This document shows, piece after piece, positions 1-31,769 of a DNA stretch of 31,769 nucleotides. Both the position numbers and the translations under genes were made by a program. The notes beneath the pieces are model-generated. The model was not told where the DNA came from, made no database searches, and saw nothing but the letters and a program-made list of their open reading frames with translations. Numbering within the stretch: the first letter of the stretch is position 1; the number at the start of each line of letters is the position of its first letter. This stretch comes from a virus. Where the stretch lies: the IMG/VR virus record IMGVR_UViG_3300017977_000101, positions 1-31,769 of that record. One strand, 5' to 3'.

Positions 1-55
1 CTAAAAAATAGTATACAAATGATACTACCTGTGACTAACATATTAAGTAAACCTA
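1..55 (+). pseudogene. Host gene, 5' part, interrupted by the prophage
   Basis: Frame 1 is open from the window edge and ends in ...NILSKP before entering prophage DNA, where it stops at 58-60. Removing 56-31719 joins this frame to the open frame on the right flank and gives a continuous junction LSKPKRKKKPIIPAV. A basic stretch followed by a hydrophobic stretch suggests a cytoplasmic loop before a membrane helix. The host protein is not recognised. Bases 51-55 are the left copy of the target duplication. Confidence 0.6.
51..55. repeat. Target site duplication ACCTA, left copy
   Basis: ACCTA is found here and at 31715-31719, directly outside the transposase-site-bearing ends. A 5-bp duplication is what Mu-type transposition makes. 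The flanking bases differ on both sides, so the repeat is exactly 5 bp. Confidence 0.65.
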
Positions 56-64
56 TATAATCCG

Positions 65-102
65 AAAAACGAATTGTACCTTATTTTAAAAACGAATTGT
101 AC
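65..102 (+). repeat. Left-end transposase binding sites L1 and L2 (candidate)
   Basis: AAAAACGAATTGTAC occurs at 65-79 and again at 88-102, 23 bp apart and in the same orientation. The inverse complement occurs at the other end of the element (31692-31705) with a weaker copy at 31603-31614. Paired, inward-oriented sites at both ends are the arrangement bound by MuA-type transposases. A partial third copy, ATTGTAC, is at 124-130. Confidence 0.7.
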
Positions 103-106
103 ATAT

Positions 107-139
107 AAAAACCACGCACACACATTGTACGTGGGTTTT
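107..139. terminator. Bidirectional terminator at the end of the leftward late operon
   Basis: Arms AAAA-CCACG (107-116) and CGTGG-TTTT (130-139) pair with one A-G mismatch around a 13-nt loop. On the minus strand the hairpin is followed by a run of five T. It sits just after the methylase remnant and before the terminal sites, where the tail operon should stop. Confidence 0.6.
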
Positions 140-150
140 AATTTTTGTAA

Positions 151-648
151 TCAAATAGGATAATTAGCTGTTAATCTTTCTGTTAAATCTTCTTGAAAAA
201 CATCTATTTTGTTTTGAATAGTATTTGCTCTTTTAGATTTATCATATCTCCAAGTTCCAATTTTACATGCAAAACCTTGATTGGTAACTACCCAAAAAGC
301 CCAAGCTCTCAACACTTTATCTTCAGGGAATAACCATGGACTTTCATAAATTATTAGAGCTTTTTTATAAGTTTATCTACTATGCAGAGTTGCTTCTATT
401 TTTTTTCTTAAATCAAAATAGTTATGCTTTAAAACCTCATAAAAATTAACAATATTCATATTGACATCATTAATAACTTCACATTTAGTAGGTTTTTTAG
501 CCCAATACACAGCTCCTCCTCCAATAAATGCCTCTGTGTATATTTTATGTTCAGGTATTAAAGGTAAGATGTTTTTTAACATCATCTGTTTACCACCATA
601 ATAACTAATTGGTGTTTTAATTTTCTTAGCTGTCACACTTTTTTTCAT
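151..648 (-). pseudogene. DNA adenine methylase (D12 class), nonsense mutation and missing C-terminus
   Basis: The first 91 residues read as the start of a D12-class N6-adenine methylase: SAM-binding YYGGKQ at about 17-22, AFIGGGAVYW at about 40-49 and NDVN at about 60-63. The frame is stopped by TAA at 373-375, directly after LHSR. The same frame then continues with clear family sequence (ALIIYESPWLF, RAWAFWVVTNQGFACKIG, KRANTIQNKI) to TGA at 151-153. One G-to-T change (GAA to TAA) would explain the internal stop. The protein also ends before the catalytic DPPY motif, which in this family follows at roughly residue 170 or later. Both faults predict a dead enzyme. It is the last gene of the tail operon, the place where Mu carries its modification gene mom. 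Confidence 0.8.
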
Positions 649-660
649 TTTTAAATACTT

Positions 661-1215
661 TTAAATGGTTGTTAAATTGTTTTTAGAAGTTCTTCCTGTT
701 TGAAGAGCAGTTTCAATTTTATTTCTACTTGCTTCAAAGAAAGAATTCACTTTTGCTGCAGTTAATAGATAAGTTTCATTATTAATTGTTGATATTTCTG
801 TATCTGTAAAAGTACCAGCCTGATTAAGCAAAAAGTAGCTTAACCAATTAATTTGTGCTGATTTACTTAAACTGAATTTTTTTGATTCAAATACAAATCC
901 TTTATCTATCTCTTTTTTTGTTGCTTCATCAATTGAAGCTATTTCATTATTTAATATAGAATTTGATAGATTTGGTATTTTATCTAAAGGTGTATCTATA
1001 ATTACACCTTTTGAAATTGATTTTAAACAAACTCCCTCTTTATATAATGGAAGATTGTTTTCATCAACAATTAACGGGTTAAACTTAAGATTTTTATCTT
1101 TGTTATTAATGTCTATTGTAAATCCTTTGTTTGTTAATTCTTTTAATGAATTAGCAATTAAAGATACCTTAACAAAAGGTTTATTTGCTGTTTGGGTTAA
1201 TAAATAATATCTCAT
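661..1215 (-). CDS. Putative tail-fibre-associated protein, DUF4376-like C-terminus
   Basis: 184 residues. The last 80 residues or so (FVFESKKFSLSKSAQINWL..., ending ...IETALQTGRTS) recall the DUF4376 module found in phage tail-fibre and fibre-assembly proteins, which has a similar 'F-F-LS-AQ-NWL' start and 'AL-GR' end. The first 100 residues are not recognised. The stop codon of the upstream fibre gene overlaps this start region by 1 bp, so the two are co-translated. A fibre chaperone or a distal fibre part is likely by position. This is an inference from a weak motif match. Confidence 0.5.
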   Translation of the reverse strand: MRYYLLTQTANKPFVKVSLIANSLKELTNKGFTIDINNKDKNLKFNPLIVDENNLPLYKEGVCLKSISKGVIIDTPLDKIPNLSNSILNNEIASIDEATKKEIDKGFVFESKKFSLSKSAQINWLSYFLLNQAGTFTDTEISTINNETYLLTAAKVNSFFEASRNKIETALQTGRTSKNNLTTI

Positions 1216-2075
1216 TATACTTCTTTTAAATCATAATCAATTATACACATACTAATTCTATTGTTTATCGTGGCGGTGTTTTGGGTTCCTACTATTTGAA
1301 CATCAATATAATTTTCGTTTTTATTCAAAATAGTAACTGGATTCCAAATATTACCAGGATTGTTAGGGTAGGCTTCTGTAGAAATAAATCCAAACACATC
1401 ATATAGTTTTTTTCCTAAATTATGTTCAATTCTTAACTGAAGTGTTGCTGGACTATAATAGGAGGTTCCACTACTTAACTCTCCTGAATGAGTAAAATTT
1501 TGGATAAGCATATTACCACCATTATTCCCTGCATATTGTTTAACATTAACCATTGTGTTTAGCTTAACCTTTTCTAATACATTATACAGGTCTGTTAGAG
1601 CAACTGATGACGCAAGTACATTTGAATCGTTAGTGTTCCATAAATCAGTTTTAACTAACTTACTAGACATTACTTCATAAATTGTTTTTGGATATGCTGT
1701 TGGAGGCCCCGTTACCAACTTAGCTCTTCTTACTTCATAAGTTTGATTGGTTGTAGCATCTTCAAATAATTTGTTTCCTGATGAATCATAAGCAACGTCC
1801 AAATCAAAATAAACAGATGCTGGAGGATTTAAAGTTAAATTTCCTCCAGGGAAATATAGTATTTCTCTGTTTAAAAACAGAAATCCTTCTGCAACAGTTA
1901 CGGTTGTACCACTTGAAGTTTTAACACAACCTGATAGAATTATTGTGTCATTTGGATTTAATTCAAATGCAGAAAGAATACCTGCTATTCCTTCTCGATA
2001 TGAATCATCCATCCACTTTAAATCACCCAATACAAATGGAAATCCTCCGTTTTGAGTTGTTTTTAATTTATTCAT
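1215..2075 (-). CDS. Putative tail fibre / receptor-binding protein
   Basis: 286 residues. The N-terminus (NGGFPFVLGDLKWMDDSYREGI) and the following beta-rich, Gly/Thr/Asn-rich stretch resemble fibre or fibre-connector proteins of Bacteroidota phages. The C-terminal part (about 200-286) is predicted to be beta-rich and may contact the receptor. It lies directly after the gp47/gp48-like baseplate genes, where Mu-type phages place their fibre genes. There is no diversity-generating cassette next to it. No catalytic motif is seen. Confidence 0.55.
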   Translation of the reverse strand: MNKLKTTQNGGFPFVLGDLKWMDDSYREGIAGILSAFELNPNDTIILSGCVKTSSGTTVTVAEGFLFLNREILYFPGGNLTLNPPASVYFDLDVAYDSSGNKLFEDATTNQTYEVRRAKLVTGPPTAYPKTIYEVMSSKLVKTDLWNTNDSNVLASSVALTDLYNVLEKVKLNTMVNVKQYAGNNGGNMLIQNFTHSGELSSGTSYYSPATLQLRIEHNLGKKLYDVFGFISTEAYPNNPGNIWNPVTILNKNENYIDVQIVGTQNTATINNRISMCIIDYDLKEV

Positions 2076-2077
2076 AA

Positions 2078-2563
2078 TTAATAAGTTTGTATAGCAAATC
2101 TTTTACCTGCTATGTTGTATTTTTTTATTTGGTTTTTCATTATAATTTCAACATATGTTACCGCAATTGGTACTTTTACTATAAAATCTAATGTGGTAAC
2201 TAATTCAGAATCATGTTTTATATGTAAAGGTTGTTGTGGCGGAATTTCAGAATTATTATATAAATATAATGGTAGTCGCCCTTCAATTTTATTGTAAATA
2301 TAAGTGTAATTAATATTAGCAACATCCTCTATATAAATACCTCTATTAGTTGGGTCATACAAGTCATTTAAATAATGTTCTAAGTAAATGACTTGTGCAT
2401 TAAATTTTAATTGATAATTAATTTGGTTATAAAAGTTATAAAATATAGAATGTAATGACTGAATAGGCTTGACAGCACTATATAAATATTCCTTGAATTT
2501 TATTCTCTGCATAACAGCTGGGGTTATGCTATCAACGATATTATGAAAATTAATATTAAACAT
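2078..2563 (-). CDS. Putative baseplate wedge protein in the Mu gp48 position
   Basis: 161 residues with no motif I recognise in sequence alone. It overlaps the end of the baseplate J-like gene by 8 bp and is followed by the tail fibre gene. In Mu and P2 this slot holds gp48 / tail protein I, which links the baseplate J-like wedge to the fibres. The first 75 residues look helical (many F, Y and N residues) and the C-terminal half looks like beta strands (LDFIVKVPIAVTYVEIIMK). The role is inferred from gene order. Confidence 0.45.
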   Translation of the reverse strand: MFNINFHNIVDSITPAVMQRIKFKEYLYSAVKPIQSLHSIFYNFYNQINYQLKFNAQVIYLEHYLNDLYDPTNRGIYIEDVANINYTYIYNKIEGRLPLYLYNNSEIPPQQPLHIKHDSELVTTLDFIVKVPIAVTYVEIIMKNQIKKYNIAGKRFAIQTY

Positions 2564-3422
2564 AAGGAACGTAATTTATCAATGTAGATAATGGATAAAA
2601 GCTATCAACAGTCATATGACCTGAAACAGCATTATAATTCTCTATAATTGGCTGATATGGTATAGAACCATATTTAGCTTCAGCTGAGTTTATAATCGCA
2701 TCAATTACTCCACTTGCTTTTTGAACTTCATCTGTTAATTTAGTTAAATTTAAAACTCCATTAAAAGGCAAATTTTGAATATGATTAGTTATAGCCAACT
2801 CTATAGGTTTAATTGTTGTATTTGATATTAATTCACCATTTAAGTTTAAAACTAAAGGGTCATATACTATTTTATATGATATTTTAAGGAGGTCAGAACT
2901 AAAGCTGATAATGTCAACATTAGTACCAGCAAACTTTATTTTATTAATGTAAGCCTCAAATGATGTTTTTTCTGATAACGAAAGAGGAACAGGGAGACCT
3001 GAAGTAAGTTTTGCAACTTTTATTCTTACTTGTCCCCCTGCCTCTATAACAGCAGCTCTTTTAATTATTTTTGCAGACTCATTAATTGATGGATAACTAT
3101 ATTTATTACCATCCCATGTTAAAGTGTCACCATTTTGAAAGATTAAAGCCTGGTCCCTATACCATAATGTTGTTCCTGTAACTAATTCAGCTGCTCTCTG
3201 CTCAATTTCTATTTTTTGCTGATCAAACAATTTTTCTAACGACCATATACTTACTGCAATTACAAAAAATATTAATCTCCATATAGCTACTTTACTTGAA
3301 GATGTTAAATCGTTAAGTAAATTTTGTGAATTATCAACGTTAGGTTGCAATAAGTTTAAATTACTCATTGATTGTTTTTCAGCAACCATTTCATCATAAA
3401 TTTGTTGTATTGTTCTAGCCAT
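2556..3422 (-). CDS. Baseplate J-like protein (Mu gp47 type)
   Basis: 288 residues. The opening MARTIQQIYDEMVAEKQS and the middle section with repeated beta strands (KIVYDPLVLNLNGELI) fit the short J-like wedge proteins of Bacteroidota contractile phages. It would form the wedge that circles the hub and triggers sheath contraction. A hydrophobic stretch at about residues 46-62 (AIWRLIFFVIAVSIWSLEKL) is usual in this short subfamily and is probably a buried helix. It is transcribed with gp25- and gpV-like genes upstream. Confidence 0.65.
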   Translation of the reverse strand: MARTIQQIYDEMVAEKQSMSNLNLLQPNVDNSQNLLNDLTSSSKVAIWRLIFFVIAVSIWSLEKLFDQQKIEIEQRAAELVTGTTLWYRDQALIFQNGDTLTWDGNKYSYPSINESAKIIKRAAVIEAGGQVRIKVAKLTSGLPVPLSLSEKTSFEAYINKIKFAGTNVDIISFSSDLLKISYKIVYDPLVLNLNGELISNTTIKPIELAITNHIQNLPFNGVLNLTKLTDEVQKASGVIDAIINSAEAKYGSIPYQPIIENYNAVSGHMTVDSFYPLSTLINYVPYV

Positions 3423-3424
3423 AT

Positions 3425-3937
3425 TTATAATATTTTAAATGTGTCAAAAATCATCCAATTTGTTTTGCAGTAAATAAATACTTCTTGTGGGCTTAACTTC
3501 CACCAATTAGGAATTTCATAAATCCATGCAACATATTCAGAACAATACATTCTACCATCTGTTGTTTCTGATGATTTACCTTTCCATTTTCCTGTTAAAA
3601 TATATTTAGGTTGATACCAAAATAAGGATATAAAATCATATTTTGTAGAACCAACTTTTGAAAATGCTTTTATGGATACTTCTTTATTTTCAATGACAGA
3701 TAGTCTTGATACTTCAAAGTAATATCCAAACTCTTTCAACCATTCTTTAAGTGGTCTAGGGTTCACTCCATTTTTTTGAGCATCAACAATATAAAGTTGA
3801 CCCCAACATTCTATAACTATAGCTGTATGTGAAAATCTACTTTTAGTAAACTTCATTATCAGTTTTGATAACAATCTATTTCCTCTGCAATGGAGAATAT
3901 CTCCAGTTTTTAATTCATTAATAACTTTTGTTGACAT
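3425..3937 (-). CDS. Permuted papain-like (NlpC/P60, YiiX-type) peptidase or amidase
   Basis: 170 residues. The order of active-site motifs is the permuted one: FSHTAIVI with His37 comes first and MYCSEYVAW with Cys132 comes later, as in YiiX/YaeF-type NlpC/P60 enzymes. An opening LKTGDILHCRG is also typical. It lies inside the baseplate block, so a plausible role is opening murein or cleaving an amide bond at the cell surface during DNA entry, separate from the holin-linked amidase. It overlaps the preceding small gene by 20 bp. The alternative is a cargo protein with a lipid amide or ester substrate, since this clan is broad. Confidence 0.65.
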   Translation of the reverse strand: MSTKVINELKTGDILHCRGNRLLSKLIMKFTKSRFSHTAIVIECWGQLYIVDAQKNGVNPRPLKEWLKEFGYYFEVSRLSVIENKEVSIKAFSKVGSTKYDFISLFWYQPKYILTGKWKGKSSETTDGRMYCSEYVAWIYEIPNWWKLSPQEVFIYCKTNWMIFDTFKIL

Positions 3938-4286
3938 AATTTTGTATATAAGTGGTTACTTCATCTATTAATTGTTGATTAACATAATTTGTTGGCTGTT
4001 TATTTTGCATTTCTCTTAATGCTGATTTCCACCAACCCTCACATAAGAAACTTTGAGCTACAGCAAAATAATCTGAGATTAATTTTTTAACTGCATCTGT
4101 TTGATTTAACAATACCAGTTTTGCTCCCATATAGTCAGAATATAATTTACCATCTTCTCTTCTTTTTGGGTATTTAGATGCTTCAACGGCATAGGCTAAT
4201 TCAATATCAGTCATATTACTAGATTGATTGATAATATCAATCAATCCTTTGTCTAAACAATACGTTATATATTCCTCTCTATTCAT
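3918..4286 (-). CDS. Unknown baseplate-region protein
   Basis: 122 residues, not recognised. It begins MNREEYITYCLDKGLIDIINQSS and looks entirely helical, with the conserved-looking stretch GWWKSALREMQ near residue 90. It lies 1 bp after the LysM-like structural gene and overlaps the papain-like enzyme by 20 bp, so all three are probably made together. It could be a small tail adaptor or a partner of the peptidase; the sequence does not decide. Confidence 0.45.
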   Translation of the reverse strand: MNREEYITYCLDKGLIDIINQSSNMTDIELAYAVEASKYPKRREDGKLYSDYMGAKLVLLNQTDAVKKLISDYFAVAQSFLCEGWWKSALREMQNKQPTNYVNQQLIDEVTTYIQNYVNKSY

Positions 4287-4287
4287 C

Positions 4288-5406
4288 TTAATTCGTTTTT
4301 ACAGAAACAATTCTACCATTTACGCCTAATTTTCTTGGTAAAAACACAGGCATTAAATTTATTTCATTTGGAGTTAAGTTTGAAGTTATAGTGTAGATTG
4401 GATTAGATTCATCATCCCAATTTTGTTTTAAAAAATCAGGTAATTCATACATGGTTATTATTGAATTTTGGCTACCATCATTAGTAATTACTATTTTATA
4501 ATTTTTATTGGAATTCCAAGTGTAATTAAATGTTAATTGTTGTGAAGATAAAACACCTATAGTTCCATCATTACCAAACAACCCAATAATACCATAATCT
4601 CTAAAATATAACAATGTTTCCATTTGACTAAATTGTAGAGTTGAAGTTTCGTCAGTTGCTGTAGAACTAACTCCAGCCATAACTGTTGTTTGAAAATTTC
4701 TAACTATAAATTGTATAGTCTTATTGTCTCCTCTGTGAAAGTTTAGAAACTCAAATTTTAACCAATCTTGCCACTGAGAAGAAGCATTGGTAATACCTAA
4801 ACCTAAAGAGTCTCTAAATACTGATAAACTGCTATTATGTCTAATGTCATTACTTTGAGTATTTCCAATTGATAATATTTCACCTCCACTTCTTAAGTCT
4901 ACCCAATTTTGGACTTTAACAATACTAAATGTATTACTTCCAGATTGATTAGTTACAGTTAAATCAAAATTACCTGATGCACTACCTACTATTACATTAA
5001 CAACTAATGTATTTGAGTCTATAAATTGAACTGAATTAACTACAGTTTCTCCACTAATAGATACATTAGAATATTGATCAAAATAAGCTCCATTTAAAGT
5101 GAATGTATTTATGCCTCCATTTGAAATTATAACCTCAGGATTTACAACAACTGGAAGAGGAAAGTTAAGGATTGTTTGTGTTAAACTTGCTGGTGACTTA
5201 GAATTTTTAAAAAAATTTATAATTTTATTATTATTCTGATTTGAAATATTAATTAATAGTTGTTCTGCTTCATTTAATTGAGTATTTAAATCAATTTTAT
5301 TGGTTTGTAAAATTTCAAAAACAGACTCAACACTTCCATGTTCCTGAATAGCAATATCCCAAATTGTTTGGTTAGGTTTAGTATATGTTTTTTTTAAATC
5401 ACTCAT
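4288..5406 (-). CDS. Tail-associated protein with LysM-like N-terminus and Ig/IPT-like repeat
   Basis: 372 residues. Residues about 8-53 (NQTIWDIAIQEHGSVESVF...NEAEQLLI) match the shape of a LysM fold: 'T-WDIA--- G', a short helix, an 'N' turn and a final 'G/E--L-I' strand. Residues about 85-165 look like an IPT/TIG Ig-like domain (NGGINTFTLNGAYFD...SGNFDLTVTNQSGS). The rest is beta-rich and lectin-like (LSIGNTQSNDIRHNSSLS). It sits between the gp46-like baseplate protein and the papain-like enzyme. A surface-exposed baseplate decoration that binds murein or sugars is a fair guess. Confidence 0.5.
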   Translation of the reverse strand: MSDLKKTYTKPNQTIWDIAIQEHGSVESVFEILQTNKIDLNTQLNEAEQLLINISNQNNNKIINFFKNSKSPASLTQTILNFPLPVVVNPEVIISNGGINTFTLNGAYFDQYSNVSISGETVVNSVQFIDSNTLVVNVIVGSASGNFDLTVTNQSGSNTFSIVKVQNWVDLRSGGEILSIGNTQSNDIRHNSSLSVFRDSLGLGITNASSQWQDWLKFEFLNFHRGDNKTIQFIVRNFQTTVMAGVSSTATDETSTLQFSQMETLLYFRDYGIIGLFGNDGTIGVLSSQQLTFNYTWNSNKNYKIVITNDGSQNSIITMYELPDFLKQNWDDESNPIYTITSNLTPNEINLMPVFLPRKLGVNGRIVSVKTN

Positions 5407-5698
5407 ATTTGGCAGACACTTTTAATTTATCATTAAGATAACTTACTTCTATGTTTTTTGCTTTATCATATTTTAATTGCAATGATATTTCACGCTCTAA
5501 GGTTTGTTTGGTTATTAAATTTAAAGGAGCCTTAATATAATTTTCTATTCCAACACCAATTAAAGGATGTTGTTTGTAATGACCTTTAGAGGATAACAAA
5601 ATATGTTCAACATGTTGCTCATCACTATATTCAACATTAAAATCACCATTTAAAATTTTCAAGTCTCCTGTATCTTCAATTAAAATATCGTTAGCCAT
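5399..5698 (-). CDS. Baseplate wedge protein, gp25 / Mu gp46-like
   Basis: 99 residues, the usual length of the small wedge protein. It has the typical 'DILIEDTGDLKILNGDF' opening (one short strand per turn) and 'EHILLSSKGHYKQHPLIGVGIENYI', matching the 'L-T--GE--  P--G-gl' segment of the gp25/W family. It overlaps the flanking genes by 8 bp on both sides. In contractile tails this protein joins the hub to the J-like wedge. Confidence 0.7.
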   Translation of the reverse strand: MANDILIEDTGDLKILNGDFNVEYSDEQHVEHILLSSKGHYKQHPLIGVGIENYIKAPLNLITKQTLEREISLQLKYDKAKNIEVSYLNDKLKVSAKYE

Positions 5699-6227
5699 GT
5701 TTTACTTTATTATTTTCTAACTCACTTGAATTAGTTGGGGTTAATGAAATGTTACTCCCTGTTAAAGGAGGAGTTGTAACAACAGGGTTAGTTGGAGCAG
5801 GAGGAGATGTGTGGGTGTGTGAATTAAAACTGGCTGTTAATTGATTAACTGCAGATTCTATATCGTTTAGTTTTTGTGTTAATTCTTCTACTTTAACTAA
5901 TCCTCCAAAACTATCTCCAGATAAAACAATTTCATCAATTAATAATCTATACTTATCAATTTCAGTATAGCCACATACAAATGAACTTTGTATATTATTA
6001 TCAATAAGTCCAACTAATACATAACTGTTAATTTTAGGAACTATTAATATACCTTTTTCATTATTATCTATAACAGCTCTTAATCTTACATCAAATAAAT
6101 CAGGAGAGTTTTGCAAATCAACATCACAAGTCATCTCATTTTCATTTACAGAAATAACTTTACCTACAAATACTTGGATTTTAATTTGGTCTTTTATTAA
6201 AGCTTGTATAGTTTCTTTCAATGTCAT
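5691..6227 (-). CDS. Baseplate spike / assembly protein V (Mu gp45-like)
   Basis: 178 residues. An OB-fold-like N-terminus (VFVGKVISVNENEMTCDV) is followed by beta strands and then SHTHTSPPAPTNPVV at about residues 136-150. An HTH (His-Thr-His) motif near the C-terminus is where gpV and gp45 spikes bind a metal ion at the trimer tip. The tip pierces the outer membrane. It lies directly after the hub gene, overlapping it by 4 bp, as in Mu. Confidence 0.75.
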   Translation of the reverse strand: MTLKETIQALIKDQIKIQVFVGKVISVNENEMTCDVDLQNSPDLFDVRLRAVIDNNEKGILIVPKINSYVLVGLIDNNIQSSFVCGYTEIDKYRLLIDEIVLSGDSFGGLVKVEELTQKLNDIESAVNQLTASFNSHTHTSPPAPTNPVVTTPPLTGSNISLTPTNSSELENNKVKHG

Positions 6228-7165
6228 GTTCTTGCTCCTAGTTTAATTTCTTGTCTAAAACCTCCAGTCGAAAATGAAGTTTTAACGGAATCAACCCAAT
6301 AAAACCCTTCTTTATCACTTTCTACTGTTAATTTTAATTTAACAATATCTCCTTGTTTTACAAATGGTTTCCCAAAAGCGGTAAAGGAACCTCTCCAACC
6401 ATCATATATAAGCCTTTCTTTTTCTCTATCTGCAGCCTCTTTTAATTCTGATTTACTTAAATTATAAAAATTAAGAGTTCGAGATTCACCGTCAGAAGAA
6501 CCTAGCTCAATTTCAGTTTTAGAACCATCAGCATTATTACTAATCGCTTTAATTTTTAAACGAACTTGATCCTTAGATTTAAATTCAAGATCATCAGTGA
6601 CAATATTACTTTCATTAGAGTCTAATTTAAAAACTAATGTATTTGCAGTGTTTTTATCGTATCGTTTACCAATAACAAGAGAATCATTTCTAAAGAATGA
6701 ATACAATCCAAAATCACTTTTAATTTGTTCCAAAACTTTAGCTCTTGATACATTATCAATATAATAATTACCTAATTCAATATTGTAATAATTAACTTTA
6801 TAATCAGAATAATGTTTATTAACTAATTTTTCTAGGTTCATTTTTTTACCACTATCAACAATTGTATCTTGTTTAAGTTTCCACATTTCGTCTTCACATG
6901 ATATTTCAATAGGAACTTTAGGTTTAATGTTTGTAATATATCCTGTAAAAACAGTGTTTAAATGGTTATTATAACCTATTTTAACACTTACTTTATCACC
7001 ATGTTTAATGTATTTAGATAATTTATTGTTATTAAGTTTTAAATTACCTGGAAGCTTTATCACAGCTTTGTCAGTTAATAATTCCCAAGAGCTTTCAATT
7101 TCAACTGAATTAACCCAATTAAAAACAATATTACCTATCAATATTTTACAAACTAAAACCTTCAT
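6224..7165 (-). CDS. Baseplate hub protein (Mu gp44 / P2 gpD-like)
   Basis: 313 residues, close to the family length of about 350-380. It has the hub features of an N-terminal barrel (SVEIESSWELLTDKAVIKLPG...KHGDKVSVKIGYN...VFTGYITNI), a middle segment with a conserved 'CEDEMWKLKQ', and a C-terminal barrel beginning about residue 240 (REKERLIYDGWRGSFTAFGKPFVKQGDIVKL). It would form the trimeric ring between tube and spike. The start overlaps the upstream gene's stop by 1 bp and the stop overlaps the spike gene. Confidence 0.7.
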   Translation of the reverse strand: MKVLVCKILIGNIVFNWVNSVEIESSWELLTDKAVIKLPGNLKLNNNKLSKYIKHGDKVSVKIGYNNHLNTVFTGYITNIKPKVPIEISCEDEMWKLKQDTIVDSGKKMNLEKLVNKHYSDYKVNYYNIELGNYYIDNVSRAKVLEQIKSDFGLYSFFRNDSLVIGKRYDKNTANTLVFKLDSNESNIVTDDLEFKSKDQVRLKIKAISNNADGSKTEIELGSSDGESRTLNFYNLSKSELKEAADREKERLIYDGWRGSFTAFGKPFVKQGDIVKLKLTVESDKEGFYWVDSVKTSFSTGGFRQEIKLGART

Positions 7166-7788
7166 TATTCATCAATTGTTAATTCAATCGGTTCTTCACT
7201 AACCGCATTAAAGGAATAAGATTGAATGTTTACAAAAGGAGAGTTTGATAATTCATAATCTTTAATAACAATTTCATATACACCTAAAGTATTTAATACT
7301 TCATGTACTATTTTAATACTCTGTTTTGCTATTAAAAAAGATTCAAATTCTTTAACCTTATCTTTTGGATAACCTACTCCATGACCAGCAATAAGTCCAG
7401 TAACATTAATTTGATAATCTCCATTATTAATAAATTCTTTAACAGATGTGTCTCTACCTTGCACTACAGTTTCAACAATGTTTTTTTGACGTGAAATTGA
7501 AACTACTGCGCTTTCTAATAAATAATCATCATTAGTAGTTTCAATTTTTTGGAACAATAAAGGCATATAAATAGGTAATCCCTCAAAATGACTATCCTTA
7601 CTATAAGTGCCTACTTCAGTATAATCATATAAATCTGATAATTCAATACTAGCTTGCTGTAAAGCAGATTGATAGTCTATTTCACTATCTGTTGTTAGTA
7701 ATGTATTAACAGCATTACCTAACCTAGGAGAATAACCTCTTATTCCTATTAGTGACAACAATTGCGGTATGGTATATTCTTTTGCCAT
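7165..7788 (-). CDS. DUF6046-like tail protein in the Mu gp43 position
   Basis: 207 residues. The segment GLPIYMPLLFQKIE followed by a set of beta strands and the repeat-like 'IVHEVLNTLGVYEIVIKDYELSNSPFVNIQSYSF' recall the DUF6046 family of Bacteroidota phages. In Mu this slot, between tape measure and hub, holds gp43, a baseplate/tail-tube-end protein. Its gene starts 1 bp from the tape measure stop. The function is inferred from position. Confidence 0.55.
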   Translation of the reverse strand: MAKEYTIPQLLSLIGIRGYSPRLGNAVNTLLTTDSEIDYQSALQQASIELSDLYDYTEVGTYSKDSHFEGLPIYMPLLFQKIETTNDDYLLESAVVSISRQKNIVETVVQGRDTSVKEFINNGDYQINVTGLIAGHGVGYPKDKVKEFESFLIAKQSIKIVHEVLNTLGVYEIVIKDYELSNSPFVNIQSYSFNAVSEEPIELTIDE

Positions 7789-7789
7789 T

Positions 7790-9847
7790 TTAACTTATTG
7801 CTACTTCAAAATCTCTAACTGCACCTACTAATGCTTCAGATATCATCTCTTTAATTTTTAATTTAGACATATTAACAGAGGGAACTTTAATGATTAATTG
7901 ATTCACTAAGTTTTCAATTTTAGTGTCTATTACTTTTTTTTCAGCTGAAGCAAACCCAACTCCTTTATTTGAATTAGAAGATGATGATGTTGGATGTGTC
8001 CCTGCTTTTTTCGGTTTATTACTAGAAAAAGGCATGTCTTTATAACCTTTAGGTGAATTTTGACCCGTTTCTTGAGCCATTTTATCTGAAAAACTCATAG
8101 CCTTATCATCTACAGTATGCTCAACATTAACTGTAGCTTCAGGATTATCATCTCCAAAACCAAAAAATTCAGCAATTGAGTCAAACACTCCCATCACAGC
8201 GTCAACGATATCCGTTGCCCAACCCATCACATAATCCCACATATCACTAAACCATTGTACAATAGCATCTTTTGTCCCAGGAAATATTACATCTATCAAT
8301 TCTAATAACCAATTAAATGGATTCATATAAGTATTCCAATAATCCACCAAAATCCAAAACCATTCAGTTATAGAATCCCAAAAACCAGTAAAAAATTCTC
8401 CAAAACCTGACATACTATCAGTTAACCATACAAATCCAGCTACTAAAGCTCCTATTGCAACTATTATTAAACCGATAGGATTCATTGTTAGAGCAATATT
8501 AAGTAACCATTGTGCTGCAGTTGTTAATCCAGTCCATACTACTTGTAATCCCTTTAAGAAAATATCCTTCATCCTTAAGGCATTTTCTTTAAGCATTAAT
8601 CCTAAAGATTTATATGTTGATTTATTAAACAACATTTTTGCTTTATTAAGAGCAGTAAACAATGGTAACATTTGAGAAATTGTTAACCCCATTTTAGCCA
8701 TTAAATCAACATAAGGAACTAAGGGTTGTAACGAATCGAATAGTGAAATTTTAATATCACTCAACCAAGCACCAAATCTACTCATTGTAGATGTTGTTGT
8801 ATTTAACTTAATATCTGCTTGCTCATAAGCAGTATTAGTTCCTGTTATTGCAATGGTCATTTGTTCTTGAGTATCGATATTTTGCAATAAAGCTTGTGCT
8901 GCTAATTTATTTTCTTTACCAAATAATTTAGAAAGTAAAGCTGAATCTTCCTCAATAGGTTGCAGTAACCTTAATCTATCAGTAAAGCTTAGTGTTTTAT
9001 CAGATAGTTTTTCAACATCAATACCAGCACCTTGTAATTCCTGTTGCACATCTTTTGGTAAAAAACGTCCTTGATTTAATGATGCTAAAACATTTCTTAA
9101 TGCAATTCCTCCTTCAGCTCCTTTTTTACCAGCTTTATCTAAGGTTTCAATTGCACTAACCATTTCATTAAATTCAACTCCTGAAGCTTTAGCGTCTCCA
9201 CCAACATTTTGAATAGCAGCTTTTAATTGTGGTAACTCTGCAGAACCTTCTTTTGCTCCGGCCGCCATCATGTTCATCATGTTAGTCATTTCTTTCTGAG
9301 CCAATATTGGATCATCTAAAGAAACACTATATTGATTCATTGCTGTGGTCATAACTTCTACTGCTGCAGTAGTATCACCTCCCATAGTTTGTGACAATAT
9401 AGATACATTGTCTGCCATAGCACTTAATACTTCAGGGGTATTGGCTAATTCTGGCCCTAATTGGGATAATAATAATTTGTAAGTTTCAACAGAACTAGCG
9501 GCGTCACCTCCAAATTTTAAAGCATTGTCTCTAGCTTTATCTCCCAATTGGTCTAATTGATCACCTGTTAAACCTGTAATAGCAGATAAATCTGCCATAG
9601 ATTCTTCAAAGTTTAATCCTGGTTCTGTAATAGCATCAAAACCTTCTCCAATATTTCTGACATTATCAACAATTGATGAAAATTTGATTGAGTTTATTGA
9701 ATTTGATATTTTAGAAAAGGAATCTTTAGTGTTGCTTTCTAGAGTTTGAACAGTGTTTTCCAAACTAACAAAATTTTGTCGCAATTCTTTGATTGCAACA
9801 AAGATGTCTCCATTAATCTTAATATTAATATTTGCATTTTCAGACAT
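7790..9847 (-). CDS. Tail tape measure protein (TP901 type)
   Basis: 685 residues, the longest structural protein. A coiled-coil start (residues about 20-50) leads to a TP901-type core at about 75-350, with LNFEESMADLSAITGLTGDQL and LSQTMGGDTTAAVEVMT as hallmarks. Residues about 430-560 are hydrophobic with several Trp and Phe helices (PIGLIIVAIGALVAGFVWL), the part expected to enter the host membrane. The C-terminus is Ser/Asn-rich, then helical. At about 1.5 angstrom per residue this length suggests a tail of roughly 100 nm. The start ATG (9845-9847) lies back-to-back with a promoter and small gene on the other strand. Confidence 0.85.
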   Translation of the reverse strand: MSENANINIKINGDIFVAIKELRQNFVSLENTVQTLESNTKDSFSKISNSINSIKFSSIVDNVRNIGEGFDAITEPGLNFEESMADLSAITGLTGDQLDQLGDKARDNALKFGGDAASSVETYKLLLSQLGPELANTPEVLSAMADNVSILSQTMGGDTTAAVEVMTTAMNQYSVSLDDPILAQKEMTNMMNMMAAGAKEGSAELPQLKAAIQNVGGDAKASGVEFNEMVSAIETLDKAGKKGAEGGIALRNVLASLNQGRFLPKDVQQELQGAGIDVEKLSDKTLSFTDRLRLLQPIEEDSALLSKLFGKENKLAAQALLQNIDTQEQMTIAITGTNTAYEQADIKLNTTTSTMSRFGAWLSDIKISLFDSLQPLVPYVDLMAKMGLTISQMLPLFTALNKAKMLFNKSTYKSLGLMLKENALRMKDIFLKGLQVVWTGLTTAAQWLLNIALTMNPIGLIIVAIGALVAGFVWLTDSMSGFGEFFTGFWDSITEWFWILVDYWNTYMNPFNWLLELIDVIFPGTKDAIVQWFSDMWDYVMGWATDIVDAVMGVFDSIAEFFGFGDDNPEATVNVEHTVDDKAMSFSDKMAQETGQNSPKGYKDMPFSSNKPKKAGTHPTSSSSNSNKGVGFASAEKKVIDTKIENLVNQLIIKVPSVNMSKLKIKEMISEALVGAVRDFEVAIS

Positions 9848-9862
9848 TTTTTGCTATCTTTG
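9831..9862 (+). promoter_or_regulatory. Bacteroidota-type promoter for the small membrane-protein gene
   Basis: TTTG (9831-9834), 20 bp, then TATCTTTG (9855-9862) match the TTTG / TAnnTTTG consensus with correct spacing. The expected start of transcription is about 9867-9869, at the ATG itself, so the mRNA would be nearly leaderless. Confidence 0.55.
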
Positions 9863-9866
9863 TTTT

Positions 9867-10034
9867 ATGAAAACTTTAATACCTCTAGTTGTTTTTATTA
9901 TTTCAATGTATGTTTCAGTACACCTTATCAATTTTTCATTTAATGAATGGTATTCTTTGATTATAATGCACTTAATTGGTTTTATTGTTTGCTTCTTGTT
10001 TTCTTTTTTGGTTAGAAAAGAATATTTTAACTAA
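9867..10034 (+). CDS. Small two-helix membrane protein, probable moron
   Basis: 55 residues starting MKTLIPLVVFIISMYVSVHL and ending LVRKEYFN. Two hydrophobic segments (about 3-21 and 30-48) are separated by a short loop with N, E and W, and the C-terminus is basic, as expected for a membrane hairpin. It is on the opposite strand to the surrounding tail operon and has its own promoter. It fills exactly the 183-bp gap left between the chaperone frameshift product (ends 10031) and the tape measure (starts 9847). A separately expressed small membrane gene in a late operon suggests a lysogenic-conversion or superinfection-exclusion gene, but the sequence does not prove a function. A longer start at 9753 would lie inside the tape measure gene and upstream of the promoter, so I reject it. 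Confidence 0.6.
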   Translation: MKTLIPLVVFIISMYVSVHLINFSFNEWYSLIIMHLIGFIVCFLFSFLVRKEYFN

Positions 10035-10252
10035 TCTTTTTTCCCAAAAGCAGTAGCTAAAGCTTTTAACACTGCATTTTCCATTAAATCTCTATCAAAG
10101 TTTTTTATCCATAAAGCTTCAGCTAATAATTCAGCATAAAGCTCATCAGATATCAACCAAGGATTTATATTGAAACAACTTCTAATTAAAGCGCCTCCTT
10201 TAAGAATATCATCAACTCCAGCTTCAGTTGATATTAAGCTGGAGTTTACAGC
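10031..10252 (-). CDS. Tail assembly chaperone, C-terminal part made by -1 frameshift
   Basis: This frame has no start of its own near the 5' end. It is open from the slippery site to TAG at 10031-10033 and encodes 73 residues (AVNSSLISTEAGVDD... to ...ATAFGKKD). The fusion made by slippage would be 175 residues: 102 from the upstream frame plus 73. The arrangement is that of lambda G/GT and Mu gp41-type chaperones, where the frameshift product recruits the tape measure and the short form coats it. The next gene is the tape measure, as in those phages. The reading frame was confirmed by counting codons from 10252 to 10031. Confidence 0.8.
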   Translation of the reverse strand, partial: AVNSSLISTEAGVDDILKGGALIRSCFNINPWLISDELYAELLAEALWIKNFDRDLMENAVLKALATAFGKKD

Positions 10253-10258
10253 TTTTTT
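10216..10258 (-). promoter_or_regulatory. Programmed -1 ribosomal frameshift signal, tail chaperones
   Basis: On the minus strand the heptamer A AAA AAG (10252-10258) lies in the correct phase. It is followed by a 7-nt spacer holding the zero-frame stop TAA (10246-10248), then a perfect 9-bp hairpin CTCCAGCTT / AAGCTGGAG (10244-10236 with 10224-10216) around an 11-nt loop. Heptamer, spacer and stem match the standard -1 signal. Confidence 0.85.
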
Positions 10259-10557
10259 ATTTGTGCTTGCCTAACTTTAAATAGTGTTCCTAACTCTTTA
10301 ATAGCACTTAACTTAGCTTCATCATTCGTCTTAACAATTTCATTGCCACCTAACCAACAACTCTCAAACATAATATTACCACTTTTTACAGGATCAACCT
10401 CTGCAAATTTAGCAGCAAGTCCTACTATTTTTAGATCAGGTTTTTTAAAAAAAGCTGAAGCTTGATTTCCTTCATCATCTAAAGTAACATCTATTTGAAA
10501 TACGTCACCATGACGTTTTTTCCATTCTTTAATCTGTGCGGCTGTTATTTTTTCCAT
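10246..10557 (-). CDS. Tail assembly chaperone, short form
   Basis: 103 residues, helical at the end and mixed before. It lies between tail tube and tape measure, where the short tail-assembly chaperone is always found. The gene ends two codons after the slippery heptamer, so most ribosomes stop here and a minority make the longer form. The opening MEKITAAQIKEWKKRHGDVFQIDV and 'PDLKIVGLAAKF' are usual for Bacteroidota phage versions annotated as hypothetical. It acts in the cytoplasm during tail assembly and is not expected in the mature virion. Confidence 0.75.
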   Translation of the reverse strand: MEKITAAQIKEWKKRHGDVFQIDVTLDDEGNQASAFFKKPDLKIVGLAAKFAEVDPVKSGNIMFESCWLGGNEIVKTNDEAKLSAIKELGTLFKVRQAQIKKL

Positions 10558-10568
10558 TTTATTTTAAT

Positions 10569-10994
10569 TTAATTCCATTCAATATGGGAGGTGATTAATT
10601 CTAATTCTACTTCTATGACAGTATCTCCTTGTTTAATGTCTCTTTTGTTATTGGTAAACTCGCAGTTTCTTATAACATGGGTTACTAATCCGTCAGAACC
10701 TACAGGTAAAAATGAAATAATCATATCAAATGGAGGTACATCTTGAATACGTTTACCAATACCTAAAGCTTTAACAATTGCTTCTACTTCATAAGCATGT
10801 AAAGTAACCTTTGATGTAGCTTCATATTTGCCTCTACCTCTTGACACTGGAAATGCTCCAGCACCATAATTGTTTTGTTTATCTTGCTTATCTTCATAAG
10901 ATACAGCTGTTATTCCACTCACAGTTCTACCTAAGATGTTTATTTTAACATCTGCCCAACTGTGTCTAGTTCCGTTAATTAATGGTGTACTCAT
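10569..10994 (-). CDS. Tail tube protein (Mu gpM-like)
   Basis: 141 residues, the usual size for a tube subunit. The start (LINGTRHSWADVKINILGRTVSGITAVSYEDKQDKQNNYGAG) matches the beta-hairpin pattern of contractile-tail tube proteins of the XkdM / Mu gpM kind: 'W--v-v-i-G--i-G---i-Y---'. Residues about 118-138 (DIKQGDTVIEVELELITSHIEWN) form the closing strands. It follows the sheath gene by 12 bp. Confidence 0.75.
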   Translation of the reverse strand: MSTPLINGTRHSWADVKINILGRTVSGITAVSYEDKQDKQNNYGAGAFPVSRGRGKYEATSKVTLHAYEVEAIVKALGIGKRIQDVPPFDMIISFLPVGSDGLVTHVIRNCEFTNNKRDIKQGDTVIEVELELITSHIEWN

Positions 10995-11006
10995 TCTTAA
11001 TATTTT

Positions 11007-12203
11007 TTAAAATGGATTTGTAAACCCAATAGTTACACTTATTTTTCTTGCAGTTCCTGTAGGTACTAATGAAAATTGTACCTGAAGCTCTGAAGATGAT
11101 AGAATGTTTTGATTAGGATCAACAAACACATCCATACTACTTATTTCTTCAGATTTTAACATTGTTTCTAAAGCTCTACGCCCATCAGCCTCATAAGACT
11201 TAACAATTTCAGGGCTTAATTTTCCAGTAGCTTGATCTATTAATACAGGAGAGTTTAATCTTGGTAATAATATTTCACGAATAGCTCTAACAGCTTTGTC
11301 AATAGTTCTATTGTTTTCAATAAAAGAAAAGTCATCTGTTAAACTGATACATGTTGGACTATCATTGAAATAAATCCCTGCTCTTCCAATGTGATTTCTA
11401 AAGAATATAGTCCCATTATCATTTAAAGTATCTAGCACACCGTCAGGAATACTAACTATTGGTGTATTTGAAATTCCTGCTGAAAGTAATGAACCTCCAT
11501 ATAAATTGAATTTTTCTACCCATGCAATGTTTTCATTTACAGAAGCTTTTGAAATTGCACCTAAGACAGTTCCAATAGCAGCATATTTTTCATAATACTT
11601 AGTTCCGCCAATAACTTTATTAGCTATAGATAATGATTGTCCAACCATTACACTAACACTTTTTGAGTTTTGGTTTCTGAAATTAAAACCTGCAGAATAA
11701 TCAAACCCAGGTCCTTCCAAAATAATTGAAACAGGTCTATGTGAAGTATATTCTTGATCCGCTAATGCTTGAGCTAAAGGTATAGCTGCAGTGACATTAG
11801 AAAAATCAGTAATTACCTGTGTAGGATTGAATGATACTCCAAGTTGTTTAACCTTACCTTGAGCTTCAATTAATAGTTTTTTAGCATAAGTGGAAAGTGA
11901 AGGATTAACCATATCAGTGACTGATACATTTTGTGACACAATCATTAGGTACAAATCACCATCAGGGTTAATTCTAAAATACTCGTTGATATGTTCATAG
12001 ACTAATACCTTGTTTGCTGTATCATAGTTCTCATCTAATCCCAAAGTAATAGCATCTTTAATTCCTTTAAGTCTATATACTGTGTCAAGTTGAGCACCAG
12101 CAACCACAACTACACCTTGTGTAATTAGTCCTGATATCATATCTCCAGCAGGGTTAGTTCTTCCTAACCCTCCGTTTGTTTTGGTTATAATTACATCATT
12201 CAT
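11007..12203 (-). CDS. Tail sheath protein (Mu gpL-like)
   Basis: 398 residues, within the range of contractile sheath proteins. The start NDVIITKTNGGLGRTNPAGDMISGLI, the FRNQNSKSVSVMVGQSL core near residue 170 and the C-terminal 'TARKISVTIGFTNPF' are shared with sheath proteins of Bacteroidota contractile phages (DUF2586-like). The C-terminal strand is what links neighbouring subunits in other sheaths. It overlaps the preceding gene by 1 bp and precedes the tube gene. Together these make the phage a contractile-tailed (myovirus-type) virion. Confidence 0.75.
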   Translation of the reverse strand: MNDVIITKTNGGLGRTNPAGDMISGLITQGVVVVAGAQLDTVYRLKGIKDAITLGLDENYDTANKVLVYEHINEYFRINPDGDLYLMIVSQNVSVTDMVNPSLSTYAKKLLIEAQGKVKQLGVSFNPTQVITDFSNVTAAIPLAQALADQEYTSHRPVSIILEGPGFDYSAGFNFRNQNSKSVSVMVGQSLSIANKVIGGTKYYEKYAAIGTVLGAISKASVNENIAWVEKFNLYGGSLLSAGISNTPIVSIPDGVLDTLNDNGTIFFRNHIGRAGIYFNDSPTCISLTDDFSFIENNRTIDKAVRAIREILLPRLNSPVLIDQATGKLSPEIVKSYEADGRRALETMLKSEEISSMDVFVDPNQNILSSSELQVQFSLVPTGTARKISVTIGFTNPF

Positions 12204-12562
12204 TATTCTTCCTCCAATTTAGATTTTGATTCAAGAGCTAATTTTAATTCCTCAATTAAATCTGATTTTTTAGTAGATTTTAATTCAATTCTGTTTTCAA
12301 CAGCATAAGATTTAATTTCCTTAACTGTCATAGAATCTAATACACCTTTAGTTTCTGTTGATGAAATAGTCTCTATTTTATCAACTTCATTTCTGTTAAT
12401 AGTTTTAACTTCTCCTCCAGTTTTTTTAGCATGATCAAATGCTAAATTTTTTGCTGAGTTTAAAAATATATTACCATCAGTTGTTAGTAATAATTCTTTT
12501 TCATCCTTGTGATAATTAAAAGCCTCTTTTAATCTATCTTTAACTTCTGCATTAGTCTTCAT
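12203..12562 (-). CDS. Small protein with C-terminal HeH/SAP-like fold
   Basis: 119 residues. The end (LDSMTVKEIKSYAVENRIEL...KKSDLIEELKLAL) has the spacing of a HeH/SAP or Rho-N helix-extended-helix, often a small nucleic-acid or protein-binding module. The rest is helical and charged, without a recognised motif. It lies between the holin-type gene (overlap 11 bp) and the sheath gene (overlap 1 bp). It may be a head-tail joining protein by position, but proof is lacking. Confidence 0.5.
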   Translation of the reverse strand: MKTNAEVKDRLKEAFNYHKDEKELLLTTDGNIFLNSAKNLAFDHAKKTGGEVKTINRNEVDKIETISSTETKGVLDSMTVKEIKSYAVENRIELKSTKKSDLIEELKLALESKSKLEEE

Positions 12563-13010
12563 ATTCTTGTAATTTTCGATTCTTCTTTTTTATTAAGGGT
12601 AAATCAATATTTTTAGTAACTGTTTTAGCGATTTTTTCAGCTGATCTGCCTATTACATAACCTCCAATACCTATAGATAGCAATTCCCAAAATTGAGGCT
12701 CAAGTTTAACATTTGTTAAATTGAACAATGGTGCAATAAACTTTACATAAACAACAATAAAAGCAAACATTAACATAACAATTGGTCTCCAGTTTCTCTG
12801 AAGTTTAGTTCCTGATAATTCTGTAACTAATACTTCTTTCTGAAAACTTGCAATGTCTTTTAAGTTTTCTAATACAACTTGAGAAATTTCCTTTTTTGCT
12901 TTAAGTTTTTCGTCTTCAGATGTAGATAATTTATCAACAACATCTCCTACACTAGTGGTTAATTCCTTAGCACTACCTTTTAAAATTTTTGTTAAAATTC
13001 TATTCATCAT
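12552..13010 (-). CDS. Phage holin, 3TM GTA-holin-like
   Basis: 152 residues. A charged, helical N-terminus (about 1-70) is followed by NWRPIVMLMFAFIVVYVKFIAPLF (membrane helix about 73-96), a Trp-containing loop and a second hydrophobic stretch LLSIGIGGYVIGRSAEK (about 108-125). The 'NWRP' motif before the first helix is typical of the 3TM holin family found in GTA-type and Bacteroidota prophages. It lies next to the amidase gene (overlap 4 bp), which supports a lysis cassette. It would make the membrane lesion that frees or activates the amidase. Confidence 0.7.
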   Translation of the reverse strand: MMNRILTKILKGSAKELTTSVGDVVDKLSTSEDEKLKAKKEISQVVLENLKDIASFQKEVLVTELSGTKLQRNWRPIVMLMFAFIVVYVKFIAPLFNLTNVKLEPQFWELLSIGIGGYVIGRSAEKIAKTVTKNIDLPLIKKKNRKLQEYED

Positions 13011-13633
13011 TTAGTGTTTTTATAATTAACTATCATCTGAAAGTGTGCTTCAGCAATTTTGTCTAATTCTTCTGTATTCATTAATATTTCTTTACATTCA
13101 ACTTTATTTGTGTAAAAAAAGTTTTCTGAAAGAATAGCAGGACATTTTGAATTTGCAATGATGTAAAAATTAGCCTCTTTATCAACATCATCATCTTTTT
13201 TATCAACTCTAAATGTGTTATTAGGAAATTGCTTTTTCATTTCTGAAAATAACAAAGTTGCTATTGGATCACTCTTAGTGGTTCCACGAGTAGTATAAAC
13301 TTCCCATCCATGTGCTGATTCTTTTTTAAAACCATTTGAATGAATTGATATTAAAAGACAATTATTAGTACCATAAGCTCTACAATAAGCATTAATTATG
13401 TCAACTCTATCATCTAAATCAATATCTGATTGTCCTGATGTAATATAATGATAAGGTATATTATCTTTATCTAATTTTTCTGCTAAAATGCTTCTAATAA
13501 TTCTATTACCGACACCTTCAAAGTATTGACCACCATCTTCCCATTTTGGTGAACGCTTACCTGGAGTAACATAATTACCATCAATGATACCCCCATGTCC
13601 AGCGTCTAATAATATTATTAATTCTTTTTGCAT
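13007..13633 (-). CDS. N-acetylmuramoyl-L-alanine amidase (Amidase_3), endolysin
   Basis: 208 residues, one catalytic domain. Zinc ligands fit His13 (LLDAGHGG), Glu39 (YFEGVGNR) and His98 (LLISIHSNG), and the catalytic Glu170 is in AILSENFF. It cuts the amide bond between muramic acid and the peptide stem. It has no signal peptide, so it needs the adjacent holin to reach the wall. The 3' end overlaps the holin start by 4 bp. It is a cytosolic endolysin of a gram-negative phage. Confidence 0.85.
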   Translation of the reverse strand: MQKELIILLDAGHGGIIDGNYVTPGKRSPKWEDGGQYFEGVGNRIIRSILAEKLDKDNIPYHYITSGQSDIDLDDRVDIINAYCRAYGTNNCLLISIHSNGFKKESAHGWEVYTTRGTTKSDPIATLLFSEMKKQFPNNTFRVDKKDDDVDKEANFYIIANSKCPAILSENFFYTNKVECKEILMNTEELDKIAEAHFQMIVNYKNTK

Positions 13634-13641
13634 TTATTAAT

Positions 13642-13896
13642 TCAGTTTCTTTTCTCTAAATCTCTAAGCCTAATAGCATGATTATTCAACCTTTTATCTT
13701 GCTCGTTGTTTTTTGTGGTTTGGTTTTCAATTTCAGTTTTATGAACAGATGTAGTTATTGTTAATTCACCAACTTTTTCAATTAAATCATCTAGTTTGCC
13801 AACCAACTGCTTGAAACTTGTCTTAGCAACAATTGTTAAAATCGTTGCTAAGACAGATACAACTCCCGTTAATACCCATATTTGTGTTTCAAGCAT
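13642..13896 (-). CDS. Small membrane-anchored coiled-coil protein of the lysis cassette
   Basis: 84 residues. An N-terminal membrane helix (about 6-25, WVLTGVVSVLATILTIVA) is followed by about 55 residues that look like coiled coil (LVGKLDDLIEKVGEL...QDKRLNNHAIRLRDLEKRN). The shape is that of XhlA-type lysis proteins or inner-membrane spanins. It lies directly before the amidase and after the capsid gene. Spanin, XhlA-type accessory or antiholin are all possible; the lysis assignment is by shape and position. Confidence 0.5.
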   Translation of the reverse strand: MLETQIWVLTGVVSVLATILTIVAKTSFKQLVGKLDDLIEKVGELTITTSVHKTEIENQTTKNNEQDKRLNNHAIRLRDLEKRN

Positions 13897-13919
13897 TCTT
13901 CCTCCTGGTTATATTGTTA

Positions 13920-14945
13920 TTAAACTACAACAGAGTATACAGCTCCAATTCCTTTGTTTCTTATAGGCATTGCCAAACCTCTCATTTGGAAACCATAAAC
14001 ATCTCCTCTTTCTTCTGGATCTTTTAATTTAGCAAACATGTCAACAGTACCTTGACAACGCATTACTTCATTTTTTTGAAATGCAACAGAGCAGATAGTA
14101 TCTGTTGTTGGTGCAGGCGCAGCTCCATAAGCAACTTTTACACCTGTAGCTTTATTGTATACAGGCATTCTTTTGGTGGCTAATGTGTATATTTTAAAAC
14201 CTCCATAAGTGCTTTCATTACTAAAGATAGTCTTATATAAAGTTAAATCTTGTTTTCTTAAATGGTTTTTATGTTTAGTAGATAACACAAGTATTCTTCC
14301 TTCTGCTCCAACTTCTGCATCATCAAATGCAGTTTCTAAATCAAGAATATCTTGAAATGTTAACATTTTATGACCAGTTCCGTCATCAGCTCCTGATGTT
14401 TGTAAAACAGGCGTGTAATTTCCATTTGATGATGGCGCAAAAGCGTGAATAGCTTTTTCCATATACTTCATTCTTAATGACATTCTGTGACCGTATAATA
14501 CTGAAGTACGTTTATCATAACTTAACTCTGCAATTTCAATATTTCTAATTAAAGTATTTTCAGTATCATAAGTGTCTAATGTTAATGAAATAGGCGTGTC
14601 ATTTCTCTGAGCTACTGGAATTGGATATGTTGAGTTATTAATTAACACATTTGGATTAACTCCTGCTTCAGCTAAATGTATAACGTCATTTTCAACAAAT
14701 GCACTCATATCTCTAGCCTCCTTTAAAAACATATCATCTCCATAAAAACCTTCCATTAAGTCAGGAAGCCAAATTTCTTTATTTAACCCTGCAAATAAGG
14801 AACCCTGAACTGCTGGTGTCATTAAACTTACTCCAGTAATAGTTCCTCCAACTGCTAATACAGGTAGTCCTGTTGAAGCTGATACTGCTATACTAAATAG
14901 TGATACTGCTACTAATGCGAAAAATGTATTTAAAAATCGTTTCAT
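13920..14945 (-). CDS. Major capsid protein with hydrophobic N-terminus
   Basis: 341 residues. It follows the protease/scaffold gene by 19 bp and has the layout of capsid proteins from Bacteroidota Mu-like phages (DLMEGFYGDDMFLKEARDM, FVENDVIHLAEAGVNPNVLINN, RNIEIAELSYDKRTSVLYGH, LRMKYMEKAIHAF). It is unusual in beginning with two hydrophobic stretches, about 5-24 and 28-46, the first like a signal peptide with VSAST at its end. I take these as a removable assembly segment rather than a secretion signal. The gene is expected to be the most strongly expressed late gene. Confidence 0.75.
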   Translation of the reverse strand: MKRFLNTFFALVAVSLFSIAVSASTGLPVLAVGGTITGVSLMTPAVQGSLFAGLNKEIWLPDLMEGFYGDDMFLKEARDMSAFVENDVIHLAEAGVNPNVLINNSTYPIPVAQRNDTPISLTLDTYDTENTLIRNIEIAELSYDKRTSVLYGHRMSLRMKYMEKAIHAFAPSSNGNYTPVLQTSGADDGTGHKMLTFQDILDLETAFDDAEVGAEGRILVLSTKHKNHLRKQDLTLYKTIFSNESTYGGFKIYTLATKRMPVYNKATGVKVAYGAAPAPTTDTICSVAFQKNEVMRCQGTVDMFAKLKDPEERGDVYGFQMRGLAMPIRNKGIGAVYSVVV

Positions 14946-14964
14946 TGTTTTTGTGTTTTTGTGT

Positions 14965-15855
14965 TTACTTATTAATAATTTCTTTATACTTGTCAGGATT
15001 ATCTTTTTTAATAGCTAATAATCCAGCAGTATCTTTTTTACGCCAATCAGAAAAAGTCCAATCTGATCTGTCTTCTCCTCCGTTTTCAGGTTTTTCTCTA
15101 CCAGCTAACTCTTTTTTTGTAGGCAATGCAGCAATTGTAACTTTTGCTAATTCAAAATTAGTGCTAGCTAACTCTTCAAAATGAGATTTTTGATCAGCAG
15201 TGATTCTCCCTTCACCAAGTGCTGTAGTAATTAACTGATTAACTTTTTGTTCTATTTCAGCTTGTTCTTTAGCTTCAAGATTTTTTAATTTTTTGCTTAA
15301 AGTTTCGATTGCAGAATTAACATCCGAATCAGATGCTCCTTCTATCAAACCTAAAGCCACATAACTCTTTGCGTTAAGTTTCATTTCTTTATTGTGTTTA
15401 ATTGGTTTTAAAATTCTACTTAGAGCCAACTTAAAAGCTTCTCCTTTAAGTTTAACTCCTTCACTGTTATACAATGTAATTGCATTTTTATTTGATGGAA
15501 TATCTACAACACTACATTCCATAACTTCAGCTTCAACCTTAGGTGTTTGTCCTTCTTTTTTTTCAACAGATAAAATTCTAATACCTAATGAAGCTCCTTT
15601 TACAAAATCTTTTTCAACTCTTTTTTTGATTTTAGCAGCCAAAACTTCATCTTCATCTTCCATAAATACTGGAGTACCTGTAAGCCTACCTTTTTCAACT
15701 TTAAGATTAGACCATTTACCTACTAATTCATTATGATTGTATAACATTACAGGATTAGACATAAAGCGTTCTAATTGTAATTTTTCCATATCAATAGAAA
15801 AACCAAAACTATTAATGCTTTCGTCTGATAATATAAATTCTTTTTTTTCTGGCAT
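14965..15855 (-). CDS. Head maturation protease fused to scaffold (Mu I-like)
   Basis: 296 residues in two parts. Residues about 1-140 fit a HK97-type prohead protease with His41 (NPVMLYNHNE) and Ser89 (KGASLGIRIL), plus the strand LTGTPVFMEDEDEVL. Residues about 158-296 are charged and helical with a coiled stretch (KKLKNLEAKEQAEIEQKVNQL), typical of a scaffold. In Mu the scaffold Z is also made from an internal start in protease I. Met158 (ATG at 15382-15384) is the matching candidate here. The start ATG is the first gene of the leftward late operon. Confidence 0.7.
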   Translation of the reverse strand: MPEKKEFILSDESINSFGFSIDMEKLQLERFMSNPVMLYNHNELVGKWSNLKVEKGRLTGTPVFMEDEDEVLAAKIKKRVEKDFVKGASLGIRILSVEKKEGQTPKVEAEVMECSVVDIPSNKNAITLYNSEGVKLKGEAFKLALSRILKPIKHNKEMKLNAKSYVALGLIEGASDSDVNSAIETLSKKLKNLEAKEQAEIEQKVNQLITTALGEGRITADQKSHFEELASTNFELAKVTIAALPTKKELAGREKPENGGEDRSDWTFSDWRKKDTAGLLAIKKDNPDKYKEIINK

Positions 15856-15884
15856 ATAAAAATAAATGTGTGTATTCTGTGGGA

Positions 15885-15915
15885 CAAATTTCAGTCCTTT
15901 TTTATGTTATTCAAA
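15885..15915 (-). promoter_or_regulatory. Candidate late promoter, leftward
   Basis: On the minus strand TTTG (15912-15915), 19 bp, then GAAATTTG (15885-15892) match the Bacteroidota consensus except for the first base of the second box. Start of transcription would be about 15878, giving a leader of some 23 nt before the protease gene. A weak box fits a promoter that needs an activator. Confidence 0.35.
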
Positions 15916-16009
15916 ATTTATAAAGTTAGTCACTTAAAGCTTAAACGTCTGTAACTTAATTAATAAAGGTTGGTTGTGTTTAACTTTTTTTTAAAACATA
16001 ATAAGGTGC

Positions 16010-16017
16010 AAACTTTG
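16010..16017 (+). promoter_or_regulatory. Candidate late promoter box, rightward
   Basis: AAACTTTG is one base off TAnnTTTG and ends 4 bp before the terminase start, the same spacing as at 9855-9862. No clear TTTG is found 19-21 bp upstream, so it is weak and may need an activator. The 166-bp divergent gap 15856-16021 must start both late blocks. Confidence 0.25.
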
Positions 16018-16021
16018 TAAT

Positions 16022-16462
16022 ATGACAAACAAAGAAAAAAAGCAATTAGCGTATAGTTTATTCATTAAGTCAAGTCTTAATCGTAAAGAAATAGCCAAAC
16101 AAGTTGGTTGTACTGAAAAAACATTAAGAAGATGGATTGAAACGGAGGGCTGGCAACCAATAAAAGAAGCGCAGACACTAACTAGAGGCAAATTACTACA
16201 AGATGCCTATTCACAACTAAAAGCTATAAATGATAAAATTAATAATGATTTAGGAGGCATTCCTAATAAAGAATTATCAGATGCCAAAGCTGTTATAAGG
16301 AAAGAGATTGAAACTTTATCTGGTCATCCATTACATTTATATGTTGAAGTTTTTACTGAATTTATTGATTGGGTTACAGATAATCACAAATCTAAAGTCC
16401 ATCAAGTAGTTGAGTTATCAGATGGGTTTATAAATGATATAGCAAGTAAAGAAGGTATATAA
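16022..16462 (+). CDS. Putative terminase small subunit
   Basis: 146 residues with a clear helix-turn-helix at about 18-42 (LNRKEIAKQVGCTEKTLRRWIE). A helical middle part (TRGKLLQDAYSQLKAINDKI) follows for oligomer formation. Its stop overlaps the large-subunit start by 1 bp (ATAATGG at 16460). A DNA-binding protein directly before TerL is the standard small terminase; the Mu counterpart has the same position. It is expected to recognise the phage end used for headful packaging. Confidence 0.65.
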   Translation: MTNKEKKQLAYSLFIKSSLNRKEIAKQVGCTEKTLRRWIETEGWQPIKEAQTLTRGKLLQDAYSQLKAINDKINNDLGGIPNKELSDAKAVIRKEIETLSGHPLHLYVEVFTEFIDWVTDNHKSKVHQVVELSDGFINDIASKEGI

Positions 16463-17970
16463 TGGCTAAGTTAAGAGATAAACAAGCTAAAATTATTTGG
16501 GATGCAAAAGTTAAACTTTTGCGTGAAAAAACCTTTATTAATCTTAATGAAACGAGAAAAGAACAGTTAACCCGAATTGAAAAAGCAAAAAAAGACTATG
16601 AATTCTTTGTTGAATTTTACTTACCTAATTTTGCTACCACCAAAACACCTAAATTCCATATTAAAACTGCTAATAAAATCAAAAGAAATAATGAAATTTT
16701 TATTTGGTTAAAATGGGGGCGTGGTTTAGCCAAATCTGTAGTTGGAGATGTTACAGTACCATTATGGTTGTGGATTAATAATGACATCAAATTTTTATTA
16801 TTAATAGGGCAGAAACAAAATAAAGCTGAAATATTACTTGATGATTTAAGACTGCAATTTGAAGGTAACGAAAGGCTAAAACATGATTTTGGTAGTCAAA
16901 AAAACACAGGGTATTGGGAAAGTGGTTTTTTTATAACAAAAAACGGATTTATAGCTAAATCCATTGGAATGGGACAAGAACCAAGGGGATTTAGAATTGG
17001 TGGTGATAGACCTGATTATATAATATGTGATGATTGGGAAACCAAAGAAACGTTAAAAAACCCAAAAAGACAGGATGAGTATGCAAAATGGTTATTAACG
17101 GGAATTATTCCAACTATGGATGGAGACAACCAGAGAGTAATATTAGCACAAAACCAATTTGCGCCTAGAATGATTTTTACAAAAATAGTTAATGAGAATA
17201 AAGGATGGATTGTATTTGAACAAAAAGCATTTGACCCTAAAACTCTAAAACCTATTTGGTCTGACAAATATCCACATGATTATTATTCTAAAAAAATTGA
17301 AACGCTTGGTATTTTAAATGCCAAAGCTGAGTATAACAATGATCCACATATTGAAGGTAAAATATTTACTGATGATATGATTCAATGGACTAAACTCCCT
17401 AGGTTAAATTCTTTTAAAGCTATTGTAGGAACATGGGACGTTGCTTATGCAGGAACTAAAACTTCAGATTATAATGCTATCAGAGTTTGGGGACTAAAAA
17501 ATGGTAAAAAATATCTGATAGACTGTTTTGTAAAACAATCTAAAATTAAACCTGCTGTTAAATGGATAGCTCAATTTCAAAAGAACTTACCTAAATCTGT
17601 TAGTATTCCTTTTAGATTTGAAGCTCAATTTTGGAATGATGAAATTGAAAGAATTATTAGTGAAGTAGAACTTGAGGAATCTGTTAATTTACATTTAGTC
17701 AAATCTGATAAACCAAAGAAAAAGAAATTTGACAGAATGCTAGAAATGCATCCACAATATCAAAACGGAAGAGTTTACTATAACATTAAATTGAAAGATC
17801 ATAATGATACAAAAGAAGGGTTAGCTCAATTAAAAGGATTAGAACCTGGATATAAAGGTCATGATGACGCACCTGATGCAGATAAAGCAGCATTTGATTA
17901 TTTAGATAAATATAATAGACATTCTGAAAGAACTTTTAGAATTGCTTACAGAGAATCACGTAAATATTAA
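16462..17970 (+). CDS. Terminase large subunit (packaging ATPase and nuclease)
   Basis: 502 residues. Walker A-like WGRGLAKS is at 85-92, Walker B with acidic pair IICDDWE at about 187-193 (Asp190/191), and the nuclease begins with GTWDVAYAGTKTSDYNA with Asp326 as the first metal ligand. The final acidic cluster GHDDAPDADKAAFDYL near residue 470 is also a usual terminase nuclease feature. It pumps phage DNA into the prohead and cuts it after a headful. The gene order small subunit, TerL, gp36-like, portal, MuF is close to Mu. Confidence 0.9.
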   Translation: MAKLRDKQAKIIWDAKVKLLREKTFINLNETRKEQLTRIEKAKKDYEFFVEFYLPNFATTKTPKFHIKTANKIKRNNEIFIWLKWGRGLAKSVVGDVTVPLWLWINNDIKFLLLIGQKQNKAEILLDDLRLQFEGNERLKHDFGSQKNTGYWESGFFITKNGFIAKSIGMGQEPRGFRIGGDRPDYIICDDWETKETLKNPKRQDEYAKWLLTGIIPTMDGDNQRVILAQNQFAPRMIFTKIVNENKGWIVFEQKAFDPKTLKPIWSDKYPHDYYSKKIETLGILNAKAEYNNDPHIEGKIFTDDMIQWTKLPRLNSFKAIVGTWDVAYAGTKTSDYNAIRVWGLKNGKKYLIDCFVKQSKIKPAVKWIAQFQKNLPKSVSIPFRFEAQFWNDEIERIISEVELEESVNLHLVKSDKPKKKKFDRMLEMHPQYQNGRVYYNIKLKDHNDTKEGLAQLKGLEPGYKGHDDAPDADKAAFDYLDKYNRHSERTFRIAYRESRKY

Positions 17971-17973
17971 AAT

Positions 17974-18384
17974 ATGAATTTTATAATAAAAACAGACTTG
18001 TTAAGCTTAATTGATTTAATAACTTTAGATACAATTACTAATAATAATGACTCATTACTTGATGAGGCTGAATTAAAAGCAATTGAAGAAATGTCTAGCT
18101 ACTTAAATGTGAGATACAAAGTTGTTGATATATTTGATAACACTATTGCAAAAAACCCTTTAATAGTAATGTATCTATCCGATATATTATTATATCACCT
18201 ACATAGTAGAATCTCTCCAGATAATATCCCTGAATTAAGGCTAAACAGATACAATAATGCAAAAGAATGGCTTGAAAAAGTTGCTGATGGTTTCATTGAT
18301 CCATTGCTTCCTCACAAAGATGAAACTGAAAAAATACCACTTAGATTTGGAAATAGTTCTAAAAAACAAAATCATTATTATTAA
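17974..18384 (+). CDS. gp36-like (DUF1320) head completion protein
   Basis: 136 residues. A helical protein with 'LLDEAELKAIEEMSSYLNVRYKVVDIF' followed by 'PLIVMYLSDILLYHLHSRISPDNIPELRLNRYNNAKEWLEKVADG' matches the DUF1320 (Mu gp36) pattern in which a short acidic loop and two long helices end with a 'R---A--WL--va-G' segment. These proteins form the ring that connects portal to tail. It starts 3 bp after TerL. Confidence 0.7.
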   Translation: MNFIIKTDLLSLIDLITLDTITNNNDSLLDEAELKAIEEMSSYLNVRYKVVDIFDNTIAKNPLIVMYLSDILLYHLHSRISPDNIPELRLNRYNNAKEWLEKVADGFIDPLLPHKDETEKIPLRFGNSSKKQNHYY

Positions 18385-18389
18385 TTATT

Positions 18390-19544
18390 ATGGCAAAAAA
18401 AAGACCAAACAAACTGTTAGATAAACTTATAGTTTCTAATACATCAAGAGCAAGAAAAGACATAAACAATTGGCGTGTTGCTCTACAACAAGCAGAAAAT
18501 GTTGATAATCCTAAAAGGGTATTATTATATAGCCTATATGATGAATTAGTAATTGACGCTAATTTATCAGCAGAAATTCAAAAAAGAATACTTGCAGTTA
18601 GAGGTAATCAATTTTCAGTTTTCAATATAAAAGATGGTAGTACTGATAATGAAAAAACAGCTTTATTAACTAAACCTTGGTTTTATAATTTCATTGAGTT
18701 AGCAATGGAAAGTATATTTTGGGGGCACTCTCTCATTCAAATAGGAGATTTAATTGAAGGAGAAATATCAAATGTTCAGCTTGTTAATAGAAAGCATGTA
18801 ATACCTGAAAAAGGATTGTTTATTTATAGACAAAATGATGAAAAAGGAGTGTTTTACAGAGAAGATAAACAATATGTTAATTGGTTGTTAGAAGTTGGAG
18901 AAAAAAAAGACTTAGGTTTACTAAATAAAACATCTCCTCATGTTCTATACAAAAGATTTGCAAACAGTGCTTGGTCTGAATACTGTGAGATTTTTGGTAT
19001 GCCTTTGAGATATGGTAAAACAAACGTTAAAGACACAGAGAGTTTAAATCGCATGGAAAACATGATGATTAATATGGGAGCGGCAGCTTATGCTGTAATT
19101 GATGAGGATGAGGAAATAAATTTTGTACAAGCTCAAGGTGGTAAAGGTGAAGTTTATGATAATTTAATAAACAGAGCTAATTCTGAAATATCAAAGTTAA
19201 TTAATGGAGCTGTTATTGGTGAGGCTTCATCTGGAGGTAGTCGTTCTAAAGAAGAGGTTGGAGAAAGAACTGGTAATATGATTACTGAAGCAGATAAACA
19301 ATTTTTAGAAGGCTATATTAATGAGACTTTAATTCCTAGGCTAATATTATTGGGATATCCTTTTAATGGTTTTGCTTTTAGATTTGAAAAAAGTAAAGAT
19401 ATTAAAAGCTTATGGGAAATAACTCAAGGCTTATTAACCCATTATGATGTGGATGAAGATTTTATTACCAAAACATTTGGCATTCCAGTTTCTAAAAAGA
19501 AAGAAGTTGCACCTAAATTGTCTGGTAGAGGTTTTTTCGACTAA
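18390..19544 (+). CDS. Portal protein (DUF935, Mu gp29-like)
   Basis: 384 residues, shorter than Mu gp29 (about 510). The start DKLIVSNTSRARKDINNWRVALQQAEN, the 'LYDELVIDANLSAEIQKRILAVRGNQF' core, the clip-like 'NRKHVIPEKGLFIYRQ' and the C-terminal 'GEASSGGSRSKEEVGERTGNMITEADKQFLEGYINETLIPRLILLGY' match DUF935. It forms the 12-fold ring through which DNA enters the head. Its last codons hold a slippery heptamer (19532-19538), so a fraction of ribosomes should continue into MuF. Most ribosomes stop at TAA 19542-19544. Confidence 0.85.
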   Translation: MAKKRPNKLLDKLIVSNTSRARKDINNWRVALQQAENVDNPKRVLLYSLYDELVIDANLSAEIQKRILAVRGNQFSVFNIKDGSTDNEKTALLTKPWFYNFIELAMESIFWGHSLIQIGDLIEGEISNVQLVNRKHVIPEKGLFIYRQNDEKGVFYREDKQYVNWLLEVGEKKDLGLLNKTSPHVLYKRFANSAWSEYCEIFGMPLRYGKTNVKDTESLNRMENMMINMGAAAYAVIDEDEEINFVQAQGGKGEVYDNLINRANSEISKLINGAVIGEASSGGSRSKEEVGERTGNMITEADKQFLEGYINETLIPRLILLGYPFNGFAFRFEKSKDIKSLWEITQGLLTHYDVDEDFITKTFGIPVSKKKEVAPKLSGRGFFD

Positions 19545-19563
19545 GCCCCCTAAATTTGGGGGC
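19532..19563 (+). promoter_or_regulatory. Programmed -1 frameshift signal joining portal and MuF
   Basis: Heptamer T TTT TTC (19532-19538) lies in portal phase. It is followed by a 6-nt spacer GACTAA that includes the portal stop, then hairpin GCCCCC (19545-19550) / GGGGGC (19558-19563) with 7-nt loop TAAATTT. After a -1 slip the frame is open (R L S P L N, then MuF). The phase and spacer length are canonical. GC-rich stems are rare in this AT-rich phage. Confidence 0.8.
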
Positions 19564-20803
19564 AAACTTGGATAATCTATATTATGGTTGTTGTCATCAC
19601 AGTTTTTCTAACTTAGATCTTTTAGAATTAAAACTATTTAAAGTCTTTAATCTTAAATATAATAAAGATAAAGTTATAAATGAAGCTAAATCAAACCAAA
19701 AAATCACTTCAGAGGAATTATTTAAAAACACAAATAAAACTTTAACTCTAGCTTTAAATAATGTGTATCCAGTTAAATTTGAAGATAAACATTTTGAGTT
19801 AATTAATAAGTTAGAAAGAAACATAGGAGAGTTTTCAGTATTTAGAAGTTCAAATGTGTTGTTAAATTTAAAAAACAAAACAAAAGAGGAACAAAATGCT
19901 ATACTTAACGTTTATGAACGTCATCTAAAAGTTGAATCAGATTATGTTACAAAAGTAATTAGAAATGCTAAAAAGTTTTTAAAATATCAAGAAGATGCCG
20001 ACTTATATCCTAATTTAGAATATTTACCAAGTAGTTCTGTTAATAAAAGACAAGAACATCAAGAGCTGTATGGCATTATTAAACCTATAAATGACCCTTT
20101 TTGGCAGAATTATTTACCACCAAATGGATGGGGGTGTCAATGTAGAACCAGACAAACAGATAAAGCAGAAACTAAAATTAAAATACCTAAAGTTAAAATT
20201 CCAAATGGGATAACTGGTAATGCAGTTTTAAGTCAAACTATTTTTACCAATAATCATAATTCATATAAACCTTTTAAGGTTGATGTAGATAACAGAGTTT
20301 TTCAAAGTAAAGTGAAAAAAGAATTTGAACAATTAAAATTAAAAACACCATTTAAAAACAAACCTGATTATAAAGCTAAAAATGGAAATACTATATATGT
20401 TCACACTTTTTGTGATTTTTCGGATTTAAATTCAAACTATAAAGTTGCAAAATTATTAGTTAATAAAATAGAAAACCTTCATATTAAAATAAGACCACAT
20501 GCTAATAATGTTAAAACAAATATTGGAGATAAAAAAACAAGTAATCCTGAATACTTAATAAATGGAGTATATGCTGATTTAAAAGAATTAAATAGTTATA
20601 ATGTTAATAATAGATTTTCATCAGCTAAAAAACAAGGGTGCAAAATAGTTGTTTTTAAAATATTAAATAAAAAAACAGAAATAACAGATGTTTTAAATTC
20701 AATTAAAGGGAAAATTAAACAAAGAAAAAGCAAGGTTTTTGATAGAATTTTTATTGTTAAAGGAGATACTGTTGTTGACTTTAAGCCAAAAAGAGTTGAA
20801 TAA
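19556..20803 (+). CDS. MuF head morphogenesis protein with C-terminal toxin-like domain, made via -1 frameshift
   Basis: 415 residues from the first non-ATG start (TTG 19556). The open frame reaches back to the frameshift site at 19538, so 421 residues come from this frame and the portal fusion would be 804 residues. Translated from that TTG the protein contains no methionine after the first residue, so no ATG start is available. Residues about 1-210 are MuF: NLDNLYYGCCHH at the start and PPNGWGCQCRTRQ near 195, which is the family's Gly-Trp-Gly-Cys-x-Cys motif. Residues about 265-415 look like a CdiA-CT tRNase or related nuclease (NPEYLINGVYADLKE, then IVVFKIL, and FDRIFIVKGD near the end). 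In several phages MuF proteins carry polymorphic toxins in the C-terminus. TTG starts at 19556 (inside the hairpin) and 19568 remain as alternatives. Confidence 0.75.
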   Translation: MGANLDNLYYGCCHHSFSNLDLLELKLFKVFNLKYNKDKVINEAKSNQKITSEELFKNTNKTLTLALNNVYPVKFEDKHFELINKLERNIGEFSVFRSSNVLLNLKNKTKEEQNAILNVYERHLKVESDYVTKVIRNAKKFLKYQEDADLYPNLEYLPSSSVNKRQEHQELYGIIKPINDPFWQNYLPPNGWGCQCRTRQTDKAETKIKIPKVKIPNGITGNAVLSQTIFTNNHNSYKPFKVDVDNRVFQSKVKKEFEQLKLKTPFKNKPDYKAKNGNTIYVHTFCDFSDLNSNYKVAKLLVNKIENLHIKIRPHANNVKTNIGDKKTSNPEYLINGVYADLKELNSYNVNNRFSSAKKQGCKIVVFKILNKKTEITDVLNSIKGKIKQRKSKVFDRIFIVKGDTVVDFKPKRVE

Positions 20804-20816
20804 ATCAACTCTTTTT
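20788..20816. terminator. Perfect hairpin terminator after MuF, bidirectional
   Basis: AAAAAGAGTTGA (20788-20799) and TCAACTCTTTTT (20805-20816) form 12 perfect pairs around a 5-nt loop. The stem overlaps the last codons of MuF and carries a T run on both strands. On + it would reduce transcription into the last two head genes. Confidence 0.7.
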
Positions 20817-20852
20817 AGGAGGTTCTGCGTCCACAACGTTCCCCGCCGAACC
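20788..20852 (-). ncRNA. Candidate small antisense RNA at the MuF 3' end
   Basis: A minus-strand transcript starting at about 20851 after the box TATCTTTG (20857-20864) would read a hairpin with GGTTC/GAACC (20848-20852 with 20821-20825) and an inner GCG/CGC pair. It would end in the terminator at 20788-20816, about 64 nt in all. Bases 20818-20852 are about two thirds G+C in an AT-rich phage. The TTTG box upstream of TATCTTTG is not found at the right spacing, so promoter support is partial. Confidence 0.3.
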
Positions 20853-20856
20853 ATTA

Positions 20857-20864
20857 CAAAGATA
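20857..20864 (-). promoter_or_regulatory. Promoter-like TATCTTTG box, minus strand
   Basis: TATCTTTG on the minus strand matches TAnnTTTG exactly. The nearest TTG upstream (20889-20891) is 24 bp away instead of about 20, so the second box is weak. Confidence 0.3.
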
Positions 20865-20890
20865 TAAAAAATATTATTAATAATAAAACA

Positions 20891-21436
20891 ATGGCAGATT
20901 TTAACGACATATTAACAAAGATTAAAGGAATTGAGAATGTACTTGATGATGCAAAACGTATAATTGGAATTGAAGCTGTTAATTATTTTACTGAAAGTTT
21001 TGATAAGCAATCTTTTAATGGAAAAAAATGGAAAGATGTTAAACGTAGAGATAGCTCAAGCGTATGGTATGGATTTGAATATGGAGCTAAAACACCTCCA
21101 CCATCAAGCCATCCTAAAAGAAAAAACGCTAAAGGAAAATACATCCCTGGAAAAACAAATCCAACTACAAACTATAGCCCAAATGCAACAAAGAAAAAAA
21201 TATTAAGCAGTAAAAAAAGTGAATTGGAAAATTCAATTCAATATAAAATAACTGGCAATATAGTTAAAGTGTTTTCTGACAAAAAATATGCTAAAGTCCA
21301 CAATGAAGGAAAAACAATTAGTGTGTTTGGTAAAAAAACAGTTAAACTTCCTAAACGACAATTTATAGGCAAGAGTAAAGAATTAGAGGAAATAATAATT
21401 AAAAAGATAAATAAGAAACTTAAAAAATATTTGTAA
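20891..21436 (+). CDS. Virion morphogenesis protein, Mu gpG-like
   Basis: 181 residues. The C-terminal half 'SIQYKITGNIVKVFSDKKYAKVHNEGKTI...KLPKRQFIGKSKELEEIIIKKI' is the usual phage virion-morphogenesis / Mu gpG pattern ('-Ya-vhn-G-----p-R-fiG-s'). The start includes a conserved-looking 'FDKQSFNGKKWKDVKRR'. Mu gpG helps tail-head joining. It lies after MuF and before the gp37-like protein, as in Mu. It is very lysine-rich. It is not a candidate immunity protein for the MuF toxin-like domain. Confidence 0.65.
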   Translation: MADFNDILTKIKGIENVLDDAKRIIGIEAVNYFTESFDKQSFNGKKWKDVKRRDSSSVWYGFEYGAKTPPPSSHPKRKNAKGKYIPGKTNPTTNYSPNATKKKILSSKKSELENSIQYKITGNIVKVFSDKKYAKVHNEGKTISVFGKKTVKLPKRQFIGKSKELEEIIIKKINKKLKKYL

Positions 21437-21906
21437 TGTATATAGACTATTATAGCGCCATTAAAACGTTAATTAATCAAGGTTTAAACAGTATTAAAAC
21501 AATTGATTGGTATAACAGACAATATGAAAGATTTGAAAAACTAAAAGCTTCAGCATTGCCAGCTGTATATGTAGAGTTTCCAACACCAGCTAATTGGAAT
21601 ACTGGTGGTAATGGATTGCAAACTGCAGAAGTTTATATTACTTTGCATATTGTTATGTTTGATGTAGCAGATACCCCTGAACCTGTATTAACTTTAGCAA
21701 ATGAAATCCATAAAATAATACATTTATCTGTGCTTATTAACGGGCCGGTACAATTAAGTACTAGATTAATGAGAACAAAAAGTGAATTAATTACAGAATA
21801 TGATCAAGTTAAAGTTGTTACATTAACTTACACTACCACTATTTATGACTGTTCTACTGCTCCTAACCAAATAAATAGTAATCCTACTTTAGTTATTGGT
21901 CAATAA
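21436..21906 (+). CDS. Tail completion protein in the Mu gp37 position
   Basis: 156 residues. The stretch 'YERFEKLKASALPAVYVEFPTPANWNTGGNGLQTAEVYITLHIVMFDV' (beta strands around an AEV/YITLHIV core) is typical of short head-tail adaptor or tail terminator proteins of Bacteroidota phages. It starts at the last base of the upstream gene's stop and is the last gene of the rightward late block. The C-terminal strands include VKVVTLTYTTTIYDCST. It likely caps the tail tube. Confidence 0.5.
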   Translation: MYIDYYSAIKTLINQGLNSIKTIDWYNRQYERFEKLKASALPAVYVEFPTPANWNTGGNGLQTAEVYITLHIVMFDVADTPEPVLTLANEIHKIIHLSVLINGPVQLSTRLMRTKSELITEYDQVKVVTLTYTTTIYDCSTAPNQINSNPTLVIGQ

Positions 21907-21923
21907 TAGGCATAAATTGTCAC

Positions 21924-21954
21924 AAAAAAAGCTCACTAAATTAATAGTGAGCTT
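21924..21954 (-). terminator. Terminator of the early operon, between converging operons
   Basis: AAGCTCACTA (21929-21938) and TAGTGAGCTT (21945-21954) form 10 perfect pairs around AATTAA. Read on the minus strand the hairpin ends in seven T (21924-21930), ideal for stopping the early operon before the head genes. On + there is no T run. Confidence 0.7.
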
Positions 21955-22030
21955 CACTCCATGCCGAAAGAGTGTGACGAAACTTCCAGCTTAACTTTGT
22001 TTGATTTTTATTAAATTCTAATTGCCACAT
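21941..22030 (-). CDS. Possible 29-residue peptide at the end of the early operon
   Basis: ATG at 22028-22030 lies two bases after the stop of the previous gene. It opens MWQLEFNKNQTKLSWKFR and ends in TAA at 21941-21943, inside the terminator stem. It is too short to judge from composition. Close coupling and the lack of other content in this stretch argue for it; its overlap with the terminator argues against it. Confidence 0.25.
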   Translation of the reverse strand: MWQLEFNKNQTKLSWKFRHTLSAWSEAHY

Positions 22031-22032
22031 GA

Positions 22033-22263
22033 TTACTTAATTTGTTTTTTCCAATAATTACTTAATTCATTTTTAAAATCCTCTAATGATTTTATACAGT
22101 CATCTTCAGGTAAGTTAACCAATTCTTCCAATTGGTTAAACATTGATGCTGTTCCACCGTAAAAAGCTCTTTTTGTTTCTACTTTTTGAACAGGTGACAT
22201 TTTAGTTTCTTCTAACTGCATTTTAGTTAGGTAAAACTTATACATTTCCTCAATTTTTTTCAT
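22033..22263 (-). CDS. Unknown early protein, last full gene of the early operon
   Basis: 76 residues from ATG at 22261-22263, which I prefer to the upstream GTG at 22311 because the longer form would overlap the previous gene by more than 60 bp. It carries 'MSPVQKVETKRAFYGGTASMFNQL', a pattern I associate with small conserved Bacteroidota phage proteins of unknown function. It overlaps the preceding gene by 14 bp. Confidence 0.5.
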   Translation of the reverse strand: MKKIEEMYKFYLTKMQLEETKMSPVQKVETKRAFYGGTASMFNQLEELVNLPEDDCIKSLEDFKNELSNYWKKQIK

Positions 22264-22459
22264 TTTTATATTTTTTACGGTTAAACACAATATCATCAAT
22301 TGTATATTCACTCAAGTAAAATTCATCACTAAGCATTGTTAATATTGCATCTTTAGTGTACAATTTAGTACCCTTGTATTTTTTATTTGAAAGTTCAATA
22401 AATCTTTCAACTATTTTCTCATTTCTAGCTTTTAATCGTTCTAATTTAGTAGTTGCCAT
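22250..22459 (-). CDS. Small protein, possible helix-turn-helix regulator
   Basis: 69 residues. The C-terminal half 'GTKLYTKDAILTMLSDEFYLSEYTIDDIVFNRKK' has the spacing of a helix-turn-helix with a long first helix. By position (late in the early operon, next to the late genes) it is a candidate for the Mor/C-type activator that Mu needs to switch to late transcription. That is an inference: there is no clear match to Mor. Confidence 0.45.
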   Translation of the reverse strand: MATTKLERLKARNEKIVERFIELSNKKYKGTKLYTKDAILTMLSDEFYLSEYTIDDIVFNRKKYKNEKN

Positions 22460-22467
22460 GTTTATTT

Positions 22468-23202
22468 TTAGTTTTTAGTTTTTCGTAGTTTTAATTCATT
22501 TTGATAAATTTCTACAGCTTCAGGTAGCTCTTTATATTCAGCTAGTTTTATCTGCTTTTTTAATTCATCATCTGTCAATTGCTTACATGTTTTTGGTAAA
22601 TGCTTTATAAAATGAGAATAATTGTTGTAGTAAGCTTTCTTTTTTACAACTTTAGGTATTTGTTTGTTTTTTTTCCATTTTTTAAACGCATCAGTTAGTT
22701 TAGATTTATTATTGTCATAGTTTTTAATAGCTTCTGATTTAGCTTTGGCGTGTCTTTTTTCACGTTCTATGGCTTTTTGTTCTAAATAACAAGGAACCCA
22801 ATCATTGAAGACTACGTTTGAATCAATTTTGAAAATCTTACCGCCTATTTTACCTTGCCTAGCATGTTTAAACATCAACATCACATCTTCTATTGTTTCA
22901 TATTTAAAAACATCAAGTAAATCAATAGCCATTGTAAACATCTGCTGTTGATTCATTCGTTGCTTAGAATTATAATCATCATTCATTCTGCTAATTAAAA
23001 AAACTAATGTTTTAATCACCTCTTTTTTATTAGTATTAGCCATGTGAACTAACATAGTTCCATCCACAGCTTGGCTAATTGACAATTCACTTTCAAACAT
23101 TGCCAACTCAAGATTGTTTTTACTTTTTAAAGAATTCATCAACAATTGAGTCTGTGGTTTGCACACGCTCAGTATTGGTAGTTCCTGTTTTACTGCTTCC
23201 AT
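22468..23202 (-). CDS. DUF6633-like early protein
   Basis: 244 residues. The middle stretch from about 99 to 146 ('QQMFTMAIDLLDVFKYETIEDVMLMFKHARQGKIGGKIFKIDSNVVFNDWVPCYLEQ') matches the family pattern in which a helix pair precedes 'G--g-i-ri-g-v---W---Y'. The C-terminus is basic. The start used overlaps the previous gene by 83 bp; Met22 (ATG at 23137-23139) would cut the overlap to 20 bp and is equally possible. Proteins of this kind often lie next to replication genes in Bacteroidota phages. Its function is unknown. Confidence 0.5.
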   Translation of the reverse strand: MEAVKQELPILSVCKPQTQLLMNSLKSKNNLELAMFESELSISQAVDGTMLVHMANTNKKEVIKTLVFLISRMNDDYNSKQRMNQQQMFTMAIDLLDVFKYETIEDVMLMFKHARQGKIGGKIFKIDSNVVFNDWVPCYLEQKAIEREKRHAKAKSEAIKNYDNNKSKLTDAFKKWKKNKQIPKVVKKKAYYNNYSHFIKHLPKTCKQLTDDELKKQIKLAEYKELPEAVEIYQNELKLRKTKN

Positions 23203-23704
23203 TTTTTAATTGTATTAAAAGGGTTGTTAAATTGCTGTTAATTTGTTTTAATTGGTTTTGGTTTTGATAGAATTCATCTAACATTTTCCAATTATTAAGA
23301 AGTTGTTTCCATATATTTAAAGCTTCTGCTTTAGTTGTAGATATAGATTGAAGATAATTAATTATTTCCTTTAAAGATTTTCCTTCAGTGGTATTAATTT
23401 TTGGATTAAATTTATAATTTAATTCAAAAAACATAAAGTATTCTTCAATAAACTTAGTGTATTCACTTAATTCCTTAGTTTCAATCAGGTCATAAACAAC
23501 TCTATTTTCAAGCTTACAAACAACATCTTTTATGTGATGTTCCATAAAAGGAATTGCTTTAGTTAAGTGTTGCCAAAAACTATCCTTAACTCCTCCAGAC
23601 TTGTGTTCTAATCGCTTAAATTGACCATTATGATACACTACTACCAATTTGGTTTTGAAACGTGTAAAGGTTACATTATATTTATGTGTTTGTCCCATCT
23701 TCAA
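23120..23704 (-). CDS. Unknown early protein
   Basis: 194 residues, not recognised. The N-terminus has strands (YNVTFTRFKTKLVVVYHNGQFKRL) and the rest is helical, with a polar C-terminal tail rich in N, T and S. It overlaps the previous gene by 23 bp and the following gene by 83 bp. There are two nearby start codons (23704 and 23698). Confidence 0.45.
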   Translation of the reverse strand: MKMGQTHKYNVTFTRFKTKLVVVYHNGQFKRLEHKSGGVKDSFWQHLTKAIPFMEHHIKDVVCKLENRVVYDLIETKELSEYTKFIEEYFMFFELNYKFNPKINTTEGKSLKEIINYLQSISTTKAEALNIWKQLLNNWKMLDEFYQNQNQLKQINSNLTTLLIQLKNGSSKTGTTNTERVQTTDSIVDEFFKK

Positions 23705-23864
23705 TTAATTGAAATAAATTATCATCAATATCAACTTCTAAAAATGGAATTTCATGTCTCATGCCGTTCCATCCAATTAAATCACCACAAATAAAAACCC
23801 ACATTAATTCACCATTTAAGTATGATACTTTTATTTTAGAACCTTTAATTACATATAAATTCAT
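23682..23864 (-). CDS. Unknown small early protein
   Basis: 60 residues with mostly beta-like spacing (MNLYVIKGSKIKVSYLNGEL). No motif is recognised. It overlaps the GemA-like gene by 4 bp and the following gene by 23 bp, so it is embedded in a tightly coupled row of genes. Confidence 0.45.
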   Translation of the reverse strand: MNLYVIKGSKIKVSYLNGELMWVFICGDLIGWNGMRHEIPFLEVDIDDNLFQLIEDGTNT

Positions 23865-24271
23865 TTATCTATTCTTTTTATAAATGAAGTATAAACAGAT
23901 TCAGCTTGTGTAACTAACTCCGTTAATTCTTTTATTGAGTATTCATTCAATGCTTTATGGTATTTGCTATATTTTAACATCCATTGTTCAAATTCAGTTT
24001 GTGAATATTTCATGTTTCTAACAAAGTATGACCAAACTTTTCTACGCATTTTGTTTTCTGGAGATTTCATCCAATTTGGGTTTGGTTTATTAAAGTTTAG
24101 TAATTTATTAAGCTGATTTATTAATTCTCTATACTCAAAAGGTGTTAGGTCTTTTAATCCATGTTTTCTGCCTTCAGTAATATTCTCAATCATTTCTTGA
24201 CGAGTAAACTTATGACCTTTTGCTTTGAGTTCCTTCTCAATGGCAAAGTATTGTTTATAATTATTGCTCAT
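23861..24271 (-). CDS. gemA: GemA-like regulator (Mu gp16, DUF1018)
   Basis: 136 residues from ATG at 24269-24271; the longer frame to 24295 would need a TTG and is less likely. The segment 'RRKVWSYFVRNMKYSQTEFEQWMLKYSKYHKALNEYSIKELTELVTQAESVY' matches the DUF1018 pattern of conserved WSY/F helices and a 'L---ql---e' ending. In Mu, GemA alters expression of host genes and DNA supercoiling during replication. It lies mid-operon, as in Mu. Confidence 0.65.
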   Translation of the reverse strand: MSNNYKQYFAIEKELKAKGHKFTRQEMIENITEGRKHGLKDLTPFEYRELINQLNKLLNFNKPNPNWMKSPENKMRRKVWSYFVRNMKYSQTEFEQWMLKYSKYHKALNEYSIKELTELVTQAESVYTSFIKRIDK

Positions 24272-24500
24272 TTTCGTATTTATTAATATTATCAAGCCAT
24301 TTGGCTATATTTGACACATTTAATTTATGATATTCATCTAAACTTACTTCTGTGTCTGATATTCTTAAAACTAAAGCTGTAGGATTAATTTGATGAATTA
24401 GACCGACAGCTTCATCCATAGTATAAAACTCATCTGCATAAGCTATGTGAGGTTTACCTAAAGCTTCATAAAGCACTTTTTTACATTTAATAAATTCCAT
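24261..24500 (-). CDS. Unknown small early protein
   Basis: 79 residues, not recognised. It has a mixed helical pattern (YADEFYTMDEAVGLIHQINPTALVLRISDTEVS) with a conserved-looking 'KWLDNINKY' end. It overlaps the next gene by 11 bp and the previous gene by 1 bp. Confidence 0.45.
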   Translation of the reverse strand: MEFIKCKKVLYEALGKPHIAYADEFYTMDEAVGLIHQINPTALVLRISDTEVSLDEYHKLNVSNIAKWLDNINKYENEQ

Positions 24501-24733
24501 TATTCTACAATTTTAGTGTCAATATAATTTCTAACTACTACACCTTCTTTTATTGAACCACTTTTATAAGATTCTGAAAGAGGGATATACTTTTTGGTAA
24601 TACCATCATAAAAACATAGTTTAACATTGGTAACAAACATTCCTTTTCCTCCTAGTTCCATTTCGTCATCTAATGATATTAATAAATTATCCTCATCTTT
24701 AATCTCTGTTTTATTTTTATCTGTAAATTCCAT
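24500..24733 (-). CDS. Unknown small acidic early protein
   Basis: 77 residues, not recognised. The beginning is acidic (IKDEDNLLISLDDEMELGGKG) and the rest is beta-like (VTNVKLCFYDGITKKYIPLSESY). Its stop overlaps the next start by 1 bp. Confidence 0.4.
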   Translation of the reverse strand: MEFTDKNKTEIKDEDNLLISLDDEMELGGKGMFVTNVKLCFYDGITKKYIPLSESYKSGSIKEGVVVRNYIDTKIVE

Positions 24734-24754
24734 AATTGATGCTGTTATAAAGTT

Positions 24755-24991
24755 TTATTTTTTGTTTTTAACTAAGTAGGCTTTTTCTACAATAAACTGA
24801 ACTTCATTTTTAACTTTTGCAATAGCTTTAGCTTTTGATGGAGCGACAGTCATAACTGTTACAAGTTTATTTTCATTATTATTTAATGATAAATAACAAT
24901 GTACTTTATAAGTTTTTCGAGTTGCTTTACTCTTAAAAAGCCTGCTTATTTTACTTATTTTAGTAGTTCTTTCTTTTTTCTTACCAAACAT
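24755..24991 (-). CDS. Unknown small basic early protein
   Basis: 78 residues, strongly basic at the N-terminus (MFGKKKERTTKISKISRLFKSK), which suggests binding of nucleic acid. A beta strand pair (TYKVHCYLSLNNNENKLVTVMTVAPS) and a helix (AKAIAKVKNEVQFIVEKAYLV) follow. No known motif is found. Confidence 0.4.
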   Translation of the reverse strand: MFGKKKERTTKISKISRLFKSKATRKTYKVHCYLSLNNNENKLVTVMTVAPSKAKAIAKVKNEVQFIVEKAYLVKNKK

Positions 24992-24996
24992 ATTTT

Positions 24997-25260
24997 TTAA
25001 TTATTATTTACATTCCTTTTTTGGATAGCTTTATTTTTAATTGGGATTACTATATCATATAAATCTCTAACTGTTTTAAGTTTTTTCTCTTCTGTTCCTC
25101 CTTTATCTAACCAAAACTCATTATCAACTACAGTTATATCTTTCATTTCTTTATGAGTGTATGTTATTACACCATTATCAGTTCTCCTATTTAAACCAAG
25201 ATAATAGACTGATTGATGAGATAACATTTCGTTTAAAAACTCTTCACTTATACAAGTCAT
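24997..25260 (-). CDS. Unknown small early protein
   Basis: 87 residues, not recognised. It begins MTCISEEFLNEMLSHQSVYYLGL and ends with a lysine/asparagine-rich tail. It lies 5 bp from each neighbour. Confidence 0.4.
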   Translation of the reverse strand: MTCISEEFLNEMLSHQSVYYLGLNRRTDNGVITYTHKEMKDITVVDNEFWLDKGGTEEKKLKTVRDLYDIVIPIKNKAIQKRNVNNN

Positions 25261-25265
25261 AGCTA

Positions 25266-25892
25266 TTAATTAATTGATGAAAAATTTAAATCTATATTGT
25301 CATACTTTCCTTCCTCATTTCTGACAGAAATTCTAAAATACATTTTAGAATCAGGTCTACGGATTGAACTTTCAATTAAGTCTAAAGCCTCTTGAAAGGT
25401 TGGCTTTTTTATTTTGTTGCGATAACGCAATAAGCCAGTTACTTTTTTTGCATCTAAAGCACCACGTTTTGTTTCAAAAGCATCAAACACTAATTGTTTA
25501 ATAAAGTCGTTTTTAGCAGTGATGTTGTTTTTAAGGAATTCATCTAACTTGTCTTTACAAGCTTTAATTCCTAAATCATCAAATTCAATTCTTTCAGATA
25601 TTGACACTTCAACCTTGATGGAACGGTTAAAATTGTACCAAGTAAAGTTTCCTTTGTTCTTTTTATCATTATTAACTGATGCCATATAAGTGTCATAAAC
25701 ATCTTGGCACACCTCTCTAACTTCATCTTTAAAACTTTTTAACTTATTAGATAATCCATTAGCTTTTTTTGCTAAAGCATAAGACTTTCTCTCCATCAAT
25801 CTTTCAACTTTAGTTGTGCGATTATATGGGATTGACAAACCTGCTTCATCTGTCCACATACTGTCAGTACTTTTTTGAATTTTTAACTCCAT
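25266..25892 (-). CDS. DUF3164 family protein (Mu gp8-type early protein)
   Basis: 208 residues. The start 'MWTDEAGLSIPYNRTTKVERLMERKSYALAKKANGLSNKLKSFKDEV' is the usual DUF3164 opening (W-D--G--ipy), and 'KKNKGNFTWYNFNRSIKVEVSISERIEFDDLGIKACKDKLDEFL' is its middle part. The family is common in the early region of Mu-like phages. The function is unknown; a role in replication or in the switch to late genes has been assumed from its position. Confidence 0.7.
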   Translation of the reverse strand: MELKIQKSTDSMWTDEAGLSIPYNRTTKVERLMERKSYALAKKANGLSNKLKSFKDEVREVCQDVYDTYMASVNNDKKNKGNFTWYNFNRSIKVEVSISERIEFDDLGIKACKDKLDEFLKNNITAKNDFIKQLVFDAFETKRGALDAKKVTGLLRYRNKIKKPTFQEALDLIESSIRRPDSKMYFRISVRNEEGKYDNIDLNFSSIN

Positions 25893-25893
25893 A

Positions 25894-26154
25894 TTACTTA
25901 TTTTTTATTTGGTTAATATCTACATGGGATGGCTCTATACCACCATTATTTTTTCCTATATTTTTTATTCTACTTTTTATAGTTAATTCATTAATATTTA
26001 ATTGGTTTAGTTTATCAAAATCACTCCACCATTTTTTATTCATTTTCACATTCGATTTATAAACTACTTTTTCAAGGTGTTTAATTTGCTTTTTAACAGT
26101 TTTTAAACGCTTGTTTAAATCCTCTATATAATTTGGTTTTAACTCTTCAGACAT
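25894..26154 (-). CDS. Unknown small coiled-coil early protein
   Basis: 86 residues. The first half is a strong helix with regular Leu/Lys spacing (LNKRLKTVKKQIKHLEKVVYKSN), probably a coiled coil. The rest is polar. It lies 1 bp from the DUF3164 gene and overlaps the previous gene by 8 bp. Confidence 0.45.
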   Translation of the reverse strand: MSEELKPNYIEDLNKRLKTVKKQIKHLEKVVYKSNVKMNKKWWSDFDKLNQLNINELTIKSRIKNIGKNNGGIEPSHVDINQIKNK

Positions 26155-26560
26155 TATGTTTTGATAGTTTTTTTAGATAAATATTGTAATAATTAGCTTC
26201 TGTTCTTCCATCAGCATGTAACACCTCCATTTCCTCTATAAATATTTTATGAGTTAATTTTATATTATGATGTTGAATAAGATCTATCAATTCTGCTTGC
26301 CAATTATAAAACTCTACTCTCCACCAAGACCAAAACATTTTATCTCTTGAAATTTTTGTGTAAAACTTATGATATTGTGTATTTGGAGGGTAAATATCTT
26401 CTAAGAATTTACACCCTAGCTCAAAAACAAAGTTGTAATATTCAAATTTATTTAAGTTGACGACCTGGAGGATATACGCTTGATTGGATGCGTATTTTTG
26501 AAGGGCTTTTTGCTCTTTCGTTTTTGTGGTTTTTTGTTTTGTTAATGCTGGCTGTTTCAT
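26147..26560 (-). CDS. Unknown early protein
   Basis: 137 residues. It is rich in aromatic residues (MFWSWWRVEFYNWQAELIDLIQHH) with a polar, lysine-rich beginning. No known motif is found. It is separated from the RecA-like ATPase gene by 42 bp, one of the larger gaps in the operon; I see no promoter or terminator in that gap. Confidence 0.4.
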   Translation of the reverse strand: MKQPALTKQKTTKTKEQKALQKYASNQAYILQVVNLNKFEYYNFVFELGCKFLEDIYPPNTQYHKFYTKISRDKMFWSWWRVEFYNWQAELIDLIQHHNIKLTHKIFIEEMEVLHADGRTEANYYNIYLKKLSKHNV

Positions 26561-26602
26561 AAGTACACGTTAAATTTTTAATTAATTTTTTATCCATATT
26601 AT

Positions 26603-27220
26603 TTAATCTATTTTATTCCAGTATTTTTCTGCTCCTTCATGCCAAATAGTGTAAGGTTCTCCTCCTCCAAATCTACTCGTTGCAAAAGCCTTGTAACCTT
26701 CTACCATAATTTTTACAAAAGCATCAAATCTTATTGAATTGGCTACTCTTCCTGCAGGTAGTTTACCTTGAGAATGAGAGATGATAATAAATAGTGTTTT
26801 AGGATTAGATTCTTTTAGCCTTTTATATTGCTTAAAGTTTAAACCTGAATATTGTAAAGAATCAATTACAACAATTTTTGGAGCTTTATGTTGGCTTAAT
26901 CTTTTTTCAAGATCTTCTATGGGTTCATTATCAAGCAAAATTATTTTTCGCTTAACTTCATCCATTCCTGTATCAATAAATGCCAATTTCATGCTTTCAC
27001 TTAACCCCTCTTCTAATGAGTTATAAGCTACTCTACCAAATTTTGTTAAATACTTACACATTTGTAATACAAAGCGAGTTTTACCGTTACCCGAATCTCC
27101 CCAAACTAACCAAGTACCTGAAAGCTGTGGATTACCAATAAGGTTATGCCATTCGTTTTCAAACTCAAGTACTTTGAAGTTTTTTGAAATTAGTTCGCTT
27201 ACGCTAATTGCTCTTTTCAT
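26603..27220 (-). CDS. RecA/RadA-like P-loop ATPase next to MuB
   Basis: 205 residues. Walker A GDSGNGKT is at 41-48, a Glu pair after the next strand at about 70-71 (NSLEEGLSES) and Walker B KIVVIDS with Asp120. The order of strands is that of RecA/KaiC/RadA proteins, not of AAA+ MuB. It lacks a DNA-binding extension. It starts one base after the MuB-like stop, so the two ATPases are made together. In Mu only MuB is present here. A role in strand exchange, loading of replication proteins or MuB control is possible. Confidence 0.65.
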   Translation of the reverse strand: MKRAISVSELISKNFKVLEFENEWHNLIGNPQLSGTWLVWGDSGNGKTRFVLQMCKYLTKFGRVAYNSLEEGLSESMKLAFIDTGMDEVKRKIILLDNEPIEDLEKRLSQHKAPKIVVIDSLQYSGLNFKQYKRLKESNPKTLFIIISHSQGKLPAGRVANSIRFDAFVKIMVEGYKAFATSRFGGGEPYTIWHEGAEKYWNKID

Positions 27221-28078
27221 TTAGGCGGCTGTTTGGTTTTGAAGTTTTTTAAATGCGTGTATCTTTCTTTTTACTCGTCTTAAATCATCTTCACAATTTT
27301 TGTAAATTGCTTTAATGTCTGATGTTGATGTTATTCCGTTGGCATTACACACTTGTATTACATCTGTATAGCCTACACCATTAAGTTCAATAAACTGTCT
27401 GCCTATTCTTGAGTAAATTTCCTTATATCCTTTTTTATTAAGTTTTACCCCTTTTTTTATGCGCTTGGCTAAATGATCAGTTGCACACATTATAATACCA
27501 CATCTATCTTCAAGCTCGTTGTAAATGGTAATAAAAAAATATAGTACCTGATCTGTTAATTTATCTACTTCATCTAATGTAATAAGAGGCTTGTCTTGTT
27601 TTAAAAGTGTACTAATCACTTCTTGCATCATTTCTGCTACAGTTAAACCACTACTGTCACGCCCCATTGCTTGTAATAATTCTGACAAAAAGTATTTACG
27701 GTTCCAAAACTCTGAGCAACGTAACATATATGCTCTTTTATATGTTTTAGTGTATTGTTTTATAGCTTCAGATTTGCCAGAACCAGCCTCACCAACTACA
27801 GCATACACTAAACTATTTTCTTGACTATCTAATAACAGTTTAGACATCATAATAAAATCTCTTGTTTGTACAATTTGCCACTCTTCAGAACCATCAAGTT
27901 GTGAGTTGATTGTTCTCCACATCTCATCAGATATTAATTCCCATTTTGAATTTAAAACCTGACTAATTGTTGCAGAGCTAACTCCTTTTAAAGTGTTAGA
28001 TGCTTTGTTTTGGCTGTCGAATCGGCTAACGTAACTTTTTAATTTGTTAGCAATAATTTGTTTTTCCTCTTTTTTCAT
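27221..28078 (-). CDS. MuB-like AAA+ transposition ATPase
   Basis: 285 residues, near the length of MuB (312). Residues about 10-62 form an N-terminal helix-turn-helix of the kind seen in MuB (SNTLKGVSSATISQVLNSKW). Walker A is GEAGSGKS at 96-103, Walker B PLITLDEVDK with Asp169/Glu170, and a sensor-type 'MCATDHLAKR' follows. The C-terminus is helical and basic. It would bind target DNA, choose the insertion site away from the phage and stimulate the transposase. It follows the transposase after a terminator-like hairpin. Confidence 0.8.
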   Translation of the reverse strand: MKKEEKQIIANKLKSYVSRFDSQNKASNTLKGVSSATISQVLNSKWELISDEMWRTINSQLDGSEEWQIVQTRDFIMMSKLLLDSQENSLVYAVVGEAGSGKSEAIKQYTKTYKRAYMLRCSEFWNRKYFLSELLQAMGRDSSGLTVAEMMQEVISTLLKQDKPLITLDEVDKLTDQVLYFFITIYNELEDRCGIIMCATDHLAKRIKKGVKLNKKGYKEIYSRIGRQFIELNGVGYTDVIQVCNANGITSTSDIKAIYKNCEDDLRRVKRKIHAFKKLQNQTAA

Positions 28079-28088
28079 TTTACCTTTG
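28057..28088 (+). promoter_or_regulatory. Promoter-like sequence opposing the MuB start
   Basis: TTTG (28057-28060), 20 bp, TACCTTTG (28081-28088) on the + strand match the Bacteroidota consensus with perfect spacing. A terminator with T6 follows at 28125-28152. The same bases encode the MuB start region on the other strand, so chance is possible. Confidence 0.3.
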
Positions 28089-28124
28089 TTTTTTAATTGA
28101 ATTAACTTTTATTTTTATGAATTT

Positions 28125-28152
28125 AAAAGCTCCGCTCTAACGGAGCTTTTTT
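28125..28152. terminator. Terminator between transposase and MuB genes
   Basis: AAAAGCTCCG (28125-28134) and CGGAGCTTTT (28141-28150) pair perfectly with loop CTCTAA. It ends in T6 on + and T4 on -. On the minus strand it should lower MuB expression relative to transposase. Confidence 0.65.
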
Positions 28153-28154
28153 AT

Positions 28155-30164
28155 TTATTGAAGCATTTGCTTGTAAATATTAGTTGCTTGGTCATCTTCA
28201 TCTTGAGATTCTAATTCTGACACTTGAGATTCTAATTTGATAACTTTACCAATATCTGCAGGTTGTTTTTTATTTTTTGATTTTAGACCTAATAGTCCTG
28301 GAGACTTCAATCCATATTGTTCAGGTAACATTCCGTGTTCCTCTAATATTTCATCCATTGTTTCTGATGCTTTTAATCGTGCATCATCATTAAGCTCTTT
28401 AATTTTTTGTATGTATTCAGACTCAAACTCTTCTTGCTCTTGTTTACCTCTGTGAATTTCTATTTTAGTGGTTGCCTCACAAACAAATCTAATTCCAAGC
28501 GGTGTATCTTCATACAGGTAAATCATACTCATGTCATCAGGGTCAAACTTGATAATAAACTTTTTATCAATATTCATTCTTAACCATTCTACATTAGGAT
28601 AACCATCTTTATAAACCATGTATTTATACTCCACTTTGTTTTCTCTAAATGAAATACCTCCTGGAGTGCATGTAACTTTTTTAGGACGTTTAATCCAAAA
28701 TAAATCAACCATATCCCATAATGTTACTTGAGGTGTTTCAGGGTTTTGAGAATTCAAATACATTTCTAAACGTGGCATTCCACTTTTTGGATGAGCAGCT
28801 TCATTCCATTCTTTTCGACAATTTTTATAAATTTCAACTACTTCTTTAAAATTTGGAAGGCTATCCTTATTAGCCAACACCATTTCTCTATGAGCTTTAC
28901 TTGAAATTGATTTTGCAGTAATGTTTTGACCTGTAAAATTCCAATATTTAGCAAGGAACTGTTTTTGAAATCTACCAAATGCACTCTCAATCGTTTTTGA
29001 TTTTCCATTATATGGTGTTGTTTTAATAGCCAAACGTGCAACCTTTGTTAAAAACTCTCCTGATTTTAACTTTTTATGTCCACCTTGACCATCAAACCCT
29101 ATTTGATATGGCTTATGTCCTGAAATTTTAATAGCCATTTTATAAGCCTTAAATTGAGCCTCATAGTTTTCTGTTTTGCTGATGTGATACCCTAAAAATA
29201 CTTCACTAAAAGCATCCATTACTTCATAAACTTGGCAAGTTTCAATTTTACCATCTTTGTTTAAATAGTATAAATTCAATTTGGTTCCGTCAGAATACCA
29301 CAATGAATCTCTCATACTTGGCAATTTAGTTGTGTGATGGTAGGTAAATTTTTCTTTGGCATAAACATCTCCATGTCTATGTCCATACCATAAATGTTTA
29401 ACGCCATCTTTATATAAAAACAATCTTAATGTATTTTCATCTTTAAGTTGCTTCCAACCTTCTTTTAAAGCTTTTTCATTATATTCAAACAATAGTTGAT
29501 TTAGTGATACAACTCTTGCAACTCTATCTGACCAACGAGCTAGTACCCAAAAACTAGCCTCTTTATTAATTTTTTCAGAATTATCATTGCAAAATCCTTT
29601 ATGAATTAAAACCTCATAACCATTTGAATGATAAGCTTTATATTTTTCTTTAAGCCTACGAACATTTTTAGGCAACGAGTGAGGATAGGTGTGGCGTGGC
29701 AAATTTTGAATTACCTCTGATATAGCCTCCCAAAGTTTTTTAGCTCTACCACCTAAAGAATTGGCACTTGATTTACGCATATTAACCACTGTTTTAACTG
29801 TGTTTAAGATAGATGCGTTAGCAATGTATTCATTAATGTTTTTTTCAGGCAAGGCTGTGCCATTTGGTAGTGTGTAATCTTTATAAAACTCCTCAGCTTT
29901 TATATCGGTAACCAATAAATCTCTAAATCTATTGTGTTTGGTTGTTTTGTAAGGGTCGCCAAACTTGTCTATTATAATTTGTTTAAAACGCTCAGGTAAA
30001 CTATCATAAACCACTAATGCAGATCTTCCGTTACCTCCTCTACGGATAACATTTAACCAGCCTCTATGTCTTAAGTTTTTATAATTATTAAAAGTCATAA
30101 CTCCTGCATCATTATAGAGCCAACCACCGTGTACACAAAGTTTGTTTTGATAGTATTCAAACAT
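28155..30164 (-). CDS. MuA-like DDE transposase
   Basis: 669 residues, about the size of MuA (663). The DDE triad fits Asp292 (SLWYSDGTKLNL), Asp358 (GFDGQGGHKK) and Glu393 (KTIESAFGRFQ); the Asp-Glu spacing of 35 is the classic value. The N-terminal part holds the DNA-binding domains, with 'WLNVIRRGGNGRSALVVYDSLPERF' in a Mu-type I-beta-gamma position. After the core, a Mu-type C-terminal barrel (EYKYMVYKDGYPNVEWL) and a helical tail with acidic repeats follow. It binds the end sites and inserts or replicates the phage. It is the first large gene after the early promoter. Confidence 0.9.
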   Translation of the reverse strand: MFEYYQNKLCVHGGWLYNDAGVMTFNNYKNLRHRGWLNVIRRGGNGRSALVVYDSLPERFKQIIIDKFGDPYKTTKHNRFRDLLVTDIKAEEFYKDYTLPNGTALPEKNINEYIANASILNTVKTVVNMRKSSANSLGGRAKKLWEAISEVIQNLPRHTYPHSLPKNVRRLKEKYKAYHSNGYEVLIHKGFCNDNSEKINKEASFWVLARWSDRVARVVSLNQLLFEYNEKALKEGWKQLKDENTLRLFLYKDGVKHLWYGHRHGDVYAKEKFTYHHTTKLPSMRDSLWYSDGTKLNLYYLNKDGKIETCQVYEVMDAFSEVFLGYHISKTENYEAQFKAYKMAIKISGHKPYQIGFDGQGGHKKLKSGEFLTKVARLAIKTTPYNGKSKTIESAFGRFQKQFLAKYWNFTGQNITAKSISSKAHREMVLANKDSLPNFKEVVEIYKNCRKEWNEAAHPKSGMPRLEMYLNSQNPETPQVTLWDMVDLFWIKRPKKVTCTPGGISFRENKVEYKYMVYKDGYPNVEWLRMNIDKKFIIKFDPDDMSMIYLYEDTPLGIRFVCEATTKIEIHRGKQEQEEFESEYIQKIKELNDDARLKASETMDEILEEHGMLPEQYGLKSPGLLGLKSKNKKQPADIGKVIKLESQVSELESQDEDDQATNIYKQMLQ

Positions 30165-30166
30165 AT

Positions 30167-30370
30167 TTAATCAATTTTAATTGTATCAATTTTATTAACC
30201 TCCTCTTGCAATAGAACTCTTGCTCGTTGTCTAATTGCTTTTGCTCTTTTTGAATTAAATACATAGTCAAGCGATAATTGAACACTTTGCTTAGATGTAT
30301 TAAATTCGTCTCTAATCATTTTTTTATGATAAGATGAGATGTGAATTCTTAATTTTTTATATATTGTCAT
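30167..30370 (-). CDS. Ner-like small DNA-binding protein
   Basis: 67 residues from ATG at 30368-30370. The longer frame to 30469 would need a GTG and would run through the promoter and operators, so I reject it. 'HKKMIRDEFNTSKQSVQLSLDYVFNSKRAKAIRQRARVLL' is a helix-turn-helix with the same layout as small regulators at the start of Bacteroidota Mu-like early operons. It is the first gene of the early operon, as ner is in Mu, and probably represses the early promoter later on. Confidence 0.6.
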   Translation of the reverse strand: MTIYKKLRIHISSYHKKMIRDEFNTSKQSVQLSLDYVFNSKRAKAIRQRARVLLQEEVNKIDTIKID

Positions 30371-30386
30371 TTGGAAATGTTTTGTA

Positions 30387-30418
30387 CAAATATATTCACA
30401 ATATTTGAATATATCAAA
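30387..30418 (-). promoter_or_regulatory. Early promoter
   Basis: On the minus strand TTTG (30415-30418), 20 bp, TATATTTG (30387-30394) form a perfect Bacteroidota promoter. The start would be near 30381, 11 bp before the Ner-like ATG at 30370. Operator O1 lies between the boxes. Confidence 0.75.
30394..30410. promoter_or_regulatory. Operator O1 (candidate repressor site)
   Basis: 17-bp imperfect palindrome ATTCACAATATTTGAAT, lying exactly between the two boxes of the early promoter. Repressor bound here would block RNA polymerase. Confidence 0.6.
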
Positions 30419-30424
30419 ATAATT

Positions 30425-30441
30425 ATTCAAATATTTTGAAT
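30425..30441. promoter_or_regulatory. Operator O2 (candidate repressor site)
   Basis: 17-bp palindrome ATTCAAATATTTTGAAT, sharing both ends with O1 and lying 31 bp from it. It sits 15 bp before the repressor ATG and may control the repressor gene itself. Parts of O1 and O2 also form a 12-bp perfect inverted repeat with each other. Confidence 0.6.
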
Positions 30442-30456
30442 TAATATTTTTTAATA

Positions 30457-31131
30457 ATGGATAAATCACTAATACTTAATAAGATAAAAGAGCACTTAAA
30501 TATTGAAACAAACAAGGGCTTTGCTTCATTTTTAGGGATAAAACCTACTACATTATCAATGTGGTACAAAAGAAACACCTTTGACATTGAATTGGTGTTC
30601 AAAAAATGTGAATACATAAATCCAGAGTGGTTACTTACAGGTAAAGGTGATATGCTAAAGTCTAATTGTAATATTGATGAAAGAGACTCTTTATTAAAAA
30701 ATGAAGAAGCAAAAGCGTCTTATAATGTAAAATCAAAAGAAATACCTTTAATACCTATTGAAGCTATGGCAGGATTAAAACCTGAAGATGTTAGTATTTC
30801 TGAGCAAGACATAATGGAACGGTATGTAGTTCCAGATTTTACAGATATTGATTTTATGATTAGAGTTAAAGGAAGCAGTATGTATCCTAAATATAATAGT
30901 GGAGATGTTGTGGCTTGTAAAGTTATTAATGAAAAGAGTTTTATACAATGGAACAAAGTACACGTTATTGCCACCAGAGAACAAGGCGTACTTATTAAAC
31001 GCCTTAAAACAAGTGATGACAATGAATGCTTACTGGCCATATCAGATAATAAGAGCTATGATCCTTTTAATATACCCAAAAGTGAAATATTGAACATAGC
31101 ACTTGTTAAAGGTGTCATTAGGCTCGAATAA
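30457..31131 (+). CDS. CI-like repressor with LexA-type (S24) self-cleavage domain
   Basis: 224 residues. Residues about 12-62 form the CI-type helix-turn-helix (NKGFASFLGIKPTTLSMWYKRN). A linker leads to an S24 domain with catalytic Ser141 (KGSSMYPKYNSGDVV) and Lys181 (VLIKRLK). A possible cleavage site is Ala105-Gly106 (IEAMAGLK). RecA-triggered self-cleavage would then induce the phage after DNA damage; Mu's own repressor is of a different type, so this phage should be SOS-inducible. It is divergent to the early operon across the operators. Terminators follow at 31191-31292. Confidence 0.85.
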   Translation: MDKSLILNKIKEHLNIETNKGFASFLGIKPTTLSMWYKRNTFDIELVFKKCEYINPEWLLTGKGDMLKSNCNIDERDSLLKNEEAKASYNVKSKEIPLIPIEAMAGLKPEDVSISEQDIMERYVVPDFTDIDFMIRVKGSSMYPKYNSGDVVACKVINEKSFIQWNKVHVIATREQGVLIKRLKTSDDNECLLAISDNKSYDPFNIPKSEILNIALVKGVIRLE

Positions 31132-31190
31132 TACATAAATTGTACATTATTAAAACTGTAAAACACAAAATACACACATTTTTTTGAACC

Positions 31191-31226
31191 AAAACGCTAA
31201 AAACACCAGTAAAAATAAGCGTTTTT
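31191..31226 (+). terminator. Hairpin after the repressor gene, first
   Basis: AAAACGCT (31191-31198) and AGCGTTTT (31218-31225) pair over a 19-nt loop and end in T5. It is a moderate terminator for the repressor mRNA. Confidence 0.5.
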
Positions 31227-31265
31227 ACAAAATACTTATGGTATTACCCCCCCTATCAATCACAC

Positions 31266-31292
31266 AAAAAACACCGTTTTTTAGTGTTTTTT
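31266..31292. terminator. Hairpin after the repressor gene, second
   Basis: AAAAAACAC (31266-31274) and GTGTTTTTT (31284-31292) form 9 pairs over a 9-nt loop and end in T6. It acts as a terminator in either direction. Confidence 0.55.
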
Positions 31293-31336
31293 AGGTAATA
31301 ACCACAGTCAAATCACATATAAAACTTATTAGTTTT

Positions 31337-31372
31337 GTGTACCCAACTGTATACCCAACTGTATACCCAACA
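31337..31372. repeat. 12-bp tandem repeat, three copies
   Basis: GTGTACCCAACT, GTATACCCAACT and GTATACCCAACA follow one another with no gap. The unit is close to one helical turn. Nothing nearby is coding. Confidence 0.8.
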
Positions 31373-31412
31373 CTAAAAACAGCATTTTTAACAAAAAATA
31401 AAAACGCACAAA

Positions 31413-31438
31413 AAAACACCTATAATAATAGGTGTTTT
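31413..31438. terminator. Perfect hairpin in the control end
   Basis: AAAACACCTAT (31413-31423) and ATAGGTGTTTT (31428-31438) are an 11-bp perfect stem with loop AATA. It has a terminator shape on both strands and may shield the phage from host transcription. Confidence 0.6.
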
Positions 31439-31521
31439 AAAGTTTAATTTACACCATTAATTAGTGTTTAAACTCTGTTTAATGGTAGTTTTAAGGCTAT
31501 TTTTACCTTTATTAATTACAT

Positions 31522-31594
31522 AATGATACTAAGCGGTATTAAAACAACAATAAAGTGGTACTTTAATGATACTAAAATGATACTAAATGATACT
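31522..31594. repeat. AATGATACTA repeats, three of them phased
   Basis: AATGATACTA is at 31522-31531, 31565-31574 and 31576-31585, and AATGATACT at 31586-31594. The last three are 11 and 10 bp apart, close to the helix repeat. They lie just inside the inner end site. Confidence 0.75.
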
Positions 31595-31602
31595 TTTTGT
31601 GC

Positions 31603-31705
31603 CAATTCGTTTTTATTTTAAAAACTCATTAAACACACCTCAATCCTTTTATAAATAAAGCTTTTAAGCCTTTTTTATTATTTATTTATTTGTACAATTC
31701 GTTTT
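31603..31705 (-). repeat. Right-end transposase binding sites R1 and R2 (candidate)
   Basis: GTACAATTCGTTTT at 31692-31705 is the inverse of the left-end site. A shorter match CAATTCGTTTT is at 31603-31614, about 90 bp further in. The outer site begins 10 bp from the end of the element, against 9 bp on the left. Confidence 0.65.
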
Positions 31706-31714
31706 ATAGGGGGT

Positions 31715-31719
31715 ACCTA
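31715..31719. repeat. Target site duplication ACCTA, right copy
   Basis: Second copy of the 5-bp repeat at 51-55, as expected from a Mu-type staggered cut. Confidence 0.65.
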
Positions 31720-31769
31720 AAAGGAAAAAGAAACCGATTATTCCTGCAGTAATTCTATTATTGAGTGGG
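31715..31769 (+). pseudogene. Host gene, 3' part, interrupted by the prophage
   Basis: One frame is open to the window edge and reads PKRKKKPIIPAVILLLSG, a basic stretch followed by a membrane-helix start. It joins in frame to the left flank once the element and one ACCTA copy are removed. The protein family is not recognised from these few residues. Confidence 0.6.

Follow-up and report, generated by a model that had tools for sequence, protein, structure and literature searches.

The window analyzed here, a 31.8-kb viral record of 29% GC from a Mu-like phage whose hosts are probably Bacteroidota-type bacteria, carries a tail assembly chaperone gene that, judged from its sequence and that of its relatives, very probably makes a short and a long protein by -1 ribosomal frameshifting of the lambda G/GT type. 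An earlier note on this DNA had proposed such a device, and the proposal is borne out by the chaperone fold, the gene order, the conserved -1 extension, the slip site, and a compensated hairpin. Frameshifting of tail chaperones is textbook knowledge elsewhere; here it appears to be nearly universal in the relatives examined, yet it is unannotated in the records checked. The open-licence literature held no mention of a tail or MuF frameshift in Winoviridae, in Hankyphage, or in MuF genes.

Gene neighborhood and identity of the short form

The window carries a Mu-type transposase, a Mu-like portal, a DUF2586 sheath, and a tape measure gene. Its closest named relatives are Winoviridae (Peternella_1, fF4, and the pippi/FPSV phages), and its sheath, portal, and chaperone are homologous to those of the Winoviridae. 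The tail genes lie on the minus strand in the order sheath, tube, chaperone, tape measure, which is matched by the annotation of the relative L008. The sheath gene (11007..12203; PF10758, E = 2e-64; phrog_907) marks a contractile tail, a tail tube-like gene (10569..10994; phrog_4579 tail protein, E = 6e-21) sits just upstream of the chaperone (10246..10557), and the tape measure gene (7790..9847; phrog_28, E = 1.7e-49; PhageMin_Tail, E = 1.6e-24) lies downstream of it. Elsewhere on this strand, a major-capsid-like open reading frame (13920-14945) begins with a hydrophobic, signal-peptide-like N-terminal stretch (MKRFLNTFFALVAVSLFSIAVSAS), and its true start may lie further in.

The 103-amino-acid zero-frame product falls in phrog_19076 (E = 1.8e-26), a family listed as of unknown function. 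Its AlphaFold model (pLDDT 93.8) has as its best PDB match 3FGX (Z 9.8 over 90 residues, 3.8 A), followed in ranks 2 and 3 by the HK97 tail assembly chaperone 2OB9 (Z 6.3) and YqbN 3KLU (Z 5.6). Foldseek also matched the model to 3FGX (E 4e-4), and an independent sequence-profile search reached the same entry at E 0.003 (0.03 when the alignment was slightly smaller). All three structures are phage tail assembly chaperones (PMC9603447, citing Pell et al. 2013). Taken singly, a Z score of about 6 may arise by chance, yet the best match stands clear and the top three belong to one family. By its predicted structure, then, the short form is a tail assembly chaperone fold, like those of HK97 2OB9, YqbN 3KLU, and RBSTP2171 3FGX, which are proteins of other phage groups with 7-17% identity to it. 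The assignment would give a function to phrog_19076, which is common in Bacteroidota prophages.

The short form and the extension were modeled separately, with phage-collection sequences left out of the alignments used for structure prediction. The extension is predicted to form a helical fold (pLDDT 93.2). Neither protein segment matched a Pfam family at cut-off, and weak matches to DUF6890/phrog_7050 were confined to the extension's final 30 residues. In a BFVD fold search with the extension, no entry reached E <= 0.001, and all matches were small phage proteins without a name.

Reading frames and slip site

Read on the minus strand, the zero-frame gene ends ATA AAA AAG CTG TAA. The slippery heptamer A_AAA_AAG (10252..10258) is in the correct register, with AAA AAG as zero-frame codons, and the stop TAA (10246..10248) comes one sense codon (CTG) past it, as the earlier note had read the site. 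The -1 frame is open for 79 codons between the final -1-frame stop upstream of the slip site (TAG, 10271..10273), which bounds the region available for slipping, and the TAG at 10031..10033. A -1 shift is possible only within a 22-nt interval, and exactly one XXXYYYZ heptamer lies inside it. The extension (10031..10252) comprises the 73 codons plus TAG that had been claimed, and joined to 102 residues of the zero frame it gives a product of 175 amino acids. At the local base composition, 71 open -1 codons past the stop would arise by chance with P ~0.004.

The extension was also said to lack a start of its own, and this reading agrees with the sequence: along the 79 open codons of the -1 frame, the earliest candidate among ATG, GTG, and TTG is a TTG at codon index 38, and ATG first appears at index 62. 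Comparison of the window with two close relatives indicates purifying selection on the extension (dN 0.38-0.43, dS 1.1-2.4, dN/dS ~0.16-0.38); its helical core is conserved and contains P, L, and an acidic-aromatic motif.

The arrangement resembles lambda G/GT in the position of the gene between tail tube and tape measure, in a -1 shift close to where the short form ends, and in the out-of-frame C-terminal extension. It differs in that the window is from a contractile-tail, Mu-like phage and has AAAAAAG with a clear 3' hairpin; the lambda heptamer, GGGAAAG, is that of fF4. With phage Mu/FluMu gp41 the window shares the equivalent gene position in a Mu-like structural module and a frameshifted extension, but the Mu tail chaperone uses a -2 shift (PMC5009743; PMC2628397). 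The frame that a -2 shift would reach, the +1 frame, closes here after 8 codons. The earlier label of a Mu gp41-type device thus holds for gene and position and fails for the shift. E. coli dnaX offers a further parallel in its A_AAA_AAG heptamer and 3' hairpin, though a clear Shine-Dalgarno-like stimulator is lacking here. Reading of the window found no such element 5' of the slip site, and a Shine-Dalgarno stimulator is not supported for it, which fits the report that Bacteroidia ribosomes do not recognize Shine-Dalgarno sequences (PMC9976891).

Conservation among relatives

Profile-based pattern searches added 138 loci and brought the total, with the window, to 146; grouping at 90% DNA identity reduced this to 110. 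The search patterns came from four closer sequences, since the full diverse alignment (A1) yielded none that could be used. The nonredundant loci are mostly from Bacteroidota, and the counts below are raw, with shared ancestry ignored. An alignment of related phages, suggested earlier as a check, supports the frameshift: the -1 extension occurs in all 110 loci, mostly at a length of 50-80 codons (2-3 contigs end inside it), and the zero frame ends in NNA AAN NNN stop in 103 of them (AAG 69, AAC 21, AAA 10, AAT 3). A_AAN thus stands exactly one sense codon ahead of the stop in 103/110 loci, against a background of 4.1% in the same genes.

A lost base splitting one reading frame, whether by sequencing error or by gene decay, could have been suspected from the homopolymer at the junction and from the window being a metagenome contig. 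The same split, however, recurs in about 100 distinct loci and in isolates, among them Peternella_1, fF4, Capnocytophaga, Bacteroides gallinarum, and Flavobacterium davisii. Because the split is conserved, we regard error or decay as refuted, with a probability close to nil.

The P-site codon is AAA, giving A_AAA_AAN, in 60/110 loci. In about 40% it is GTA, GAA, ACA, GCA, TCA, or ATA, and the site is a bare A_AAN tetramer with no canonical heptamer; at such non-AAA P sites good re-pairing is possible for the A-site tRNA only. Slipping on a lone A_AAG is already known (PMC5009743), so these sites represent a variant and not a new principle. They also bear on slippage of RNA polymerase, by which the long form would be read from mRNAs that differ by one base. 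Six consecutive A residues at the site in a 29% GC genome, and an A7 run in a few relatives, would suit that mechanism. Yet the relatives with GTA AAG, GAA AAG, or ACA AAG have only AAA or AAAA at the same place, together with the extension, and fF4 uses GGGAAAG; such short A runs are not expected to suffice. The codon register and the stop one codon on, moreover, make sense only for ribosomes. We consider polymerase slippage very unlikely.

Alternatively, ribosomes might re-initiate once past the zero-frame stop and translate the extension as a small gene in its own right. The Winoviridae Peternella_1 and fF4 have a homologous chaperone with a -1 extension and an unannotated frameshift; the Peternella_1 annotation leaves the extension blank, and in the GenBank record of fF4 (L007, 8363-8506) it is a separate 47-amino-acid hypothetical protein (QHJ72924), just the kind of reading frame that re-initiation would call for. 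A similar 42-amino-acid reading frame occurs in Flavobacterium phage lotta8-1, and an ATGA overlap is found in L138 and L140. Against this, 75/110 loci have no ATG, GTG, or TTG able to start the extension early, the TTG and ATG starts in the window would drop a large conserved part of it, and the fixed A_AAN site would be left unexplained. Re-initiation accordingly appears to us less probable even than polymerase slippage. Under ribosomal frameshifting, the extension, so far a blank or a stray small reading frame, would become the second half of a known device.

Four relatives (L138, L140, L144, and L146) have no A_AAN slip site. In L138 and L140 (both at 4288) the zero frame ends CTATGA, with the ATG in the -1 frame and overlapped by the stop, and a restart could have replaced frameshifting there. 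In L112, a Tannerellaceae contig, the -1 extension lacks a stop and from 4280 continues in frame into the tape measure gene for 1176 codons, which may reflect either a fused chaperone-tape measure protein or an assembly error. Upstream of the site, a Shine-Dalgarno-like motif is present in 29/110 loci. In the 57 relatives with Glu at the seventh codon before the stop, GAG outnumbers GAA 43:14, versus 331:562 elsewhere in the same genes (p 1e-8, shared ancestry ignored); this preference could reflect a 5' stimulator or shared ancestry.

Stimulatory hairpin

The slip site is followed by a hairpin (10214..10246, minus strand) with an 11-bp stem (AACTCCAGCTT/AAGCTGGAGTT), an 11-nt loop, and a predicted stability of -16.0 kcal/mol. 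A 9-bp hairpin after a 7-nt spacer had been described before; the hairpin itself stands, but its stem is two pairs longer. Measured to the 11-bp stem, the spacer shrinks to 5 nt; the 7 nt given earlier apply to the 9-bp core. Its z score against dinucleotide shuffles is -4.38, with 0/200 shuffles equally stable, and when -1-frame codons were shuffled synonymously, keeping the protein, again 0/200 matched it (p <= 0.005). The extensions of closer relatives can be aligned gap-free, and there the hairpin occupies identical columns with different letters. Changes on both sides were seen in 8/11 stem pairs (10 sequences), and stem covariation was 0.37, versus 0.23 in shuffles (0/500) and 0.12-0.26 when the stem was slid. 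L156, whose extension is 48% identical, keeps 10 pairs; one C-G pair has become U-A there by a double change, and another has become U-G. These substitutions indicate that the hairpin is maintained by compensatory changes in close relatives.

Structure varies with the type of site. Synonymous shuffles gave a mean z of -1.8 for the 36 A_AAA_AAG sites, with 47% at p <= 0.05, and at AAC sites structure appeared in a longer, 66-nt stretch, with 75% at p <= 0.05. At 42 nt, GTA- and GAA-type sites had little hairpin excess by synonymous shuffles and ACA-type sites had no local excess (mean z +0.5); many relatives of these three types have no strong hairpin within 45 nt. Given the shuffle and covariation support in close relatives and the scant structure at GTA, GAA, and ACA sites, the hairpin genuinely belongs to the window's signal, yet it is no constant of the family. 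The variants across the family, which differ in the A site (AAG/AAC/AAA/AAT), in the P site (AAA/GTA/GAA/ACA), and in having or lacking a hairpin, provide ready material for testing -1 slipping on ribosomes that work without Shine-Dalgarno pairing.

Proposed mechanism

In the model that we favor, most ribosomes would stop at TAA and release the 103-amino-acid short form. The remaining minority, stalled by the downstream hairpin while lysine tRNA occupies AAA AAG, would slip back one base onto AAA AAA and read 73 more codons, yielding the 175-amino-acid long form. In lambda, the tape measure protein binds both an abundant short form and a rarer long form, whose extension brings in the tube protein (PMC5009743). 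By that analogy, many short and few long forms would coat the tape measure protein here, the extension would recruit tail tube subunits, and both forms would then leave. The slipping itself, its rate, and the binding partners are what we infer from these comparisons. On the host side, all lysine tRNA genes found in F. davisii, the host of the related prophage L141, are of the UUU type (four copies), and no tRNA-Lys(CUU) was found in that genome. In E. coli, A_AAG slips where one UUU tRNA alone reads AAG (PMC5009743), and a slip-prone AAG is therefore plausible in the host of this relative.

A second candidate frameshift at the portal-MuF junction

A second signal, on the plus strand, lies at the end of the portal gene (18390-19544; PF06074, E 3e-75) and consists of T_TTT_TTC, a 6-nt spacer, and a GCCCCC/GGGGGC hairpin (19532..19563). 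The gene ends GGT TTT TTC GAC TAA, followed by GCCCCC TAAATTT GGGGGC, and 419 codons of its -1 frame are open, a stretch that takes in a MuF-like gene, the whole region spanning 18390-20803. The sole start candidates near the MuF-like gene are two TTG codons, one of them within the hairpin. Most of the roughly 30 relatives that we read have T_TTT_TTC with a GC hairpin, A_AAT_TTT, or an A run at the end of the portal gene, a Hankyphage-type Bacteroides phage included; among them L224, L225, and L245 lack such a signal. From these sequences the portal-MuF junction looks like a programmed -1 fusion. The portal-MuF arrangement was noted in L149, L151, L226, and L228-L251.

The earlier note had considered two -1 frameshifts in one phage uncommon. 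Comparative sequence from this phage and many relatives supports two shifts, and uncommon they remain, but as a class they are not unique: SPP1 has a +1 shift in its tail tube gene and a -1 shift in its chaperone gene (PMC6316719), and Listeria phages PSA, A118, and A500 likewise have two (PMC5009743). We lean toward the view that a group of Bacteroidota Mu-like phages combines two -1 shifts, one for the long chaperone and one for portal-MuF, with the tail shift often on a bare A_AAN one codon before the stop and in hosts without Shine-Dalgarno pairing. If real, the portal-MuF shift could determine how many copies there are of a minor head protein of which an SPP1 capsid contains one or two (PMC5576092). 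The MuF-like protein (19556-20803) has a C-terminal match to CdiA_C (PF18451, E 7.5e-8), in which it resembles the MuF polymorphic toxins of temperate phages.

What the first reader, a model, noticed from the sequence alone, without database searches (positions are those of the whole stretch)
19532..20803. Portal and MuF are joined by a programmed -1 frameshift
Seen: T TTT TTC in portal phase, a 6-nt spacer carrying the portal stop, then a GC-rich hairpin (GCCCCC/GGGGGC), and an open -1 frame that runs into MuF. The 1.2-kb MuF frame has no ATG at all, so ordinary initiation would need a TTG. Known: -1 frameshifts in phages of this group are established for tail chaperones. I know of no established portal-MuF case, though portal-MuF fusions exist. 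Inferred: slippage would set the number of MuF (and toxin-like) domains fixed to the portal ring, giving a few long copies among 12 portal subunits.
Basis: partly seen in the sequence, partly recalled or inferred. Interest (0 to 1): 0.9.

Follow-up and report, generated by a model that had tools for sequence, protein, structure and literature searches.

The report
Ribosomal frameshift joining portal and MuF
Well over two hundred related phage sequences, from Bacteroidota where the host is named, carry at the end of the gene for the DNA-entry ring (portal) a conserved slippery site and RNA hairpin that should make some ribosomes change frame and weld a second, sometimes toxin-bearing head protein (MuF) onto the portal, so that one gene start yields both a plain portal and a portal-MuF fusion.

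Summary
In detail: T TTT TTC in portal phase at 19532-19538, a 6-nt spacer with the stop, a 6-bp GC hairpin, and an ATG-less MuF frame open in -1. It is the only such combination in the window; simulated windows average 0.05.

Relatives make a strong case. Of 112 distinct junctions found by portal homology with a MuF in view, 88 have MuF in -1 behind a T-heptamer. FF is coded TTT TTC in 86 of 87, always after a T. The hairpin is selected beyond the peptide it encodes (mean z -3.06, controls -0.16) and shows compensatory changes. A DNA pattern free of homology lands behind a portal in 78 of 80 loci by an independent profile.

A sister group has the opposite polarity: portal and MuF fused in frame 0, heptamer kept in 67 of 70, hairpin still selected. 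The tree needs three polarity changes. Both products thus seem required, as with dnaX (recalled).

Best reading: -1 programmed ribosomal frameshifting that makes portal and portal-MuF. No protein evidence was available; ten searches of open-licence papers found no earlier report.

The parts
18390..19544 (+). portal gene (Mu gp29 / DUF935 type), zero-frame product of 384 aa
   Evidence: PF06074 E 2.9e-75, phrog_113 E 1.5e-51
19532..19538 (+). slippery heptamer T TTT TTC, in portal phase
   Evidence: TTT TTC in 86 of 87 FF-ending relatives, preceding base T in 87 of 87
19539..19544 (+). 6-nt spacer GAC TAA with the portal stop codon
   Evidence: in the predicted folds of 80 relatives the first paired base lies 5 or 6 nt behind the heptamer in 51, 0-4 nt in 26 and 8-11 nt in 3
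19545..19563 (+). putative stimulatory hairpin, 6 bp GCCCCC/GGGGGC, loop 19551-19557
   Evidence: -14.2 kcal/mol; window z -4.52, 0 of 300 synonymous recodings as stable; compensatory pairs in relatives
19538..20803 (+). MuF as entered by -1 slippage (codon CGA at 19538 on): 421 aa; the predicted fusion is 383 + 421 = 804 aa
   Evidence: phrog_19194 E 4e-29
20543..20767 (+). C-terminal toxin-like domain of MuF, CdiA_C (residues 336-410 of P0002)
   Evidence: PF18451 32.9 bits, cut-off 26.6

Best explanation
The site is a -1 programmed ribosomal frameshift signal. Ribosomes that translate the portal gene meet the hairpin with the Phe codons in the P and A sites; in a fraction of passages both tRNAs slip back one base on U UUU UUC, the portal stop is bypassed, and translation runs on into MuF. 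One start codon so gives two proteins: plain portal (384 aa) and portal-MuF (804 aa), in a ratio set by heptamer, spacer and stem. Both would enter one portal ring, which fixes a limited number of MuF domains, here with a CdiA_C toxin-like tail, to the ring by covalent linkage. SHOWN: the signal, its phase and place, its conservation, selection on the RNA, and the two polarities. INFERRED: that slippage occurs and how often, that mixed rings form, that the MuF tail is carried in the head and delivered.
For: (1) Frame and signal: of 112 distinct junctions found by portal homology (portal HMM E<1e-60, MuF found), 88 have MuF in -1, overlapping the portal end, with T TTT TTC or T TTT TTT in portal phase. 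(2) Codon constraint: FF is TTT TTC in 86 of 87 and the preceding base is T in 87 of 87 though that residue is P, S, R, D, G, N, Y, A, H or C; elsewhere in the same portals TTC outnumbers TTT 1157 to 731 and T is about 21% of third bases. (3) RNA constraint: against synonymous recodings of the -1 frame, 80 junctions have mean z -3.06, 81% below -2; 320 control windows in the same MuF genes -0.16 and 7%. (4) Covariation: in 50 junctions chosen for equal geometry by their four outer pairs, the three inner pairs, not used for the choice, are paired in 50, 50 and 49 of 50 with several pair types each; shuffled columns give means of 46.3, 24.2 and 27.5. (5) Homology-free pattern: a portal profile made only from A1 is found upstream in phase in 78 of 80 listed loci. 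(6) Heptamer exchanged, stem kept: L199 has A AAT TTT, the same 6-nt spacer and GCCCCT...AGGGGC. (7) Inverted polarity with the signal kept: 67 of 70 fusions with FF, found by homology, keep T TTT TTC; stem mean z -1.93 against -0.30; slip and inverted states need 3 changes on the portal tree. (8) ATG is rare near the junction: within 60 nt in 7 of 80, median 141 nt away. (9) MuF identity of the -1 frames is independent of my own profile: PF04233 over its cut-off in 10 of 10 relatives scanned.
Against: No peptide, reporter or ribosome-profiling result was available. Near relatives L002/L003 (the same contigs as L020/L021) end GTT TTT TAA, without an in-phase XXXYYYZ heptamer; there only P-site slippage or another route would work. 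The stem is weak or absent in L031, L265, L271 and L301 (my reading). In the inverted group the heptamer is lost in L510 and L530, FF is lost in L542, and L557 has T8. Distant lineages use a separate ATG start (L010, L011, L033, L038, L229, L231, L238) or in-frame fusions with no FF at the junction (L201, L227, L239). None of the 46 rows below my portal threshold has the T-heptamer class, so the signal marks a part of the Mu-like phages. Hankyphage p00 has the signal and also an ATG in MuF frame 4 nt before the portal stop. For covariation, sliding the partner by +1 or +2 pairs pair 5 as well (50 of 50), so only pairs 6 and 7 discriminate. Rows are related to each other; A2 and A3 were built wholly or mainly from motif-bearing portals; my MuF and second portal HMMs were trained partly on motif loci, so the counts are partly circular.
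Confidence: 0.92

Rival explanations
1. MuF is a separate gene started at TTG 19556 or 19568, or by termination-reinitiation behind the portal stop; heptamer and hairpin are incidental or help coupling.
For: TTG codons exist in frame; 37 of 80 relatives have some ATG/GTG/TTG within 60 nt of the heptamer; distant relatives do use a separate ATG; hankyphage has an ATG next to the portal stop.
Against: No conserved start: ATG within 60 nt in only 7 of 80. Does not explain the T TTT TTC codon fixation, the -1 phase in 88 of 112, or heptamer and stem kept in fused ORFs that have no stop to reinitiate from.
Confidence: 0.04
2. Transcriptional slippage: RNA polymerase adds a base in the T run, and the edited mRNA is read straight through.
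For: The run is T6 (T8 in L005/L023 and L557), and A9-A10 runs without a GC stem stand at the junction in L012, L172 and L236.
Against: Run length is held at six with a following C and fixed portal phase in 86 of 87 and 67 of 70; polymerase slippage would favour longer runs and not need the phase (general knowledge). A hairpin 6 nt downstream is not yet transcribed when the polymerase is on the T run. The exchange to A AAT TTT in L199 keeps a tandem-slippage heptamer, not a run.
Confidence: 0.04
3. Sequencing or assembly error, or a decayed MuF pseudogene, in this contig.
For: Metagenomic contig with a homopolymer at the junction; single contigs such as L006/L025 and L281 do show isolated frame breaks.
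Against: The same -1 relation recurs in 88 distinct junctions, among them named phage records (hankyphage p00, BKO1-TP4) and assembled bacterial genomes.
Confidence: 0.003

Closest known systems
-1 frameshift of tail assembly chaperones (lambda G/GT; Xu, Hendrix and Duda 2004, seen as reference titles in PMC8008677; PMC12846349 passages)
   Same: slippery site near the end of the upstream ORF, conserved -1 ORF, short and long product from one start
   Different: different genes (portal and MuF), products expected to stay in the virion, strong GC hairpin behind the stop, reversal of polarity within the family
T7 major capsid protein frameshift (gene 10A/10B recalled; named as a T-rich -1 signal in a PMC12846349 passage)
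   Same: -1 slippage on a T-rich site gives a minor extended form of a head protein
   Different: T7 extends the major capsid protein by a short tail (recalled); here a complete second protein with variable C-terminal domains is added to the portal
bacterial dnaX frameshift (recalled, not searched)
   Same: the inverted group has the same logic: in-frame long product, -1 slippage to a near stop makes the short one, with heptamer and hairpin
   Different: phage head protein; both polarities occur within one gene family
SPP1 gp6/gp7 portal-MuF complex (PMC5576092 and PMC6316719 passages)
   Different: separate proteins that bind each other
In-frame fusions of portal, MuF and effector domains (PMC5512222 passages; phrog_35074; Porphyromonas phages)
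   Same: portal and MuF in one polypeptide
   Different: the passages read describe fusions, and the word frameshift does not occur in that text; here the fusion is conditional on slippage, or the plain portal is
MuF polymorphic toxins, Bxa of Bacteroides (PMC5576092, PMC11699363 passages)
   Same: MuF domain with a variable C-terminal toxin domain in the head module; Bacteroidales relatives with glutamine deamidase domains, as predicted in p00
   Different: treated there as a separate protein; the word frameshift does not occur in either main text

Membership tests
-1 programmed ribosomal frameshift site (tandem-slippage class) | X XXY YYZ heptamer in the zero frame | tested here: met
   T TTT TTC at 19532-19538; T-heptamer in 88 of 112 relatives
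-1 programmed ribosomal frameshift site (tandem-slippage class) | downstream RNA structure after a short spacer | tested here: met
   exceptions L031, L265, L271, L301
-1 programmed ribosomal frameshift site (tandem-slippage class) | conserved open -1 frame with its own homology | tested here: met
-1 programmed ribosomal frameshift site (tandem-slippage class) | transframe protein detected | not testable with these tools
Portal_Mu (PF06074) | Pfam score over cut-off | tested here: met
   254.1 bits, cut-off 23.9
Phage_Mu_F (PF04233) | Pfam score over cut-off | tested here: inconclusive
   window 27.4 bits, cut-off 29.6; 10 of 10 relatives scanned are over it, 33.3-64.9 bits; phrog_19194 4e-29
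MuF polymorphic toxin | C-terminal toxin domain | tested here: met
   CdiA_C 32.9 bits, cut-off 26.6; activity not tested
MuF polymorphic toxin | adjacent immunity gene | tested here: not met
   only 87 bases lie between MuF and the next + strand gene, a gpG-like Phage_tail_S protein; the one after it is phrog_6911 of unknown function; a small, opposite-strand or distant immunity gene is not excluded
dnaX-type inverted frameshift (for the sister group) | in-frame long product, -1 frame ending soon behind a kept heptamer and stem | tested here: met
   67 of 70 keep T TTT TTC; the -1 frame ends after 1-30 codons in 70 of 70, which alone is weak because a random frame would mostly do so

The most novel reading that the evidence does not exclude
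Across these phages translational recoding controls the composition of the genome-entry ring: portal rings are built as mosaics of plain and MuF-bearing subunits from one start codon, and evolution has kept the two-product output while flipping which product needs the slip. MuF toxins of this group would be covalent portal extensions, not separately targeted cargo.
Probability: 0.6. Interest if true: 0.88.

Novelty: new variant of a known kind. Interest (0 to 1): 0.82.

Why it matters
Portal rings are taken to be uniform 12-mers and MuF a protein that docks on them (general knowledge; SPP1 passages). If this holds, a large group of phages of Bacteroidota, hankyphages among them, builds rings with two kinds of subunit and tethers a MuF protein, sometimes with a toxin-like domain, by translation; P. 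gingivalis prophages would do the same with reversed polarity. MuF gene calls in these phages would then begin at wrong starts, and work on Bacteroidales MuF toxins would need to consider the portal-linked form. The reversed polarity gives a natural experiment on which ratio is needed, and on -1 frameshifting in a phylum where recoding is little studied (last point from general knowledge).

Tried and rejected
Considered and rejected: terminator reading of the hairpin (the T run lies upstream of it on +, and no T run follows it on either strand, by eye); assembly error; stem as a by-product of a conserved SP..GL peptide (synonymous test, and residue pairs T/V, S/E, S/L, A/A that follow base pairing). 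The 'MuF HMM start' figures are not used, because that HMM was built from frames cut at the slip. The independence-based probability printed is not used, because the rows are related.

No structure was predicted.

Rows dropped before counts: of 203 phage records with a portal match I fetched 15; of 53 portal places, 4 weak fragments (G108, G143) were not fetched; of 189 rows, 46 below the portal threshold, 18 repeated junctions, 6 running off and 7 without MuF were set aside.

Papers: no report of a portal-MuF frameshift among the results (open-licence PMC only; not every listed paper was opened). Seen as passages: PMC8008677, PMC10367356, PMC7911831, PMC12135933 (plus its Mass spectrometry section whole), PMC8776804, PMC5506516, PMC10299305, PMC11699363, PMC5576092, PMC5512222, PMC6316719, PMC12846349. 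All others: listing only.
Full report
WHAT IS THERE. The window is a virus record of 31,769 bases, 29% GC, with a Mu-type transposase at 28155-30164 and a transposition protein at 27221-28078. Terminase (16462-17970), a gp36-like adaptor (17974-18384), portal (18390-19544), MuF and a gpG-like protein (20891-21436) lie in a row on +. The portal ends GGT TTT TTC GAC TAA, followed at once by GCCCCC TAAATTT GGGGGC. The -1 frame is open from 13 nt before the stop to 20803 and holds no ATG. Fold energy of 19532-19570 is -14.2 kcal/mol, 0 of 200 shuffles as low. No other heptamer-plus-GC-stem of the kind scanned lies on either strand; simulations give 0.05 per window.

RELATIVES. Five viral contigs at 52-75% portal identity (L002-L006; L002 and L003 identical over the junction shown) have a T run of 6-8, a GC stem with changed but matching bases (GCCCTC/GGGGGC, GCCCCC/GGGGGC, GCCCCG/CGGGGC, GCCCTG/CAGGGC) and MuF in -1; in L006 the MuF frame breaks further on. 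I then assembled 189 rows found by portal homology: 24, 4, the best 80 of 526, 15 of 203 phage records, 65 genome loci, and the window. Of these, 143 match my portal HMM at E<1e-60. Eighteen repeat a junction, 6 run off the contig and 7 have no MuF in view, which leaves 112. Of the 112: 88 have MuF in -1, overlapping, with T TTT TTC or T TTT TTT in portal phase; 6 have -1 with another heptamer (L036, L012, L172, L196, L199, L236); 4 have a -1 overlap without a heptamer (L020, a near relative, and L037, L038, L238, with TTG, ATG and ATG at the overlap); 6 are in +1 (five with a nearby ATG, L039 with a distant MuF); 5 are fused in frame; 2 are contigs with frame breaks (L025, L281); 1 is separate (L034). 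None of the 46 weaker rows has the T-heptamer class; a few -1 overlaps among them have A-rich heptamers. Bias: A2 was built mainly, and A3 wholly, from motif-bearing portals, so 88 of 112 describes this part of the family, not all Mu-like phages. In 395 genomes of the phylum of G003 (a Flavobacteriales MAG by its title), 44 have a PF06074 portal, and only 2 have the slightly looser pattern TTTTTTCGNNTRAGCCCNN{3,12}GGGC, each right behind a portal; the pattern read backwards gives none.

SELECTION ON THE SIGNAL. Among 109 distinct junctions, 87 portals have FF within their last 18 residues: TTT TTC 86 times, TTT TTT once, T before it 87 of 87. For the stem I recoded the -1 frame at random with each gene's own codon use: 80 junctions give mean z -3.06, 81% below -2, the window -4.52 with 0 of 300; 320 control windows in the same genes give -0.16 and 7%. 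In 50 junctions chosen for GCCC and GGGC at fixed places, pair 6 occurs as G-C, A-T and T-A and is paired 50 of 50 (shuffled mean 24.2, slid partner 14-24), pair 7 in 49 of 50 (shuffled 27.5, slid 3-30); pair 5 is paired 50 of 50 but equally so when slid by +1 or +2, so it does not discriminate. The residues coded by the two arms follow base pairing: T with V, S with E, S with L, A with A. The rows are related, so these figures are not independent trials.

HOMOLOGY-FREE TEST. With a portal HMM made from A1 alone, 78 of the 80 listed have a portal upstream in phase; L098 is cut by the contig edge and L074 has a short upstream frame. With HMMs partly trained on these loci, and so partly circular, all 120 give: 117 with a portal (111 with MuF in -1, 6 without a MuF call), 2 with MuF in -1 only (L074, L098), 1 with neither (L150).

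INVERTED POLARITY. P. gingivalis phages (L014, L175) and gut contig L015 have portal and MuF in one frame, yet keep T TTT TTC, the 6-nt spacer and a GCCCC...GGGGC stem. To avoid motif selection I searched by homology with A3: the best 80 of 213 loci, 5 duplicates, 3 running off, 1 not fused (L523), 71 fused. Of these 70 have FF, 67 exactly T TTT TTC (L510 and L530 lost it, L557 has T8; L542 has no FF). The -1 frame ends after 1-30 codons in 70 of 70; most random frames would end so soon, so this is consistent rather than telling. The stem test gives mean z -1.93 (59% below -2) against -0.30 (5%) in 280 control windows. So a signal useless for a plain fusion is under selection; its evident use is to make a portal without MuF, the logic of dnaX (recalled). 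A FastTree of 142 portals, thinned at 70% identity within each label, needs 3 changes between the two polarities, all on starred branches; the tree is quick and some long branches are joined.

MECHANISM. Likely -1 simultaneous slippage on U UUU UUC stimulated by the hairpin. The portal stop differs among relatives in position and identity (L004, L013, L019 stop behind the stem), so termination is not the key element. L003/L020/L021 (GTT TTT TAA) would need P-site slippage before the stop. Long A runs at L012, L172 (Winogradskyella phage Peternella) and L236 could act by ribosome or polymerase slippage; I leave those open.

FUNCTION. [quoted passage not shown] A covalent link at a set frequency could do the same job. 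The C-termini vary: CdiA_C in the window, L022 and L023; LPD3 in L300 (below cut-off in L024, L044); a papain-fold glutamine deamidase domain in hankyphage p00; L026, L030, L032 and L189 show PF04233 only. MuF toxins of Bacteroidales are known from Bxa and kin (passages of PMC11699363). No immunity gene is evident directly behind MuF here, so I do not file it as a complete toxin-immunity pair.

LIMITS. No direct protein evidence. The portal-MuF ratio, the mixed ring and delivery are inference. If the ratio is conserved, the inverted group needs more efficient slippage; if not, the ratio differs between groups. Hankyphages also offer an ATG. Novelty rests on ten searches of open-licence papers.

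Noticed in passing
window 10258-10252, - strand: A AAA AAG in phase at the end of ORF 10246-10557, followed by an open -1 frame of about 73 aa, upstream of the tape measure gene (7790-9847): a classical-looking tail-chaperone -1 site in the same phage.
   Followed up: partly
window 20788-20816, + strand: AT-rich inverted repeat straddling the MuF stop and ending in a short T run, terminator-like (by eye).
   Followed up: no
L012, L172, L236: Flavobacterium phage fF4, Winogradskyella phage Peternella and a genome locus have A9-A10 runs at the portal end with MuF in -1 and no GC stem seen: a second kind of slippage junction, perhaps transcriptional.
   Followed up: partly
L199, + strand, portal end: Slippery heptamer replaced by A AAT TTT with the same 6-nt spacer and a GCCCCT...AGGGGC stem kept.
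   Followed up: partly
L003 5144-5155; also L002, L020, L021: Near relatives of the window end GTT TTT TAA: stem and -1 MuF kept, in-phase heptamer lost.
   Followed up: partly
L265, L271, L301: T TTT TTC GACTGAGCCCC kept but the downstream half of the stem replaced by other sequence, the -1 frame still open; looks like a recombination point inside the hairpin.
   Followed up: no
rows below the portal threshold: Four distinct -1 junctions of more distant portals carry in-phase A-rich heptamers (A AAA AAG or A AAA AAA); not examined further.
   Followed up: no
window 13920-15855 (-) and 16022-21906 (+): Capsid and protease genes lie on the opposite strand from terminase, portal and MuF, unlike phage Mu (Mu order recalled).
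   Followed up: no
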